Assembly: GCF_004362805.1 (NCBI RefSeq)
Contig: NZ_SNYF01000005.1
Coordinates: forward strand, 1,539,676 to 1,603,675
DNA length: 64,000 nucleotides
Direction of reading: 5' to 3'
Source of the DNA: Algoriphagus boseongensis
GTDB lineage: Bacteria; Bacteroidota; Bacteroidia; Cytophagales; Cyclobacteriaceae
The notes under the pieces were generated by a model. That model was given only the letters and a program-made list of their open reading frames with translations. It made no database searches and was not told the DNA's origin. A program made the translations under genes and the position numbers. Positions 1-64,000 of the stretch are shown here, in pieces. Within the stretch, counting starts at the first letter, position 1, and every line of letters starts with the position of its first letter.

Positions 1-421
1 CGGCGTTGCGACTGCTGGAATTCCTCAAGGTGCCTTGATCGCCAATGAACTGAACCTTCCATTCATCTATGTTCGCTCTAAACCAAAAGGTCATGGGATG
101 GAGAATATGATTGAAGGCAAAGTGGTTCCTGGCCAAAAAGTAGTCGTAGTCGAAGATTTGGTTTCTACAGGCGGTAGCTCCCTTAAAGCTGCTGATGACT
201 TAAGAGCAGCAGGTTTTGAGGTTTTGGGAATGGTTGCCATTTTTAGCTATGGCTTTGATGTGGCAACTGAAAATTTCAAAAATGCTGACGTCAAACTGGT
301 TTGCTTGTGCAATTATGATCACCTACTTCCTAGAGCAGTCCATAGAAAATACATCAATGAAGACACCTTGGAATCTCTTGCGGAATGGAGAAAAGACCCT
401 TCCAAGTGGAAACAAGAATAA
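1..421 (+). CDS. pyrE: Orotate phosphoribosyltransferase, C-terminal part
   Basis: This enzyme transfers orotate onto PRPP to give orotidine 5'-phosphate in de novo pyrimidine synthesis (cytosol). The window cuts off its 5' end; the open frame runs from base 2, reading GVATAGIPQGALIANEL. That is the conserved OPRT core before the flexible loop, so the TTG at 35 is not the start. The PRPP-binding signature VVVVEDLVSTGGSS is intact and the C-terminus is complete. A strong hairpin terminator follows the stop at once. Seen: motif and stop. Known: family function. Confidence is high. Confidence 0.95.
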   Translation, partial: GVATAGIPQGALIANELNLPFIYVRSKPKGHGMENMIEGKVVPGQKVVVVEDLVSTGGSSLKAADDLRAAGFEVLGMVAIFSYGFDVATENFKNADVKLVCLCNYDHLLPRAVHRKYINEDTLESLAEWRKDPSKWKQE

Positions 422-426
422 ATAAT

Positions 427-452
427 AAAAGCTGAGTTTTGCTCAGCTTTTT
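427..452. terminator. Bidirectional Rho-independent terminator
   Basis: The perfect 10-bp stem AAAAGCTGAG / CTCAGCTTTT encloses a short T-rich loop and is flanked by A and T runs on both sides. It separates pyrE from the convergent minus-strand operon, whose last stop codon touches it, so it can serve both strands. Confidence 0.85.
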
Positions 453-1642
453 CATTTTTCAAAGAGTCCAATCGACCCTCCTACCCAGTCCTTATCCTTA
501 TTGAATTTTACTCCGATCATTTCTCCTCTACTTAGCCTTGCAAGATTTCCGACGATTGTAGGGCTTTCATCTCCCTCAGGCCAAAGACAAAGTATCCTTA
601 CCTCTACTTTTACTTTTCCATCTGGAGATTGAATTACAGGCAGGTAGTTTACTTTTTTCTGGAGAATGTAGAGATCCTTTTCCTTTACTGATTCCACATC
701 CTCTTTTTTAACATGAAAAATCACACCTGATCCTGAAAATGAAAAAAGAGGCTTCAACACATAGTTTTCCAAGTCCTCAGGTATTTGCTCCAATTCACTA
801 AGCAATTTTGTTTCAATAAAATATGGCCCCTGTAAGTATGGAAGAATAAACTTTGAAATCCGAGTATACCAATTAGGATGACCAGCCCACTCGACATCTA
901 ATTCTTCTGTGAAGCTAAATTGAAGCTTAAGGTCTTTTCTAAGGTCCAATTCATCAAAAATCACACGGTTGTAAACCCTCTTGATTTGAACCTTTTGGCC
1001 TTTTGGATTGAGATAAAAGAGTTTTTTCCCCTCTTTAATCACCTCAGTCACGCATATAATGGGTATACCCAAATCCCTTTTGGCGTAATAAAAATCGATC
1101 TTAGTATTCTGTTTATCTGGTTCAATTTCCAGCAAAACCACTTCCTCATTCTTATGCATACCCAATACAACACGATTTAAAATTTCGAGATATTTCTCCT
1201 CGGAAATTCCATCTGGATATGGGGAAAGTGACTCCAAAAAGGGATAATATTTTTTGACCTTTCGATTGAGATTAAACTGAAAATTGAAAATGGAAGGAAA
1301 ACCTTGCACTTCGATCAGTTTGGGAATCAACTTTCCGTTTTCCTCACAAATCCCAAAATCTATCGCCAAGAACTGGGTATGCTCATCCTCATTGGGAACA
1401 GCCGTATTCAACTCAATGGAACGCTGAGTAATCGCCTTGAAATCCGGTCTTTTGATAAAGTCAATTACCTGCCCGCAAGCTTCGAAAAGCTGATTCTTTA
1501 AACTTTTGGGGATAAAAAACGGAGTTTCAGCAATTCGGAATGTCGGAGCATATCCAAAATCTGATTCAATATCCTTAAGAAAGGATTCATACTTTTCCTT
1601 GGAAAATTCTGCATTAAACCGACTTCGAAGATCCTCTATCAT
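452..1642 (-). CDS. ATP-grasp-like protein, last gene of amidoligase operon
   Basis: A 396-aa soluble protein with no signal peptide. The C-terminal third has ATP-grasp character: VLKPLFSFSGSGV resembles the nucleotide-binding lysine/glycine-loop strand, and VEVRILCLW followed by GNLARLSRGEMIGV and NKDKDWVGG resembles the metal-binding end. Its ATG overlaps the upstream amidotransferase stop by 4 nt (ATGA), so the two are translationally coupled. With a RimK-like ligase and a GCS2 ligase in the same operon it probably forms a carboxylate-amine or thiol bond in an unknown small molecule. The function is inferred; substrates are not evident from the sequence. Confidence 0.75.
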   Translation of the reverse strand: MIEDLRSRFNAEFSKEKYESFLKDIESDFGYAPTFRIAETPFFIPKSLKNQLFEACGQVIDFIKRPDFKAITQRSIELNTAVPNEDEHTQFLAIDFGICEENGKLIPKLIEVQGFPSIFNFQFNLNRKVKKYYPFLESLSPYPDGISEEKYLEILNRVVLGMHKNEEVVLLEIEPDKQNTKIDFYYAKRDLGIPIICVTEVIKEGKKLFYLNPKGQKVQIKRVYNRVIFDELDLRKDLKLQFSFTEELDVEWAGHPNWYTRISKFILPYLQGPYFIETKLLSELEQIPEDLENYVLKPLFSFSGSGVIFHVKKEDVESVKEKDLYILQKKVNYLPVIQSPDGKVKVEVRILCLWPEGDESPTIVGNLARLSRGEMIGVKFNKDKDWVGGSIGLFEK

Positions 1643-2469
1643 GTCAGAGAAGGGGTTTGAGCGAGTTTGATTTTTCTAAGCGCTTGTTCGAGGAAATTAG
1701 GGATCAGGGTTTCATTGGTTTTGTAGATTTTATTCTCATCCACCAAATCTTCCAGCATAGTTCTAAACTTTGCCTTCCCTTTGAGTTCAATAATCTTTTC
1801 CCGAACCACCGGTTTTTTGAGATGCTCCAAAAAGCTCATTGCATCAGCCTCTGGGTGGAATTGAGTCCCAACAATTTCATCCGTAAAGCGAATAGCCATG
1901 ATGGCTCTTTCATACTCCACATGGTTTCTGATTTTTTCAAGCGCAATGATCTTGGCACCTAAGGCCTTGAATTTTTTGGAATTGGGTTGGACAACCTGAT
2001 AATCTCTGGAATCTACCGCCCAAAAAGGATTTTCTAAGCCTAGGAAAACAGGATCATTAAATCCTTCAGGAGTTTTATGCACAGTCATCACCCCAAAAGA
2101 GGTTGATTTCCTTTTGGTGATTTGTCCCAATCCAAAGTGCTTGCAAGCCATCTGAAAAGAATGGCAAATCAACATCAAATGCTTCTTTTGGCTATGATTT
2201 TGGTTCCAAATCAGAATCTGATCAAGAAAATCGTAGTATTTCAAATCCCAGTCTCCGTTTCCTTCTAAAGGATTTCCAGGACCGCCTGTAGAAATGAAAA
2301 GGTCGTATTCCAAAATATTGGGAATCTGGGATTTTCCTCTGACATCAAATTCTTTCCAAGAAATCCTATCCTCGAATCGGGTAAGAATATCATGGATACA
2401 GCGCATGCCTTGATTAGGCTCACCATCGTACATGTCCAAAATCGCCAGCTGTATTTTTCTTCTTCCCAC
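1639..2469 (-). CDS. Class I glutamine amidotransferase-like protein
   Basis: A 276-aa protein with a class I GATase fold. The oxyanion strand STGGPGNP lies near residues 60-67, the nucleophile elbow LICHSFQ has Cys102, and FHPEAD has His205 and Glu207, so the catalytic triad is present. The elbow differs from the usual G-x-C-x-G. This suggests a stand-alone amidase or gamma-glutamyl hydrolase (PuuD-like) rather than a subunit of GMP or CTP synthase, since no synthase partner is present. It lies 42 bp after the GCS2 gene and overlaps the next gene by 4 nt. The role in the operon, trimming or amide transfer, is inference. Confidence 0.8.
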   Translation of the reverse strand: MGRRKIQLAILDMYDGEPNQGMRCIHDILTRFEDRISWKEFDVRGKSQIPNILEYDLFISTGGPGNPLEGNGDWDLKYYDFLDQILIWNQNHSQKKHLMLICHSFQMACKHFGLGQITKRKSTSFGVMTVHKTPEGFNDPVFLGLENPFWAVDSRDYQVVQPNSKKFKALGAKIIALEKIRNHVEYERAIMAIRFTDEIVGTQFHPEADAMSFLEHLKKPVVREKIIELKGKAKFRTMLEDLVDENKIYKTNETLIPNFLEQALRKIKLAQTPSLT

Positions 2470-2511
2470 GGTGTTAAGTTGGTTTGTTCTGGGGCAAAGT
2501 TAGGAATTACC

Positions 2512-3630
2512 TTATAACCCTTCCGTAAACTTAGAGGTAATAAAGTCCACAACAGCTTCTAAACTTCCAGTTTGCTCGAATACTGCCAATTGCTGATCAG
2601 CGCCAGTACCCCGCTCGAGAATTTTGTGAACGTAATTAATTTCTTCCCTGCTACCCAATTCGTCTACCACATCATCAATAAAGTCCAAAAGTTCCATGAT
2701 CAAATCCCGAGTAGGAACTTCTATTTTCTTTCCAAAATCAATCAATAAACCTTCAACCCCATTTCTAGCGGCCCGGAATTTATTCTCCCGAATCAAGGCT
2801 ATTCGGTAAATGTTAAAGCTGGTATTGCTCATCAAAAGCTTATACAACTTGGCTACTACAGCCTGAATCAAAGCCACTATGCAAATGGTCTCATCCACAG
2901 TGAGACACATATCGCAAATCCTGAATTCAATCGTGCTGAAGAAAGGATGCATGCGAAGATCCCACCATATTTTTTTTGGATTGTCTATGCAATTGGTCTT
3001 GACCAAAATCTCAAGGAAATTGTCATAAGACTGCACTGAATCGAAATATTCCGGCAAACCTGTTCTTGGGAATTTGGCAAAAACCTTGGCTCTAAAAGCC
3101 TTGAAACCCGTATTTCTACCCTCCCAAAAAGGGGAATTGGTCGTAAGCGCATAGATATGGGGCAGGAAATAACAGGCCTGATTCATCAGCTGGAGGGCAA
3201 TCTCCCGGCTTTCAATTCCCACATGGACATGCAGACCAAAAATCAAATTGGATCGGGCGATGTCCTTTAGTTCATTGACAATGTTATGGTATCGGGGATC
3301 ATCCGTAATCTCCTGGTCCTGCCACTTGGCAAAAGGGTGAGTACTCGATGCTCCAGCCACCAAACCCTGTGCTTTGGCCAATTCATCAATCTTTTTTCTC
3401 AGAAAGGAAACTTCTTTTCTTGCCTCTCCAATATTCTGGCAAATGTTGGTTCCTACTTCCACCACGCTTTGGTGCATTTCTGCCTTCACCTGTTCCCGGA
3501 GCTGTATTTTTCCTCCATCCACAATTTTGGACATGTGAGAACGCAGATCCCTGGTCTTAGGATCAATGATCATGTATTCTTCCTCCACACCCAAGGTGAA
3601 TTTGGGAAGCTTTTTGGATGTACTTGTCAT
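2512..3630 (-). CDS. YbdK-type carboxylate-amine ligase (GCS2 family)
   Basis: A 372-aa GCS2-family enzyme. The N-terminal signature FTLGVEEEYMIID is typical of the family, and FGLHVHVGI, MHPFFSTIEFRICD and RENKFRAARNGVEG are the other conserved blocks of this glutamine-synthetase-like fold. Family members join a glutamate-type carboxylate to an amine using ATP. The open frame extends to 3687, but the ATG at 3630 lies 8 bp after the upstream stop and gives the canonical N-terminus, so it was chosen. It sits between an ATP-grasp ligase and a GATase, which suggests a multistep amide-forming pathway. The substrate is unknown. Confidence 0.88.
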   Translation of the reverse strand: MTSTSKKLPKFTLGVEEEYMIIDPKTRDLRSHMSKIVDGGKIQLREQVKAEMHQSVVEVGTNICQNIGEARKEVSFLRKKIDELAKAQGLVAGASSTHPFAKWQDQEITDDPRYHNIVNELKDIARSNLIFGLHVHVGIESREIALQLMNQACYFLPHIYALTTNSPFWEGRNTGFKAFRAKVFAKFPRTGLPEYFDSVQSYDNFLEILVKTNCIDNPKKIWWDLRMHPFFSTIEFRICDMCLTVDETICIVALIQAVVAKLYKLLMSNTSFNIYRIALIRENKFRAARNGVEGLLIDFGKKIEVPTRDLIMELLDFIDDVVDELGSREEINYVHKILERGTGADQQLAVFEQTGSLEAVVDFITSKFTEGL

Positions 3631-3638
3631 AACACAGC

Positions 3639-4595
3639 TTAAAATCTCTTGGCGCTTTCCACAGAACCTTTCATGAATGTACCCCAAGTGAGGTTCATTT
3701 TTCCAGGTTTTTGGGCTTTTGCATAAGCAATAGCCATTTTTGCAGCTTCCTCCACTACCCAGTCAAAGTTGGCCTGCCCCACAGAATTGACATCCGCATC
3801 AGGAGCTGGATTTCCAAAATCTATAGCGTAAGGAATTCCGTCTCTTACGGCAAATTCTACCGTATTGAAATCGTAGCCTAAGCCTTGGCAGAGCCGGAGA
3901 GTGTAATCCTTTACAGTATTCAATAATTTCTTGGAGGCAGGTGCCTTATCCACTACATAGCGAAGGTGATGTGGGTTTCTTGGTTCGTATTCCATGATTC
4001 TCACTGCCTTTCCCCCCAAACAATACACACGGAAATACTCGTCAAAGACGATTTCTTCCTGAAGCAACATCACCAACTGTCCGGTCTCGGGATGCTTTTG
4101 GAAAAACTCCTCCTTGTTTTCCAAGCGATAAACATTCTTCCAACCTCCTCCGGCATAGGGCTTCATGTAGGCTGGAAATCCCACGTAACCAAAAATGCCT
4201 TCCCAGTCTAATGGGGCAGCCAAGTTTCTGAAGGATTTGCTGGTGGTATCTGTTGGATGCTCAGCAGATGGAAGAATCACCGTTTTTGGCAAAGGAACCC
4301 CCAACTGATCTGCGAGACAGTTATTGAAAAACTTATCATCAGCACTCCACCAGAAAGGATTGTTAATTACAGCTGTCCCGGTCAGCGCAGCATTCTTTAA
4401 ATAGGCTCTATAAAAAGGAACATCTTGTGAAATCCGGTCTATGATCACCGCATACTCGGTCAATTGATTCTGGACGACTTTGTCTATCCTCACGGGCTCA
4501 GCCACAATTCCCTTTTCAGCTTTTTCATTGACTCTCTCCACAAAAGCATGAGGAAATGTGTCCTCCATGCCAAAAAGTATCCCGATTTTCTTCAT
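3639..4595 (-). CDS. RimK/D-Ala-D-Ala-ligase-like ATP-grasp protein
   Basis: A 318-aa ATP-grasp enzyme. It shows the ATP-binding strand FPAYMKPYAGGGWKNVY near residue 150, the adenine-contact segment MLLQEEIVFDEYFRVY, and the metal-binding end FAVRDGIPYAIDFGNPAPDAD with acidic and Asn ligands. Members ligate a carboxylate to an amino group through an acylphosphate. It lies 41 bp downstream of the esterase and 8 bp upstream of the GCS2 start, so it belongs to the five-gene operon. The likely role is the second condensation in synthesis of a peptide-like metabolite, which is inferred from context. Confidence 0.85.
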   Translation of the reverse strand: MKKIGILFGMEDTFPHAFVERVNEKAEKGIVAEPVRIDKVVQNQLTEYAVIIDRISQDVPFYRAYLKNAALTGTAVINNPFWWSADDKFFNNCLADQLGVPLPKTVILPSAEHPTDTTSKSFRNLAAPLDWEGIFGYVGFPAYMKPYAGGGWKNVYRLENKEEFFQKHPETGQLVMLLQEEIVFDEYFRVYCLGGKAVRIMEYEPRNPHHLRYVVDKAPASKKLLNTVKDYTLRLCQGLGYDFNTVEFAVRDGIPYAIDFGNPAPDADVNSVGQANFDWVVEEAAKMAIAYAKAQKPGKMNLTWGTFMKGSVESAKRF

Positions 4596-4636
4596 GATTA
4601 CTAGTGATTAAAATGATAGAATTATAAAGGTTTAAG

Positions 4637-5350
4637 TTAATCAAATTTGATAGTGGACAAATAATGAGGGAACATTTCCTTCCAAACTGGCCAATCGTGT
4701 TGTTTATCCTGACGAATATCCAGCCAGTGGTCCACATTTTTTTCTTTTAGCGCATGATGCAATTTCAGATTGGCGTCATAGCAAATATCCCAATTGGAGG
4801 TACCTAAAATGATCCGCATATTCCAAAGCTCATAATCCTGCAGTCCAGGTAAATATTCCAGTGGACTATTGTAGAAAATATCATCATGCTGATATCCGTC
4901 CATAAAGTCTCGAATATCAAAGGCTCCACTCATACTAAACATGTGGCTCACATAGCCCGGATGCCTGAAGGCAAAGTTGGCTGCATGATAGCCTCCGAAA
5001 CTGCAACCCGCCATGGCTACTTTTGCAGAGGGAGTATTTAATCGAATCCTTTCCACCACCTCATGACAAATCATTTTATCATAAGCCACATGATTCTGGA
5101 TTCGTTGATGAGGATGAACTCCTTTATTGTAAAAACTCAAACTGTCATTGCTATCAGGGCAATAAATCTGAATCAAACCCTGCTCAATAAACCAATGAGC
5201 TGAACCGACCAAGCCCATGTCTTTATTTTCATGGAATGATCCTTTGGAGGTGGGAAAAAGGACAACAGGATACCCTGCATGCCCAAAAACCAACATTTGG
5301 ACATCCCTATTTACGTAGGGAGAGTACCACTTAAAATATTCTTCTTTCAT
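4637..5350 (-). CDS. Esterase, alpha/beta hydrolase (esterase D-like)
   Basis: A 237-aa alpha/beta hydrolase of the putative esterase family. The nucleophile elbow AGCSFGGYHA places Ser117, and the His near the C-terminus lies in KQHDWPVW. There is no signal peptide, so it is cytosolic. The frame is open to 5398, but the ATG at 5350 (MKEEYFKWYSPYVNRDV) fits the family N-terminus. It is the first gene of the operon ending at 452. A weak promoter candidate upstream (TTTTG, 18 bp, TAGCTTTT) was seen. It may hydrolyse an ester or thioester of the operon's product, which is inference. Confidence 0.85.
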   Translation of the reverse strand: MKEEYFKWYSPYVNRDVQMLVFGHAGYPVVLFPTSKGSFHENKDMGLVGSAHWFIEQGLIQIYCPDSNDSLSFYNKGVHPHQRIQNHVAYDKMICHEVVERIRLNTPSAKVAMAGCSFGGYHAANFAFRHPGYVSHMFSMSGAFDIRDFMDGYQHDDIFYNSPLEYLPGLQDYELWNMRIILGTSNWDICYDANLKLHHALKEKNVDHWLDIRQDKQHDWPVWKEMFPHYLSTIKFD

Positions 5351-5458
5351 AGAGGAGTGATTAGATCTGATTATTTCGAAAAAAGCTACCGAAAACAAAT
5401 ACTAAACAAAATTCAGGATAAAGAAAAGAATTCCTGAAAACGAGAAATGATGAAAAAA

Positions 5459-5980
5459 TTAAGATTTGATATTATTCGAATTGAAAGGAACAGTTTGACG
5501 AAAATATAATGTCTTAAAAAGGCCAATTACTATCCCCAAAAAGATAAATAGCACAGAAATCCATTTTAAACTTGTACATACTGAAGCACAAATCGCCAAA
5601 AAATCCTCATGCCGAGGAAACACTTTTAAAATTCTAAGAATCATCAAGTTTTCAAATAAATCAAAAAAAGCAGCTACAAAAGGCAAAAAGACTATTTTTC
5701 TGATTCCCCAAAGCCTATAAAGAATTCCAGAAAGGAATATAGAATAGACCAATAAATAAGGCATGTCCAGTGCCCAAATCCCAAACCGATACAGTTTCCT
5801 TTGGTCAAATGACAATTGGCCTATAGAGAGATAGGCTTGTTCCGCAGTATAGGCAAACTTCAAATCCAAAGCATGGTCCTTGGAAAGAAATTGATTTAAC
5901 ATGAGGTTAAACCAGATGAAAAGCAAGGCTAAGATTACCAGAACCAGCTTCGTGGATATTTTTTCAAAAAATGATTTCAT
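5459..5980 (-). CDS. Predicted four-helix membrane protein, unknown function
   Basis: A 173-aa protein with about four hydrophobic helices (roughly residues 11-28, 70-90, 95-118 and 133-155), a basic N-terminus and a short charged tail. No catalytic motif is recognised. It lies about 110 bp upstream of the esterase gene on the same strand and could be separately transcribed. The consistent hydrophobic pattern over the full length supports a real gene, but the function is unknown. Confidence 0.65.
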   Translation of the reverse strand: MKSFFEKISTKLVLVILALLFIWFNLMLNQFLSKDHALDLKFAYTAEQAYLSIGQLSFDQRKLYRFGIWALDMPYLLVYSIFLSGILYRLWGIRKIVFLPFVAAFFDLFENLMILRILKVFPRHEDFLAICASVCTSLKWISVLFIFLGIVIGLFKTLYFRQTVPFNSNNIKS

Positions 5981-6053
5981 AAAAGTTTAAGCGTCTGAAT
6001 CTAAGACTTTTGAAAAATTCTTCAAAACTAAGAGTCTAAAATATTCTAAAATT

Positions 6054-6572
6054 TTATTCGCTTTTTGGGAACCAGGTCGAATACATAGGGTAATTTCTGG
6101 CTGTCCGTAAGATCACTTCCTTCATTTCAGGACCAATATCCTTGACTTTTTTTGCTGGCATCCCAGCATAAATAGATCCTGATTCCACCACAGTTCCAGC
6201 AAGAACTACTGCCCCGGCTGCAATCACAGAATCAGAATGAACCACAGCTCCATCCATAACAATCGCCCCCATTCCGATTAGCACCCGATCATGAATCGTA
6301 CAACCATGAACTATAGCATTATGCGCTACAGAGACTTGATTACCGATATAGGTCGGGGCTTTTTGATAAGTGCAATGAATCACGGCTCCATCCTGGATAT
6401 TGGTATCGTCTCCAATTCTAATTTCATGCACATCTCCCCTGACTACCGCATTAAACCAAACCGTGCAGTTCTTCCCCATTTTCACATCTCCGACTACAGT
6501 GGCATTTGGTGCCAACCAGCAGTTTTCTCCAAATTCAGGTCCCTTTCCCTGTACTTCCATTACTAAAGCCAT
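6054..6572 (-). CDS. Gamma-carbonic-anhydrase-like hexapeptide protein (YrdA/PaaY type)
   Basis: A 172-aa left-handed beta-helix protein made of hexapeptide repeats throughout. The family metal-site motifs are visible: VVRGDVHEIRIGDDTNIQDGA, then HCTYQKAP and SVAHNAIVHGC, which supply the three His ligands expected between neighbouring subunits of a trimer. Length is normal for the family. Members are cytosolic; some are carbonic anhydrases, others have unknown or thioesterase roles, so the exact reaction is uncertain. It is divergent from the yceI-like gene. Confidence 0.88.
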   Translation of the reverse strand: MALVMEVQGKGPEFGENCWLAPNATVVGDVKMGKNCTVWFNAVVRGDVHEIRIGDDTNIQDGAVIHCTYQKAPTYIGNQVSVAHNAIVHGCTIHDRVLIGMGAIVMDGAVVHSDSVIAAGAVVLAGTVVESGSIYAGMPAKKVKDIGPEMKEVILRTARNYPMYSTWFPKSE

Positions 6573-6701
6573 GTGCGTTTTTTTAATTCGAGAGGAAAAA
6601 TAAAAATTTTGAATCTCTTCCGAACTTTTTTCTTGAATATGAGTTTACGTGTATAGACATTTAAATTCTAAACCTACATTTCAATTCAATCCAAACAAAT
6701 T

Positions 6702-7427
6702 ATGAAGACCACAAAACAAATTGGCTTTTTCTTGGCTGCTGCCATGATCACTTTTGCTTGCAGCAAACCTGCCTCTGATACTATCGAAACATCAGAAGCT
6801 CAGGAAGTAGCAATGGCTGAAGGACAGGAGCTAACTTTAGTTCCTACTGAAACAAAAATCTCTTGGGCTGGATATAAGCCAACTGGACGTCATTTTGGTA
6901 AAATCCCTGCTACAGAAGGAGTAATCACTGTAAATGGTGACCAAATCACTGCCGGTAAATTCACATTCGACATCACTGGTTTGAAAATCGAAGATATTCC
7001 TGCTGAAGACGAAAGCTATGGTAAGCTTTTCGGTCACTTGCAGTCAGCTGACTTCTTTGATGCAGCTAACCACCCAACTGCTACTTTCGAAATCACTTCT
7101 GTCGAGCCTTTTGCAGCTGGAGACGTAGTCTCTAATAAAGAAGAGTTTACTACTGAATTTACTCCTAAGTCTGATAGCGATTTGACTCCTGCTAACCCAA
7201 CCCACTGGATCAGCGGAAACCTAACCATGAGAGGAACTACCAAAAACATTAAGTTCCCTGCCACTGTTGCTATGGAGAATGGAAAATTAATGGCAAAAGC
7301 TGGATTCAACATTGACCGTACCGCCTGGGGACTTTCTTATGGTGACGAAGCTACTGCAGTAGATAAAGCAAAAGACAAATTCATCTACAATACCGTTTCT
7401 TTGGAATTGGACGTAACAGCGAATTAA
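6702..7427 (+). CDS. YceI-family lipoprotein
   Basis: A 241-aa protein with a lipoprotein signal peptide (MKTTKQIGFFLAAAMITFAC, lipidated Cys20) and an acidic linker. The YceI lipocalin-like beta-barrel starts near residue 48: TKISWAGYKPTGRHFGKI, HLQSADFFDAANHPTATFEI, ISGNLTMRGTTKNIKFP and NIDRTAWGL are the family blocks. YceI proteins bind isoprenoid-like lipids in the envelope. It is a monocistronic unit followed by a clear terminator. Confidence 0.92.
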   Translation: MKTTKQIGFFLAAAMITFACSKPASDTIETSEAQEVAMAEGQELTLVPTETKISWAGYKPTGRHFGKIPATEGVITVNGDQITAGKFTFDITGLKIEDIPAEDESYGKLFGHLQSADFFDAANHPTATFEITSVEPFAAGDVVSNKEEFTTEFTPKSDSDLTPANPTHWISGNLTMRGTTKNIKFPATVAMENGKLMAKAGFNIDRTAWGLSYGDEATAVDKAKDKFIYNTVSLELDVTAN

Positions 7428-7458
7428 TTAATAACACAACTACCACAATGATGCGAAA

Positions 7459-7489
7459 GGGGGAATTCTGAAGAATTCCTCTTTTTTTT
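7459..7489 (+). terminator. Rho-independent terminator after the YceI gene
   Basis: The stem GGGGAATTC / GAATTCCTC (one G-T pair) with loop TGAA is followed by eight T residues. It separates the lipoprotein gene from dinB. Confidence 0.85.
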
Positions 7490-7518
7490 GTTCTTAGCAG
7501 TTTGATGATCAAGTTTTG

Positions 7519-8622
7519 ATGGAAGCAAAAGAGCAAGAAACCCCTAAAATCCGGAAAATCATCCACGTGGATATGGACGCTTTTTATGCCTCCGTTGAGC
7601 AATTGGATCATCCGGAATGGAGAGGAAAACCCTTGGTAGTGGGTGGAAATGAAGCCAGAGGAGTGGTTGCGGCAGCAAGCTATGAAGCCAGAAAATTTGG
7701 AATTCATTCCGCCATGTCCTCAGCCTTAGCCGCCAAAAAATGTCCCAACTTGATTTTTGCAAAGCCTCGATTTGAGCGATACAAGGAGATTTCTCTGCAG
7801 ATCAGAGAGATTTTTTATGAATACACCGATTTGGTAGAACCGCTTTCTTTGGACGAAGCCTTTTTAGATGTAACCGAGAATAAGGCAGGATTGAAATCCG
7901 CCATCTTTATAGCCAAGCAAATCCGGGAAAAGATTAAAGAGAAAACCGGATTGAACGCTTCTGCAGGAGTTTCTTACAATAAGTTCTTGGCAAAAACTGC
8001 CTCCGACCTAAATAAACCTAATGGGCAGGCAGTGATTCTTCCAGAGGATGCTGAAGCCTTTTTGGAAAAATTACCTATCGGCAAATTCTTTGGAATCGGG
8101 AAGGTTACAGCCGAAAAAATGCAAAATCTAGGAATCCATACCGGAAAGGATTTAAAGGAATACTCTCTCCAGTTTTTGACCAAGAAATTCGGGAAATCAG
8201 GACTTCATTACTTTAACATCGTTCGGGGAATCCATCTTTCGGAGGTGCAGCCTCACCGGGTTCGAAAGTCTTTAAGTGCAGAAAATACTTTTGAAAAGGA
8301 TTTGATCACTCTGGAGGAAATGAAAGCAAACCTCCACCCTATTTTTGAAGAAGTTATCCGAAGAATTGAAAAAAGCGGGATCAAAGGCCGGACGGTCACG
8401 CTGAAAATCAAATACGCCGATTTTACACTACAAACCCGCAGCAAAACCCTAGAACAATATCCAGACGCAGAAACCATCTGGGAAGTGGGATTGGAACTCC
8501 TACAGCAGGAGGAAATCCCTAAACCCGTTCGCCTTTTAGGCCTGGGACTTTCCAATTTAAATATTACCGAAGAGCAGGTTCATTTTGGTGAGCAGTTGAA
8601 AATCCCTTTCGAAGGGAAGTAA
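7519..8622 (+). CDS. dinB: DNA polymerase IV (Y-family)
   Basis: A 367-aa translesion polymerase. Catalytic motifs are HVDMDAFYASVE (Asp18, Asp20), YEARKFGIHSAM (nucleotide contact) and PLSLDEAFLDV (Asp-Glu pair). The HhH region IGKFFGIGKVTAEKM and the C-terminal little-finger domain (VRKSLSAENTF onward) follow. It acts at stalled replication forks. The ATG at 7519 was chosen over the TTG one codon earlier. No LexA-type box was identified upstream. Confidence 0.95.
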   Translation: MEAKEQETPKIRKIIHVDMDAFYASVEQLDHPEWRGKPLVVGGNEARGVVAAASYEARKFGIHSAMSSALAAKKCPNLIFAKPRFERYKEISLQIREIFYEYTDLVEPLSLDEAFLDVTENKAGLKSAIFIAKQIREKIKEKTGLNASAGVSYNKFLAKTASDLNKPNGQAVILPEDAEAFLEKLPIGKFFGIGKVTAEKMQNLGIHTGKDLKEYSLQFLTKKFGKSGLHYFNIVRGIHLSEVQPHRVRKSLSAENTFEKDLITLEEMKANLHPIFEEVIRRIEKSGIKGRTVTLKIKYADFTLQTRSKTLEQYPDAETIWEVGLELLQQEEIPKPVRLLGLGLSNLNITEEQVHFGEQLKIPFEGK

Positions 8623-8761
8623 GGAATTTGGAAGAAATAAGCGAATTCAAACTGCCATTTTGTCCGCATTTTCGTAATTTCGCAACCTGAATAAATCATT
8701 TTCGGTTTGATTGTCTTCTAACCTGATCTATTCACCCAAAAACTAAGAAAACTTCCAGTTC

Positions 8762-10237
8762 ATGGATCTGATCAAAGATATTGACATTATCTCCCCAGAG
8801 GAGGCAAAGGCACAAGATTACAAAACCACTCCTGAGGAGAATACCGGTAAAACCAAGAAGCTTTACATTGAAAGCTATGGCTGCCAAATGAATTTTTCCG
8901 ATTCTGAAATCGTCGCTTCCATCATGAAAGAAAATGGATTTGACACCACTGCTGACTTTGAAAAGGCCGATGTGATTTTTTTAAATACCTGCTCCATCCG
9001 GGAAAAAGCCGAGTTGACCGTACGCAAAAGGCTCAGTCAATTCCAACAGGCTAAGAAGAACAAGCCAGAACTGACCATTGGTGTACTTGGCTGTATGGCT
9101 GAGCGACTGAAAGAAAACCTGCTCAGCGAGGAAAAAATTGTAGACGTAGTCGTAGGACCAGATGCCTACCGCGACCTTCCCAACTTAGTCAATGCTGCTG
9201 AAGATGGAAGAAAGGGCGTAAATACTTTCCTTTCCAGAGAAGAAACCTACGCGGATATCGCTCCTGTACGACTCAATTCCAACGGGGTGACAGCTTTCAT
9301 TTCAATCATGAGAGGCTGTGACAACATGTGTTCTTTCTGCGTGGTGCCATTTACCAGAGGTCGTGAAAGAAGCCGTGATCCTCATTCTATTGTTGCTGAA
9401 GCTCAGGATCTTTTTGACAAAGGCTACAGGGAAGTGACTCTTCTAGGACAAAATGTAGACTCCTACAAATGGTCCCCTGAGGAGAACAATAAAGCCAGAC
9501 TGAACAAAAAAGAAGAGGAAGTGAGCCAGGTGGTAAACTTTGCCCATTTGTTGGAAATGGTGGCCAAAGTCAGTCCGCTCCTTAGAGTGAGATTCTCTAC
9601 TTCTCATCCAAAAGACATCACGGATGAAGTACTTTATACCATGAAGAAGTACGACAATATCTGCAAATACATTCACCTGCCAGTTCAATCCGGAAACTCA
9701 CGAGTTCTGGAGATGATGAACAGAACTTATGACCGGGAATGGTATTTGAATAGAGTTCGTGCGATACGAGAGATTCTAGGTGAGGAATGTGGCATTTCCT
9801 CCGATATGATTGCAGGATTCTGCACAGAAACTGAGGAAGAACACCAAGACACCCTGACCTTGATGGATATCGTGAAATACGATTTCTCCTACATGTTCTT
9901 CTACTCTGAGCGCCCGGGAACTCTGGCCGCGAAGAAATATGAAGATGATATTCCTTTGGAGGTAAAAAAGAGAAGGCTTGCCGAAATTATAGAGAAGCAA
10001 AACCAACTCTCTTTCGAAAGAAATAAACTGGATTTGGGCAAGGAACAAATCATCCTCATCGAAGGAACTTCCAAAAAGTCCAAAGAAGAACTCAAAGGTC
10101 GAAACTCAGCCAATAAGGTCGTCATCGTCCCTGCAGAAGGATTGAAATTGGGTGACTATGTGAAAGTAAAAATCGCTGATTGCTCCCCTGCTACCCTATT
10201 TGGAGAAGTTTTGGAAATCAATCCAGCCTTAGCATGA
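8762..10237 (+). CDS. miaB: tRNA-2-methylthio-N6-dimethylallyladenosine synthase
   Basis: A 491-aa radical SAM methylthiotransferase acting on i6A37 of tRNAs. The N-terminal domain carries the second cluster's cysteines in ESYGCQMN (Cys41), NTCSIRE (Cys77) and GCMAER (Cys111). The radical SAM motif GCDNMCSFC gives Cys186, Cys190 and Cys193. A C-terminal TRAM domain (about 420-490) binds RNA. The insert near residues 240-260 ([14 protein letters not shown]) is somewhat long. It starts the run miaB - sigma-54 activator - lptE - secG. Confidence 0.96.
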
Positions 10238-10246
10238 GGAGTAGTA

Positions 10247-10276
10247 CGTCATTGCGAGCGAAGCGCAGCAATCTTT
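10247..10276. repeat. REP-like repeat, GTCATTGCGAGC...CAGCAATCTTT family
   Basis: A short unit between miaB and the next gene with GTCATTGCGAGCGAAG at one end and GCAGCAATCTTT at the other. It matches the ends of longer copies at 30369, 32954, 35341, 63022 and 63138, so it is a minimal copy of that dispersed family. Confidence 0.8.
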
Positions 10277-10298
10277 CAGCCCAAAAACCAGTGAAGGC

Positions 10299-11588
10299 AT
10301 GATTACCCCCCAAGAAATCCATAGTGTAAAACTGCGTTTTGGAATAATTGGGAATAGCCCCTTACTCAATCACGCGATTCAGGTAGCCATGCAAGCCGCT
10401 CCCACCGATATGACTGTAATGATAACCGGGGAGAGTGGTAGTGGTAAGGAAAGCTTTTCAAAAATCATCCATTCCCTTTCCTTGAGAAAGCATGGGAAAT
10501 TCATCGCAATCAACTGCGGTGCTATTCCGGAAGGCACAATTGACTCTGAACTTTTTGGTCACGAAAAGGGCTCCTTTACAGGTGCTCACGAGGCTAGAAA
10601 AGGCTATTTCGAAGTGACTGATGGAGGTACCATTTTTCTGGATGAAATCGGAGAAATGCCTCTTGGTACCCAAGCTCGATTATTGAGGGTTTTGGAAAAT
10701 GGAGAATTTATTCGTGTAGGTTCTTCCAAAGTCCAAAAAACAAATGTTCGGGTCATCACTGCAACCAACGTAAACTTGATCAAAGCGGTAGAAAAGGGAA
10801 AGTTCCGTGAGGACTTATACTACCGATTAAATACGGTTCCGATCTTCGTTCCCCCATTGAGGGAAAGAGGTGAGGACATGGTTTTGCTATTCAGAAAATT
10901 CACCACTGATTTCTCTGAGCGCTATCATGTCAAACCAATCACCTTAGATGCAGGGGCTCAAAATGTCTTGATGCGTTACCCTTTCCCTGGAAATATCCGT
11001 CAGTTGAAAAATATCGCTGAGCAAATTTCTTTGTTGGAAGAGCAGCGAGAGGTAAATGCCCAGACTCTATCCAAATATTTGCCCAACGAAGCCAATCGAC
11101 TTCCTATGACCTTGCCTTCGGGTTCAGGTTCCGGAGAATCCATGGATTTTTCTGAAAGAGATATCTTATACAAGGTGCTCTTCGATATGAAAAAGGACAT
11201 GAACGACTTGAAAAAGTTGGTTCTGGAGTCTTTTCAAAGTGGGGGTTTGAACGCCAATATCATGCAAAAGCATCAGGGTCTTTTCGAGGATTTGGACAGC
11301 AATGTTTCGCCCAAAGAAGCCATGGAAAACGTCTCTTCTTATCAGGTTCCTTTGGTTTTGGAATCTCAAAAAGGCGGTTCCCTATCCGATGTGGAGTATG
11401 AGGATGATGTGATCGAAGACATTCAGCACGAAGAAGATGATAATTCTCTTTCTTTGGAAAGAAAGGAAAAGGAAATGATTCTGAAAGCATTGCGCAAGCA
11501 CAATAACAAGCGAAAGTATGCGGCTCAGGACTTGGGAATTTCAGAAAGAACGCTTTACAGAAAAATCAAGCAATATGAAATTGAGTAA
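10299..11588 (+). CDS. Sigma-54-dependent transcriptional activator
   Basis: A 429-aa bacterial enhancer-binding protein. The AAA+ domain starts near residue 17, with Walker A GESGSGKE (44-51), the sigma-54 contact loop GSFTGA (91-96) and Walker B TIFLDE (111-116). There is no N-terminal receiver or sensor domain, so its input is not obvious. An acidic linker (about 275-385) leads to a Fis-type HTH at the end, LGISERTLYRKIKQY. Its stop overlaps the lptE start by 14 nt. A candidate sigma-54 promoter lies before groES 3.6 kb away; that it is a target is speculation. Confidence 0.93.
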   Translation: MITPQEIHSVKLRFGIIGNSPLLNHAIQVAMQAAPTDMTVMITGESGSGKESFSKIIHSLSLRKHGKFIAINCGAIPEGTIDSELFGHEKGSFTGAHEARKGYFEVTDGGTIFLDEIGEMPLGTQARLLRVLENGEFIRVGSSKVQKTNVRVITATNVNLIKAVEKGKFREDLYYRLNTVPIFVPPLRERGEDMVLLFRKFTTDFSERYHVKPITLDAGAQNVLMRYPFPGNIRQLKNIAEQISLLEEQREVNAQTLSKYLPNEANRLPMTLPSGSGSGESMDFSERDILYKVLFDMKKDMNDLKKLVLESFQSGGLNANIMQKHQGLFEDLDSNVSPKEAMENVSSYQVPLVLESQKGGSLSDVEYEDDVIEDIQHEEDDNSLSLERKEKEMILKALRKHNNKRKYAAQDLGISERTLYRKIKQYEIE

Positions 11589-12108
11589 AGCTATCACCCT
11601 TTATGGGGCTCTATTGCTGATCTTTCAATCTTGTGCAGTTAAATACAGCTTCACGGGTACCAATATCAATTATGAATTGGTCAAGACCTTTTCGGTGGAG
11701 AATTTCTTCAATGATTCAGGTGGGGGCCCTGCCAACATGGAGCAGCGTTTTACCGAAGCCATCAAGGAATATTACCAAAGAAACACCCAACTGGAGCTAG
11801 TTCGTACCAATGGGGATCTTCAATTTGCCGGAGCCATTAGTCGCTATACGCTAACTCCACAGGCTGCTGTTTCCAGCGGAGATCCGAATCTCCCAGACCG
11901 TGCGGGATTGATGCGATTGACGATTTCCATCGATGTGGAATACCTTAATACCACCAATGAGGAAGAAAATCTCAAGAGAACATTCAGCTTCTTCAAAGAT
12001 TACGACCCAAGAACCACAACCTTATTGGATGTGGAAAACCAATTGGTTGAGGAAATTTTCGAAGTAATTATTCAGGATATCTTCACTGCCACCGTGGCCA
12101 ACTGGTAA
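11575..12108 (+). CDS. lptE: LPS-assembly lipoprotein LptE-like
   Basis: A 177-aa outer-membrane lipoprotein with signal MKLSKAITLYGALLLIFQSC (Cys20 lipidated), followed by the Bacteroidota LptE pattern VKYSFTGTNI. The domain is small and beta-rich, and LptE plugs the LptD translocon in LPS export. The ATG at 11575, which lies inside the last codons of the sigma-54 activator, gives an ideal signal peptide, so the longer frame from 11518 was rejected. The neighbours miaB, activator and secG match a common order in this phylum. Confidence 0.85.
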   Translation: MKLSKAITLYGALLLIFQSCAVKYSFTGTNINYELVKTFSVENFFNDSGGGPANMEQRFTEAIKEYYQRNTQLELVRTNGDLQFAGAISRYTLTPQAAVSSGDPNLPDRAGLMRLTISIDVEYLNTTNEEENLKRTFSFFKDYDPRTTTLLDVENQLVEEIFEVIIQDIFTATVANW

Positions 12109-12126
12109 TTTTAGTATATTCAAAAA

Positions 12127-12870
12127 ATGAACGCCAGCCAATTTCTAGACCTTATTCATCGATCAGACCAGCTTGAGAAAGCTGATTTTCTTCAATTGAG
12201 GAAGGTTCAGGAGAATTTCCCTTACTTCCAGATCAGCCATGTCTTGGCTGCTAGATACGATGCGCTTAAGAATCCAGAGAAAAAAACTCCCAATCTCGCA
12301 CTGGCGGCTCTCACCAGTCCAAATAGGATTTGGCTTAAGGAGTTTATAGAAAAGCCAGTTGAGGGGAATTCTACTACTGAGCGCAAGGTGAAGGAAGATT
12401 TACTTCCTGAAGAAGTGAATCCTCCAAAGGATCAAATTCAACGAACCGAATCTCTGGTTAAGCTAGGCGAGCAACTTAAAGGTGTAAAACCAGAAGAAAA
12501 GCCTGAGGTAAAACCAAAAGCTAAGAAAAGAAAGCCTCCTAAAGATGATCTGATTGAATCTATCAAAAAGAAGGAGAAAAAGGATATTCCTGCCTCAAAG
12601 ACCCGGGAGCAAATTGATTTGATCAAGGCTTTTAGCAAAAAAGAAATCAAACTGGCCACCATCAAGGAAATCGAGGCTAATCAAAATACAGAAAACCTAG
12701 CCGAACCAAGCACCAAATTCAATGAGAATCTGATTACTGAGACTTTTGCAAAAATTCTCATCCAGCAAGGTAAAAAGGACATGGCCATGGAAATTTATGA
12801 GAAATTGAGTTTGAAGTTTCCCGATAAAAGGACTTACTTTGCGGACTTAATTGAAAAATTGAAAGAATAA
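12127..12870 (+). CDS. Conserved Bacteroidota hypothetical protein, TPR-like C-terminus
   Basis: A 247-aa soluble protein. The N-terminal 70 residues (FLDLIHRSDQ, ENFPYFQISHVLAARY) form a conserved-looking helical domain. The middle, about 85-170, is very rich in Lys, Glu and Pro and probably disordered. The C-terminus AKILIQQGKKDMAMEIYEKL looks like one TPR repeat. It is 18 bp after lptE and 10 bp before secG, so it is co-transcribed with envelope-assembly genes. The function is unknown. Confidence 0.8.
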   Translation: MNASQFLDLIHRSDQLEKADFLQLRKVQENFPYFQISHVLAARYDALKNPEKKTPNLALAALTSPNRIWLKEFIEKPVEGNSTTERKVKEDLLPEEVNPPKDQIQRTESLVKLGEQLKGVKPEEKPEVKPKAKKRKPPKDDLIESIKKKEKKDIPASKTREQIDLIKAFSKKEIKLATIKEIEANQNTENLAEPSTKFNENLITETFAKILIQQGKKDMAMEIYEKLSLKFPDKRTYFADLIEKLKE

Positions 12871-12880
12871 TTAACTCGAT

Positions 12881-13234
12881 ATGTTTACCTTATTAATTAG
12901 TATCATTTTGATTTTGGCGGTATTGCTGATCTTGGTAATCCTAGGCCAAAACTCAAAAGGTGGAGCTGGAGCAGCTTTCGGAGGCAGTGCATCCCAAATC
13001 ATGGGTGTGACCCGTACAGGAAACGTTTTGGAAAAAGCTACCTGGATCTTGGCAGTTGCCATCTTGGTTCTTTCCTTGGCCTCTTCTGCATTCTACACGA
13101 CCAGCCAGCCAAATCAATTCTCTTCTCCAAACATTGAAAGTGCTAAGCAGCAAGTTGTGGCTCCTGCATTCGGAGAGACAGAAAATGCTTTGCAAGCACC
13201 GGCAGCCGAAGGCGACACTACTTCAGGAAATTAA
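12881..13234 (+). CDS. secG: Protein-export membrane protein SecG
   Basis: A 117-aa protein with two transmembrane helices (about 2-20 and 56-74) joined by the diagnostic loop GQNSKGGAGAAFGGSASQ. SecG assists SecYE in protein translocation. The C-terminal tail (about 75-117) is longer than in E. coli and rich in Gln, Pro and Ala, as is usual in Bacteroidota. A strong terminator follows. Confidence 0.93.
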   Translation: MFTLLISIILILAVLLILVILGQNSKGGAGAAFGGSASQIMGVTRTGNVLEKATWILAVAILVLSLASSAFYTTSQPNQFSSPNIESAKQQVVAPAFGETENALQAPAAEGDTTSGN

Positions 13235-13260
13235 TCCTAGTCATTTATGACATTTTAAGA

Positions 13261-13289
13261 AAGTCTGTCCAAAAGGGCAGACTTTTTTT
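13261..13289 (+). terminator. Rho-independent terminator after secG
   Basis: The stem AAGTCTGTCC / GGGCAGACTT (one G-T pair) with loop AAAA is followed by a T run. It ends the miaB-secG transcription run. Confidence 0.88.
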
Positions 13290-13377
13290 ATTAACTTAAA
13301 TTTTCATAATTGATGCTCAGTCCGGTTTTGTTGCGGGATTTGTATTGATTTTTATCCCAAAACCTAATTGGATTTCC

Positions 13378-14319
13378 ATGTTAGAAAAACCTGTACGTCT
13401 GGAAGATCTCCAGATCGAAAATTGGCCGAATATCATTCTTTGGGCCGCACCGGTGATGTTTCTCCTTGTCTTCATCGAATGGGGCATCAGCATTTACCAA
13501 AAAAGAGACTCTTATAATACCAAGGATTTTTTAGCAGCCTCCACGATAGGATTGGTGAACGTTGGCATCAGTGCTGCCATTAAACTTCTGACTTTCGGTA
13601 TAGCCATATTTTGCTACAACATTTCCCCTTTTCAGATCCCGGCTACCTGGTGGTCTTTTGTCCTGTGCTTTATAGGAATTGACTTCGCGAGGTACTGGGC
13701 ACATCGTGTGGCACATGAACAGCGCTTTTGGTGGGCCACGCATATTACACACCACAACAGTTCAAAATACAACCTATCAGTTTCCTTCCGTTTAGGATGG
13801 ACTCAGCACATCAAGATCATCTTTTTTGTTCCGGTGATGTTGATGGGCTTTGATCCATTTGTATTCTTCATTTGTCATCAGATTGCCGTCTTGTATCAAT
13901 TTTGGATACATACCGAATACATCACCAAGCTTCCAAGAGTCATTGAATTCTTTTTTACCACCCCTTCTCACCATCGGGTTCATCACGCGAGTGATGCGCA
14001 TTATTTGGATAAGAACTATGGCTCAACCTTCATCATTTGGGATAGAATGTTTGGAACCTTTATGCCGGAAGCCGAAAGACCAACTTATGGCATCACTAAA
14101 CCTGTGACTTCTTATAACCCCATCTATTTGGTTTTTCACGAGTGGAGGGACATTGTCTCGGACATGAAAAAGGCCAAAAACTTCAAGGAAGCCTGGAAAA
14201 TTCTTTTTGAAAAACCTGGGGCTGAAATCATCCGAAATCGTGAAATCCAGGAAAGCCAAATAAAAAAGGTCCTCTCCCAAGCGGAAGAGAACCCCAAAGA
14301 GTTGGTTATGGAAAAATAG
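13378..14319 (+). CDS. Sterol desaturase / fatty acid hydroxylase family membrane protein
   Basis: A 313-aa integral membrane di-iron oxygenase. The histidine clusters are HRVAHE, HITHHNSSKYN and HHRVHHASDAHY, with further His in transmembrane segments. Hydrophobic helices lie near residues 22-45, 55-80 and 90-110. Members hydroxylate or desaturate lipids; the substrate here is unknown. The ATG at 13378 is preferred over an upstream TTG. Its stop lies 1 bp from the convergent gene's stop. Confidence 0.88.
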   Translation: MLEKPVRLEDLQIENWPNIILWAAPVMFLLVFIEWGISIYQKRDSYNTKDFLAASTIGLVNVGISAAIKLLTFGIAIFCYNISPFQIPATWWSFVLCFIGIDFARYWAHRVAHEQRFWWATHITHHNSSKYNLSVSFRLGWTQHIKIIFFVPVMLMGFDPFVFFICHQIAVLYQFWIHTEYITKLPRVIEFFFTTPSHHRVHHASDAHYLDKNYGSTFIIWDRMFGTFMPEAERPTYGITKPVTSYNPIYLVFHEWRDIVSDMKKAKNFKEAWKILFEKPGAEIIRNREIQESQIKKVLSQAEENPKELVMEK

Positions 14320-14320
14320 C

Positions 14321-15031
14321 CTATTCGGTCACCGAGCGTAGCAACAATCTTTTCCCAACAGGCACCAAGGTTTCTTCAATGGGAAAAGCTCCCTGACTAT
14401 GCATTCTCCAGGTGGCAGGATTCGGCAATTCCTTGATTTCTTTGACCAGTTCCATTTTGAGTTTTTCCAAGGTATTCACCAAGGTTTTCTGGAATATTCC
14501 CACCAGCCAAAGGGTAATACTTCTAAACCTCTCCCCTGCCAGTTGTAGAAAATTGGATTTATAGCGGAAGGCATGGATTTCCTTTCTGTTCTCTTGAGTA
14601 AGCAAAATATATCCTTCCCGATTGTAAATCGGTAAAATCCCGACTGGCTCAAACTCAATCTGCTCCTCCACAAAATCATAAATGCTTTTCCCTTCTTCTA
14701 TTTGATGCTTGAGTTTGGGCAAGGCGAAAGAGGTAATCTGGGCAATTTCTTCCATTACTCTTCCGTCCTGAACTTGAGATTCGTATTTCAATTGGGCATT
14801 TTGTAAATCAATTCCATTTAATGCCTTGGGAAAAAGATTCCTCAATTCAGTCTTTCCCGATTCCAGCTCCTTCAAAGTCCGGTGGTGCTCGATCAAATCT
14901 CCAAGTACAGGATACAACTTGACCGCCTGAAATTCCTTTTCTGCATTCTGCAGATACGCCAGGAGCTGATACTTTTTGTATTCAAAGTCAATCAGCCCTT
15001 CAGTGATCCAATTTTTGGGTAAGTTTTTCAT
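14321..15031 (-). CDS. Hypothetical protein, unknown function
   Basis: A 236-aa soluble, mostly helical protein, with no signal peptide and no recognised motif. Charged helices dominate the first 120 residues, followed by a mixed segment GILPIYNREGYILLTQENRKEIHAF written here only as positions about 145-170. It is convergent with the desaturase gene and divergent from groES. Full-length coding character and an ordinary start (ATG, MKNLPKNWITEGLIDFEYKK) support a real gene. Confidence 0.7.
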   Translation of the reverse strand: MKNLPKNWITEGLIDFEYKKYQLLAYLQNAEKEFQAVKLYPVLGDLIEHHRTLKELESGKTELRNLFPKALNGIDLQNAQLKYESQVQDGRVMEEIAQITSFALPKLKHQIEEGKSIYDFVEEQIEFEPVGILPIYNREGYILLTQENRKEIHAFRYKSNFLQLAGERFRSITLWLVGIFQKTLVNTLEKLKMELVKEIKELPNPATWRMHSQGAFPIEETLVPVGKRLLLRSVTE

Positions 15032-15073
15032 AGGTCGTCTAGGTGTTAAAGGTTAGTCTTAAAATACGGAATT

Positions 15074-15122
15074 CTGACATTTTTTGCTGACATCCGGGAA
15101 ATTTTGGCAGTGCCATCTGTCA
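15074..15122. promoter_or_regulatory. Candidate operator cluster upstream of groES
   Basis: Two direct repeats CTGACAT (15074-15080 and 15087-15093) are spaced 13 nt apart. The perfect dyad TGGCA-G-TGCCA (15105-15115) and an inverted half-site TGTCA (15118-15122) follow. All lie 75-125 nt upstream of the candidate sigma-54 promoter, which is where an enhancer-binding protein would bind. Pattern is seen; function is inferred. Confidence 0.4.
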
Positions 15123-15196
15123 AAAAATTTAATTGATTTCAGAGAAAAAAGCCACATTTACGGCCGATTTGTCATAAAGTCAGCCAAAGCTTTGCT

Positions 15197-15212
15197 TGGC
15201 ACAGGAAGTGCA
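15197..15212 (+). promoter_or_regulatory. Candidate sigma-54 (-24/-12) promoter of groESL
   Basis: TGGCAC-AGGAA-GTGCA has the invariant GG and GC separated by exactly 10 bp; only the first base of the -12 TTGCA box differs. Transcription would start near 15222, leaving a 35-nt leader before the groES ATG. No CIRCE element was found. Confidence 0.55.
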
Positions 15213-15256
15213 CAAGGGGCAATAGCATTTTAATCTAACCTTAAACATTACATACT

Positions 15257-15535
15257 ATGTCAAAAGTGAACATCAGACCTCTTGCAGACCGAGTGCTGGT
15301 ACAGCCAGCCGCAGCAGAAGAGAAAACAGCCTCCGGCCTTTACATCCCGGACACTGCTAAAGAAAAGCCTCAAAGAGGAACAGTAGTCGCAGTGGGCAAC
15401 GGTAAAAAAGATGAGCCATTGACTGTAAAAGTTGGAGACACTGTTTTGTACGGAAAGTATTCCGGTACTGAGCTCAGCGTAGATGGATCAGACTACCTCA
15501 TCATGAGAGAATCTGACATTTTCGCAATCCTTTAA
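15257..15535 (+). CDS. groES: Co-chaperonin GroES
   Basis: A 92-aa GroES of normal length. [20 protein letters not shown] is the N-terminal signature, the mobile loop is [19 protein letters not shown], and the end [14 protein letters not shown] is typical. It caps GroEL during protein folding in the cytosol. It is 35 bp before groEL in a two-gene operon, preceded by a candidate sigma-54 promoter. Confidence 0.97.
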
Positions 15536-15564
15536 TCATTCATTTATAAACTGAAAAAATTTAA

Positions 15565-17199
<1,635 letters not shown>

Positions 17200-17221
17200 T
17201 TCCCAATAAATCCTAAAAATT

Positions 17222-17249
17222 AAGGAGGTCAATTTGGCCTCCTTTTTTT
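17222..17249 (+). terminator. Rho-independent terminator after groEL
   Basis: The stem AAGGAGG / CCTCCTT encloses a short loop and is followed by a run of T residues. It closes the groESL operon. Confidence 0.87.
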
Positions 17250-17367
17250 ATTTGTTTGGTTCGAATTCAGGAAATAATCTAACAAAAAACCTCTCAAACC
17301 TTTGATCTTTGCGCAGGAATAGTTGTATTTTGAAGAATATTAATCTTTAATCGCACCTCAGTACTAC

Positions 17368-17754
17368 ATGTCCCAGTTTGATGCAATCTTTTTGGTGGAC
17401 GACGACCCTATCAACAATTTGATTAACAAAAGGTTATTGGGGAAAACTGTGATTAGTCAAAGAATAGAGGAATTTTTAGGTGGTGAAGAAGCTTTAGATA
17501 GAATTGATTTGGAACCATTACATCACCAAATCCTGATTTTTTTAGATATCAATATGCCGGTTCTCAACGGTTGGGAATTCCTGAATAAATACTTGGAAAG
17601 ATTTCCTTCCAGAAAAGACAAAATCCTTATCCTTTCCAGTTCAATCGACTTTCAAGACCGTCAAAAAGCGGAGGAATTTGCCATTGTAAGCGGCTTTTTA
17701 GAAAAGCCACTTACCTTGGATAAAATTGAAAGTTACTTTCCGAATTCCTTTTAA
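17368..17754 (+). CDS. Stand-alone response regulator receiver protein
   Basis: A 128-aa CheY-like single-domain protein. The acidic pocket is VDDDP (Asp11-13), the phosphoacceptor is Asp60 in FLDINMP, the switch Ser is in LILSSS, and the conserved Lys is Lys113 in LEKPL. There is no output domain, so it probably relays phosphate or binds a partner. Its histidine kinase is not nearby. The stop overlaps the convergent serine hydrolase stop by 3 nt. Confidence 0.92.
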   Translation: MSQFDAIFLVDDDPINNLINKRLLGKTVISQRIEEFLGGEEALDRIDLEPLHHQILIFLDINMPVLNGWEFLNKYLERFPSRKDKILILSSSIDFQDRQKAEEFAIVSGFLEKPLTLDKIESYFPNSF

Positions 17755-18869
17755 GGGAAAATTTTAGAAAGCCTATCCCACATTTGTCTAGCCAAAAGAT
17801 AAGGAACAGGCAAATCTCCAGGAGCCCCTCCCATTCGCACAATTACCAAATTCTTAGAAGGTATTACCATCAAAAACTGTCCATTTTTCCCCAAGGCCTG
17901 ATACATATCGGATGGACCTGAAGGAATCACTGAGCCAGGCAAGACTGTCTGAGCTCCGGGAAGCATGTAAGATGATTTTCCATTCAACCAGGTCAGGTAT
18001 CCATAGCTTAGGTTAAGCTTTTGGGAGCTTTCTTTCATTTCATTAAAATAACTTCCAGACCAAATCTGATTCCCATTCCAATTCCCTTGGGCCAAAAGCA
18101 ATAATCCAAAACGCGCAAAGGACCTTGCATCTGAATAGAAGACATTGTTGTCTCCAGTCTGTTGCCAAAATCCTTTCATCCCGATTTTACTCCCCAATTT
18201 CTCCTCAAAGAAGGCTTGAAAATTCATCCCACTTGCTTTTTCCAATACCCTATCCAAAACAGTGTAAGTTCCATTGTGGTAACTCCAGCGGGTTCCAGGC
18301 TTGGCCAAGTAAGTAAAGGAAGCTGGATCAGACTTATCCAGATTAGGCACCTTGTCATTGATGCCTGTGGTAAAAGTCAGGTGATGCACCAATTTGATAT
18401 CGCTTTCCTGAGAATTGCTCATGGAAGTCCAACCCTCACCCAAATATTTCTGGGTCTTGTCCTTTATGCTAAGCAATTTTTCCTGCTGGGCTATTCCAAC
18501 CAAGGCGGCAGTCAGGGTCTTTCCGGCAGAGGCCCAGTACCAAAGGGAATTTTGATCCATCTCTCCTAAGCCTGTGAGCTTACTTCCCCAGTATTCCTCC
18601 ACGACGATTTTTCCGTCTTTGAGAATGATCAAAGCCCGGGTATCCTGAGTAGGAAGCCAAGCTAAAAATTCAGCCAATTCGGTTTGATTCCAGCCCAATT
18701 CTGAAAGTGGAGTCTCCTCCCATTCGGTTGAACCAATCGGAGGGAAATACAAATTAGATGGAGCTGGTTTTGGCTTTTGAGCCTCCGCACAAGAAAAGGA
18801 AAAAAAAGCCCATCCTAAAAGAAGGGCTTTCATGGTGTTTTTTAAACGAGGAATAAAAACTCGATTCAT
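17751..18869 (-). CDS. Serine hydrolase, beta-lactamase/class C family, exported
   Basis: A 372-aa penicillin-binding-protein-like hydrolase. The catalytic motif SAGK (Ser114, Lys117) and the second-site Tyr motif YHNGTYT are present. The N-terminus is hydrophobic and ends in SFSCAEAQ, giving either a lipoprotein Cys or an ordinary signal cleavage. The ATG at 18833 (MKALLLGW) is an alternative start with a cleaner signal. It lies 2 bp after the S10 peptidase gene, so it is co-transcribed. The natural ester or peptide substrate is unknown. Confidence 0.87.
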   Translation of the reverse strand: MNRVFIPRLKNTMKALLLGWAFFSFSCAEAQKPKPAPSNLYFPPIGSTEWEETPLSELGWNQTELAEFLAWLPTQDTRALIILKDGKIVVEEYWGSKLTGLGEMDQNSLWYWASAGKTLTAALVGIAQQEKLLSIKDKTQKYLGEGWTSMSNSQESDIKLVHHLTFTTGINDKVPNLDKSDPASFTYLAKPGTRWSYHNGTYTVLDRVLEKASGMNFQAFFEEKLGSKIGMKGFWQQTGDNNVFYSDARSFARFGLLLLAQGNWNGNQIWSGSYFNEMKESSQKLNLSYGYLTWLNGKSSYMLPGAQTVLPGSVIPSGPSDMYQALGKNGQFLMVIPSKNLVIVRMGGAPGDLPVPYLLARQMWDRLSKIFP

Positions 18870-18871
18870 AT

Positions 18872-20377
18872 TTATTTTCTCAAGGTATCTTCGATGAACT
18901 TTTTCAAATCTTCACGGAAAAGCTTCGCAGAAGGCAAATGGGTGTACATCATATGTCCAGCTTCGTAATAGGTCATGATAATCCGGTCTGTAGCGGATTT
19001 TGGAAGTTCTAGCCTGGAAATAGAATGCTCCACCCCATGGAAAACCGTAGCCAGATCGTAATATCCATTCATGATCAAAACTTTGACATTTGGATCTTTA
19101 CTCAAGGCCTCAGCCATATCAGGAAGCGTGGTCACGGCTGCATCTGCTCCCCAGAAGTTATTCCCCTGATGTTTCCAATCCCAACGGAATCCTTCTTTTG
19201 AATAAGCAGAAGTTGCATAAAGTAAATCTTTGCTTACTCCTAAACTTCCATGGAAGTAATCCAAAAAGCCCATGGTATAGGCTGGGGAAATAGCATCACT
19301 TTGAGGATCTGTAAATGCAGACATGGACATAAGATCTAAGTTGATTCCTTTGTATCGGGAGTCTAAACGACCCACTGTTTGTCCTTCTGATCTCAATAAT
19401 TCCTGATAAAACTCATCAGCATTAATTCTCAAATTTGCCCTCTCCCAAACAGCGGAAGAAATACCGGTAAACCCTTCCAGTTTCTGAGCCATCGCTGTTT
19501 TTTCGGCTGCCGAAATCCTATTTCCTTTAAACAAAGCCGGAGCATATTCATTTTCGGTAAATTCCCTTGCAGACTGAACAAAAGCTGCAAGATCTCCTCC
19601 TTTACTCATAACCTTTCCCTGATACCAGCTGGTAGCGGCCATAGTAGGTAGATATACCAAGTAAGGAAGATCTTCATTAGGTGCAAAAAACAAGGTTCTC
19701 AAATCGAAAACTGCAGAAACCATAACTACTCCATTTAGGGCATAGCCTTTTCCCAATAAATAGTTCATCACTCCTGCATTTCTGAAGGTACCATAGCTTT
19801 CACCCAAGATATATTTGGGAGAATTTAGGCGCCCGTGCTCCTTCAAAAATTGCATGATAAACAAACTCACACTTCGGATATCCTGATCCACTCCCCAAAA
19901 ATCTGAACCTTTGGAATCCCCAATCGGAATACTCAATCCCGTCCCCACTGGATCCATCATGACCACATCGGCCATATCCAAAATGGAAAATTCATTATTC
20001 ACCAACTGGTATGGGGCCGGCTGATTGTAATTGGGATCGTCAACTGCGATTCTTTTTGGCCCCATAATTCCCATATGCAACCAATAGGAAGATGATCCCG
20101 GTCCTCCATTGTATGCAAAAATTATTGGTCTATCCTTCCCGGCTCCTTCTTTGAAATAGGCAGTAAAACCAAAAAGAGCAATAGGCTTATTGTTCTCATC
20201 CTTCAATTCCAAAGTTCCGGCCTTCGCCTGAAGGTTAACCACCTTTCCATCAATGGTTACGCTTTGTTTCGATTCAAAAACCTGGGCTTTTGGGGTTTCC
20301 TTGACTTCATCTTTATTATCCTGAGCAAAGGAAAAAGTGGAAATCAGTACGAAAAAGAGTAAAACTTTGAATTTCAT
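18872..20377 (-). CDS. S10 family serine carboxypeptidase-like protein, exported
   Basis: A 501-aa alpha/beta-hydrolase-fold peptidase with signal peptide MKFKVLLFFVLISTFSFAQ. The oxyanion motif is YNGGPGSSS (residues 89-97), the nucleophile is in GESYG (Ser194), and the C-terminal YYDLAT and EAGHMMY carry the expected Asp and His. It is likely periplasmic. Members trim C-terminal residues from peptides. It forms a two-gene unit with the downstream serine hydrolase. Confidence 0.9.
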   Translation of the reverse strand: MKFKVLLFFVLISTFSFAQDNKDEVKETPKAQVFESKQSVTIDGKVVNLQAKAGTLELKDENNKPIALFGFTAYFKEGAGKDRPIIFAYNGGPGSSSYWLHMGIMGPKRIAVDDPNYNQPAPYQLVNNEFSILDMADVVMMDPVGTGLSIPIGDSKGSDFWGVDQDIRSVSLFIMQFLKEHGRLNSPKYILGESYGTFRNAGVMNYLLGKGYALNGVVMVSAVFDLRTLFFAPNEDLPYLVYLPTMAATSWYQGKVMSKGGDLAAFVQSAREFTENEYAPALFKGNRISAAEKTAMAQKLEGFTGISSAVWERANLRINADEFYQELLRSEGQTVGRLDSRYKGINLDLMSMSAFTDPQSDAISPAYTMGFLDYFHGSLGVSKDLLYATSAYSKEGFRWDWKHQGNNFWGADAAVTTLPDMAEALSKDPNVKVLIMNGYYDLATVFHGVEHSISRLELPKSATDRIIMTYYEAGHMMYTHLPSAKLFREDLKKFIEDTLRK

Positions 20378-20522
20378 AGGGATTAGATTAAGATTTTGAA
20401 CTTGAGTTTAAAGCGAAAGGCATTGAATTTTTCTTTTCTGGGATAGAAATCCCTTAGTGGATTCCTATTCGGAAGAAAAAGTAAGATAAAGCATTAATTG
20501 AGGAATTGAAAACTGGGGAAGC

Positions 20523-20921
20523 CTAGTACTTCGATTTAAGCTGGTAGCATCTGTTATGCAAGTCAAAGCCTAACTTTTGGTAAAAAGGCTCAGAGTCTTC
20601 CGCGGAAAAAAGAAAAAGCCTGGCTTCAGGAGCCAAATTCCGAGCAAATTCTAACAATTTCTTACCAATCCCCTGTCGCTGATGATTTTTTGCAACTGCC
20701 AAATCCGCCACAAAGGTTCGGTAGCTAAAATCTGTCAAGCCCCTTAGCAATCCAACAATCCTACCCTCATCACGGGCCGTTACCACCAAATTAGAGCCTT
20801 GGATTACCCGATTTAAGAATTCAGGATCATGCATTGGCCTCCTCAGTCCTAATCCAGAATCATCAAGAATAAATTGGTATTCTTCCAGACTCAGATTAGT
20901 TTCTAATTGAATTGAAATCAT
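20523..20921 (-). CDS. GNAT family N-acetyltransferase
   Basis: A 132-aa single-domain acetyltransferase. The acetyl-CoA loop VAKNHQRQGIGKKLLEFA (R/Q-x-x-G-x-G/A) and the C-terminal FYQKLGFDLHNRCY strand are diagnostic. The ATG at 20921 (MISIQLETNLSLEEYQFIL) fits the domain start; the frame open to 20981 is not needed. The substrate is unknown. It is divergent from a small membrane protein gene. Confidence 0.88.
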   Translation of the reverse strand: MISIQLETNLSLEEYQFILDDSGLGLRRPMHDPEFLNRVIQGSNLVVTARDEGRIVGLLRGLTDFSYRTFVADLAVAKNHQRQGIGKKLLEFARNLAPEARLFLFSAEDSEPFYQKLGFDLHNRCYQLKSKY

Positions 20922-20946
20922 TAACTTACTTTTAAATTTTAAGACT

Positions 20947-21204
20947 ATGACCGGAGGTATTGGTTTCAGCAGACAAGGCAAGCAGTCCTTTGAAGAGAAT
21001 CACAAATTGGGAAAAATTAGAAATAATTCCTTGAGAACTTCATTAGGTAGAAAAGTTGAAAATTCGGACTCAAGCCAATTAGAAGAATCTCTACAATTTC
21101 AGAATTTGAAAAGAGTTCAGGCCAAAGGAGGGTCTTGGAAACTTGTGCTGATATCAGTGCTTATCCTCTTGGTAATTGTCTGGATAATTAGCCGGATTTT
21201 TTAA
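20947..21204 (+). CDS. Small C-tail-anchored membrane protein
   Basis: An 85-aa protein, polar for about 60 residues (starting MTGGIGFSRQGKQSFEENHK) and ending in one hydrophobic helix (about 66-83) with basic Arg near the end. This resembles small conserved Bacteroidota proteins of unknown function. The ATG lies 25 nt from the divergent GNAT start. The clear topology supports coding, but no function can be assigned. Confidence 0.6.
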   Translation: MTGGIGFSRQGKQSFEENHKLGKIRNNSLRTSLGRKVENSDSSQLEESLQFQNLKRVQAKGGSWKLVLISVLILLVIVWIISRIF

Positions 21205-21207
21205 TCA

Positions 21208-21239
21208 AGCACATCTTGAAGATCAGGGCGCTTTTTTTT
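21208..21239 (+). terminator. Possible terminator after the small membrane protein
   Basis: An imperfect hairpin (AGC outer arm, inner ATCTT-G-AAGAT stem, GCT outer arm) is followed by eight T residues. The last T abuts the left end of the GIY-YIG element. Confidence 0.45.
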
Positions 21240-21684
21240 GTCATTTCGACGAGGAGGTACGACGAGGAGAAATCTAAATATCAAGGAAATCCCAATTTGG
21301 GTTTTGGGAAGATATCAACCTCTCCTTTTTTTCTCTTCTCCAATTTTTTAATTCTTTTTCTCTTGAAATAGCCTCTTGGATCCATTGGAATTCCTCAAAA
21401 TAAAGTAGATAGAATACCTTATACCTACCACAAAAGGACTTTTTCCTATTAAATGCATCCTCTTTATGCTCAGCCAGCCTTCTTGCTAAATTATTTGTCA
21501 CTCCGATATATAAGACCGTTTTGGAAAAATTGGTTAGGATATATGTGAAATACATAAAAAATATAGTTATTCCTCTAAAATATAGGGATTTATAAGAAAC
21601 TATATGAAGTTTTTAGAACAGACTTCTCACATCGTGTAGAGTTTGTTTCCACCAAAAAGTATGATTCACTCGTTCGAAGTGACA
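21239..21684. mobile_element. REP-flanked GIY-YIG element
   Basis: A 446-bp segment whose outer ends are inverted: TGTCATTTCGACGA on the left and TCGTTCGAAGTGACA on the right. Each end is one REP-like unit (21239-21275 and 21620-21684), with inner ends AGAAATCT and AGACTTCT also inverted. The only gene inside is a 93-aa GIY-YIG nuclease whose stop codon overlaps the inner end of the left unit. Solo copies of the unit occur at 30755, 30836, 33134, 59601, 60544 and 62022. The structure is seen; mobility is inferred. Confidence 0.6.
21274..21555 (-). CDS. GIY-YIG nuclease domain protein (YhbQ/UvrC-type, stand-alone)
   Basis: A 93-aa single-domain GIY-YIG protein. The motif is FTYILTN...LYIGVTNNLARRLAEHK, so the first Tyr is preserved and GIY reads TYI; the catalytic Arg is in ARRLAEH and Glu in EAISREKELKNW. 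The family cuts DNA, and stand-alone members are common in Bacteroidota. The gene is bracketed by inverted REP-like units and its TAG stop uses the last two bases of one unit. This tight fit suggests the nuclease and repeats travel together. Confidence 0.88.
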   Translation of the reverse strand: MYFTYILTNFSKTVLYIGVTNNLARRLAEHKEDAFNRKKSFCGRYKVFYLLYFEEFQWIQEAISREKELKNWRREKKERLISSQNPNWDFLDI

Positions 21685-21726
21685 TTCAGACCGATATTTG
21701 TGATCCGATTCCGAGACCAAAGCAAA

Positions 21727-22452
21727 CTAAAATACGCTCTTTAAAAAATTCCTTGCCCGATCTAAGTCTTCCTGAGTATCTATGGCTATGGCTTGATGAG
21801 TGGTTTCTACCATTTTGATTTTTACCCCCTTCTCTACCAATCTTAGCTGCTCCAGCATTTCTATTTGCTCAAGCTTCCCTTTTGGCCAAGAAGTAAATTC
21901 CTGCAAAAGCTCCCGGGTATAGGCATACACCCCGATATGCTTCCAATACACTAAATCCTCTCTTTTTTCCCTGTTAAAAGGAATGGGAGATCTGGAAAAG
22001 TAGATTGCATTGTTCTTTTCATCCAAAACCACTTTCACCGAATTGGGATTGTAGGATTCATCTTCAGAAATGCGACACATTAAGGAAGCCATTTTCACCT
22101 TGGGTCTTTCAAAGGCTTTCACCAAGTCCAAAAGTGATTTGGCATCCTGAAAAGGTTCATCCCCCTGAATATTCACAATCAGATCAGCATCCACCACTTC
22201 CAAAGCTTCAGCGATTCTGTCAGAACCGCTCTCATGGGGTCTGGAACTGAAATATACCTTCCCTCCCAAATCAAGAATTTGTTCCCGGATTTTCTCGTGA
22301 TCGGTAACCACCCAAACCTCATCAAATACCTCAGTGGCAAGCGTGCTCACATAAGTTCTTTGGATTACAGAAATCCCACCCAAGTCCTGAACCAACTTGG
22401 CTGGCAAGCGGGTTGAGGCATATCTGGCAGGTATTAAGGCGGCGGTCTTCAC
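21727..22452 (-). CDS. kdsB: 3-deoxy-manno-octulosonate cytidylyltransferase
   Basis: A 241-aa CMP-Kdo synthetase of normal length. The CTP-binding N-terminus IPARYASTRLPAKLVQDL, VWVVTDHEKI and VNIQGDEPF are family signatures. It activates Kdo for lipid A core or capsule. It lies 15 bp after the Wzc-like gene, forming an export-regulation operon Wza-Wzc-KdsB. This suggests that the polysaccharide may be Kdo-linked, which is inference. Confidence 0.95.
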   Translation of the reverse strand: MKTAALIPARYASTRLPAKLVQDLGGISVIQRTYVSTLATEVFDEVWVVTDHEKIREQILDLGGKVYFSSRPHESGSDRIAEALEVVDADLIVNIQGDEPFQDAKSLLDLVKAFERPKVKMASLMCRISEDESYNPNSVKVVLDEKNNAIYFSRSPIPFNREKREDLVYWKHIGVYAYTRELLQEFTSWPKGKLEQIEMLEQLRLVEKGVKIKMVETTHQAIAIDTQEDLDRARNFLKSVF

Positions 22453-22467
22453 TATTAAAAGGAGGAA

Positions 22468-24930
22468 TTAAGAGATTCTGAAAATCTTTTTCAAAGATTT
22501 TAGAGGCTCAAATTTCTTGGGTGTTTTGATCTTTTTACGCTTGGTTTCCAAATCCTCCCCATAGTAATTGTACATGTACTTATTGTTCTGGGAGTAGAGG
22601 TAAGTATTTCCGTAACCGTAGTTATAGCCTTCGTAGTGGTAACCTGAATTGATGATACCGTTAAACACCCCATACACATTTTTCACCTGTTTGTTATTGA
22701 ACAAGTCATTGATCATTACGAGGTGATCTTTATTGGTGTATTTCTGGCGGACGACATACAAGTTGATATCAAAAAGACGCATCAAATCAATGGTCTCAGA
22801 CACCAAGCCCATAGGAGGAGTATCAAAGACAATGATATCAAATCGCTCTTCCAAATACTGAAGAAACTCGATCAATCTTGGGGTCTGAAGTAATTCTGCT
22901 GGGTTTGGTGGTATTACACCTGAAGGAACAAAATAAAGATTATCGTGCTGAGTTGGGAAAACAATCTGCTCGGCACTTACTTTCCCTATCAAATAAGTTG
23001 AAAGCCCGACTTTTTCGGAATGGTCAAAATACGTTGCTAATTTGGGCCTTCTCAAATCTGCTCCAACCACTACCGTCTTCTTGGAACCCAAGGCCATCGC
23101 AGAGGCTAAATTCAAGGAAGTAAAGGTTTTACCTTCACCAGATACGGATGAGGTTACCAGAATCTTTTTGGTATTCTTCCCGGAAGCCAAATAGGTAATC
23201 GCTGATCTCAGAGATCGGAAAGACTCAGCCACAGCAGACTTGGGGTGCTCCAAAACCACCTTGTTGGTTCCTTTGGTACTATAGCCAATTACCCCCAACT
23301 GAGGGATCATAAAGTGCTTTTTCAAGTCTCTTTGATCCTTGATGGTATCATCAAACATATCCCGAACAACGATAAACCCAAAAGGAAGTAAAAAGCCCAA
23401 AGCAATTGCCAAACCATAATTCTGGGTCTTTTTAGGAAAAACCAGAGCTCCACCTTTGGCCACATCAAGAATCGCATTATCCGAAACGTTGGCAGCACGG
23501 GCAATTCCTGCTTCCACCCTTTTCTCCAATAGATAGGTATAGACATTTTCTCTTAGCTGAAACTCCCTAAAAATATCTGTGTACTGAGACTCGGACTGAG
23601 GAAGTGTGGAAAATTCTGAATCGTAAGCCAGAATTTCTCTTTGGATTCCCTCTTTCTGCTTCTTGGTATTTTCTATCAGGTTGACTACGTTTTCAAAAAG
23701 AGCATCCTGGACTTTTTCCATCTGCACATCAATCTTGATGACTTCAGGATGGTTTTCATTTACCGTGGCAAGTAGCTTTCTGCGATCCTGAGAAAGAGTT
23801 ACCAAAGTCTGAATCAAACCATTCAACAAAGGATCAGGAACTCCAATAACCGATGGAGCAATTACATCGGTAAAGTCCTTGCTCTTTTGCTCCATGTAAT
23901 CCTTGATCTCCTCGAAATACTGCAACTGGTAATCCAACTCAGCTTTTCTCTCATCGAGGGCATTCATTTTCCCAAGGATATTGGAAAACTCTGCAGATAC
24001 ATCGAGGAGTTTGTTTTCAACTTTAAAGTTTAGCAATTCCCCTTGCTTAGCCTTCATGGAATCCTCCAAAAACCCTAGCTGCTCTTCGATAAAGGCGATG
24101 GAATTTTCCTGAATTTTATTTTTCTCATTCAGATCGTAATCGATGTAGGATTGCATCAAGGCATTGATATAATCCCTTCCTTTTTCTACCACTTTGGTGG
24201 TGGTGGTGATATTAAGTACTGAAGAATATTCATTGACAGTCGCTACCTGTACTGCCCTTGCCCAATAATCTTCCAAGGAGGTAGGATTAACCAATTTGAA
24301 GAGAATTACATCCCCAACTCTTCCAGGATTAACCAAGTGGACGATAAATTTTGATCTTGGGGTTTCTACTATTTCTCCGAAAGTATAGGTCTTGTTGTAA
24401 ATGGATTCATCCCCGGCAGCTTGTACCGTATTGAAATCCATAATCCCGCCCGGAGCTTGGGAAAGCTTAAAGTTTTTATCAGAAAGCACCTCCAATTCGA
24501 CCATGGTCTCCGTTACCTGAAGATGATCCCAATCCACTTCGATCCGAATGGGAGAGCGATCGTAAAGCTCAATGTCCTTGATATTGGTCTTGGCAAAATA
24601 CTCCACGTCAAAATGAAGCTTCTCCAAAGCCAAACGGGAAAGATTTTTAGATCTCAGGCGAAGGATGTCATTTTCCAGATTTATGCCCTGATTAAAAATA
24701 TTGGACCTGTCCAAAATCTTGGCCTCAGGGGTATTGCTGTTTTTGATCACAATGGACCCCCTTACCTCAAATTCATCGACGGTGTATCTGTGGAAAATAT
24801 AGGTAGCAGTGACGAAAAGGAAGATAAAAAGTGTGTACCATGGCCAATACCGGATGTATTTGGCCACCACATACCTGATCTCTAATGCTTTTTCCTCATT
24901 GTCTAATTGACTGAGATCGAGCTTTTCCAT
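22468..24930 (-). CDS. Polysaccharide co-polymerase / tyrosine autokinase (Wzc-like)
   Basis: An 820-aa inner-membrane BY-kinase. Transmembrane helices near 30-46 and 506-523 flank a long periplasmic Wzz/GNVR domain with coiled coil (about 280-350). The cytosolic kinase has Walker A SSVSGEGKT (594-602), Walker A' VVVGADLRRP (620-629) and Walker B IIVFDTPP (699-706). A Tyr-rich tail (764-790, eleven Tyr) is the autophosphorylation cluster. It controls chain length and export with the Wza-like lipoprotein, whose stop lies 3 bp upstream. Confidence 0.95.
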   Translation of the reverse strand: MEKLDLSQLDNEEKALEIRYVVAKYIRYWPWYTLFIFLFVTATYIFHRYTVDEFEVRGSIVIKNSNTPEAKILDRSNIFNQGINLENDILRLRSKNLSRLALEKLHFDVEYFAKTNIKDIELYDRSPIRIEVDWDHLQVTETMVELEVLSDKNFKLSQAPGGIMDFNTVQAAGDESIYNKTYTFGEIVETPRSKFIVHLVNPGRVGDVILFKLVNPTSLEDYWARAVQVATVNEYSSVLNITTTTKVVEKGRDYINALMQSYIDYDLNEKNKIQENSIAFIEEQLGFLEDSMKAKQGELLNFKVENKLLDVSAEFSNILGKMNALDERKAELDYQLQYFEEIKDYMEQKSKDFTDVIAPSVIGVPDPLLNGLIQTLVTLSQDRRKLLATVNENHPEVIKIDVQMEKVQDALFENVVNLIENTKKQKEGIQREILAYDSEFSTLPQSESQYTDIFREFQLRENVYTYLLEKRVEAGIARAANVSDNAILDVAKGGALVFPKKTQNYGLAIALGFLLPFGFIVVRDMFDDTIKDQRDLKKHFMIPQLGVIGYSTKGTNKVVLEHPKSAVAESFRSLRSAITYLASGKNTKKILVTSSVSGEGKTFTSLNLASAMALGSKKTVVVGADLRRPKLATYFDHSEKVGLSTYLIGKVSAEQIVFPTQHDNLYFVPSGVIPPNPAELLQTPRLIEFLQYLEERFDIIVFDTPPMGLVSETIDLMRLFDINLYVVRQKYTNKDHLVMINDLFNNKQVKNVYGVFNGIINSGYHYEGYNYGYGNTYLYSQNNKYMYNYYGEDLETKRKKIKTPKKFEPLKSLKKIFRIS

Positions 24931-24933
24931 TGC

Positions 24934-25749
24934 TTATATCCCCCCTGTTACCAAATTAACGATTAAAAGTACAGAAGCCAATATCCCGCCAAACAATGCT
25001 AATGAAGCAGTTAAATTATCTGCGGCACCAAATTGCCTGATTTTCATAGGTTCCAGATACAAAATATCATTGGGCTGAATAAAGTAAAAAGGACTGGCCA
25101 AAAGCGCCCGATCATTCAAATTGATCTGGTGTATTTTAACCCCTTCTCCATATTGACGGATTAAGAACATCCTGTTCTTCTTACCCAATATGGAGGTTTC
25201 CCCTGAGTTTGCCAGGGCATCAAAAATAGTAGCCCTATTTTTATAGATAATTTGTACCCCAACACTATTAAACTCTCCCAATGTGGTATATCTAATCCCA
25301 GCCATTCTTAGACGGACATATACGTCGTCTTTGAAAAAGGCATTGATTTTTTCCTGAACCAGGTTTTTAGCCTCTTCTTCATTCATTCCTGCGATTTTGA
25401 CTTTCCCGATTCGGGGGATTTCTACCATTCCTTCTTCATCAATGGAATACCCATTCATATACAAGGGATCACTTCCTGCACCACCGCCTCCTCCAATAGC
25501 CATGCCTTGCTGTTGTCCTCTTTGAAAAGCAAAGCCCTCCACCAATAAAGGATCCGAACTGGCAAAGTCTATCTGGACGATGTCAAAGGGTTGCAAAATG
25601 TACTTGTAATCCACCTTAGCAAATGGGATAAACTCATCCAGATTGTAGGTAGTACTATCGGAGAGGTTTTGTAAATAGGTTATTCGCTTGTTACTGATAC
25701 AGGAACTGGCTAATGCGATCAGTCCAACGAAAAATAATCTTCGGATCAT
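24934..25749 (-). CDS. Polysaccharide export outer-membrane lipoprotein (Wza-like)
   Basis: A 271-aa lipoprotein with signal MIRRLFFVGLIALASSC (lipobox ASSC). The polysaccharide export domain begins at YILQPFDIVQIDFASSDP, and an SLBB domain follows (about 165-240, GEFNSVGVQIIYKNRATIFD). A C-terminal hydrophobic helix replaces Wza's amphipathic one, as is usual in Bacteroidota. The start at 25749 is favoured because a strong promoter ends just upstream; the longer frame would start inside the promoter. Confidence 0.92.
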   Translation of the reverse strand: MIRRLFFVGLIALASSCISNKRITYLQNLSDSTTYNLDEFIPFAKVDYKYILQPFDIVQIDFASSDPLLVEGFAFQRGQQQGMAIGGGGGAGSDPLYMNGYSIDEEGMVEIPRIGKVKIAGMNEEEAKNLVQEKINAFFKDDVYVRLRMAGIRYTTLGEFNSVGVQIIYKNRATIFDALANSGETSILGKKNRMFLIRQYGEGVKIHQINLNDRALLASPFYFIQPNDILYLEPMKIRQFGAADNLTASLALFGGILASVLLIVNLVTGGI

Positions 25750-25773
25750 GAAGGGTGAGTTGAAACAACAAAT

Positions 25774-25803
25774 CAAATATAATTAAATTATGATTGTTCG
25801 CAA
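25774..25803 (-). promoter_or_regulatory. Bacteroidota-type promoter of the Wza-Wzc-KdsB operon
   Basis: On the minus strand, TTG (25803-25801), a 19-bp spacer and TATATTTG (25781-25774) match the TTTG / TAnnTTTG consensus of Bacteroidota primary sigma factors. The expected transcription start is near 25768, about 20 nt before the Wza start codon. Confidence 0.7.
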
Positions 25804-26027
25804 TCTAGTTAGAAAGTGGGAAATCGATTTGAAGTTATAGCCTAAAAGTCAACGGACGACGGTCAACGGTCGAAAGCTAGAAATTTCGAACCTTTATTTT
25901 CTGATGGTAAAAAAGCGGGTATGCCGATTTCAATAATTGCTGCCTAAATGCAAGATGGAGATTCTGATGGAGTATTTTTTCAAAGTCTGCCTCATAAGAG
26001 TTTGCCTTTAAACTTTTATCTTCATTT

Positions 26028-26957
26028 ATGGAAATCAGAAAAGCCCAAGCCGAAGACATTCCCAAAATCGTAGACTTGCTCAAGAAATCCCTGGGTGAAA
26101 GCCTGATCCCCAAATCCGAAAAATTATGGAATTGGAAACATTTGGAGAATCCTTTTGGAGCCTCTCCTACGCTTTTGGCTGAAGAAAAAGGGGATTTGCT
26201 GGGTTTGCGGACATTTTTGAAATGGGAGTTTGAAACTCAGGGCAAAGTCATTCACGCTTGCAGGGCAGTGGACACGGCGGTTCATCCCGATTTCCAAGGG
26301 AAAGGAATTTTCACCCAATTAACCAAAAGCATGTTGGAAGAAATCCGTAAGGATGGAATTCAATTGATTTTCAATACACCCAATGAACAAAGTACTCCGG
26401 GCTATATTAAAATGGGTTGGGAGAAATATGCCAAACTCCCCCTCTTTTTGGGTATAAATCCCCGATTGAAATCTGAATCTAAAATTGATAAAACAGATTG
26501 GGGTTCCTTGACCGAGTTAATCTCCCAAATCGAATCGAATAAATCCGAATCTGCCAAGCTTTCTACCCACATCAAGAAGGGATACATTCAATGGAGATAT
26601 TCCAATTGTCCTCTATTTCCTTATTATGCCCTTTCTGATAAAAAATCCTTCCTCCTAATTTTTAGAATAAAAGAGGGAAAATGGGCCAATGAATTCAGAA
26701 TCTGCGAGCTATTTACACTACCTGAATTTGGACAAAAGGAGCAGAATCAATTACAGGAAGAACTGAATGATGCAATAAGCCTTTCGGGTTGCAGCTTGAT
26801 TTCCTATTCCGGCATGAAAGACAACCGTGCCTTGGCCCTAAATTTCTTACCCAAATTATCGGTAGGTCCTTTGGTCACTCTAAGAAAAGTGAATCACGAA
26901 TTGGAACCCATGTTGATGAACTGGTCCTGGAGTATCGGGGATTTGGAGGTTTTTTGA
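26028..26957 (+). CDS. GNAT family acetyltransferase, two-domain
   Basis: A 309-aa protein with an N-terminal GNAT fold. AVHPDFQGKGIFTQLTKSML is the acetyl-CoA loop and YIKMGWEKYAKLPLFL closes the domain at about residue 140. The C-terminal half looks like a second, degenerate GNAT-like domain (YIQWRYSNCPLFPYY). Similar proteins in polysaccharide loci are annotated as GNAT or FemAB-like. The substrate is unknown; it may modify sugars. Confidence 0.82.
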   Translation: MEIRKAQAEDIPKIVDLLKKSLGESLIPKSEKLWNWKHLENPFGASPTLLAEEKGDLLGLRTFLKWEFETQGKVIHACRAVDTAVHPDFQGKGIFTQLTKSMLEEIRKDGIQLIFNTPNEQSTPGYIKMGWEKYAKLPLFLGINPRLKSESKIDKTDWGSLTELISQIESNKSESAKLSTHIKKGYIQWRYSNCPLFPYYALSDKKSFLLIFRIKEGKWANEFRICELFTLPEFGQKEQNQLQEELNDAISLSGCSLISYSGMKDNRALALNFLPKLSVGPLVTLRKVNHELEPMLMNWSWSIGDLEVF

Positions 26958-27274
26958 TAGAGACTATGATTTTTAGGCTCACAGATGACACAGATTTGCA
27001 CAGATGAACTATTTCTGAATTTATCCTTCAGAGTTTTACCCATGTGAAGTTTAAAATCCCTTTTATGAATTTGGAAATTATTCTCGTTTCCAGCGCAGAG
27101 AATTTTAATAGGATAAAGTTTAAAATGAGAAGTTTAAAGTATTCTCCTGTCAAACTGATTATAGTAATCAGGACTGTACTTTGCTTACTTCCCACTACCC
27201 CCTGCATACTGCTAGCTGGGTACTGCCAACTGCTCCCGATAGCTATAGGGACTGCCCACTGCCTACTGAAACTT
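26958..27274. repeat. Spacer with CAGATGACACAGATT and ACTGCCCACTGCC tract repeats
   Basis: No gene is supported. It holds a CACAGATGACACAGATTTGC tandem unit (near 26980-27008) and, at 27181-27270, a degenerate tract of CCCACTGCC/ACTGCC units containing CCCGATAGCTATAGGG (27235-27250). The sequence TGGGTACTGCC...CCCGATAGCTAT here is nearly identical to the in-frame insert at 41388-41444. Confidence 0.7.
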
Positions 27275-27526
27275 TCACTTCACTCTCGACTCTGAATACA
27301 AATCATAAGCTGCCACCAAAGTCTGACGCTCAAAGGATTGCCCATACCGTCCATACCCTTCCAAATCTTCCCTATTCTCTACAAAAGCCGGAAAATAATT
27401 CCCCTCGAGTTCATCCCAAATAATCGCCAGATAGGCATAAGACAATTTGCTGGCTCGGCCTGTTTCAAGCCAATCTTCAAATTGAGACTCTTTTAGGGAT
27501 TTGGGGTAATCGGAACTGTCGAACAT
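27275..27526 (-). CDS. Small hypothetical protein
   Basis: An 83-aa acidic soluble protein starting MFDSSDYPKSLKESQFEDWL, rich in aromatic residues and predicted helical (KLSYAYLAIIWDELEGNYF). No known domain is recognised. Its last few residues run into the adjacent ACTGCC-type repeat tract, so the original C-terminus may have been altered. Coding is probable from composition, not proven. Confidence 0.5.
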   Translation of the reverse strand: MFDSSDYPKSLKESQFEDWLETGRASKLSYAYLAIIWDELEGNYFPAFVENREDLEGYGRYGQSFERQTLVAAYDLYSESRVK

Positions 27527-27615
27527 GAACGATTTTCAAATAAGCTCAAAAATAGGGGAATTAATAGAAGGTTAATCGCAAGAGGAGGCTAGATTCCTAG
27601 ATTTTAAACAGGCAC

Positions 27616-27834
27616 TAATTCCCCCTTTCAAAGGGGGCTAGGGGGATTTCAAACTTTATTAAGTGATCACCTACAAATGCCTAAAATAAGGATTATCGAA
27701 AATTCTATTTATTTTCGACTTAAACCATTTTTGGAAGAGAGTAAATAAACCATAGGATGGATTTTCTTTTCGAGTCAAATAGAAAAAATCCCCCAACTCT
27801 CTTTATCCCGATAGCTATCGGGAGGGGTAGTTGG
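27616..27834. repeat. Dispersed repeat with G/C-run palindromes in a 379-bp spacer
   Basis: The spacer 27527-27905 has no supported gene. The left part has the perfect palindrome CCCCCTTTCAAAGGGGG (27621-27637) and then CTAGGGGGATTT. The right part has AAATCCCCCAACTC, the 16-bp palindrome CCCGATAGCTATCGGG (27807-27822) and GGGGTAGTTGG. The two parts are inverted relative to each other (GGGGGATTT / AAATCCCCC), consistent with a small non-coding mobile element. Confidence 0.6.
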
Positions 27835-27905
27835 CTTAGTAAACCCAAAAATCGATTTCTAAATAGCAATCGCTTTAACTTAGACAGGAGTAAAATTTAA
27901 ATTAA

Positions 27906-28886
27906 ATGCAGGGAAATTTAACCATCAGCCTAGATTTCGAACTCCTTTGGGGGATTTTTGATAAGGTGGGGACGCGATACAAACCCGAGTATTTCAGCAA
28001 TACCAGAAAAGTAATCCCTGAGATGCTGGAACTCTTCGGGAAAAATGAAATCTCGGTAACCTGGGCTACAGTAGGGATGCTTTTTGCTGAAAATGAGGAG
28101 GAATGGAGGCTGTATGCTCCGGAATTCCTTCCCTCCTACCGGGACAAAAGACTTTCTGCTTATGAATTCGCAAAAATCCACGGGCTTCGACCCGAGGTTC
28201 ATTTTGCACCCGAGCTGATCCGGGAAATCCTCTCCACTCCTTTTCAGGAATTGGGTTCACACTCCTATGCACATTATTATACCCTAATGCGGGGACAAAG
28301 CCCGGAACAATTCCGTCAAGACCTGCAATCTACCCAGAAAATAGCCCAAGAAAAGTTTGGCAGACGTCTAAAATCCCTGGTTTTTCCGAGAAACCATATC
28401 AACGAACTCTACCTGGGACTTTGTCTGGAAGAAGGGTATGAATATGTCCGAGGAAATCCAAAAAACTGGTTTTGGCAGGAAACCCAGCATGAAAGTTTTA
28501 GCAAAAAACTCTTTCGCTCAGCGGATTGCTTTTTCCCTATAAGCAGTAAATCCTCCTATGCCATTCAGGAGATCAAGGAATTTGAAAGGGAACCTTTAAT
28601 CATTCCTGCCTCAAGGATTTTGCGTCCTTTAAATCCACGAAATCCCCTTTTCAATTCCATTCGCTTCCAAAGGATTTTGAATGAAATGAGCTATGCCGCT
28701 AAAAATGGAGAGGTTTATCATCTCTGGTGGCACCCCCATAATTTTGGGAATGATCCAGAATCCAGCATGAAGGAGCTCAAAGCTTTGATTCAACATTTCA
28801 AAAAGCTGCAGGAGAAATATGGATTTGAGTCCCATTCCATGCAAAGTCTGGGGGAAAAAGCCAAAGCGAGCTTAGCGTTTGCTTGA
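27906..28886 (+). CDS. Polysaccharide deacetylase (NodB-like, CE4)
   Basis: A 326-aa NodB-fold protein. It starts near the catalytic strand: SLDFELLWG with Asp10, followed by the metal motif HSYAHY (His119, His123) and VFPRNH. No signal peptide is present, so it may act in the cytosol on precursors. It is convergent with the GT4 gene 15 bp away. Its substrate is probably an N-acetylated sugar of the local polysaccharide, which is inference. Confidence 0.88.
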   Translation: MQGNLTISLDFELLWGIFDKVGTRYKPEYFSNTRKVIPEMLELFGKNEISVTWATVGMLFAENEEEWRLYAPEFLPSYRDKRLSAYEFAKIHGLRPEVHFAPELIREILSTPFQELGSHSYAHYYTLMRGQSPEQFRQDLQSTQKIAQEKFGRRLKSLVFPRNHINELYLGLCLEEGYEYVRGNPKNWFWQETQHESFSKKLFRSADCFFPISSKSSYAIQEIKEFEREPLIIPASRILRPLNPRNPLFNSIRFQRILNEMSYAAKNGEVYHLWWHPHNFGNDPESSMKELKALIQHFKKLQEKYGFESHSMQSLGEKAKASLAFA

Positions 28887-28901
28887 GGTTAAAATACAGG
28901 G

Positions 28902-30191
28902 CTATTTTACCCTCTTCTTTAAAACTTCAGCATAAATTTTTTCTAAGGCTCCTACCATTTTTTTCATACTAAAGTTTTCAATGACCTGATTCCTCGCAGC
29001 CAAGGCCATTTCTTTTCTCAATTCTGAATTTTCCAACAAGGCCAAGCAATGCCCTTCCAATTCTTCCCAGGCATCTATCTCAGTTAAAAATCCCTGCTTT
29101 CCGTTTTGAATCACCTCCCCAATTCCCCCAGCCCGGGTAGCCACTACCGGTACCTCACAGGCCATAGCTTCCAACATGGCAATAGGCAAACCCTCAAATT
29201 CAGAAGTACTCAAATAAATATCCATCAGGTTCAGATAGGGTATTACCTCCTTTTGTACCCCTACCAAATGGAAGTTTTGTTCAAAGCCCGATTCCTTGAT
29301 TTGCTTGACGATTCTGGATTTCCATTCCCCATCACCCACCAGTAAAAAATGAACTTCCGGATGCTTTCTTAAAATCCGAACAGCAATTTCCACCCAAAGC
29401 CAAAGTCGCTTCTGTGAGCGAAATACAGCGACTTTACCAATCACAGGCATTCCTTGTGGAATCCCTAATTCCTTTCTTAATTTTTCTATCCCTTTTTTAG
29501 AATCTGAACTCTCTCCCTCCTCCGAATCCTTACTGGACCCTATAGCTATCGGGACTGCCAACTTCTCCTTATAGCTATCTGAACTGTCTCCTGCCTCTTG
29601 CTTTTCTTCTCTTGCTTCTTGATACTCGCTACTAGATACTAGATACTTACAAAACACTTCCGTATTCACCCCATTCTGCACCACCCTGACCTTAAGTCTT
29701 CCCCCACGCTTATAAGGATCCCAAATGGAATTCAACTGCATGGAAAGGGCTACCTCATTGGATACTGCGATGGCCACATCCTGATTTTTAAAAGTCAGAC
29801 GATTACCCCAATAGGAAACCTTGTTATATCGATCCCAGGTGTTATGTTCTGTGTATACAATGGGAATAGGTAGTTTCTTGCCTACATATCTGGCCAAAAT
29901 CCCTGCCCATGGGAGATGGGCATGAATGATATCAAAACCTTGCTCTTTTACGAATTCCCTTACTTTCCTAACCTGAAAAAACAAACCCAAATTACCTGAA
30001 GGAATATGATGAACTTGGATTCCTGCCCTTTCCAATTCATCAATAATGTTTTGCTCCTGATGGTAAAAATATAGGCAGTGAAACTCAAAGCGACTCTGAT
30101 CATGAACCTGCGCAGTCTCAGGAATCAACTTTTCCGCCCCACCCCTACCCAGGGATTTGATCATATGGAGCACTTTGATTTTCTGATTCAC
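28902..30191 (-). CDS. Glycosyltransferase family 4 with repeat-derived insertion
   Basis: A 429-aa GT-B enzyme. The acceptor domain has HMIKSLGRGGAEKLIPE and HAHLPWAGIL, and the donor domain has IGKVAVFRSQKRL and STSEFEGLPIAMLEAMACEVPVVAT with the catalytic Glu pair. Between VVQNGVNTEVF (about 170-180) and SKKGIEKLRKELG (about 231) lies an insertion of about 51 residues, low in complexity and rich in Ser, Glu and Lys. It is encoded by repeat DNA also found outside genes. It falls at the interdomain linker, so activity may survive. Confidence 0.88.
   Translation of the reverse strand: MNQKIKVLHMIKSLGRGGAEKLIPETAQVHDQSRFEFHCLYFYHQEQNIIDELERAGIQVHHIPSGNLGLFFQVRKVREFVKEQGFDIIHAHLPWAGILARYVGKKLPIPIVYTEHNTWDRYNKVSYWGNRLTFKNQDVAIAVSNEVALSMQLNSIWDPYKRGGRLKVRVVQNGVNTEVFCKYLVSSSEYQEAREEKQEAGDSSDSYKEKLAVPIAIGSSKDSEEGESSDSKKGIEKLRKELGIPQGMPVIGKVAVFRSQKRLWLWVEIAVRILRKHPEVHFLLVGDGEWKSRIVKQIKESGFEQNFHLVGVQKEVIPYLNLMDIYLSTSEFEGLPIAMLEAMACEVPVVATRAGGIGEVIQNGKQGFLTEIDAWEELEGHCLALLENSELRKEMALAARNQVIENFSMKKMVGALEKIYAEVLKKRVK
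29499..29651. repeat. In-frame repeat insert inside the GT4 gene
   Basis: About 153 bp (51 codons, boundaries approximate) contain AAGTATCTAGTATCTAGTAG and the palindrome CCCTATAGCTATCGGG (29538-29553), plus a decayed second copy, GATAGCTATAAGG. The same palindrome occurs in spacers at 27235 and 27807 and in another GT4 gene at 41405. The reading frame is kept, so it adds residues rather than truncating the protein. Confidence 0.75.
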
Positions 30192-30970
30192 GTCTTAAAA
30201 ACACTTGGTCTGCAAACCTAAGGAAAGCTAGGAAATTATGAATTAAAAATTATGAATTGGGAATGAGGAATTGAGGAATCGGGGAATCGATGAAATGAGG
30301 AATCGATGAATTGACTAACCGAGTCATTGAGAATGAGGAATAAGTTTAAAGTTTAAGATGAGAAGCAACGTCATTGCGAGGAGCCTGATCCGAAATGATT
30401 TTTTATAGTTAGAATTTCAGGCGACGAAGCAATCTTTTGGTTTTGCATCATCAAACCTGAGCCTCCTATTTTTTAAAACTAAAAAAGCCCCGTAGGGGCA
30501 AAAGCTCGGTAGAAAAAAGCCCAACCTGCCAATTGCTGCGCTGGAGCACATTTTTCATTTGGAAATGATTTTCGATCCCAGCGCAAGGAATGAGAAGTTT
30601 AAAGTTTTTTGAATTGAGAATGAAGAATCAGGTATGTGGAATTGAGTAATTGATGAATCGAGTAATTGAGAATGAGGAATAAGTTTAAAGTTTAAAAGGT
30701 AAAGTTTAAAGTTGCTTTAATGAAGAATTCGGAATGAATACTAAAGTGTAAAATAGATTCCTCCTCAGCGGTGATTAACAAATAACTTTAAGGCTTTCGT
30801 GGCTTCGTCGAAATGACATCAGGGGCATGCCTTCATGTCACTTCGAACGAGAAATGCAGTACTTTCTTTTAGCGGGTATTTCGCTCGATGTAAGAAGTCT
30901 ATTAGCACCAATCCAAAACAAAAAAACCGGACAAGACCCTTGCCCGGTTTAATTATTAAATGCAAGAAAA
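30192..30970. repeat. Repeat-filled 779-bp spacer
   Basis: No gene is supported. Contents in order: GAATTGAGGAATCGATGAAT-type tracts (30240-30350), TTTAAAGTTTAA units, one long REP-like GTCATTGCGAGG...GAAGCAATCTTTT copy (30369-30438), further GAATTGAG tracts, and two inverted REP-like GTCATTTCG-family units (30755-30818 and 30836-30900). It forms the left border of the accessory module. Confidence 0.75.
30919..30950 (-). terminator. Rho-independent terminator of the 83-aa membrane protein gene
   Basis: On the minus strand, the stem AAACCGGGCAAG / CTTGTCCGGTTT (one mismatch) with a 3-nt loop is followed by a run of T residues. It lies 21 bp after the stop at 30971. Confidence 0.72.
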
Positions 30971-31222
30971 TTACTTAATCGGAGTCATCAACTCCTCCTC
31001 CAAACGAACCTCATCCACAGTCAATTGACAAATACTGACCAGGATTGTTCCGGCAGTAATCGCATACCCAGCATATTGAGTCAAAACCTCCGGAACATAT
31101 CCGGGAGCTGACAAAACTGCCAATCCAATAGCTGCAATTATCAACCCTACCTTTTTCAATTTTTGGAAAAAAGGTGGTGTAGGCAAGGATGCCCTATACT
31201 TTATTTCATCGATTGTATTCAT
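30971..31222 (-). CDS. Small two-helix membrane protein, holin-like
   Basis: An 83-aa protein. A charged N-terminus (MNTIDEIKYRASLPTPPFFQ) is followed by two hydrophobic helices (about 24-40 and 48-66) and an acidic tail. The topology resembles small holins or phage-module membrane proteins, but no family can be confirmed. It has its own terminator, and a second hairpin separates it from the upstream gene. It is part of the accessory module ending near 35022. Confidence 0.6.
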   Translation of the reverse strand: MNTIDEIKYRASLPTPPFFQKLKKVGLIIAAIGLAVLSAPGYVPEVLTQYAGYAITAGTILVSICQLTVDEVRLEEELMTPIK

Positions 31223-31279
31223 GGTAAATTGTAGTTTGTTAATTGAATAAATCCATAGTAAATCGGATTATGCTTCCTA

Positions 31280-31313
31280 AAAAGAGACCTTGTTTTTCAA
31301 AAAACAGGGCTCC
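31280..31313 (-). terminator. Candidate terminator between the two small membrane protein genes
   Basis: The inverted repeat GAGACCTTGTTTTT / AAAAACAGGGCTC (one bulge) is followed on the minus strand by a short T run. It probably ends transcription from 32716. Confidence 0.5.
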
Positions 31314-31368
31314 ATATTACCTGAAAGAGAATTTTCCCTTAATTGGACTCTATGCCTTTAAGCTGAAA

Positions 31369-31563
31369 TCAGAATTTACCCAATCTTGATTTCAAGCCTT
31401 GCCATTTACTTTCCAAGCGGATAACAGCTTCTTTCAGTACCAGAAATTGATCTCGAATTTGCCTATAGTCCTGGATTAATAATTTCAGGAAAAAGGCAAT
31501 AACCGAGAGGAGTAGTGACAACACCGCTCCTACCCAAGCTAGGAGTACATGGGTATCTGACAT
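31369..31563 (-). CDS. Small one-helix membrane protein with coiled tail
   Basis: A 64-aa protein with one N-terminal transmembrane helix (about 7-29) followed by an amphipathic, coiled-coil-like tail (DYRQIRDQFLVLKEAVIRLE). This is reminiscent of XhlA-type phage accessory membrane proteins, though a match cannot be shown. It overlaps the DUF5675-like gene by 25 nt in another frame, so expression is coupled. Confidence 0.6.
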   Translation of the reverse strand: MSDTHVLLAWVGAVLSLLLSVIAFFLKLLIQDYRQIRDQFLVLKEAVIRLESKWQGLKSRLGKF

Positions 31564-31967
31564 GAGGGCATTGCATATGGAATCCCTTTAGATACTACCT
31601 GCAAGTCCAAGATTTCCCCTCTTTCCCAAAATACCCCCAGTTGATCCAATAGCTTTAAAAAAGCCAATTGTGTAAACATAGGTGCACCATTTTCACGAAA
31701 TGAGGAAACTGGGCAAATCTCGTTTCTCCGCGGCTGTTGATCAGGAGGTCTGTGCAAAATCCAACCCTCATTCCCAACCCGTACTCTCCAGCCGGTATCT
31801 TCCTCGTAAACAGGTTCCAATTCATATACTCCTTCCTCAAGGCACTTTTCCATAAAACCATAAGCTGGATTGGGAGCCTCCCGAATTAAGCAAATTGGAC
31901 GGTCTCCAAGGAAAAGCCTTCCCAGAGTATTGCCAGGAGTATAGTGACGCTTGAGCAAGAGTCTCAT
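31539..31967 (-). CDS. DUF5675-like protein
   Basis: A 142-aa soluble protein with the DUF5675 layout: LLLKRHYTPGNTLGRLFLG at the start, an EAPNPAYG-type segment, CLEEGVYELEPVYEE (the family's Cys-x-Pro/Glu-x-G-x-Y strand) and a later ILHRPPDQQPRRNEICPV motif. The family occurs in phages and Bacteroidota genomes and has no assigned activity. Its start overlaps the upstream DUF6266-like stop (TAATG). Function is unknown. Confidence 0.65.
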   Translation of the reverse strand: MRLLLKRHYTPGNTLGRLFLGDRPICLIREAPNPAYGFMEKCLEEGVYELEPVYEEDTGWRVRVGNEGWILHRPPDQQPRRNEICPVSSFRENGAPMFTQLAFLKLLDQLGVFWERGEILDLQVVSKGIPYAMPSCQIPMYS

Positions 31968-32716
31968 TAGGCTTGCTTGCTTACTGCCAGAATTTTTGCG
32001 GCATTATGCGCTCCGTTATTGATCGCATATTCCACCCCATTTACAATCTGAATGAATTCCACACTAACCAAAAAAGCAAAGTGGGAACCACCTAATTGGG
32101 TCTTATCAACCGAAAGACTCTGAGAAGAAAAGGGATCCAAAACAGAATGCACTGGTCCATTGGCAGTTTGAATACTGCGAGTTCCCAGATCAAAATCAAC
32201 CCCAATTCCCGTTGCTGAGATTTTAAAATGTGTAGCCCCATTGGGGATACCCACCATATCTCTGGGAACAAATGCCGGCAACTGTATGGAAAAAGCGCTT
32301 GGGGAATTGGAAATCAAGAGCTCAAAATAGAGTGTACTTCCCAATGATGAACCTGCATTAAGTTCCATATCCTTTAACAGATCCCAATTCCCATCTTTCA
32401 CTTTTCTATCACCCCGAACATTAAGGTCGTCTGCCTTCAGTACCTGCATCAAGCTTTGGGTGATTCTTTGATTCAAACGCTTATCTCCAATTTGAGAAAT
32501 TACCGGTCTTAAAGCATCCCGGATCAATTTGGCAGATTTGGCATTGTCACTAAACTCCCGGATGTTCTCCCTGGTCCTTGCAAAGCGAGGATCATTTTGA
32601 ATCCGGTTTTTGCTTACTCCACCTTTCTCCCGGGCCAAATACCCATCCTTGGTTTTATAGAAAGAAAGTCTCCCGACTCTTCCTTCTAAAGTGATTACTC
32701 CTGTTTGTTTCGCCAT
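31967..32716 (-). CDS. DUF6266-like protein, larger paralogue
   Basis: A 249-aa protein. The N-terminus LEGRVGRLSFYKTKDGYLAR matches the pattern G-x-(V/L)-G-x-x-x-(F/Y)-Y-x-x-x-G-x-x-x-(A/V)-R seen again in the protein at 33231 (GRVGDMVIYNLNGKTIVR), so the two are related. The C-terminal half is beta-rich. No signal peptide. The ATG at 32716 (MAKQTGVITLEG) was chosen over the frame open to 32761. It is coupled with the DUF5675-like gene. Function is unknown. Confidence 0.7.
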   Translation of the reverse strand: MAKQTGVITLEGRVGRLSFYKTKDGYLAREKGGVSKNRIQNDPRFARTRENIREFSDNAKSAKLIRDALRPVISQIGDKRLNQRITQSLMQVLKADDLNVRGDRKVKDGNWDLLKDMELNAGSSLGSTLYFELLISNSPSAFSIQLPAFVPRDMVGIPNGATHFKISATGIGVDFDLGTRSIQTANGPVHSVLDPFSSQSLSVDKTQLGGSHFAFLVSVEFIQIVNGVEYAINNGAHNAAKILAVSKQA

Positions 32717-33230
32717 GTTATAGTTGGGTTTAAGTAAAACATGGGTGAAAATTGTAATCAAATAGACTGACTATCAATTGAATGTGCGGATTTTGCGTAA
32801 TCTTTGGATTAATGTTAATAATGCTTTTAAAGCAAGGGAAATAGGAATGTGGAATTGAGGAATCGGGGAATTGAGGAATCGATGAATTGAGGAATTGAGG
32901 AATTGAGGAATCGATGAATTGAGATTGAGGTATAAGTTTAAAATGAGGAGCAACGTCATTGCGAGGAGCCTGATTCTCATTGGTTTTTTAGTGTCAGGAT
33001 TTCAGGCGACGAAGCAATCTTTTGGTTTGAGGAATAATGCTAAGGACTACTTCCCTTCGATTTTTATCGGGGTTGCTTGCAGTGAAGCCCTTATAGCATT
33101 CTGGGTATGAAGACTGCGACAGTTCACTGGAATAGATTTCTCCTCAGCGCGGGTTTGAGGTTACAAATTTGCATCCCTATTGCTTCGTCGAAATGACATT
33201 AAGGCCATTTTCTGCACAATAACCTTTTGA
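32717..33230. repeat. Repeat-filled 514-bp spacer inside the accessory module
   Basis: No gene is supported. It holds GAATTGAGGAATCGATGAAT tracts (32852-32935), a long REP-like GTCATTGCGAGG...GAAGCAATCTTTT copy (32954-33023) and a REP-like unit of the GTCATTTCG family (33134-33198). It splits two related DUF6266-like genes. Confidence 0.75.
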
Positions 33231-33872
33231 CTAAAACAGCCCAAGGTATTGAGAATTGGAAAAGGAGAGTTTTCCCCTTTCCTTCCTATAAAAAGCCATA
33301 TAAAGCCAAAAACTTTCTGGATCGAGCTGATCCCAAGGAATCTCCAAAAGGAATTTTCCTTCTTTTCTAAAGGCCCCATTCCGAATAGAAAAATATCGCT
33401 TTCTGGAGAAGTCATAGCCTAAAAAATAACTTAGATCCCCATCTCTGGCCGAACCCTCCCAGGCATTTGGGCTCCATTCAATTAAAAGCTGAGAAGCATT
33501 GATTCGCATTGCCTTTGCCTCTCTTGCTCCGATTAAGGGACCAGATGAAATAGTGGCTTTTATGTGATCAACGCTAGGTTTTTCCCCATGGATAACCGAT
33601 TGCTTGATTAACTCTCCGATAGCCTGATGGAAACCCTTTTTGGAACCAATTTCAAAAGCACTGTAAGTGAAGTTTAATTCTTCTTTTAGTGGAATGAAAA
33701 ACGCGTTGGCCAATCGGAAAACTTCCTGATGGTAGCGTTGAAGCTCTGAAAGGGGGGCTATTCTTTGACCTTGTCTTTTTCTGACTATTGTCTTCCCGTT
33801 CAAATTATAAATAACCATATCTCCTACTCTACCAGAGATCAGCTTTAAAAAAGATGATTCAATTTTTCCCAT
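33231..33872 (-). CDS. DUF6266-like protein, smaller paralogue
   Basis: A 213-aa protein. It begins MGKIESSFLKLISGRVGDMV, and the signature GRVGDMVIYNLNGKTIVRKR matches the larger paralogue at 31967. A helical middle (YHQEVFRLANAFFIPLKEEL) and a beta-rich C-terminus follow. No catalytic motif or signal peptide is seen. It is separated from its paralogue by repeats. Function is unknown; similar short proteins are common and lineage-specific in Bacteroidota. Confidence 0.68.
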   Translation of the reverse strand: MGKIESSFLKLISGRVGDMVIYNLNGKTIVRKRQGQRIAPLSELQRYHQEVFRLANAFFIPLKEELNFTYSAFEIGSKKGFHQAIGELIKQSVIHGEKPSVDHIKATISSGPLIGAREAKAMRINASQLLIEWSPNAWEGSARDGDLSYFLGYDFSRKRYFSIRNGAFRKEGKFLLEIPWDQLDPESFWLYMAFYRKERGKLSFSNSQYLGLF

Positions 33873-33970
33873 GGTTTGCTTGGATTATGAATTTTTGGAT
33901 TAACTAGGAAGTAAACCCAGACCAAATCCATACATACTTCATTGTTTTTACCACTTATGCCTGATTTGGC

Positions 33971-34064
33971 CGGGGCTTTCTTAGCAGGGAAAGTGGTAAG
34001 AAAGTCGTAAGAACCCCGTAAAGACCAGGTAACAAAGTCCTTAGAAATATGGATTATCTAAGGA
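33971..34064. promoter_or_regulatory. Two dyads in the spacer before the smaller DUF6266-like gene
   Basis: Dyad one: CGGGGCTTTCTTA (33971-33983) pairs with TAAGAAAG (33997-34004) and then CCCCG (34014-34018), and GTAAGAA occurs twice 11 nt apart. Dyad two: perfect TCCTTAGA (34038-34045) / TCTAAGGA (34057-34064), 11-nt gap. They lie between the 64-aa HTH-like gene and the DUF6266-like gene and could be operators or a structured leader. Function is inferred. Confidence 0.4.
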
Positions 34065-34113
34065 TTTGCATAAGCTTATCTATGGCTTTGCTATTACTTT
34101 TCCAAGAGCTTGA

Positions 34114-34308
34114 TTAGTGGATAAATTCCTCAATAATTGTCTTGGGAATACCTGAAAACTCTGAGAATTCTTCAATAGTCACATATTGATGGGGCTTTTT
34201 CCGGAATACAGCTTTAATCTTTCCCAAAACCAGCTGACCATATCGCTCACTTCTACCTGTGATCAATTGAATATCTTTTGGATAAATAACTGCTCGCTTT
34301 TTCAACAT
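34114..34308 (-). CDS. Small HTH-like protein with strong Shine-Dalgarno
   Basis: A 64-aa basic protein with two short helical DNA-binding-like segments: YPKDIQLITGRSERYGQLVL near the start and TIEEFSEFSGIPKTIIEEF at the end. The second resembles an HTH. The ATG at 34308 is preferred because AAAGGAGG lies 4-11 nt upstream, a ribosome site unusually good for this genome. It probably regulates the module; this is inference. Confidence 0.65.
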   Translation of the reverse strand: MLKKRAVIYPKDIQLITGRSERYGQLVLGKIKAVFRKKPHQYVTIEEFSEFSGIPKTIIEEFIH

Positions 34309-34395
34309 AAATCCTCCTTTCATTTAAAGAGAAAATGACTAAACCGAGATAATTAAAAACTGATCCTTTAAAATCCTATAGTTGAAATTTTAATT

Positions 34396-35022
34396 CTAGA
34401 AAATCAAGGTTTCCTGTTCAGGAATTTCTTTCGGAATTCTATAACCCAAAGTATGCTTCGACAATACCCTTCCCACAGTTCTAATGCTGCTGGAAAATAA
34501 GGAAGCCCAATCTTGGTAGGAAAGGTGTAACTCAATTCCTGAATAGGCCTTGCAGAAAAAAGGAAGACCTTCTTTAATCCCCTTTCTTAGTATATCCACT
34601 TGTTGATAGATTCTTACCTGAATTCTATGGTTAAGTAGGAGAAGCAGATGAATTATTTCAGGGTGCTTGGCCAACATGCATTTTAAATCCAGAAGAGAAA
34701 ATTCCAGGTATAAAACCTCAGAAATAGCCTTGATTTCGATAGATGATTTTTTGCAGCAGGCATAAGAAATCCAATCATGAATTAGATCAGTTTCTTTAAA
34801 AACATAAAGAAGATATTCAGTCTCCTTTTCAATTTTATAAACCCCAATTAATCCCTTACACAAATAGCGAGAATAACTCCCTTTTTGACCCAGTGCTTTG
34901 ATGACCTCCCCTTTCTTTTTCCTTTTTAAAAATAAATACCTGGAGAGGGAACCATAAAAATCATCTGATAAGAGCATCAAATGATTAAAATCTCTTTTCA
35001 ATTGTTTGACATAAACTTCCAT
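34396..35022 (-). CDS. Crp/Fnr-like transcriptional regulator
   Basis: A 208-aa protein with a cyclic-nucleotide-binding-like beta domain (about 20-120: FLKRKKKGEVIKALGQKGSY, LCKGLIGVYKIE) and a C-terminal HTH-like helix, LSYQDWASLFSSSIRTVGRV. The ligand pocket is degenerate, so the effector is unclear. The ATG at 35022 (MEVYVKQLKRDFNHLML) suits the fold; the frame is open to 35094. It is the first gene of the accessory module on the minus strand and may control it. Confidence 0.75.
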   Translation of the reverse strand: MEVYVKQLKRDFNHLMLLSDDFYGSLSRYLFLKRKKKGEVIKALGQKGSYSRYLCKGLIGVYKIEKETEYLLYVFKETDLIHDWISYACCKKSSIEIKAISEVLYLEFSLLDLKCMLAKHPEIIHLLLLLNHRIQVRIYQQVDILRKGIKEGLPFFCKAYSGIELHLSYQDWASLFSSSIRTVGRVLSKHTLGYRIPKEIPEQETLIF

Positions 35023-35576
35023 TTTGATGATAAAAATTAGGTACAACAAAATTTCTTGCTTAGTGAGGAATCTGCTTAAAAATCGGCCTCCCACTAAAGT
35101 TTATGCTGAAAGTTAGGAATTGAAAACTAAAAAATACTAATCCAATCCGCCACTGTGATAAATTTTTAGGTGGATTTAGGCCAAATGGCTGATTTTAAGG
35201 GAAAAATTTAAATGGAAGAGTTAAAAGTTGGGGAAATTGAGAAGGAGTTTAAAGTTTAAAAGGTAAAGTTTAAAGTTGCTTCAATGTTGAATTGAGAATT
35301 AGGAATTAGAAATGAGTTTAAAGTTTAAAATGAAAAGTGACGTCATTGCGGGAAGCCTGATCCGAAATGATTTTTTATAGTCAGAATTTCAGGCGACGAA
35401 GCAATCTTTTTAGAATTAGATCTTTGAGCTACTTAGAACTGTTTTATCGCATGATTCAAATAAGTTAAACTCTTAAAAAGCAATCGATATACTCAATTGA
35501 TCAAAAAACATTAATAAAATGACTCAGGTCCTTTCAATCCATTTTTTATATTTAAGCAGGTAAACGTTTAATTCCC
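35023..35576. repeat. Repeat-filled 554-bp spacer at right border of the module
   Basis: No gene is supported. It contains GTTTAAAGTTTAAA units (35220-35330) and a long REP-like GTCATTGCGGG...GAAGCAATCTTTT copy (35341-35410) nearly identical to those at 30369 and 32954. The last 150 bp, before the EpsG-like gene, are AT-rich with a short out-of-frame leader ORF (35519-35563). Confidence 0.7.
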
Positions 35577-36800
35577 TTGTTAGGAGCGGTATTTCTAGTC
35601 ATTTTTCTTTTCTTCCTTTCTCAGCCTATTCTAAATGAGCTGCAGAAAGAGCATAAGTGGCTAAAAGCTGGCCTTTTGAACCAGATGTACTGGTATCACA
35701 TGTTTTTTGGCTTGGTCTATTGGACCTACGCCATGTTTAATAGATCTGATTCTCAACAATACTTCATTAGTTATAAGTGGTACAATAGCTGGTTTGACAC
35801 ATTTGAACCAGGAACCCTATTTATTGAATGGATTAATTATCCCTTTGCCAAATGGCTGGGTTTCAATTATGACATGATGATGTTTTTTTCTACCTGGGTA
35901 GGATTTTGGGGATTTGTCTATTTCTATTGCTTTATGAAAGAAAACCTCAAATTCAATCCGAAATTTGAGGGCTGGGATGCGATTACCATTTTTATGTTTT
36001 TGCCGAACATGCACTTTTGGACTGCATCTTTGGGAAAGGGGGCATTTATTTTTGCAGGGTTAGGGTTTTTGACCTATGGACTTTCTTGGCCAGGAAAAAG
36101 AATAATTCTAATAGCATTGGGTGGATTTATATGCTACATGATCCGCCCTCATATTCTTTTTGCGGTCCTTATCGGAATGGGAATTGGATTTATTTTGGGA
36201 AGAGAGAAGGTCCCCACCTACCAAAAGTATCTGGCTGCCATTGCAGGGATTGTGATCAGTATCCTGGTATATGATAAATTATTGATCTATCTGGGATATG
36301 ATCCCAACAATGTAGTCGAAAGCTTTGAAGAAGAATCTACCTTAAATGCACAAAGACTTTCTTCCGCTGGATCTGGAGTAGATATGAGTTCCTATAGTCT
36401 TCCTATGAAACTTTTTACTTTTTGGTTTCGACCCTTATTTATCGACTCTCCAAATGCATTAGGATTGGTGGTTTCAATGGAAAATGCCCTGTATATCTAT
36501 ATGTTTTCGAGGATTTTCAAAAAGAGCTTTATTGACTATATCCGAATCGCACCTGCGATGGTAAAAATGTCTGCAGTTGTATTTTTTTCCATCTCAATAT
36601 CCATGACTTATGTAATGTCCAACCTTGGAATCATTATTCGTCAAAAGTCGCAGATTATGTATTATATGCTATTTGTAATTGTAGCTTTTATGGATTGGGA
36701 GAAGACTAACAGAATTAAAAAACGAGCGGAAATTTATAATCGAATTGTTGAAGAAGAAAGAAGAAAGAGGGAGTTGGCGGAGGGAGAAGTGACAGTTTAA
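35577..36800 (+). CDS. EpsG/Wzy-like polysaccharide polymerase membrane protein
   Basis: A 407-aa multi-pass membrane protein with about ten hydrophobic helices and a DSQQYFISYKWYN segment typical of EpsG-like polymerases, which link repeat units in the periplasm. No ATG exists near the start: the frame opens at 35556 and reads AGKRLIPLLGAVF, with TTG at 35577 as the first usable codon. The ATG-led leader at 35519 is in another frame, so the 5' end may be frameshifted. The stop is supplied by a TTTAAAGTT repeat. Confidence 0.72.
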   Translation: MLGAVFLVIFLFFLSQPILNELQKEHKWLKAGLLNQMYWYHMFFGLVYWTYAMFNRSDSQQYFISYKWYNSWFDTFEPGTLFIEWINYPFAKWLGFNYDMMMFFSTWVGFWGFVYFYCFMKENLKFNPKFEGWDAITIFMFLPNMHFWTASLGKGAFIFAGLGFLTYGLSWPGKRIILIALGGFICYMIRPHILFAVLIGMGIGFILGREKVPTYQKYLAAIAGIVISILVYDKLLIYLGYDPNNVVESFEEESTLNAQRLSSAGSGVDMSSYSLPMKLFTFWFRPLFIDSPNALGLVVSMENALYIYMFSRIFKKSFIDYIRIAPAMVKMSAVVFFSISISMTYVMSNLGIIIRQKSQIMYYMLFVIVAFMDWEKTNRIKKRAEIYNRIVEEERRKRELAEGEVTV

Positions 36801-37285
36801 AGTTGAAAGCGAAAAGTTTTTATTTTGGATTGATTTACAGTCAACAGTCCACCGACGACAGACAAAAGCCAAACTGAGTCAGAAAAAAATGGTGGTTGTT
36901 GGCGGGGGTTCAAGGTGTAAGACCACAGTTAGTTGGCTGAAAACTTTATTTTGGCTCCTAATTCAAAAGACCCCCTATAGGCAAACTTTGAATGGCCCAT
37001 GGTTTTAACCTTAGCGTAGAAATAATCGGGAAGTTTAAGCGCTGTTCAAATATCCTGTTATGGGGAAAAAAATCAAGTACCTGCGCAAGGGAAAAGGATG
37101 AAAATAAGAAAAGCCGCCTCTCGAGAAACAGCTTTACAAAAAAATTGATGATTAATGAATTAGCAATTCTTTGGATGATATTTCCAAACAACGGATGCGC
37201 AAAAGTGCATACTATTTAGTCTTTTGTGAACCAGATCAAGGGGAAGGAATAAAGTACAAAAAGTCGATGACCTGAAAATAAAAAA
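36801..37285. other. Gene-free 485-bp spacer
   Basis: No credible gene is seen. The first 75 bp hold a GTTTAAAGTTGAAAG tract and one GTCAACAGTCCACCGACGAC unit (36838-36858), the same family as the insert in the MBOAT gene. The rest is mixed AT-rich sequence in which I see no hairpin, promoter or repeat I can support. Confidence 0.6.
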
Positions 37286-39457
37286 TCAGGAATCCAGAAT
37301 TGATCGGTAATAAGCCTCAAATTGAGGACTTACTTTTTCAAGGGTAAAATTTTCCTGAACCATCAAAAAAGCGTTTTCTAAAATTTTATCCTTTGATTCA
37401 GGGTCTTGGTATACTACTTCAGCAACAGCATAGGCAAATGATTTTTGATCTCCGGGATTGATACACCATCCCGTTTCTCCGTTAATTACCACTTCAGGTA
37501 TTCCTCCTACCCCATAGGCCACTACAGGTATTTTACAAAACATGGCCTCCAACACAATTGCGGGTAGTCCCTCTATTTTAGAAGGAAGAAGCAAGGCCTC
37601 CGCATTGACTAGAATGGGAAAAATATTTTTCTGGGTATCAAATATTTTTACCCTTTCCTGAAGACCAAGTGAATTTATCCTTTCCCGAAGTGAGTTCTCC
37701 AAAATCCCTGAACCTATAAAAATCAAAGAAAGGTTAGGGTCCAGGATAGAATGGAATATTTCCAATAAGCCTAAAGGGTCTTTTTCCGGAACTAGGCCTC
37801 CCGCAAAAAGCAAAAATCGTTTTGGTAGGGGAAGCGAAAAATTATCCTTTCTTTTTTCCTGAATATCCAATGGCTCGATCCCAATAGGCAATAAAATAGG
37901 TTGTTTATGAGGAAAAAGCTCCCCGAAATCATTCCTGCAAATTTCTGAAACAGAGGCCACCCCATTTACCGATCCTATCCACCAATTATTTAATCCTCTT
38001 TGGATAGGATGATTTAAAAAAAGACTCATTTGATTTGCATTTCTAAAAATTAAAGGGTTATCCCATCCCCATATTTTCTTTGAAAAGGCAGCATATTTCA
38101 GGCAATCTGAGGCATTGGCTTGAACAATATCCGGGTTAAAATCTCGAATTAGATCATTCAACTTTTTCCAAGCCTTCCAATCCCAAAAACGATATTCCCT
38201 TTTCCCTCCAAGACAAACCACCTCTTTCGAAAAGGGGAGTTCTCCATCTCCCTCAAAAACTGAAACCATACGGATTTCATGGCCCATTTCTTCAAGCCTT
38301 TCTGAAAGCTGAGCTGCAAAAATCTCAGCTCCTCTCCTTTGCTTTTGAGTAATCAGCTGAAGAATTTGCAAGGAAGACTTTCTCTTAGGAGAAATAATTT
38401 CATTAAGAGTTCCCTCGTACTTAAGTACCGTTTCAGGCAACAGGCAGTTTTGGACCGCAAATCTATTTGCCTCTTTTAAAATTGACTGAAGCTTGGCTGA
38501 AGTAAGGTTCAACACTTCAATTACTTTTTCAAGAAATGCATCTTCCTCATTCTTCGGAACCAACCAACCTGTTTTTTCATGAACCACTAATTCCCCTACT
38601 CCTCCAACATCATAGGCAACAACAGGAATTTTATTCAAAAATGCCTCGACTATAACAGCTGGATATCCTTCGATTAAGCTTGGCAATAAAAGAACAGCCT
38701 TATTTTCAATTTTTTCAAAAGGTTTTTCTACAACTCCTCTCCAGTCAATACTATCGGCAATTCCCATGTCAATCGCTTTTTGCTTGGTCTCCTGGTCTAA
38801 TGGACCTGCTCCAAAAGAAATCAATCGGATATCGGGAAATTGTTGAAGTATTTTTGAAAATATTCTTAGTAGACCCTCATGATTTTTTTCAAAAGTAAAC
38901 CCACCTATATGGATCAAATCTATGGTTGAGCTATCCCGTCTCTTCCTTTCCACCATTTCGATTCCAACGGGTATCACGTATTGGGTAGGTAGGGAAGGGA
39001 AAAGCTGATCTAAATCATGAGCCGAAGCTTGACTTACAGATATCACTGCATCCAATTTCCTGAACAAAAAAGAGTTGTAATTCCTGATTATCGAGGAATG
39101 GATATAATTTGAGACCAAACTTCCATTATAAAATACCGACTTAGCTTTCCAACCAAAAACCACTTTACTCATGACCATATACTTAAGCGTATCTCCAGCC
39201 ATTGCCAAGACTAAATCAGCATTCCAAAATTTGACTTCTTGCTGAATTAATTTCCAACCACTCCAATCCCAAAGCCTATAGGATGAATTTCGATTCAGCC
39301 GGATATGCTTTCCTGAAAAAGGCAAATCAAAATTTCCCGGAAACAAACTAATTAGCATTACTTGATGTCCATTGTCTTCCAAACCTTGCCCTAATTGGGC
39401 AGCAAAAAGTTCTGCTCCACGTGCTTGCGGTTTTTGGATAATCAACACAATTTTCAT
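37286..39457 (-). CDS. Tandem fusion of two GT4 glycosyltransferases
   Basis: A 723-aa protein made of two complete, homologous GT-B enzymes. Module 1 is residues 1-355, module 2 about 363-723. The N-termini align (MKIVLIIQKPQARGAELFAA and LQILQLITQKQRRGAEIFAA), as do YRLWDWSGWKL and YRFWDWKAWKK, IPVGIE and LPIGIE, and the donor-site segments EGYPAVIVEAF and EGLPAIVLEAM. A short basic linker (ISPKRKSS) joins them. A tandem duplication that lost its stop is likely. Both active sites look intact, so it may add two sugars. ATGA overlap with the upstream gene. Confidence 0.9.
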   Translation of the reverse strand: MKIVLIIQKPQARGAELFAAQLGQGLEDNGHQVMLISLFPGNFDLPFSGKHIRLNRNSSYRLWDWSGWKLIQQEVKFWNADLVLAMAGDTLKYMVMSKVVFGWKAKSVFYNGSLVSNYIHSSIIRNYNSFLFRKLDAVISVSQASAHDLDQLFPSLPTQYVIPVGIEMVERKRRDSSTIDLIHIGGFTFEKNHEGLLRIFSKILQQFPDIRLISFGAGPLDQETKQKAIDMGIADSIDWRGVVEKPFEKIENKAVLLLPSLIEGYPAVIVEAFLNKIPVVAYDVGGVGELVVHEKTGWLVPKNEEDAFLEKVIEVLNLTSAKLQSILKEANRFAVQNCLLPETVLKYEGTLNEIISPKRKSSLQILQLITQKQRRGAEIFAAQLSERLEEMGHEIRMVSVFEGDGELPFSKEVVCLGGKREYRFWDWKAWKKLNDLIRDFNPDIVQANASDCLKYAAFSKKIWGWDNPLIFRNANQMSLFLNHPIQRGLNNWWIGSVNGVASVSEICRNDFGELFPHKQPILLPIGIEPLDIQEKRKDNFSLPLPKRFLLFAGGLVPEKDPLGLLEIFHSILDPNLSLIFIGSGILENSLRERINSLGLQERVKIFDTQKNIFPILVNAEALLLPSKIEGLPAIVLEAMFCKIPVVAYGVGGIPEVVINGETGWCINPGDQKSFAYAVAEVVYQDPESKDKILENAFLMVQENFTLEKVSPQFEAYYRSILDS

Positions 39458-41064
39458 TTTCTAAAATAAAAATCTACCCAAGTACCAGAACTTGTTTGAT
39501 TCCAGGTATGAATTCCTAGAGCGAGTGAATTAGCTTGAATAATTTGCGAAGTTTCTTCCTCGTATTCCTGTTTTGTCCAGGTCTTTATTCTCTGAATTCT
39601 CACCCCATGTCCATACCTAATTCCTGAATCTTGAGCAGGGCGGAACCACTCCCCATCTTTTTCAAATAATCTACCAGCTGACCGAGCCTGCCTAACATCT
39701 GAAATAATAGGGTTTTTGGGATGAGCCATCCAGTGGGGATTTTCCAAATCCTCTGCCCAATACAGATTCAACTCATCAAAAGGCCAGCAAGCTGGATGTG
39801 CTTTTTGCGTAATAAACATCCAATAAAGGCCGTCCTTTTTCACTAAGGTTGGATCATACCCTTCCTGTTCAGAAAGAACTCTCTTTTTCTCCCATTTTAA
39901 AGGAAAATCAATCGCTTGGTAAAGGAAAATCTTTCCTGAATCTGAAGATTCAGGAATCATGAAAACCTGATCTTTTTCTTTCCATAAAAAGGGATAAGAT
40001 AAATGCCAGACCTCTTCTATAACGGGATGAATTTGAATTCCTATTTCTGAAAGTGAAATCCACACAATTCTTCCTTTACCTTTTTTCTTATCAAATTCCT
40101 CTGCAAACAAATAGTCTATTCCCTTGAAATGAATAGAGAAAGGATCTGCCAAAAAATATTGATCTGGGCTGGGATGCTCAAGTAAAGGAGTAGATAAAGG
40201 ATTAAGGGATAAAGTATAATCAGAAGAAGGGCTTGAAACTTTTCCTATTTGCCAATGGGCTTGATTTTGATACTCGTCCCATTTCCTCTTAATGCTTCTT
40301 TTTACCAAAGAAGTCCATAAGCTCAGCATCTGAATGGTACCCGGAGGCTTCCATAAAGGAGCTTTTTGTGGGAAGTGAGCATTGGAAATTTTCTCAATCC
40401 AATTCTCCAATCCTATCCTTTTAATTTCTTTTATAACTCTAACAGGAGCATTAGCTGAGGCCCAAAATAATCTATTTGCATTCCTCTGAACTGAAAGCGG
40501 ATCCGTTTGCACCCAAGATTGATACAGAATTTTTCCCCGATCCAAGTCTTCAGTTAGCTGCATCAATACATAGCTCGTGATTGGTTTTTTGTTCATTACC
40601 TCCCAGAAACCAGGAGGCCCTCCCCTGTAATATTCCGGATCACCGTGATGAAAGGACCAAATGCCTAATTTTGGAAGCTGGAGAATTTCCCCTTTTAGTA
40701 TTCTAAAACCAAATCGAAGCAGTACGTCCAAATCCAGCTTTTTTATTTCCTCTATACTTTCTTCTGGAAAAGAATCTGAATACTTCTTTTGGATGGGTTT
40801 GACATGAATTTGGGGTAATTTTTCTACCAAAGATCTATTGATAGAACGGGCTTGAAAAGCATCTAACCTTTCTTTGAATACTATCCGATCGAGTTTTCGA
40901 TAAATTCTGTAAGCAAGAGAAGAATTTCCTCCAGAAGCTTTGGGGTTTTGGTTAACAATTAGGACCTCAATTTTAGCAAAATTGGATTCAAGTAATTGGT
41001 GAATGATGGTTTCTTGCCAAGCCTGAATCTCAAATCCATCTAACAAAAGACCAATTCTTACCAC
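39454..41064 (-). CDS. Formyltransferase-like / GH43-like beta-propeller fusion protein
   Basis: A 536-aa protein. Residues 1 to about 215 resemble methionyl-tRNA formyltransferase-type domains: LLRFGFRILKGEILQLPKLG then IWSFHHGDPEYYRGGPPGFW, with HHGDPEYYRGG covering the usual catalytic Asn/His/Asp region in altered form. Residues about 290-536 look like a five-bladed GH43-type domain as in GINT1-like sugar transferases (LADPFSIHFKGIDYLFAEEF, YDPTLVKKDGLYWMFIT, SAGRLFEKDGEWFRPAQDS). The start codon is GTG and overlaps the upstream gene by 7 nt. Likely role: modification or transfer of an amino-sugar; inference. Confidence 0.78.
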   Translation of the reverse strand: MVRIGLLLDGFEIQAWQETIIHQLLESNFAKIEVLIVNQNPKASGGNSSLAYRIYRKLDRIVFKERLDAFQARSINRSLVEKLPQIHVKPIQKKYSDSFPEESIEEIKKLDLDVLLRFGFRILKGEILQLPKLGIWSFHHGDPEYYRGGPPGFWEVMNKKPITSYVLMQLTEDLDRGKILYQSWVQTDPLSVQRNANRLFWASANAPVRVIKEIKRIGLENWIEKISNAHFPQKAPLWKPPGTIQMLSLWTSLVKRSIKRKWDEYQNQAHWQIGKVSSPSSDYTLSLNPLSTPLLEHPSPDQYFLADPFSIHFKGIDYLFAEEFDKKKGKGRIVWISLSEIGIQIHPVIEEVWHLSYPFLWKEKDQVFMIPESSDSGKIFLYQAIDFPLKWEKKRVLSEQEGYDPTLVKKDGLYWMFITQKAHPACWPFDELNLYWAEDLENPHWMAHPKNPIISDVRQARSAGRLFEKDGEWFRPAQDSGIRYGHGVRIQRIKTWTKQEYEEETSQIIQANSLALGIHTWNQTSSGTWVDFYFRK

Positions 41065-42227
41065 CTTTTCGTAGTTTTCTCAGCTATTTCCAAGAGAACG
41101 TTTTCGTATTCTTTTGAAATCTTTTCAATATCAAACCTCTGAATGGCGGTCTTTCTCGCTTCCACTCCCATTTGAATAAATAAGGAGGGATTTTGAATTG
41201 CCCAAATCATTTTTTGAGCCAGATCAGAAGAATTCGAAGTTTGAAAAATCAGACCTGTTTTCTGATCCTCCAAAGCCTCCAAGTTCATGGGAATATCTGA
41301 AGCAATTATGGGAATTCCAGCCATCATGGCTTCAACCAAAGCACCAGAGAAACCTTCGTACCAAGAGGGGAACAGGAAGCAGTCAGCAGTGATCAGTGGG
41401 CAATCCCGATAGCTATCGGGAGCAGTCGGCAGTGGGCAGTACCCATGGATCAATAAATTCATTGGATTAGCGATTTTACCCGGTAAAAAGACAAAGTCTT
41501 GAAGGCCTAAATCTTGAATCAGTTCTTCCAATTCTTTTCGATAGGGTCCTTCTCCGAAGATGGTAAAGGTGCAATCTGGATAGGTTTTTAAAACCTCAAA
41601 AAATGCCTGTATAGCATCTTGGAAGCCTTTTCTCTCCAGAAACCGCCCATAGGAGACAAAATTACGGATTGATTGGGAAGCTTTCGGCGGAATCTTCGGA
41701 ATCTCTCTCCCCCGATAAACCACAGAGATTTTTCTCGGGTTTAATCCCAAAGTTCTCTGGTGGGAGTCCACCAAGGCCTTTGCATTGGCGATCCAGTGTA
41801 TCGGTATGCGGGAAGTCAATTGATCTAACCAATAGACCAACTTGAATTTCAAACCCTTCTTATCTCTCCAAGCTAGGGGAGAATAGCTATCATTTACTAA
41901 AGTACCAACCACTGGGACACCTGAAATGAAAGAAGCTATTCGGGTAATCATATCGGCTCTCCAAAGACAGGAGACCAATAAATCTGGTTTTTCTTGGCGA
42001 ATTAGCTTTACCAAACGGGAAACAGCTAATGAGAAATGGTAGGTTTCAGGGATATCCAAAAAAAAGAGCCGTATTCCGGCTCGTTGATATTCTTCGCTTA
42101 ATTCATTCTTGGGATAGAAGTAGACCATGCTAACATATACCTTATTAGAAAATCTGGACAAAATCTCTAAATGGCTTCGCTCTGCTCCGGCATTTACTAA
42201 AGCGTCTTGGGTAAAGAGGATTTTCAA
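41058..42227 (-). CDS. Glycosyltransferase family 4 with repeat-derived insertion
   Basis: A 389-aa GT4. The N-domain has LVNAGAERSHLEIL and the C-domain FVSYGRFLERKGFQDAIQAF, FGEGPYRKELEEL and SWYEGFSGALVEAMMAGIPIIAS with catalytic Glu residues. Residues about 262-280 (GYCPLPTAPDSYRDCPLIT) interrupt the family segment before ADCFLFPS and are encoded by repeat DNA. They sit in the donor domain near the substrate, so an effect on activity is possible. It overlaps the next gene by 7 nt. Confidence 0.9.
   Translation of the reverse strand: MKILFTQDALVNAGAERSHLEILSRFSNKVYVSMVYFYPKNELSEEYQRAGIRLFFLDIPETYHFSLAVSRLVKLIRQEKPDLLVSCLWRADMITRIASFISGVPVVGTLVNDSYSPLAWRDKKGLKFKLVYWLDQLTSRIPIHWIANAKALVDSHQRTLGLNPRKISVVYRGREIPKIPPKASQSIRNFVSYGRFLERKGFQDAIQAFFEVLKTYPDCTFTIFGEGPYRKELEELIQDLGLQDFVFLPGKIANPMNLLIHGYCPLPTAPDSYRDCPLITADCFLFPSWYEGFSGALVEAMMAGIPIIASDIPMNLEALEDQKTGLIFQTSNSSDLAQKMIWAIQNPSLFIQMGVEARKTAIQRFDIEKISKEYENVLLEIAEKTTKRW
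41388..41444. repeat. In-frame repeat insert inside the GT4 gene
   Basis: About 57 bp (19 codons, edges approximate) read on the minus strand as TGGGTACTGCCCACTGCC then CCCGATAGCTATCGGG (41405-41420) and more ACTGCC-type units. It is almost identical to the spacer sequence at 27218-27270. Here the palindrome is read as A-P-D-S-Y-R, whereas the other GT4 reads its copy as P-I-A-I-G, a different frame. Confidence 0.8.
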
Positions 42228-42447
42228 AATATCGAAGTTTGAGAATTAAGAAGACTAGGCCACGAAGAAATTTCGGACCTGTTAATTATTCTCCATTTCA
42301 CACAATTAAATGGGAATTTACCATTTGGTGAAAAAAAACTTACCAAAAGTAAAATGATTCCTTTTGTGGATAAAAGTGAAAAACTTGGAAAGATTTGGAT
42401 ATTTTGAGACACCTTTATATCCTTTCAAAATTTACCATTTGTCTTTA

Positions 42448-43212
42448 ATGAACCCCAATAAACTATATCAAGATAGCTTTTATAAATCACGGAATTCTGA
42501 AACTGAAAACTCCGCAATTGAAATTTTAAGTCTACTATTTTCCTTCTTCAAACCAAATTCTATGGTAGACTTTGGGTGCGGGGTTGGAACTTGGTTAAAG
42601 ACAGGAAATAATCTCGGAGTAAGAGAAATTTTGGGAATAGAAGGTGAATGGCTAAAATCAGAATATTTAGTAATCCCACAAACTGCTTTTTTAACCAATA
42701 ATCTTACTTCCAAGATCATACTATCGAGAAAATTTGACTTGGCAATTTCTCTTGAGGTAGCTGAACACATAGAAGAAAAATATTCGAAAGTCTTTATTGA
42801 AAATTTAACAAAAGCTTCAGATGTAGTTCTTTTTTCTGCAGCCATACCAGGCCAAAGAGGGTCTGGACATGTCAATGAACAATGGCCTGATTACTGGATA
42901 AAAAAGTTTAAGGAGAAAGACTACTTGCCTTTAGATTTAATTCGACCAAAAATCTGGCAAAATGATAACATCAAAACTTGGTATAAACAAAACACAATCC
43001 TTTTTGTCAAAAGGGAGAGACTTGAGGGTATCCCTGAATTGAAAGCCTATTTTGATCCTTTAAAATCGAATTGGTCACTTGTTCATCCAAGCACCTTTTT
43101 GAGGCAAATTGAAATCTCTCATCCGAAATATTCCAGTTTGAGCAAACTAATTAAAAGCTTTCCTGTGGTTTTTTTAAATTCAATCAAAAGCAACATAAAG
43201 AAATTAATTTAA
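42448..43212 (+). CDS. Class I SAM-dependent methyltransferase
   Basis: A 254-aa methyltransferase. Motif I is VDFGCGVGTWLK and a motif II-like segment is LGIEGEW; AISLEVAEHIEEKYS is a typical later strand. The ATG at 42448 (MNPNKLYQDSFYKSR) fits the family; the frame is open to 42364. It is the only plus-strand gene in a long minus-strand run, and its stop overlaps the convergent GT2 stop by 4 nt. It probably methylates a sugar or lipid carrier product; inference. Confidence 0.84.
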   Translation: MNPNKLYQDSFYKSRNSETENSAIEILSLLFSFFKPNSMVDFGCGVGTWLKTGNNLGVREILGIEGEWLKSEYLVIPQTAFLTNNLTSKIILSRKFDLAISLEVAEHIEEKYSKVFIENLTKASDVVLFSAAIPGQRGSGHVNEQWPDYWIKKFKEKDYLPLDLIRPKIWQNDNIKTWYKQNTILFVKRERLEGIPELKAYFDPLKSNWSLVHPSTFLRQIEISHPKYSSLSKLIKSFPVVFLNSIKSNIKKLI

Positions 43213-44120
43213 TTCAAATTTTTAGTGCCATTGGAAAAAAGAATTGGATCCAAGGTCTTTCCTCTTTTCCCCCTCAATGCATGCCAAGTAGCCAAAACTT
43301 TAATTTTTAGCCTCTCCCCTTTTTTATCTTCCCATCTCAAAATAGCATAGGTAAACTTTAACTCCCTAACCAGCCAAGCTAAAACTGTCTTGGCACTTCT
43401 TCGATTCAATCCTAGCCACAAGTGATTTCGGGTATTATAATATTGCCTCCAAGGTGGAGTGCCTCCTATAGAACCGGCCTTTTCATCCTCAATTAATCCA
43501 TTCGGAAGAGTGAAAATTTCAAACTCATGGTCTTTTGCTCGAAGGCAATAATCAAATTCATAAGTACCCATAAAATACTTTGGATCGCAGGTACCAATTT
43601 CTCTTATTAGGTTGGATGAAATAAGGCAGCCATCAAAAGTGATCAAATCTGTTTTAATTAAATCATTGGATACAGGGACATATTTTGGAAATCGCCTTCC
43701 TTTCCAAAATTGCAAAATAGCTTCGCCTTTTGCGTTAAGATTTGCGAGCTTTACCATCCCTGCTCTAGGTTTTTCAAGGATTTCCTTGTACCGGAGAATT
43801 GATTCCAAGGAGCCCTCTATAGGCCTAGAATCGTCATTAAAAAGCCAAACCCAGTCCAATCCTTTTTCCAACACACATTTCATCCCTAAGGCAAACCCTC
43901 CTGCTGAAGCAATATTCTCTTCAGAAACAATAATATTTAAAAGGTCAAGACCTATTTCATTCTTTAGATAGTCTAGATTATCATTTTTGTCATTATTAAT
44001 TACCCAAATATGGTGACCCAAAATTCCTTGGCCCAAAATTGCCTTTAGTGTCCTCTGTAGCTGAACTTGCCGTCTAAATGTTACAACCACAACACCAATT
44101 GTATCAGTCGAAAGGCTCAT
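43209..44120 (-). CDS. Glycosyltransferase family 2
   Basis: A 303-aa GT-A enzyme: VVVVTFRRQVQLQRTLKAI at the N-terminus and the metal motif WLFNDDSRP. It resembles rhamnosyl- or galactofuranosyltransferases (the Asn-Asp-Asp motif and GTYEFDYCLRAKDHEFEIF acceptor region). The start overlaps the upstream gene stop by 4 nt. It is a cytosolic, membrane-associated step in repeat-unit assembly. Confidence 0.88.
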   Translation of the reverse strand: MSLSTDTIGVVVVTFRRQVQLQRTLKAILGQGILGHHIWVINNDKNDNLDYLKNEIGLDLLNIIVSEENIASAGGFALGMKCVLEKGLDWVWLFNDDSRPIEGSLESILRYKEILEKPRAGMVKLANLNAKGEAILQFWKGRRFPKYVPVSNDLIKTDLITFDGCLISSNLIREIGTCDPKYFMGTYEFDYCLRAKDHEFEIFTLPNGLIEDEKAGSIGGTPPWRQYYNTRNHLWLGLNRRSAKTVLAWLVRELKFTYAILRWEDKKGERLKIKVLATWHALRGKRGKTLDPILFSNGTKNLN

Positions 44121-45001
44121 GAAATTGATAAGGTTTTACCTTTAATCCCTCTGTAATAATGAAAAAAAGCCAAAAAAATCATCTTGGCGTTTTCCAATCC
44201 ATAAGATGGGCCGTACCGAAATCCATACACCATTTTCCCCAACCATTTTCCGATTAGTCTATTTCTCATAGTGTTTAAGGTCAGGCAATCAGAGATTATT
44301 AATAAGTTTCTAAGGCTGTAATATTCTCGAGCGTGATTTCTCTTTTTGGAATAAATTGGCCTTTCAAAATCAACTCGATTATGGTAGTTTCTTAATCTTA
44401 AAAACAATTTAGCTGGCACCAATAAGGTAAAACCTCTCCTACTTGCCTTTAAACAAAAATCAAGTTCTTCAAATCCGAAAAATAAGTCTGGATTTGGCAA
44501 TATTCCTTGTTTGACAACTTGGGCATTAATAATCATGGACATATTTCCTGCTATGCAGTCAACTTCAATAATTTCTTTCTTTTCTAATAGTCTTGACTGA
44601 ATACGCTTGATTACTCCCTTTTTACGGTCAAAAAAATGACCCACAGCACCAATTATTCCACAAAAAGGATTTTCATTTCGGATAGTCAGAAGCTTCTCAA
44701 ACGTATCCGAAAAAAAAGGAGGATCATTGTCGTCTGCCCATAGGATCCAATCCAGTCCATCCTGGGTACACAGCTGAAGACCTTTCATGGCTGCACCAGC
44801 AGGACCTGCATTATAACCCATTCGGAAATACTTTATTTTTGGATTCAACAGACTTGCGATGGCATGATCAGTCTCAAGATTTTCTGAGTTATCGATTACC
44901 CAAATTAGCTCGGGAGGATGTGTTTGCGCAAACAGCTTTTCCAAAGTGTCCAATACGATTTCCGGTCGATTATAAGTGATCACAAATCCACCAAATCTCA
45001 T
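44117..45001 (-). CDS. Glycosyltransferase family 2
   Basis: A 294-aa GT-A enzyme. The N-terminus is FVITYNRPEIVLDTLEKLF, the metal motif reads WADDNDPP, and the acceptor side has GFEELDFCLKASRRGF. It is a paralogue of the neighbouring GT2 at 43209 by layout. It overlaps both neighbours by 4 nt (ATGA), so the three GT2 genes are translationally coupled. Confidence 0.88.
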   Translation of the reverse strand: MRFGGFVITYNRPEIVLDTLEKLFAQTHPPELIWVIDNSENLETDHAIASLLNPKIKYFRMGYNAGPAGAAMKGLQLCTQDGLDWILWADDNDPPFFSDTFEKLLTIRNENPFCGIIGAVGHFFDRKKGVIKRIQSRLLEKKEIIEVDCIAGNMSMIINAQVVKQGILPNPDLFFGFEELDFCLKASRRGFTLLVPAKLFLRLRNYHNRVDFERPIYSKKRNHAREYYSLRNLLIISDCLTLNTMRNRLIGKWLGKMVYGFRYGPSYGLENAKMIFLAFFHYYRGIKGKTLSIS

Positions 45002-45846
45002 CTTTTAGGAATTTCTAGAGTGTAAAATCTTTTAGCTAAAAAAGGGAAATAGGCCAATGCAATCCTTATCGGAGTACTGATTTTTTGAGGCTTAAATCTC
45101 CAGGATTTCCATAAGTGCTTCTTTGCCAATCCAAACCTCCCAAATCTCATTTCAATCACTCCGATATTTTGGTGATATAGATGTTTCACATGATCAGTGA
45201 GGATTTGGTCATGCTTTTCCAAAATAATTCGAATGGATTCAAGCATATTTTGAAGATTTTTGCTTCCTCCATCGTATGATTGATGGTAGATAAAATTCTC
45301 CTTTTCGATATAGTGCTTGTTCAAGTGAAGCTTATCCAAGCGAAAAAACAACTCTGTGTTTTCTGCAAATTTCAATCGTTCATCATAACCGCCTACCTGA
45401 TCAAAAACTTCCTTGCGTATCATCCATGCTCCCGGAATCACGATCCCCCTGTTGTTTTTGGAAGCAGAAACGGATGAAACTTTACCGCTAGGAGCGATTA
45501 ATCTCATGTTACAGTACACCAAGTCATGGTGATTCATCAAGTTGGAATAAAAATCGTCCATCCAGCATTCCGTAACGGCATCGTCATCATCCAAAAAAAT
45601 CAGGTACTCTCCTTTGGAATGTTGACTTCCAATATTTCGTGCGGAGCTTACCCCCAGCTTTTCTCCTCTATGGAGATAAGTCAACTTTTCTTCCCATTCT
45701 CCAAGGCAGCTTTCTGGCAAAGGCACTTTGCTGTCATCCACAACAACAATTTCGACGTCCTCAAGGACAAGAATTCTGAGGCGATCAATCAGTCGCATTA
45801 GGGCCTCCGGCCGGTCTAGAGTAGGAATGATGATAGAAATCTTCAA
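44998..45846 (-). CDS. Glycosyltransferase family 2
   Basis: A 282-aa GT-A enzyme: IIIPTLDRPEALMRLIDRL, VEIVVVDDSK, GVSSARNIGSQHSKGEYLIF and the metal motif FLDDDDAV. The C-terminal part is helical (EKHDQILTDHVKHLYHQNIG). Normal length. Its stop overlaps the next gene's start by 4 nt. Confidence 0.9.
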   Translation of the reverse strand: MKISIIIPTLDRPEALMRLIDRLRILVLEDVEIVVVDDSKVPLPESCLGEWEEKLTYLHRGEKLGVSSARNIGSQHSKGEYLIFLDDDDAVTECWMDDFYSNLMNHHDLVYCNMRLIAPSGKVSSVSASKNNRGIVIPGAWMIRKEVFDQVGGYDERLKFAENTELFFRLDKLHLNKHYIEKENFIYHQSYDGGSKNLQNMLESIRIILEKHDQILTDHVKHLYHQNIGVIEMRFGRFGLAKKHLWKSWRFKPQKISTPIRIALAYFPFLAKRFYTLEIPKR

Positions 45847-45850
45847 GTGT

Positions 45851-46864
45851 TCAGGGATTCAGTTTCCAGAATTCACTCTTGGATTGAAGTTGTGAAAACA
45901 GAGCTTTAGCCAAAGAATAATTCTCCTTAAATGAAGTCCATCGGGAAGAAAGAATAGCTAAAGCCAGGTTTTTTTCCCAGGATTGGGATTTGACGGCTTG
46001 TTTCCACTTATGTTTTTGAAAAATTAAACCCGCCTTTAGTAGTTGACTAAAATAGGCCAGTTTAAACTTGAATGAGGAGGAATTGGGATGCTGAATGAAA
46101 TATCGGTAGGAATAGAGCAGACCACTTCCTGCTGCTGTCCCGGACTTCATTTTTATCAAATAGTCTGTAGTCATACGGGATGGAGGCATTGTATGAAAAA
46201 ACTTCAAGTTCTCAGCGTAGTGAATTTCATAGCCCATCAATTGCATCAGCCAGCAAAGCTCCAAGTCATCTCCCGATATTACCTGAGTTTGAGTCCGACC
46301 TGTTAGGTAAAAGTGATATCCGGAATTTATCAGATTTAGCAATGGCTTTTTCCGAAAAAAGGCTGCCGCCCCATAGACGTAACCGGGTCTTTCCTGAATT
46401 TTCCCTGATCGCTCGGCCTGAGGACCAAGTGCAAAACTCTTCTGGTAGCGACTCAACCAATCAGGTTCAGGCCCTTCCATATCCGGAATTCCATTTCCAC
46501 CTAAGACCCCCAATTTAGGATTGGATTTGAAAAGCTGGAATCCTACGGATAGGTAGTCAGTTGCCAAGGAATTGTCATCGTCGCAAAACAATAAAAAATT
46601 AAAACTGGCTGATTTTATTCCGGCCACTCGGGCATGGATCAAGCCAGGCTTAGACTCTGAAATATAACGGGCAGGAAAGTCAAGATTACTTGTTTTAAAA
46701 TAGTCATTCACCCATTCCCCCGTGCCATCTGTGGAAGCATTGTCCACCAAAATTAATTCTATGGGTACTTTAGAATCAAGTTTTTGGATGGCCTCCAGTG
46801 TGGAGGGCAGCCGATCCTTTCCATTGAAGGTGCAAAGAATGATACTGACTCCCTCTCCCATCAA
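45851..46864 (-). CDS. Glycosyltransferase family 2
   Basis: A 337-aa GT-A enzyme: SIILCTFNGKDRLPSTLEAI, ELILVDNASTDGTGEWV, and the metal motif FCDDDNSL. GAAAFFRKKPLLNLI and ISGDDLELCWLMQLMGYEIH form the acceptor site. The ATG at 46864 directly abuts the previous gene's stop at 46865, so the genes are coupled. Confidence 0.9.
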   Translation of the reverse strand: MMGEGVSIILCTFNGKDRLPSTLEAIQKLDSKVPIELILVDNASTDGTGEWVNDYFKTSNLDFPARYISESKPGLIHARVAGIKSASFNFLLFCDDDNSLATDYLSVGFQLFKSNPKLGVLGGNGIPDMEGPEPDWLSRYQKSFALGPQAERSGKIQERPGYVYGAAAFFRKKPLLNLINSGYHFYLTGRTQTQVISGDDLELCWLMQLMGYEIHYAENLKFFHTMPPSRMTTDYLIKMKSGTAAGSGLLYSYRYFIQHPNSSSFKFKLAYFSQLLKAGLIFQKHKWKQAVKSQSWEKNLALAILSSRWTSFKENYSLAKALFSQLQSKSEFWKLNP

Positions 46865-47857
46865 TCAGACCCCAAAAATCCGGAAAATGGCATTAGTCAT
46901 TTTGGATTTTAGCTTGCGGCCAATCCGATGCCTGAGCTGATTGGGTAGTTCTTTAAACTTCAGCAAGGGCTTTTTCTTGCTTAAGATTTCAAACCCATTA
47001 GCCAAAAGCTTTTTTTCATAGTCATCGAAAAGTTCCCGTAAAGCCCCTTCCGATTCCATATCAAACTCCGAAGATTGGATTCGCTCGGTCATGGTCGCGG
47101 CTCCGGGTTTAAAACCGCTAAAATGAAAAAACACCAAGGGTATATTAGGATCATTGACAAAATAACCTTGCTCATTTTTCCCAAGCTTTCGCTCGCTGAG
47201 ATTCCACCAAGCCATATTCCAACCGGAATGCTTTACAGATACTATTCCTTTGAAAAACAGAGGGGCCAAGTCCATCCATTTCTGATCCACAAAAATTCCC
47301 CGGCATTTATCCAACTTGCAGTGGGTTCTCAAGCGTTCCTTCCACCACTGAATGATTCGGTCTGTTTCAGGACCCCGCTGCATCCCGATATAGCCCAGAT
47401 TATTATAGCCATGCTTGAGGGAGGCCAATTCCCCACGGACGAGATGCTCGGGAATGCGAAGTAAATTGGGAGTCAGCTGTATGCTGGCATCTTTGGTCCA
47501 ATGTCTATCCAGCAATTCCGGAGACTGATAAAACAAAATATCCGGATCGATGTAATAAATCCGATCCACATTCGGATTATTTCGAAACAGGTACTCAAAA
47601 TAAAAAGGCTTCACTGCCGTATTGAATTCAATGATATTGTATCCGGACAGCATGATCTCAAATTCTGGATAGCCCAAGTCAAAGCAGGGCAAATACTCAA
47701 AATCACCCAAAGAAGAATAGTCGATTTCGGGATGGATACGATCCACCAAGCCCACCACAAACCGGGAATCAGACAAAAATTGCCGAATCGACTTTCCCAA
47801 AGAAAGTGCAAAAGGCAGGTAGTTATTGGAGCAGAGGGTGAAATAGATTGTGGTCAA
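46865..47857 (-). CDS. GT8-like nucleotide-diphospho-sugar transferase
   Basis: A 330-aa GT-A-fold protein. The N-terminus TIYFTLCSNNYLPFALSLGK and the DxD-type motif YYIDPDILFYQ match GT8-like sugar transferases. A His-rich C-terminal site (LVFFHFSGFKPG) is typical. The start codon is TTG (no ATG fits upstream before a stop), only 18 bp after the preceding gene. Confidence 0.82.
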   Translation of the reverse strand: MTTIYFTLCSNNYLPFALSLGKSIRQFLSDSRFVVGLVDRIHPEIDYSSLGDFEYLPCFDLGYPEFEIMLSGYNIIEFNTAVKPFYFEYLFRNNPNVDRIYYIDPDILFYQSPELLDRHWTKDASIQLTPNLLRIPEHLVRGELASLKHGYNNLGYIGMQRGPETDRIIQWWKERLRTHCKLDKCRGIFVDQKWMDLAPLFFKGIVSVKHSGWNMAWWNLSERKLGKNEQGYFVNDPNIPLVFFHFSGFKPGAATMTERIQSSEFDMESEGALRELFDDYEKKLLANGFEILSKKKPLLKFKELPNQLRHRIGRKLKSKMTNAIFRIFGV

Positions 47858-47875
47858 ATGAAATGGCTGGTTAGA

Positions 47876-48682
47876 TTAGTCAAGAAGCGGTTTTCTTAAA
47901 ATATATTTGTAATAAAGAATTCGAAGAAAAAAGGAAAAAGGTCTAGCCTGAATCTTGTTCACTATCCTATAATATTGCCGATACCGTTGGTGGATTAGAA
48001 CCCCATGTTTTTTCCCTATGTAGGAAAACATCCGCTTTCTTTTCTCATCTCCTAAAGAACCCATAACTGAATCTTTCCTTACTCGATAATCAAAAAGCTG
48101 CTCTGGCATAAAAACTGATTTCCAGGATGTTTGTCCCAGTCGAATCCATAAATCCCAATCCTCAAATCCAATCAAGTCCGGATGTTCATCAAATCCCCCA
48201 AGCTCCATAATAGCATCTCTCCTTATCAAGGAACACATATCAATGTAATTTCCTTCAAGTAATTTATCTAGTGAAAATTCTCTGGTCTCAAATACGGTAA
48301 GGGATTCTGAAGTATCTCCAAAAAAGGCCGGCCGACTATAAACCATTCCAACACCAGTGTCTTGATTAAAAACCTTCAATGCTTTACCAATGTATTCCGG
48401 TCGGATTAAGTTATCGCTATCTAAAAAAAGGAGAAACTGTCCATTTGAATGCTTGACTCCTAGGTTTCTTGCTGAGGCTGGGCCAGCATTTTCTTTAGTT
48501 AATATCTTTAATGTAGGATCTGATTTTAAATCAGCTAAGACTTGTAAGGTGAATGAATCAGTAGAACCATCATCGACAATTAGTATCTCATAATTTTTAA
48601 AGGTCGATTCAGAACAACTTGCTAATGCTTCCAAAAGAAAAGCACCAGAATTAAAACAGGGAATTATAATGGAAACTACCAT
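47876..48682 (-). CDS. Glycosyltransferase family 2
   Basis: A 268-aa GT-A enzyme: SIIIPCFNSGAFLLEALASC, EILIVDDGSTDSFT, PASARNLGVKHSNGQFLLFL and the metal motif FLDSDNLI. GGFDEHPDLIGFEDWDLWIRL is the usual late motif. It overlaps the WbsX-like gene's stop by 7 nt. Confidence 0.9.
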   Translation of the reverse strand: MVVSIIIPCFNSGAFLLEALASCSESTFKNYEILIVDDGSTDSFTLQVLADLKSDPTLKILTKENAGPASARNLGVKHSNGQFLLFLDSDNLIRPEYIGKALKVFNQDTGVGMVYSRPAFFGDTSESLTVFETREFSLDKLLEGNYIDMCSLIRRDAIMELGGFDEHPDLIGFEDWDLWIRLGQTSWKSVFMPEQLFDYRVRKDSVMGSLGDEKRKRMFSYIGKKHGVLIHQRYRQYYRIVNKIQARPFSFFLRILYYKYILRKPLLD

Positions 48683-49848
48683 TCAATATATTTAGACATC
48701 TCCTCTTTTATAACTCTTAAATATTCTTTACCCCATTTTTTATCTGGTTCCAAAGCATTACTTTCTCCCCATTCATTCCAAGATTTTAGAAAAACAAATT
48801 GTTCGGATGTCTTAAGATTTTCAACCTTTTGTAAACCCTTTGTTAAATGGTTTCGAAATAATTCCGGAGTAGATCCTGTAAATATCAAACTTCTAGAAGT
48901 AGATCTTGGTGAATTATCCCAATCATGGACACAAACAGGGAAATAAGGGAAATTGAATTTTTTATCAGATATTAAAAATTTAATTGCATCCTCATATTTA
49001 ATAATAACAGGACAATTCCGCTTATTAAAATCTTTCTCTTCCCGAAAATACTTTGCCTTAATTTTATCTTTTACTTGATAGAATAAATTTGATTTGGATC
49101 GGACTATATTCCTCTGCCAATACCTCATTTGGGAAAATTCAGATCCAATCGCAGCATCAAAACCAAATTCAATGGGATTCCAATCCGGATTATTTGAAGG
49201 GATTCCAGCAACCAGATATATTCCTGGGAAGCCTTCTTTAATTGAAAGCTTACGAAAAGTTTCAATGAAAACTTCTAAGTCAGGGATTTCATTTACTTTA
49301 TATATCTGCAAAAAAGGTTTACCATCAATTTTTATATATCTATCATCCTTAAAATAGTCGAGCAGATAATAGAAATAATTTTTATAATCTTCCTCACCTA
49401 AATAAAGTTGTTCGATTAAAATATTTTGATTTTCTACACCAAACCATACTCCTCTCCATGATTCATTTGCCCAGCAAAAACAAAAAGGAAAGTTAGGGCT
49501 TTTTGAATCTAGGACATCTTTAGCAATTTTATCTAATATTTTTCGACCATTTCCAAACCAATAGTTGTAATAACAAAAACCATGAATACCATGTGTTTTA
49601 GCCAATTCTGCTTGTTTTTCTCTTGTTTCTGGAACCCTCAAATCATAATACCCTAAGTCCAAAGGAAATCTGGGTTGGTTATGACCCTCAAATAATGGCT
49701 TTGCCTTGGTAACATTTGTCCACTCTGTAAAACCAGGTTCCCACCAATTATCATTTTCTGGTATTGGGTAAAATTGTGGTAGATAGTATGCTATAAGTTT
49801 CAAATTTGATTGCTTAAATAAAACAATTTCATTTTTTTTTAGGCTCAA
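48676..49848 (-). CDS. WbsX-like GH99-type protein
   Basis: A 390-aa protein of the WbsX family (GH99-like TIM barrel). Motifs are AYYLPQFYPIPENDNWWEPG, FTEWTNVTKAKPLFEGHNQP, the Tyr-rich YYNYWFGNG and FLKSWNEWGESNALEPDK. These are the family hallmarks in O-antigen and capsule loci; the enzymes are thought to act on polysaccharide assembly, but the exact reaction is not established. The DNA is AT-rich compared with the core genes. Overlaps on both sides. Confidence 0.88.
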   Translation of the reverse strand: MSLKKNEIVLFKQSNLKLIAYYLPQFYPIPENDNWWEPGFTEWTNVTKAKPLFEGHNQPRFPLDLGYYDLRVPETREKQAELAKTHGIHGFCYYNYWFGNGRKILDKIAKDVLDSKSPNFPFCFCWANESWRGVWFGVENQNILIEQLYLGEEDYKNYFYYLLDYFKDDRYIKIDGKPFLQIYKVNEIPDLEVFIETFRKLSIKEGFPGIYLVAGIPSNNPDWNPIEFGFDAAIGSEFSQMRYWQRNIVRSKSNLFYQVKDKIKAKYFREEKDFNKRNCPVIIKYEDAIKFLISDKKFNFPYFPVCVHDWDNSPRSTSRSLIFTGSTPELFRNHLTKGLQKVENLKTSEQFVFLKSWNEWGESNALEPDKKWGKEYLRVIKEEMSKYIEW

Positions 49849-50771
49849 AATATCAGTTTATATCTTCTTTTTACTTTTTCAAAAATTGCCAAAATCAAGG
49901 TCTTTATTGATATAAATGAAGAAATGAATTTTGGATTCGAGAATTCATCATTAAAATGTGAATTCCTTAAATAATGAGGAAGTTTTCGAAATTTCAATGC
50001 ATCAATTTTACACTTTAAAACTTGAGAAACTGTCCTATTTTCTACATTAGCTGAAATTAATTCAAGTGTTGACAAAAATAAAAATGCCCTATCTTCTTCA
50101 GATTTTGAGGAAAAGTAACCTACGCCAATACGATAGGTAGCCATTACTTCACTAATTTTTTTTATTTTTCCATGTTGAGAAATCAATATCCATAAATAAT
50201 AATCTCCTATTGGAGACTTTATGAAATTATCTGAGAGTTTCAGAAAGTTATTTCTAAATACCACACTTGGCGTATGGATATAATTTCCAAATGCAGCTAA
50301 ATCATAAATCGTAGAATCTGATTTATCAAATACATCCTTTATAAAAAAATCTTTAACGATGGATCCATCTTGAAAAAGTACATCAACCGAATGAAAACAT
50401 AAAGCAAAATCATCATTAGCTTCTAAAAAGTCAACTTGTTTTTGGAGTTTCAAAGTGTCTATCCAATAATCATCTCCTTCGCACATAGCTACATATTTAC
50501 CAGAGCAGTTTTCCAAAGCAAATTTCAAATTTTTATTCATCCCCAGATTATTGGCTTGAAAAAAATATTTTACTCTCCCCCCATTTGGGTGATTTTTTAT
50601 TGTATTTAGAATTATTTGATTTGATTGATCCTTTGAAGAATCGTTAGAAAGAATTAATTCAAATTCAAAGTTGCACTTTTGATTGAGAACACCAATAATG
50701 GCTTGTTGAATGAACTCGGCTTGATTATAGGTAATCATACAAACTGAGACAATTGGTGTAGGTTTATCCAT
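49845..50771 (-). CDS. Glycosyltransferase family 2
   Basis: A 308-aa GT-A enzyme: VSVCMITYNQAEFIQQAIIG, ELILSNDSSKDQS and the metal motif CEGDDYWID. The ATG at 50771 (MDKPTPIVS) gives the canonical start; the frame is open to 50819. It overlaps the Wzt stop by 8 nt and the WbsX-like start by 4 nt. AT-rich. A decayed relative is at 55584. Confidence 0.88.
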   Translation of the reverse strand: MDKPTPIVSVCMITYNQAEFIQQAIIGVLNQKCNFEFELILSNDSSKDQSNQIILNTIKNHPNGGRVKYFFQANNLGMNKNLKFALENCSGKYVAMCEGDDYWIDTLKLQKQVDFLEANDDFALCFHSVDVLFQDGSIVKDFFIKDVFDKSDSTIYDLAAFGNYIHTPSVVFRNNFLKLSDNFIKSPIGDYYLWILISQHGKIKKISEVMATYRIGVGYFSSKSEEDRAFLFLSTLELISANVENRTVSQVLKCKIDALKFRKLPHYLRNSHFNDEFSNPKFISSFISIKTLILAIFEKVKRRYKLIF

Positions 50772-52026
50772 GAAGAACAAAATCAAGCAAAGGTCGAACA
50801 TAGCCGCTTTGCTTGCCAAGCCAAACGGTTTCTCTTTTATCTGTATCTAATATTTCGAACCTCAAGGCTTCTTCCAAAGAAAACATTACTTCTGAGGTAT
50901 CCTTTACAAACATCATAGTAATTTTATATACTTCATCATTCAAAAAATTGCCCGGAATTTTGCAGGTTCCTGAATAGTTCCCGGCATTTAAAATTGGAAC
51001 TGGAATCTGAGAATAAGCATTCAGAATGATTTCTCCTGTATCAGAAAGCAGAACCAAACTAAGATTAGTAGGAATTTTATTTCTTAACAACTCAAATTCA
51101 ACCGAAACTTCGATTTCATCTTTTCGGTCAAAAAATCCCTTAAAATGAAAATCCGGGGTCGAGGCTAGAATTGAATTTACCCTTATCCATTCATTTCCAG
51201 GCCTATTTTCGCCGTCCCAAAAAAATTGGTAATTAGATATTGAGGAATCTTTCAAATAGGTTTTTATCACTTCTAATGGAGCTCCTGAATCTTTTAAAAT
51301 TCCATTCTCAAATAAAATTGCGCTCGAGCATAAAGATTTTATCGCTTCCAAATTATGACTGACAAAAAGTACTGTTCTTCCCTGTCCAGCCACATCTTTC
51401 ATTTTTCCCAAGCACTTCTTTTGGAATTCATAATCCCCTACCGCTAAGACTTCGTCAATGATCAAAATTTCAGGATCCAAATGGGCGGCTACGGAGAAGC
51501 CTAAGCGGACTTTCATTCCGGAGGAATAAAACTTGACAGGAGTATCGATAAACTTCTCTACCCCGGAAAAGTCAATAATTTCGTACAGTTTGGAATCAAT
51601 CTCCCGTCGGGTCATGCCGAGAATCGTCCCGTTCATGTAGATATTCTCCCTTCCACTAAGTTCAGGATGAAAGCCCGTTCCCACTTCCAAAAGCGAAGCT
51701 ACCCGTCCTTGAATTTCAATTTTCCCGGATGTGGGTTCTGTAATCTGGGAAAGAATCTTCAAAAGTGTCGACTTCCCAGCCCCGTTTCGACCAATAATTC
51801 CCAAGACTTCCCCTTCCTGAACTTCAAAGGAAATGTCTTTTAAGGCCCAGAAAACGGAATCATCTTCTTGAGCAAATTGATTTAATTGGGTAAGTTTTTT
51901 TAGGTTATTGATCGGATACCTAAAGATGCTAGAAATCTTTCCGATAAGGGTTTCAGGTGATTTTTCTCTAAGACTTATCCTATATCTTTTAGACAAATTT
52001 GAAACAGAAATTATAGCCTTAGACAT
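50764..52026 (-). CDS. ABC transporter ATP-binding protein, O-antigen/teichoic-type (Wzt-like)
   Basis: A 420-aa protein with an ATPase domain and an extra C-terminal carbohydrate-binding-like domain (about 270-420), the layout of Wzt. Walker A is IGRNGAGKSTLL, the signature is in LSGRENIYMNGT and the helix after it, Walker B is ILIIDEVLAVGD and the switch His is VLFVSHN. It powers export of finished glycan with the permease at 62168. Separation from the permease by 10 kb is unusual. It overlaps both neighbours. Confidence 0.92.
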   Translation of the reverse strand: MSKAIISVSNLSKRYRISLREKSPETLIGKISSIFRYPINNLKKLTQLNQFAQEDDSVFWALKDISFEVQEGEVLGIIGRNGAGKSTLLKILSQITEPTSGKIEIQGRVASLLEVGTGFHPELSGRENIYMNGTILGMTRREIDSKLYEIIDFSGVEKFIDTPVKFYSSGMKVRLGFSVAAHLDPEILIIDEVLAVGDYEFQKKCLGKMKDVAGQGRTVLFVSHNLEAIKSLCSSAILFENGILKDSGAPLEVIKTYLKDSSISNYQFFWDGENRPGNEWIRVNSILASTPDFHFKGFFDRKDEIEVSVEFELLRNKIPTNLSLVLLSDTGEIILNAYSQIPVPILNAGNYSGTCKIPGNFLNDEVYKITMMFVKDTSEVMFSLEEALRFEILDTDKRETVWLGKQSGYVRPLLDFVLHG

Positions 52027-52864
52027 TCTCTTCTTTAAATTTTAAATCCGCATCCAATTCTATAAACTGGCTCCAAAATTGAGGGTCGTATTTTTGCCAG
52101 CCATGACAGCCAAAAGGTAATTGATGATTGTTTAAACCAAAACAATGCTGAGGAAATGCCTCAAAACTAAAGCACAAAGCATCATTCAATCCCGCTACTT
52201 TAAACCAAGTAAATTTTCTGGGAATTACTTTGGACCAAAAGATATCCTCATTTTTATCTAGTAAGGTGAAAATTCCTGCGAGCTTTGAAAAGCTAAACTC
52301 TTTGCAAGAACTGGAAAAGAACTTCCAAGAGTTTTTCCTTACATCGACATATTTAAAATTATACTTAAAAACCATCCAAAATCGAATCAGGAAGTATTTC
52401 CAATGAAACACCCTCATAAAATCATCGACCTTTCTCAATGATATTCCTCCATTGCCAACCCCTATAAATTCAATTTCATTTTCTATTTGTCTAAACCATG
52501 GGGCACCCACATAAGAATCCCCTTTCGATAGCCAATGATCAAGGTTTCCAGAAAAAACATAGGCGTCCAACTGAAAAATGAGGATAAATTCAAAATCTGA
52601 AAAACGATTATAAAATTTAAATCCACGAAGCAATCTATTGTAATCGGATAGAGAGTTAAAATAAAATTTAGAAAAATACTCCACAATAGCTTTTAAACCA
52701 TAGCTATCAAATAGCTTATAATAAATTGACAAGTCTAACTCATCATGGGTAATAATAATAAGCTTTTGGTGAGAAAGATTTCGAAGGCATGATTCCAAAG
52801 ACTTTAGCTCATCTTTAGAAGGATTGACCTTATAAATGGGAATAATAACACCTAATTTACCCAC
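52019..52864 (-). CDS. DUF5672-like putative glycosyltransferase
   Basis: A 281-aa protein with a GT-A-like pattern: GVIIPIYKVNPSKDELKSLE at the start, FILIFQLDAYVFSGNLDHWL (DxD-like LDA) and YVGAPWFRQ, GVGNGGISLRKVDDFM, GLNNHQLPFGCHGWQKYDP near the end. This is the DUF5672 layout found in polysaccharide loci. Low GC. Likely sugar transfer, not proven. 8-nt overlap with Wzt. Confidence 0.8.
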   Translation of the reverse strand: MGKLGVIIPIYKVNPSKDELKSLESCLRNLSHQKLIIITHDELDLSIYYKLFDSYGLKAIVEYFSKFYFNSLSDYNRLLRGFKFYNRFSDFEFILIFQLDAYVFSGNLDHWLSKGDSYVGAPWFRQIENEIEFIGVGNGGISLRKVDDFMRVFHWKYFLIRFWMVFKYNFKYVDVRKNSWKFFSSSCKEFSFSKLAGIFTLLDKNEDIFWSKVIPRKFTWFKVAGLNDALCFSFEAFPQHCFGLNNHQLPFGCHGWQKYDPQFWSQFIELDADLKFKEENV

Positions 52865-52873
52865 AACCCATTA

Positions 52874-53626
52874 TTAATTTTTTGAGCCTTTTAAAAAAAA
52901 CCATACTTTTTTTATCATTTTTTTAATTCTGATGTAATAGGAATTTTCAAAATGATTTAATCGATTAACTATTCTTATATCCCTCAAAATACTATTTCCA
53001 TATGATTCAAAAATATATCTCAAAGAACGAATATTTAATATAGTAAAGAACTCATGGTTTCTAGTATTTTCTGAAATTGCACAAATTCCTAGCCCATTAG
53101 AATGATCGAATTCGTATATAAATTTATACTTAGTTGAAATTTCTTCCCAATATTTAAATACTCCGAAATCATAATTAAATACTCTTATATCATGAAAAAT
53201 AACTATCGCTTCGTCACTTAATTTTGATTTCCAAGTCTCAAAATCATTCTTGACGGCCTCATATGAATGCAATCCATCAATATGCAAAAGGTCTATCGAA
53301 CCATCTTCGAAATCTGATACCGCTACATTAAAATCTTTTCTCACTAGGAAAGATTGATTTTTATAGTTTTCAAAAACATGTTTTTCTAATTCAAAAAATA
53401 CATTCTCCTCATAATATCCAGCATGTTCATCACCCTGCCACAAATCAATCCCATAAACTTTGGAAGATGGGGAAAAATGCTTAGCAGCTTCGGAGAATGC
53501 TAAAAACGAATTCCCTGTGTGGGTGCCCAATTCAACAATCAGTTTAGGCTTAAAAAAATCTACTAAAAAGAATGTAAAAGGTATGTGTCCAACCCAAGAG
53601 TATGGGTATTTAATTCTTGGAATCAT
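52874..53626 (-). CDS. Class I SAM methyltransferase (Methyltransf_24/CmcI-like)
   Basis: A 250-aa methyltransferase: motif I IVELGTHTGNSFLAF, a later acidic motif SKVYGIDLWQGDEHAGY, and DGSIDLLHIDGLHSYEAVKND typical of this class. AIVIFHDIRVFNY follows. It may methylate a sugar in the repeat unit. Low GC; 9 bp from the DUF5672-like start. Confidence 0.85.
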   Translation of the reverse strand: MIPRIKYPYSWVGHIPFTFFLVDFFKPKLIVELGTHTGNSFLAFSEAAKHFSPSSKVYGIDLWQGDEHAGYYEENVFFELEKHVFENYKNQSFLVRKDFNVAVSDFEDGSIDLLHIDGLHSYEAVKNDFETWKSKLSDEAIVIFHDIRVFNYDFGVFKYWEEISTKYKFIYEFDHSNGLGICAISENTRNHEFFTILNIRSLRYIFESYGNSILRDIRIVNRLNHFENSYYIRIKKMIKKVWFFLKGSKN

Positions 53627-53641
53627 AATTAAATATTAAAA

Positions 53642-54583
53642 TTAATACCATACCCGTTCAAAGCCCCCAATTTTTCTCTTGATTTTACTTTCCCAAATTT
53701 TAGTCTGTCGGATACCCAAACCAATGGATTTTTTTACCCCAATAGATCGGGTAGTTTTTGGGCCTTCAAACACCTGTTCAAAGAATATTCGGAGCCTTTC
53801 CTGATCAAAATATTCTGTCAATTGATTCCCATTAAAAATCGGTTGCTTAATAAAATCCTTGTAGGCTTCCTCGTTTTCATTCAGTTCCCGGATTCGTTGA
53901 ATCATGGCCTCATCAGAAGCGAAATTATGACGATTGACGATTCTTTTAGGATTAAAATCTTTCTCTATGCAGGGACTTCCCCAATAAATCGGAATACAAC
54001 CTGCAATAAAGCAATCCATGATTTTCTCGGTCACGTAGCCTGGATAGGAGCTGTTTTCGTAGGCAATACAGAATTTATAAGGCCTCATGAATTCAATTTT
54101 ATCAGGAACTGGACCTCCGACATTATTTAGTACTCTTCCCCCCGAATCGACCAGAGCATAGGAAGAAAGTTTTTTAAAAATTTTGTTTCTTTCATCTGCT
54201 CCATAATTGGAGGCTACAAAACAGCAAAATTTAGACTTGGGATTTTGCTGGATGGTTTCCAAATGCTTTGGGAAAAGCAAGGTGGAAAAATCATAATACC
54301 AAAGAATGGAATACAAGGGTACCCTCAGGTAATTTGGTCGGTCTATGAAATCAAATCCCAAGGCATAGTCGCAGAGGAAAAAGTTGGGCCGATGATTCTC
54401 TCCGGTATAGAAGATCTTTGGGCAATTGTAATCTAAATGTGTGCCCCCCCAAGAGGAATAGATGATAAAATCGGGACTTTCTTCCACCAAAACAACTGGA
54501 AAATACCTCTTCAAGAAAGTAAATAAACGATCTGTTTCAGGAACAAATCCTTGGTAATGGTCAACGAATTTTAATCTGATCAT
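53642..54583 (-). CDS. Fucosyltransferase, GT10 (alpha-1,3/1,4)
   Basis: A 313-aa GT10 enzyme. The family motif region is FCIAYENSSYPGYVTEKIMD (donor site with Glu-Asn and Tyr-Val-Thr-Glu-Lys), then GCIPIYWGSP and FNPKRIVNRHNF; the N-terminal half holds the acceptor domain (YNCPKIFYTGENHRPNFFLC). It transfers fucose from GDP-fucose, so a fucose-containing glycan is likely, although no GDP-fucose genes lie in the window. Confidence 0.93.
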   Translation of the reverse strand: MIRLKFVDHYQGFVPETDRLFTFLKRYFPVVLVEESPDFIIYSSWGGTHLDYNCPKIFYTGENHRPNFFLCDYALGFDFIDRPNYLRVPLYSILWYYDFSTLLFPKHLETIQQNPKSKFCCFVASNYGADERNKIFKKLSSYALVDSGGRVLNNVGGPVPDKIEFMRPYKFCIAYENSSYPGYVTEKIMDCFIAGCIPIYWGSPCIEKDFNPKRIVNRHNFASDEAMIQRIRELNENEEAYKDFIKQPIFNGNQLTEYFDQERLRIFFEQVFEGPKTTRSIGVKKSIGLGIRQTKIWESKIKRKIGGFERVWY

Positions 54584-54624
54584 AAGTTCAGAATTCCCAT
54601 TAAGAAAGGAATTAAGTTTAAAAT

Positions 54625-55425
54625 TTAGTTTGGAAACAGATCAAACACTTTAGTATCAGAAGAAACCACCGCTAGAAAATTCGAAAGAATAAAGTTCTCT
54701 TTTCCTGAAGAATAGGTAGACCAATCAATCCAAGAGGGATAAATCTTCCCAACCCGATATCCATTTTCCTCAAAAAAATCATAGAAGTCTCTAAGCAAAA
54801 ATTTCGAATCGATCGCCTGTGGACCATACTCGAATTGAATTGTGCGGATTTTTTGATTTTTGATCATTTCTTTGAATCCAGCCAATACCTTTCCCTCTAA
54901 GCCTTCAACATCAATTTTCATCAAGTCAATTTGAGACAGTTGGTTCTTTTGACAGAAATAATCCCCTGCGGTCGAGGGGACTTGTTTGATTACACTTTCC
55001 TTGCCAAATGAAGATGGGTATACCGAAGAAAAGTAGGATTGGGATGGATAAAAATTAAATTCCAGCATTCCTTCCGAATCAGAAAGAGCCAGTTGATTCG
55101 GGTAAACACTTTCCAATTTTGAAAGATTTTGTAGGAGCTTGTCAAAAGTCTCCGGTACTGGCTCAAATAAATACACTTGGGATCCAGGAGAATTCTTTTT
55201 TAGTTCTTTCGTCCAATTGCCTACGTTGGCTCCGACATCGAATACTATCTGAAGTTGGAGTTTTGCCAGCTTGCGCAAAACCCAATATTCTCCGCTGAGT
55301 TCATTGTCATTTATCTTATTTTCCAATGCATGGTGAATTCCAAGAGAAAACCGGCTCAATAATCTTCCAAAAGCAGTTCTTTTCTGCCGTGTGATCCAAT
55401 GGAAAGTTCTTTTTTTAAAACTCAT
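54625..55425 (-). CDS. FkbM family methyltransferase
   Basis: A 266-aa FkbM methyltransferase. Motif I is VFDVGANVGNWTKELKK, then LFEPVPETFDKLL and IDLMKIDVEGLEGKVLAGF, all family hallmarks. The N-terminal 50 residues are basic and may bind the membrane. It probably O-methylates a sugar. It is the first of two FkbM genes in a row with an eroded gap between them. Confidence 0.88.
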   Translation of the reverse strand: MSFKKRTFHWITRQKRTAFGRLLSRFSLGIHHALENKINDNELSGEYWVLRKLAKLQLQIVFDVGANVGNWTKELKKNSPGSQVYLFEPVPETFDKLLQNLSKLESVYPNQLALSDSEGMLEFNFYPSQSYFSSVYPSSFGKESVIKQVPSTAGDYFCQKNQLSQIDLMKIDVEGLEGKVLAGFKEMIKNQKIRTIQFEYGPQAIDSKFLLRDFYDFFEENGYRVGKIYPSWIDWSTYSSGKENFILSNFLAVVSSDTKVFDLFPN

Positions 55426-55583
55426 TTGAAAGTATTTGCCTAAAAAAAGCAGGCATTTTGGAATGCTAACTTTAAATTATTTACTCCATGTATATACCAA
55501 TCCCTTTCGCTCAAATATCTTCAAAAAAAGAGATTCTCGATTTGCATTATCTCAAATCCAGCCTTATGAAATAAATAATTCAT

Positions 55584-55688
55584 TCAAAAATCCACCTCTT
55601 GGAATAAAACACCATTAATTGTTTCTTCAATTAATTTTTCATGATTATAAGTAATCATAAAAACTGAAACCAGAGGTTTATTTTCCAA
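55584..55688 (-). pseudogene. Relic of a GT2 glycosyltransferase N-terminus
   Basis: On the minus strand the frame from TTG at 55688 reads ENKPLVSVFMITYNHEKLIE and then QEVDF before TGA, which is a GT2 N-terminus (compare TPIVSVCMITYNQAEFIQ at 50771) cut after about 34 residues. The remainder of the gene is missing from the 250-bp spacer. It overlaps the FkbM stop by 11 nt. The remaining spacer (55426-55583) is AT-rich with nothing recognised. Confidence 0.6.
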
Positions 55689-56430
55689 AACTTGAGCCTT
55701 TCTTAACAAACATAACCTCAACCAACCAAAGCAACCCGTTAGAAAATGGTCTATTTAAATCTGTAAAATCAAATAATTCATAACCCTTTTGATCCATATA
55801 ATTCATAACGCGAATTAATGAATTAGGAAAAGTTTTTTGGTGAATTGAAGCCTCTAAAAAAATCACCTGTGTAATCCCAAAAATGGAAGATGCTCCTTCC
55901 AAAACTTCCATATCCAAACCTTCGGCATCAATTTTTACCAAATCTGGAATTGGAATATTTTCCTCATTAAGAAATGAATCCAACTTCCTCATTTGGATCA
56001 TCTTCGATCCAATAAAATCATACCCTTTAAGATTTGTTTTTGATCTATTAAAACTGCTGCTGTCATCACTTTCATTTATTGAAAATTCTCGGATACAGTT
56101 TTCATTACCTAATCCAATTGAAAAAAACCTGACTTTGAACGACTCTTTTAAATCCTCAATTGATTTTTCTAATTGAGCTTGAGGTTCGATTAGTATAAAG
56201 TTTGCCTCAGGAAAAATTGTGATAACATCTCTAGTCCATGTTCCATGGTTTGCCCCAACATCCAATATATATTTTGGGGAAAACCCATTTTCCTTGAGAT
56301 AGGAAAGTGATTGGCTTAAAAGAAAAGTCTTTCCATCTTCATTCGATCCTTTGGAATAAAAACCGAGCCTTGCTGCTATGGGTGAAAAAAATGATTTTAA
56401 TTTCTTCAAAATTATTTTTTTCACATTCAT
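55678..56430 (-). CDS. FkbM family methyltransferase
   Basis: A 250-aa FkbM methyltransferase: ILDVGANHGTWTRDVITIF is motif I, then FILIEPQAQLEKSIEDL and LVKIDAEGLDMEVLEGASSI. It shares its layout with the FkbM at 54625 but is clearly divergent. It is lower in GC than the acylation genes upstream. Confidence 0.88.
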   Translation of the reverse strand: MNVKKIILKKLKSFFSPIAARLGFYSKGSNEDGKTFLLSQSLSYLKENGFSPKYILDVGANHGTWTRDVITIFPEANFILIEPQAQLEKSIEDLKESFKVRFFSIGLGNENCIREFSINESDDSSSFNRSKTNLKGYDFIGSKMIQMRKLDSFLNEENIPIPDLVKIDAEGLDMEVLEGASSIFGITQVIFLEASIHQKTFPNSLIRVMNYMDQKGYELFDFTDLNRPFSNGLLWLVEVMFVKKGSSFGK

Positions 56431-56481
56431 CCTCTATAATGACGATCTAATTTTAAATTTTCTTTCATATTTAATATTTCT

Positions 56482-57408
56482 CTAAATGGATTCTTGAAAA
56501 CTCTTACCCATATATAATGTAAATAATTTTCTTCCATTACTGGTCAAATGCCCCTGATCCTGAAAAAAGGACAAATTGCTTTGATCAAACCCTTCGGGAG
56601 AAATATACCTATTGGGAAACTGTGAAAGTAGAGTGCCCACTTCTCTTTGTTCATCTTGGTATCTGGGTGCAGAAAAAAATAAAACGGCTACTCCGGCCTG
56701 TTCGGCCAGTGTTTTGACCTTTAGCAGATACCTCCAGTCCTCCTCTTCGGGTGTCTCGGGTAAGGGAGTTGGAGTGATTTTAGTTGCTGGAGGGGCTTTC
56801 TCAGTTTCTTGGATTCCACCCCGAGTTTTTAGAAACACATTGCTAGGCTCCCCTCCGGCGAGACACCTTCGAATCACCTCCTTGGGGGAAAAATACTTGT
56901 TGAAATAGAAATACCTCCACTGAGGGGCCAGCTCAGTCAACGGATGAGCCATTACCGGAATTTCCTCCTGTAATACCTCCCGAACTTCCTTTTCTTCCCA
57001 AAAGGGGAAAAAAGTAAAGGCATGAAACTCATTACTAAAAGCCATTTTGGAATTAAGAACTCCCATGTCTACCTGCAAAAGTAGACGATCTACTTGATTG
57101 GTTTTTAGAAAAAGAGTCAAGACCAAATAATTGTCTTTGAACCCACTCCCATTGGCTCCCAGATTAATGCCTTTCCACCCTGTTAAGCTATCCAAGAGGG
57201 GCATATCAAAGGCCCCAAAAGCGCGGCTTGAGCCAAGAACTGCGTAGTCGTAATTTCCTCCCTTTTGAGCAATATTCCAGGTGCGTTTTTCCGTGAAATC
57301 CATGTATTCAGGCTTTTGAAAAAAATAGTCGCAAAACGTCCCATAAGCCAGGATGAATCCAAAAAGAATTCCACCTGCAATTGCCGAATTACCCAAAAAC
57401 GCCTTCAC
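56482..57408 (-). CDS. SGNH-like O-acyltransfer partner (AlgX/DUF1574-like)
   Basis: A 308-aa protein. One N-terminal transmembrane helix (about 8-25) anchors a periplasmic SGNH-like domain: YAVLGSSRAFGAFDMPL has the nucleophile-like Ser, INLGANGSGFKDNY the oxyanion Gly/Asn, and DQGHLTSNGRKLF the Asp-x-x-His. The GTG start at 57408 overlaps the MBOAT stop (TAGTG); the longer frame to 57687 lies in the MBOAT gene and is rejected. A Pro/Thr-rich loop near 205-225 is odd. It probably completes O-acetylation with the MBOAT. Confidence 0.8.
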   Translation of the reverse strand: MKAFLGNSAIAGGILFGFILAYGTFCDYFFQKPEYMDFTEKRTWNIAQKGGNYDYAVLGSSRAFGAFDMPLLDSLTGWKGINLGANGSGFKDNYLVLTLFLKTNQVDRLLLQVDMGVLNSKMAFSNEFHAFTFFPFWEEKEVREVLQEEIPVMAHPLTELAPQWRYFYFNKYFSPKEVIRRCLAGGEPSNVFLKTRGGIQETEKAPPATKITPTPLPETPEEEDWRYLLKVKTLAEQAGVAVLFFSAPRYQDEQREVGTLLSQFPNRYISPEGFDQSNLSFFQDQGHLTSNGRKLFTLYMGKSFQESI

Positions 57409-58940
57409 TAAAACTGGAAATAAATAAAATCCTGAGGGTTGAAGAACGCACCAAAGAACAAGATGGTCATGACTACTCCGGCGTACCCGACGTAGCGAAG
57501 TGTAGGAAATTGGAAAGCAAGAATCTGTTTCCCTCTGAATATCCACTCGAAAGCAAGCATCATCCCCACCGCAGCTAAAGAAAGGGAATAAAGAGAAAGT
57601 CTGAATCCTTCGCTGAAAGAATGGGAGATGATCCCATTCAAATATCCTATAGCATCTCCAATACTTGCAGCTCTGAAAAACACCCAAGCCAAGGTCACGA
57701 GACTAAAAGTCAGGAACATTTGAAATACTTCTCCCACACTTGGTATAAGATGCCTGCCTTCATTAAGATAGGTTCGGTTTTTCTCGAAAATAAAAAGCGG
57801 GACAAACAAGGCAGCATGAATCGCTCCCCAGGCAATAAAGGTCCAGTTAGCCCCATGCCAAAAGCCTGAAACTAGGAAGACGATTAAGATATTTCGAATT
57901 GCTTTGGCTCTTGAAACTTGGCTTCCTCCCAATGGGATATAGACATAATCCCGAAACCAGGTGGAGAGTGAAATATGCCATCTTCGCCAGAATTCGGCGA
58001 TATCCCTGCTGAAATAAGGCGTTCGGAAATTGGTCATCAGATCGAAGCCAAAGAGCTTGGCCGTACCGATCGCAATATCTGAGTAGCCTGAAAAATCTCC
58101 ATAAATCTGGAAAGAGAATAAAATAGCTCCCATCGCCAGTTCCAAACCTGAAGCAGTTTGGTAATTCTCAAAAATGGGATTGACCATCAAGGCACAGTTG
58201 TCTGCCACCACGACTTTTTTGAATAGACCCCAAAGGATAAGCTTCATTCCATCAGATCCCTGCTGATATTCGAACTCCCTCTTTTTCAAAAACTGGGGAA
58301 GAAGATGGGATGCTCTTTCTATAGGACCTGCTACCAATTGGGGAAAGAATGCTACATAGGAAAAGAAGGCAACAGGATCCTTGGTCGCTTCCATTTTCCC
58401 TCGATACACATCGATGGTATAGCTCATCGTTTGGAAAGTATAGAAACTGATCCCTACTGGAAGAATTAAATTCAGCGTGCTGGGATGAGCCTGAAATCCT
58501 AAAAGGTTAATAAAATCTGTCGCAGATTCAATAAAGAAATTAAAGTATTTGAAGAATCCGAGGAGGCCTAAGTTAAATACGAGACTGAGTGTGAGGTAGA
58601 GTTTTTTCTTTGTCAACGGTCCACTGACCACGGTCAACGGCTGAACAGTCGTGGAATCAGGGTTTTGAAATCCTGCTTTGGAATAGTTTATTCTGGATGA
58701 ACCGGAATTGGCCGTGGACTGTGGACTATCGACGGTTGACAACTTTAAACCGCACCAATAATCAACCGCCGAACTCGCAACAATCAGGGCCAAAAACCTC
58801 CAATCCCACCAGCCATAAAAAACATAACTGGCCAGAAGAATAAAGGCGTTTTGAAACTTTAAGTTCTTCTGAAATACAAACCAATAACCTAAGAAGACTA
58901 ATGGGAGAATTATCAGAAATTCAAAAGAGTTAAAAAGCAA
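57408..58940 (-). CDS. MBOAT O-acyltransferase with repeat-derived insertion
   Basis: A 510-aa membrane-bound O-acyltransferase of the AlgI/DltB type. The conserved EFWRRWHISLSTWFRDYVYI and the catalytic His in SGFWHGANWTFIAWG are intact. It moves an acyl group across the membrane for polysaccharide O-acetylation. About 42 residues (68-109) in an N-terminal loop come from repeat DNA. The start codon is TTG where the family has ATG, at the edge of a TTTAAAGTTTAAA tract. Confidence 0.92.
   Translation of the reverse strand: MLFNSFEFLIILPLVFLGYWFVFQKNLKFQNAFILLASYVFYGWWDWRFLALIVASSAVDYWCGLKLSTVDSPQSTANSGSSRINYSKAGFQNPDSTTVQPLTVVSGPLTKKKLYLTLSLVFNLGLLGFFKYFNFFIESATDFINLLGFQAHPSTLNLILPVGISFYTFQTMSYTIDVYRGKMEATKDPVAFFSYVAFFPQLVAGPIERASHLLPQFLKKREFEYQQGSDGMKLILWGLFKKVVVADNCALMVNPIFENYQTASGLELAMGAILFSFQIYGDFSGYSDIAIGTAKLFGFDLMTNFRTPYFSRDIAEFWRRWHISLSTWFRDYVYIPLGGSQVSRAKAIRNILIVFLVSGFWHGANWTFIAWGAIHAALFVPLFIFEKNRTYLNEGRHLIPSVGEVFQMFLTFSLVTLAWVFFRAASIGDAIGYLNGIISHSFSEGFRLSLYSLSLAAVGMMLAFEWIFRGKQILAFQFPTLRYVGYAGVVMTILFFGAFFNPQDFIYFQF
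58614..58739. repeat. In-frame repeat insert inside the MBOAT gene
   Basis: About 126 bp (42 codons, edges approximate) are bounded by inverted copies: TTGTCAACCGTCGATAGTCC at one end and, inverted, GGTCAGTGGACCGTTGACAA at the other. The GTCAACGGTCCAC unit also occurs in spacers at 25849-25872 and 36838-36858. The reading frame is kept through KLSTVDSPQSTANSGSS to VVSGPLTKKK. Confidence 0.75.
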
Positions 58941-59016
58941 GTTTAGAGTTTAAAGTTTGGGAGTTTAAAGTTTAAAGTGGCTTTGCGTCAGGGCTTAACT
59001 TTAAACTCATTTCATT

Positions 59017-59277
59017 TTACACTTTACACTTTTTCCAGATAAGAATTCTAGAAAACCCCAATTCAACCTTGCTTTTGTCGTAGTTAACTTGAAAAGGATA
59101 AGTAAAAACAGTTAGGCCATGGCTGGAGATGAATGCACCTTCGGCTTCGTATTTTTTCCCTTTAGGAGAGGAAGTAAAGGTTAGAATCTTTTTCGTCAGT
59201 TTTTCCCGAAAGCGGTTTTGCCTCAGTACATTAAACCAATGTCTTAACTTTTGGAACAGGTTAGTTATCCGGGGCAT
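59017..59277 (-). pseudogene. Truncated paralogue of the methyltransferase at 61046
   Basis: An 86-aa frame whose first 75 residues match the N-terminus of the protein at 61046 (AEGAFISSHGLTVFTYPFQ versus QEGNFISQNGLKIFPYPFQ). It then jumps to GFSRILIWKKC, which in the intact copy is 3'-flanking sequence. The SAM-binding core is missing, so an internal deletion of about 650 bp removed it. Both copies share the same 50-bp 3' flank (CCAGATAAGAATTCTAGAAA). Confidence 0.8.
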
Positions 59278-59708
59278 AATAGGTGATTTTCAGCTGCGCG
59301 TTGTCGCACTTAGAACTTCCCGCCTCTCGTCGGTCAGGTGCTCAGGGTATAAGTTGTCCGCTGCGCTGTTGTCAAAGTTGTCGGGTGTCATGGGCAAGTA
59401 AAAGCTCTGAAGAGGGAGAAGGATGTTTGGAAGTAATTGGTAATTGATCAATGCTTCGCCCTTTCACTCCCACCCCCTAGGCCCCTTGAGGGGGAATTTT
59501 ACTTTACCCCTCCGTGAAGGAGTATTTAAACGGAAGATGGAAGCTAGCCTCGACTGAGTAATAAAATTACTCGGTTGTAGGAGAATTGCAAGGGGGGAGC
59601 CGTCATTTCGAGCGAAGCGAGAAATCTTCTGGGGAAGAGCATTATTCGACCTATGAGACCTTCCCTCAATTCTTTGGGATATGCTCTCTTTCGGTATAGG
59701 TGACTGGT
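59278..59708. repeat. Repeat-filled 431-bp spacer
   Basis: No gene is supported. It contains a G/C-run unit (CCCCCTAGGCCCCTTGAGGG near 59471-59490), a REP-like GTCATTTCGAGCGAAGCGAG copy (59601-59627), and runs of CGTTGTC/TTGTCCGCTGCGC-like sequence near 59296-59390 with no clear origin. Its last 20 bp join the GT2 tail repeat. Confidence 0.65.
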
Positions 59709-60500
59709 TCAATGGTCAAAGTGACTGCTATGGTCGAAGTGACTAGGTCGTTCGAGAGGACTGCTGGGGGAATATCGGGCAAAGGCCCTTGTAAATTGTA
59801 TAGATCCCACTGTCCAGAAATAGTTGGCTACAGCCAGTCCATTTCGAAAACCGGGGTTACGGTAGAGTTCTCTGAGAATGTGTTTCTTTTTGTTTTTACG
59901 AAAAAAACCATCTTGTCTAGTTAAAGAAATCCCTCCACCAAGGTAAGAGGCGATGGTCAGAGGAAGGTGGATCTTTTTCATCCTGGGATCAAAAAAGAAC
60001 CTGATGTTGAGAATATGATCTGCCAAATACCGATATCTTGGATCATAGCCACCGAACCTTGTAATCGCAGATCGCTTATAGAATATGCCTTGGTGACAGA
60101 TATTTTCATGCAGGAGCTGAGAAAGACTGACTTTGCCTCTCAGGCTACTTGGGCTTTGATCCACTTCCGCATAGATAAAATCCGCTTGAGATTGAAAAAA
60201 GGATTCCTTAAGCTGTTCAGGAAAAAAACAGTCGCCAGCACCCAAAAAATAAAGCCAGTCTCCTGTTGATCTACGGATTCCTTCATTCATGGCATAATAC
60301 ACTCCACCGTCCTTTTGGGAGATGAGATAGACTTCAGGAAATTGGGCTTCATTGATAAAATCTGTGGAACCATCAGTGGAGCAATTGTCCATGACCAAAA
60401 CTTCGAAGGAGATGGCAGAGGGATATTGAAAAAGTCTTCTGATAGAAATCTCCAATAAGGGCCCTGAATTGAAATTGGGGATGATGACTGAAAGTAGCAA
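59709..60500 (-). CDS. Glycosyltransferase family 2, repeat-derived C-terminus
   Basis: A 263-aa GT-A enzyme: SVIIPNFNSGPLLEISIRRL, MDNCSTDGSTDFI, and the DxD-like LGAGDCFF. The acceptor motif is FGGYDPRYRYLADH. The last 13 residues (RPSHFDHSSHFDH) come from a GTCACTTCGACCA-type repeat unit adjacent to the gene, so the original end was replaced. Catalysis should be unaffected. Confidence 0.85.
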   Translation of the reverse strand: MLLSVIIPNFNSGPLLEISIRRLFQYPSAISFEVLVMDNCSTDGSTDFINEAQFPEVYLISQKDGGVYYAMNEGIRRSTGDWLYFLGAGDCFFPEQLKESFFQSQADFIYAEVDQSPSSLRGKVSLSQLLHENICHQGIFYKRSAITRFGGYDPRYRYLADHILNIRFFFDPRMKKIHLPLTIASYLGGGISLTRQDGFFRKNKKKHILRELYRNPGFRNGLAVANYFWTVGSIQFTRAFARYSPSSPLERPSHFDHSSHFDH

Positions 60501-60543
60501 AGGAAGATGAAGAGCAGTGGTTATTGTCTGGGGAGACCCGAAG

Positions 60544-60570
60544 GGTCATTTCGAACGTCGTGAGAAATCT
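60544..60570. repeat. REP-like unit, GTCATTTCG...GAGAAATCT family
   Basis: GGTCATTTCGAACG followed by GTGAGAAATCT is a short copy of the unit that flanks the GIY-YIG gene at 21239. The rest of the 60501-60672 spacer holds a partial GGTCGAAGTGACTGGTTC unit. Confidence 0.7.
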
Positions 60571-60672
60571 TTGTATTTAGAGTAGTTGTTATTGTTTAGG
60601 ACTTCTCCCTACCGGTCGAAGTGACTGGTTCAATGGTTGAAGTCACTGCTGGAGTCTGAAATTTCCGTCCAT

Positions 60673-60936
60673 TCATAAAACATCGGAAGCCGCCAGAGAC
60701 CATCCGAAAAGCGTATAAGCAGCGAATAGAAATCCAATCATAGCAATTCCCATTTTTACAGGATACTTTTTAGAAAGTTCTTTGATTTTTTGCCACGAAT
60801 TATCAGGGCTCCCATTTTCAACCAACATAATCTCATACGTGCTTGTAATCTTTACAACAGCCTCTTGAATGCGGTATAGTAGTTCTTCGAGAACATTTTC
60901 GGCTTGATATACAGGAGAAACGATTGAAAGAGTCAC
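60673..60936 (-). pseudogene. Internally deleted GtrB-like glycosyltransferase
   Basis: An 87-aa frame. Residues 1-57 are a GtrB/dolichyl-phosphate-mannose-synthase-like N-terminus (LSIVSPVYQAENVLEELLY, MLVENGSPDNSWQKI), but residues 58-80 jump straight to a membrane segment (VKMGIAMIGFLFAAYTLFGW) normally about 200 residues later. The DxD and catalytic middle are missing in frame. The deletion occurs at KYP-VK, and the end is also cut short. Confidence 0.72.
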
Positions 60937-61045
60937 AGGTATTTATAAAAAGTATTAACTGGGTTTAGAATTGGTAAAAGAGCTTTTAACTCATTTCATT
61001 TAACACTTTTTCCAGATAAGAATTCTAGAAAATCCCCTTGAAGAA

Positions 61046-61918
61046 TTATCCAGCATTTCGATAAGCGAAAAGCACTCCTGGCCGAAAAAAAGGCTTTTTA
61101 ATTTTTCTATCAGGATGGAAAAGCATATATCCTTTTCCAAAGCTGGTTTCAAATCCTCTGGACTTAAACCATGCTTCAAATTCATCTGCATCTGCATTCT
61201 GATGATAAGTACAGATTGCTACCTTGATGGAGCCTAACTTGGGAAATAAAGGATCTATCAATTTTAGTACTTCCCGCTCTGCCCCATCCACATCGATTTT
61301 AAAAAACAGATTTTGGGATTCTAATTCTTCTAATGTGACTAGGTCTATGGAGTCTGCATCTACCCCTACCCGCTTATTGAAGAACAGGACTTTTTCCTTC
61401 CAGTTTTTAAAGGTCTTTTGAATAGGAACTACCCACTTGGGATCTGCTTCAAAAAGGAAGACTTTTTTCACTTTTTCTATGCTCTCCAGGGAGAAATTGG
61501 CATCCCCGCATCCTATATCGAGTAATATATCTTCTTGGTCCAGGCTGAAGAGCGGGGTTTGGTAGACATGTGGTGATCGCTCATCCTGCTCCATCAAAAC
61601 CTCATTGGCATACCCTTTCGCCTTCTCAGCTGACATTGAATTAGGTAGATACAAGTTAGATCCTTTGTAATTAAAGAATGGATAACCCTCCTCATATCCT
61701 AATTCTATGGCATCCTTGATGTATTGAAATTGAAAAGGATAGGGAAAAATCTTTAAGCCATTCTGGGAAATAAAGTTACCCTCCTGTTTATATTTTCCAC
61801 CTTCCTGACTAGACGTAAACTTCTGGATGTCATTCTTGAGTTTTTTTTGAAAATAGTTTAGTCTCTTGACATAAAGCCAAAGTCGAAGGGAATGTAGAAT
61901 TGAATTCTTTTTGGGCAT
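61046..61918 (-). CDS. FkbM-like SAM methyltransferase
   Basis: A 290-aa methyltransferase. The N-terminal 100 residues form a distinct helical/beta module (KFTSSQEGGKYKQEGNFISQ), and the SAM core starts at ILLDIGCGDANFSL, then VFLFEADPKWVVP and LFFKIDVDGAEREVLKL. It probably methylates a sugar. The ATG at 61918 was chosen over a TTG three codons earlier, matching the start of its truncated paralogue at 59277. Confidence 0.86.
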   Translation of the reverse strand: MPKKNSILHSLRLWLYVKRLNYFQKKLKNDIQKFTSSQEGGKYKQEGNFISQNGLKIFPYPFQFQYIKDAIELGYEEGYPFFNYKGSNLYLPNSMSAEKAKGYANEVLMEQDERSPHVYQTPLFSLDQEDILLDIGCGDANFSLESIEKVKKVFLFEADPKWVVPIQKTFKNWKEKVLFFNKRVGVDADSIDLVTLEELESQNLFFKIDVDGAEREVLKLIDPLFPKLGSIKVAICTYHQNADADEFEAWFKSRGFETSFGKGYMLFHPDRKIKKPFFRPGVLFAYRNAG

Positions 61919-62021
61919 TTGTGCCAAATATTAAAGAAGGAAAAACTTTATAAAAAAGGTGAAAATTTAAAGCTGTTTTCTTTTTGAAAGGCATAGAAGA
62001 GAAATCCATTAAAGAGGAAAC

Positions 62022-62086
62022 AGACTTCTCACATCGAGTAAAATATACATTAAAAGAAGCTTCGGTTTTTCTTGTTCGAAGTGACA
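62022..62086. repeat. REP-like unit, long form
   Basis: Begins AGACTTCTCACATCGAG and ends TTGTTCGAAGTGACA, the same layout as the right flank of the GIY-YIG element. The spacer 61919-62167 also has TTTAAACTTTAAACTC tracts near 62110-62155 and no gene. Confidence 0.72.
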
Positions 62087-62167
62087 CATTCCTGATTTTT
62101 AATTCTCAATTCAAGCAACTTTAAACTTTTCATTTTAAACTTTAAACTCATTTTAATTCCTAATCAA

Positions 62168-62944
62168 TTACGCAACATCCGCAAAAATCCTCTCCATTCG
62201 GCGGAAATAAAACATCCCAAAAACGAAGAACACCACTGCCACTATACTTCCCGGCCAGATCCATTCCCAAGGCATAGGTCTATCCAGAAAGGCCGCTCTA
62301 AAGCCCTCAATCACGCCGACCATGGGATTTAGGATATAGAAATTCAGGTATTGATCGGGTACTGCTGAGGTACTGTAGACCACAGGGGCTGCATAGAGCA
62401 GGAGTTGGACTACAAAGGTGAGCGCATGCTTCACGTCTCGGTATTTGACCGCCAAGGCGGATAGAAACATGCCAATACCCAAACTGCAAAGCAACAATTG
62501 GATAATCAAAAAAGGAGTAAAGAGAATTCCCCAACCTGGGACTTGCTTAAAGTAGATCAGCATAAAGATCACCACCACAAAGGCAATGGTAAAATCCAGC
62601 ATCTTGGAGAGAATTGCAGATAAAGGAAGTACCATTCTGGGGAAATAGACCTTGGTGATCATATTGGCATTTTGAATCAGGGAATTGGCGGATTCAGTCA
62701 ATGTTCCGCTGAAGTAGTTCCAAGGCCAGAGGGCCAAGTAAGAAAAGAGTACATAGGGCATCCCATCCGAATCTACCTTCGCCAATCCTCCAAATACCAG
62801 TGTAAATACCAAAGTGGTGAACAAGGGCTGAATAATTGCCCAGGAAACTCCCAAAATAGACTGGGCATAGCGGGCTTTGATTCCTCTCAAGGTCAGGAAA
62901 TACAAAAGGTCTTTGTATCTCCAGATCTCCTTGAAGTCGACCAT
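62168..62944 (-). CDS. ABC transporter permease, O-antigen exporter (Wzm-like)
   Basis: A 258-aa ABC-2 type permease with six hydrophobic helices, starting MVDFKEIWRYKDLLYFLTLR with the family amphipathic motif (RGIKARYAQSILGVSWAIIQP). With the Wzt-like ATPase at 50764 it moves undecaprenyl-linked glycan across the inner membrane. It is the first in a long minus-strand run. Usually the ATPase gene follows directly; here decayed genes and repeats lie between. Confidence 0.92.
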   Translation of the reverse strand: MVDFKEIWRYKDLLYFLTLRGIKARYAQSILGVSWAIIQPLFTTLVFTLVFGGLAKVDSDGMPYVLFSYLALWPWNYFSGTLTESANSLIQNANMITKVYFPRMVLPLSAILSKMLDFTIAFVVVIFMLIYFKQVPGWGILFTPFLIIQLLLCSLGIGMFLSALAVKYRDVKHALTFVVQLLLYAAPVVYSTSAVPDQYLNFYILNPMVGVIEGFRAAFLDRPMPWEWIWPGSIVAVVFFVFGMFYFRRMERIFADVA

Positions 62945-63344
62945 TTTCCAGCCGGAGGAGGCTTCGATTACTTTGTAGTGGGGAGAATTGATGAGTTTAA
63001 AATTTAAAGTTTAAAGTTGAACGTCATGGCCAGGAGCCTGGAATTCGATTTTGATTTAATTGATTGCTTTCAGATAAGAAAGCAATCTTTTGGAATTTAT
63101 GATTAAGGACTGCTTCGCTCGCAGTGACGATCCACCTCAATGCGAGGAGCCAAGAACCGAATTTTGATTCATTCGATGATTTGCTTGCGACGAAGCAATC
63201 TTTTGGAATTTATGATTAAAGACTGCTTCGCTTCGCTCGCAGTGACGATCCAAATGTTATTACAGTTGAATTTATATCCAGAATTTGCCTACTGCTTATT
63301 CTTTACTGCAAACTGCCCACTGTTTACTCTCAACTGCCCCCTGC
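62945..63344. repeat. Repeat-filled 400-bp spacer
   Basis: No gene is supported. It has a TTTAAAGTTTAAAGTT tract (63003-63018), two REP-like copies of the GAAGCAATCTTTT family (63022-63091 and 63138-63204), two CTTCGCTCGCAGTGACGATC units (near 63113-63132 and 63232-63251), and from 63290 a CTGCCCACTGCC/CTACTGCC tract. That tract continues into the next gene's 3' end. Confidence 0.75.
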
Positions 63345-64000
63345 CTACTGCCTACTGCCCACTGAATAAACTCCCTCCTGTACTTCTTTCTCTTCGGGTT
63401 TGAAGGTTTCTCTAAAGAAGGTTTTTAGATAAGTTATGGAGTACTTAAGCCTTTTGTGGTAAGTGGCTACCATAAAATATCTAAAGGCCAATCGCACTTT
63501 AGTTTTTTTAGGAATCTGATTTTTAAACCTATCCGAAGGAAGATTTAAAACCTCTTGGAAAAGAACCAATTCGGATTCTACTACTTTCTTTTTCTCCTGA
63601 TATCTGGACGTGATCGAGTTGCCATGAAGCAGATACCTAAAACAAGGCTGCTCTATAACCCCCCATTTAGCCTGATGAAGAATGACCCTTAGATAGAGTT
63701 CCCATTCCTGATGCCTTCTTAATTTTATATTAAACAGGCCTACCTTTTCATAAACATATCTTCTGACCATTGGGCCTCCGGTAAAAAAGATCAGTCGAAA
63801 TTCCAGGTAATCCTCAATAGGATTTTCAGAAAAATAGCTTTGCTTGAACTTGGTATTTCCTTCAAACTTCTCATCAATCTTCAGGTCTCCTTTTGCAATT
63901 ACCACTGGAGTTTTTGGATGACCTTTAAGGTAGTTTACCTTCTTTTCCAAAAACCAAGGATACATGATGTCATCGCTATCAAACCACTGGATAAATTCTC
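63345..64000 (-). CDS. Glycosyltransferase family 2, C-terminal part
   Basis: The window cuts off the 5' end: the frame stays open to base 63999 (codon start) and reads EFIQWFDSDDIMYPWFLEK, so the metal motif Asp-Ser-Asp-Asp is present. GGPMVRRYVYEKVGLF and HQEWELYLRVILHQ are later GT2 motifs. Only the catalytic N-terminus is missing. The last residues (GVYSVGSRQ) and the stop come from a CAGTGGGCAGTAGGCAG repeat, so the native C-terminus was lost. Confidence 0.85.
   Translation of the reverse strand, partial: EFIQWFDSDDIMYPWFLEKKVNYLKGHPKTPVVIAKGDLKIDEKFEGNTKFKQSYFSENPIEDYLEFRLIFFTGGPMVRRYVYEKVGLFNIKLRRHQEWELYLRVILHQAKWGVIEQPCFRYLLHGNSITSRYQEKKKVVESELVLFQEVLNLPSDRFKNQIPKKTKVRLAFRYFMVATYHKRLKYSITYLKTFFRETFKPEEKEVQEGVYSVGSRQ

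Follow-up and report, generated by a model that had tools for sequence, protein, structure and literature searches.

A gene for a small GIY-YIG nuclease in Algoriphagus boseongensis lies between two inverted palindromic repeat units, and this locus is probably the gene-bearing copy of a GIY-YIG/REP element, whose nuclease would cut its cognate unit and whose units would be copied by host repair. We analyzed a 64,000-nucleotide stretch of the genome (the window) together with homologous loci in the genus and in other bacteria. We observed that inverted units are associated with these genes, that enzyme branches are paired with repeat types, that the stems of the units covary and that the units cluster locally. 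In addition, the element is present or absent at orthologous sites, and close copies of it are found at differing sites.

The window locus

The sequence-only reading had placed a 93-aa GIY-YIG gene between inverted REP-like units, with its stop codon overlapping the left unit, and had listed six further units without the gene. All of these features were recovered (Table 1). The stop codon (21274-21276) overlaps the left unit by its final two bases, and the six solo units all exist, including the two at 30.8 kb with the imperfect arm. The window units follow TGTCA[T/C]TTCGA...GAGAA[A/G]TCT; two inverted copies enclose the nuclease gene, and their GTCA ends point outward, so that TGTC stands at both outer ends.

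Table 1 Features of the GIY-YIG/REP locus and solo units in the window.
Feature	Position in the window	Strand	Remarks
Left repeat unit, type T1	21239..21275	+	TGTCATTTCGA ... GAGAAATCT; stem ATTTC/GAAAT
93-aa GIY-YIG nuclease gene	21274..21555	-	ORF and PF01541 match
Right repeat unit, inverted	21620..21684	-	TGTCACTTCGA ... GAGAAGTCT; stem ACTTC/GAAGT; long loop
Solo T1-like unit	30755..30818	-	3' arm imperfect by eye
Solo T1-like unit	30836..30856	+	Adjoins the 30755..30818 unit; 3' arm imperfect by eye
Solo T1 unit	33134..33198	-	
Solo T1 unit	59602..59627	+	Short loop
Solo T1 unit	60545..60570	+	Short loop
Solo unit	62022..62086	-	Resembles the right end of the element

With up to two mismatches, GTCATTTCGACGA matched seven times in the window against 1.28 expected, and at least seven matches occurred in 0 of 100 shuffles, indicating that the unit family is not due to chance. 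GAGAAATCT alone gave a weaker signal (five matches against 1.6 expected; at least five in 2 of 100 shuffles). In the whole genome (4.18 Mb), all six exact TGTCAYTTCGA sites are located at C1:1560914-1601761, within the window, and the reversed control pattern has no site. Since these six exact end motifs fall within 41 kb, the spread of the units looks local. A repeat search of the window did not list the left and right units as one inverted pair. A terminator scan found two terminators against 0.5 expected, and the result of a promoter scan was below chance.

We also noticed that the type-1 units at 30.8 and 33.1 kb have type-2 motifs (CGTCATTGCGAGGAGCC) a few hundred bases away, at window positions 30370 and 32955. 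The second REP-linked GIY-YIG copy of the same genome (G000:C1:1352215-1352466, L059) has a big array of such units (CGTCATCGCGAG/CGTCATTGCGAG) on its upstream side and none on the other.

The nuclease domain

The nuclease domain of the window protein is intact. The protein scored 61.9 bits against PF01541, above the cut-off of 22.6 for the GIY-YIG superfamily, and Y5, Y16, G18, R26, H30, E66 and N85 are invariant in 17 aligned members. We take Y5, Y16, R26 and E66 to be the catalytic Tyr, Tyr, Arg and Glu of GIY-YIG enzymes, a set that is kept in all 17 sequences. The AlphaFold2 model of the protein is confident (mean pLDDT 94.5). In a Foldseek search with this model the closest solved folds were UPF0213 (1zg2), Slx1, UvrC and I-TevI, none of which matched at E <= 0.001; 1zg2 and 1ywl were also matched by profile. 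The UPF0213 GIY-YIG domains, Slx1, the N-domain of UvrC and the catalytic domain of I-TevI thus have a fold in common with the window protein; unlike the window enzyme, none of them is paired with REPs in the descriptions that we found, as far as these were consulted. The classification of GIY-YIG enzymes in PMC1564403 does not, in the part consulted, tie the group of the window protein to repeats.

Flanking units in the genus and beyond

A homolog of the nuclease is present in 56 of 72 genomes of the genus, A. boseongensis included. The genus set comprises 65 of the 68 listed places (E <= 2.7e-6), leaving out the contig-end places G024:C123 and G039:C108 and the second unit of a tandem array in G032. 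Four motif types were read from the flanks: T1, GTCA[TC]TTCGA; T2, GTCA[TC][TC]GCGA; T3, GTCAGNC[CT]GAGCG; and T4, CCGAGCGNNGTCGAGG preceded by GG or CA. Within 400-bp flanks, both sides of the gene carry a motif of matching type at 32 of the 65 places, a count that favours T1-T4 because the motifs come from those very flanks; by type, these are 7/7 for T1, 14/17 for T2, 10/14 for T3 and 1/6 for T4. At least one side carries the motif at 44 places, 16 of the remaining places lie directly 3' of a tRNA gene, and 5 have neither a motif nor a tRNA call. Among 290 control ORFs, taken from 20 regions of 20 kb chosen at random in these genomes, a motif type was found on both sides of none and on any side of 4.

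In a scan of named genomes we took the best 80 of 570 loci. By their record titles, these 80 belong to Bacteroidota, Alpha- and Gammaproteobacteria, Acidobacteria, Verrucomicrobia, Planctomycetota and Fibrobacter, as well as Bifidobacterium, Clostridia, Leptospiraceae, Caldithrix and candidate phyla. Here we used a stem-agnostic motif, in which GTC, A plus four bases and GA are followed, no more than 45 bases on, by a perfect reverse complement of the arm. Such a unit is present on both sides at 42 of the best 80 loci (35 with a shared stem) and on any side at 60, with none on either side at 20. Controls in the named loci, more than 1 kb from the gene, gave 1/287 for both sides and 35/287 for any side, and the random genus regions gave 0/290 and 5/290 with the same motif. 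For Bacteroidota we counted 28 loci, as 2 more of the 30 were already in the genus set, and one of them (L188) is truncated at a contig end and wrongly placed; units are found on both sides at 20 of the 28 (18 with a shared stem) and on any side at 25. The association of small GIY-YIG genes with flanking palindromic units is therefore strongly supported, also beyond Bacteroidota, and the expectation that other copies of the gene would carry flanking units is borne out (32/65 genus places; 42 of the best 80 multi-phylum loci).

Homologs were found on 32 plasmid records, and phage records gave no match to the nuclease. Units stand on both sides at 11 of 12 plasmid loci viewed by eye; among these 11, the downstream unit is atypical in one (L242), and three are the same Sphingobium locus. 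In a Planktothrix agardhii plasmid (p1, L248), a GIY-YIG gene with TGTCATTCTGAG units is located between an MmeI-like restriction gene and the DISARM gene drmA. In a record titled Alphaproteobacteria (L112), an 18-bp stretch, GAGCTGATCAAGAAGCTG, flanks the element on both sides by eye.

Pairing of enzyme branch and repeat type

Copies of differing types, assigned from their flanks, coexist in eight genomes (G000, G007, G019, G020, G025, G051, G056 and G070). In these genomes each copy adjoins one type, which matches the protein branch, the exception being a stray T1 unit beside the T2 copy L041. In the protein tree the T3 places form one branch, the T4 places form another, and the T2 places fall inside one larger group. 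Six of the seven T1 places are on one branch, and the window protein stands nearby in a larger open group.

The genome-wide motif count rises with the cognate gene for T1 (p 5e-7), T2 (p 1.6e-5) and T3 (p 5e-4) in one-sided Mann-Whitney tests on genomes at least 90% complete, which include gene-adjacent units and are uncorrected for genome kinship. With matches within 5 kb of the gene removed, T1 still gave p 5e-6, likewise uncorrected for kinship. Five of six cross-type tests were not significant; the sixth, T2 counts with the T1 gene, gave p 0.015, and a T2 gene is found as well in three of the seven T1 genomes. In a tree built from 172 proteins, of which 117 were labelled by stem, and with 85 of 169 inner branches open (poorly resolved), the stem label changes 47 times, whereas 300 shuffles gave 76.3 +- 2.4 changes and never fewer than 69. 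Outside the genus, it changes 38 times compared with 54.9 +- 1.9 (minimum 49; 84 rows). Inheritance in place also feeds this signal. Taken together, there is strong support for a distinct repeat type per enzyme branch in the genus, even where several branches share one genome. Farther afield this amounts to a tendency, since distant branches across phyla have one stem in common.

Unit structure and layout

Among distinct 60-mers from the loci collected, where both arms could vary, the arms pair in 116 of 116 T2 units and in 130 of 133 T1 units, and two-sided changes are present. The T2 arms are ATTGC/GCAAT in 98 units, ACTGC/GCAGT in 12 and ATCGC/GCGAT in 6. The support for pairing comes from this covariation, because single window units fold no better than shuffles (z of 0.03, -0.29, 0.42 and 1.26, with the right unit taken as 21622-21686).

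Neighbouring units are arranged head-to-head in 93 cases, tail-to-tail in 68 and in tandem in 51. The innermost units around the gene at 62 loci are oriented (+,-) in 28, (-,-) in 13, (+,+) in 13 and (-,+) in 8, showing that the bracketing seen in the window is the commonest layout and not the sole one; arrays are frequent. The units outnumber the genes: T2 genomes have a median of 17 T2 motifs, with one T2 gene in 13 of 15 genomes and two in the other 2, and G056 contains 94 T2 motifs and one T2 gene. The strict type-1 matches lie near the gene. All six of G025 are on one 49-kb contig, four of the five in G051 are beside the gene, and 13 of the 14 in G020 fall within 42 kb.

The tRNA-linked branch

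A divergent GIY-YIG branch stands directly 3' of tRNA genes for Leu, Met, Val and Arg, as called by ARAGORN, and for Thr and Ala by eye. Its places are G000:C2:234372-235265 (L002, L005, L006), G000:C1:920450-921267 (L003, L004, L010) and 16 among L056-L079. In places we observed tandem units of ~345-395 bp in which the 3' end of the tRNA and its terminator are copied, and such direct repeats, of 26-122 bp, were found at 17 of 19 loci tested. By eye, the copied tRNA ends are broken up by short palindromes (CCCGATnnATCGGG-like and CCTGCCTG..CAGGCAGG-like), which are found in the loops of CGTC-type units too. The loci with these palindromes are L002, L004, L049, L056, L058 and L060, and also L021, L028 and L029.

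Presence, absence and copies at differing sites

In Azospirillum lipoferum 4B, the gap between sufB and sufC contains the gene between two REP dimers, and the same gap is without the element in A. ramasamyi, A. oryzae and strain B510. In Sphingomonas parapaucimobilis (L257) a DUF559-domain gene fills this gap. In Sphingobium, the arrangement REP-gene-REP occupies one site in four aligned plasmids (of seven filled records). At that site TomTYG64 and TomTYG74 have one REP, no REP was seen in the alignment in TomTYG72 and TomTYG65, and in TomTYG73 the ORF is broken and unannotated.

We also compared 17 picked pairs of close ORFs by tblastx of their flanks, which often spanned only ~1 kb. Flank similarity was absent in seven pairs (L177/L179, L023/L028, L023/L029, L015/L016, L012/L013, L114/L136 and L032/L050, the last within one genome) and confined to scraps in two (L133/L136 and L113/L136). 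Seven pairs have their neighbourhood in common in place, and many further conserved places were listed. Movement is rare, because many copies are inherited at orthologous sites. The Flavobacterium loci L113 and L133 have ORFs that are 90% identical; the shared stretch stops at or a few bases from the outer GTCA ends, and a homologous segment next to the element is on one side in L113 and on the opposite side in L133. Another repeat of ~250 bp (L113:1879-2131) occurs once in L113 and in several copies near the L133 element.

Target duplications, which the sequence-only reading had named as a check on filled and empty sites, were not seen in two alignments (Azospirillum and Sphingobium) or in two 50-kb comparisons, so in these comparisons the elements lacked this hallmark of insertion sequences or MITEs. 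Where the gene is absent, the intergenic DNA at the site has often been replaced. The two 50-kb comparisons, of Sphingobium pairs, gave no clean junction for an exact repeat insertion, and in one case a REP dimer sits in replaced intergenic DNA. For the window site itself, 26 relatives had a kdsB match and 15 of them were viewed; the nearest relative, G022, keeps the neighbours and has a different ORF there, glyoxalase-like by reading alone, so the window site has no clean empty counterpart. Azospirillum and Sphingobium thus showed the empty-site polymorphism on which the proposed mobility had been made to depend, but many copies proved to be conserved at the orthologous position. The mobility of the GIY-YIG/REP element is only partly shown by these comparisons.

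Discussion

The part of PMC3733652 (Di Nocera 2013) consulted defines CGTC REPs and states that a dedicated transposase is absent. These REPs and the units around the GIY-YIG genes both have terminal CGTC/TGTC, complementary arms and head-to-head dimers. The window T1 units differ in having an outer stem of 5 bp, long loops and no CCA tail, where the definition, as given in that part, has an 8-9 bp stem, a 4-5 base loop and mostly a CCA tail. By eye, the units at the A. lipoferum, S. meliloti and N. gonorrhoeae genes match the published CGTC architecture, and those of A. lipoferum and S. meliloti also have the defined stem, loop and tail. The GIY-YIG nucleases are the obvious candidate for the dedicated enzyme of CGTC REPs.

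In the RAYT/REPtron system, associated with the names of Nunvar (2010) and of Bertels and Rainey (2011), an enzyme gene is reportedly flanked by palindromes on which the enzyme putatively acts. The window locus has the same layout, with the gene between inverted palindromes and many gene-less copies elsewhere, and it was this likeness that the sequence-only reading had drawn. RAYTs, according to the part of PMC3733652 consulted, are HUH tyrosine transposases linked to GTAG REPs, whereas the sole gene between the window units encodes a GIY-YIG domain. The parallel holds for the association and the cognate pairing, both strongly supported, and only in part for mobility. In the parts consulted, PMC9465073 does no more than include a GIY-YIG gene and a RAYT gene in a list of clade-specific genes, and the main text of PMC12306157 does not contain the words 'nuclease' or 'RAYT'. 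None of the titles and abstract openings that we found joins GIY-YIG enzymes and REPs.

A 2025 paper in Nature Communications by Chenal, Veyrier and colleagues reportedly describes Ssn, GIY-YIG site-specific ssDNA nucleases whose cognate sites are repeated in Neisseria. The meningococcal enzyme is said to act on a sequence with hundreds of copies, and homologs are said to have their own cognate sequences, the focus being cleavage and transformation. Like the window protein, Ssn is a small stand-alone GIY-YIG enzyme, with a relative among repeats in a Neisseria record. To regard the repeat family as undescribed was probably too strong, as the pairing of nuclease and repeat was apparently published there. 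Our point differs from that focus, and concerns bracketing by CGTC-type REPs, local arrays, several pairs per genome, and presence and absence of the element.

In the mechanism that we favour, the small GIY-YIG nuclease would recognise the hairpin-capable unit of its own subfamily (GTC-A-nnnn-GA...n'n'n'n'-T) and cut it, most likely as ssDNA during replication, transformation or repair. Host repair would then copy units, sometimes together with the gene, to sites close by and occasionally to distant ones, and the solo units and head-to-head dimers would be gene-less derivatives. The copying step is a conjecture, because GIY-YIG enzymes hydrolyse DNA and are not known to join it.

A serious rival, which we nonetheless regard as rather unlikely, is that an Ssn-like ssDNA nuclease has been domesticated. 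The repeats would then be recognition sites gating DNA uptake or recombination, kept or copied for that role and not mobilised by the enzyme. The gonococcal relative (38% identity over 85 aa) stands among CGTCATTCCCGC (dRS3-like) units, and this gene is probably Ssn; cutting of ssDNA at repeats and an effect on natural transformation have reportedly been shown for Ssn. In the part of PMC3733652 consulted, dRS3 is the Neisseria CGTC-1 repeat. The vertical inheritance of many copies is also in favour of such a role, but the bracketing of the gene, presence and absence at orthologous sites, close copies at differing sites and several enzyme/repeat pairs per genome look like selfish elements. A domesticated role need not exclude spread.

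It is less likely still that the GIY-YIG gene is a homing-type parasite that homes into existing REP dimers spread by something else. The single REP in TomTYG64 and TomTYG74, where relatives have REP-gene-REP, is consistent with homing, and it was in homing endonucleases that GIY-YIG domains were first found (PMC1564403, part consulted). However, targets far outnumber filled copies, as in G056, the number of repeat copies depends on whether the cognate gene is present, and whole units rather than half-sites are found on both sides of the gene. A relation of gene-bearing and gene-less copies fits better than homing, because homing targets should fill and the gene-less units outnumber the genes. 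Passive hitchhiking, under which repeat-rich intergenic DNA would simply be where small GIY-YIG genes persist, is very improbable and was rejected: GIY-YIG neighbourhoods are indeed repeat-rich, as nearby controls carry units more often than random regions (35/287 vs 5/290 for any side), but the both-side rate is 42 of the best 80 loci vs 1/287 in controls, and the fact that enzyme branches match their repeat types within single genomes contradicts it.

CGTC-type palindromes are widespread small bacterial repeats, and the part of PMC3733652 consulted leaves their mobilising enzyme open. Our results suggest that GIY-YIG enzymes act on, and perhaps help spread, this very common class of bacterial repeats. 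With about even confidence, we propose more broadly that, for the CGTC REP superfamily as a whole and across bacteria, GIY-YIG (Ssn-type) nucleases may be the dedicated enzymes so far missing. Such nucleases would represent a second principle of REP spreading alongside that of RAYTs: a genome would have several orthogonal enzyme/stem pairs, spread would be mostly short-range by cutting and host repair, and one branch would use tRNA gene ends. A cognate enzyme with matched stems makes the CGTC REP question testable by one protein and a few oligonucleotides, and many natural enzyme/hairpin pairs of differing specificity are on offer, several of them inside one genome.
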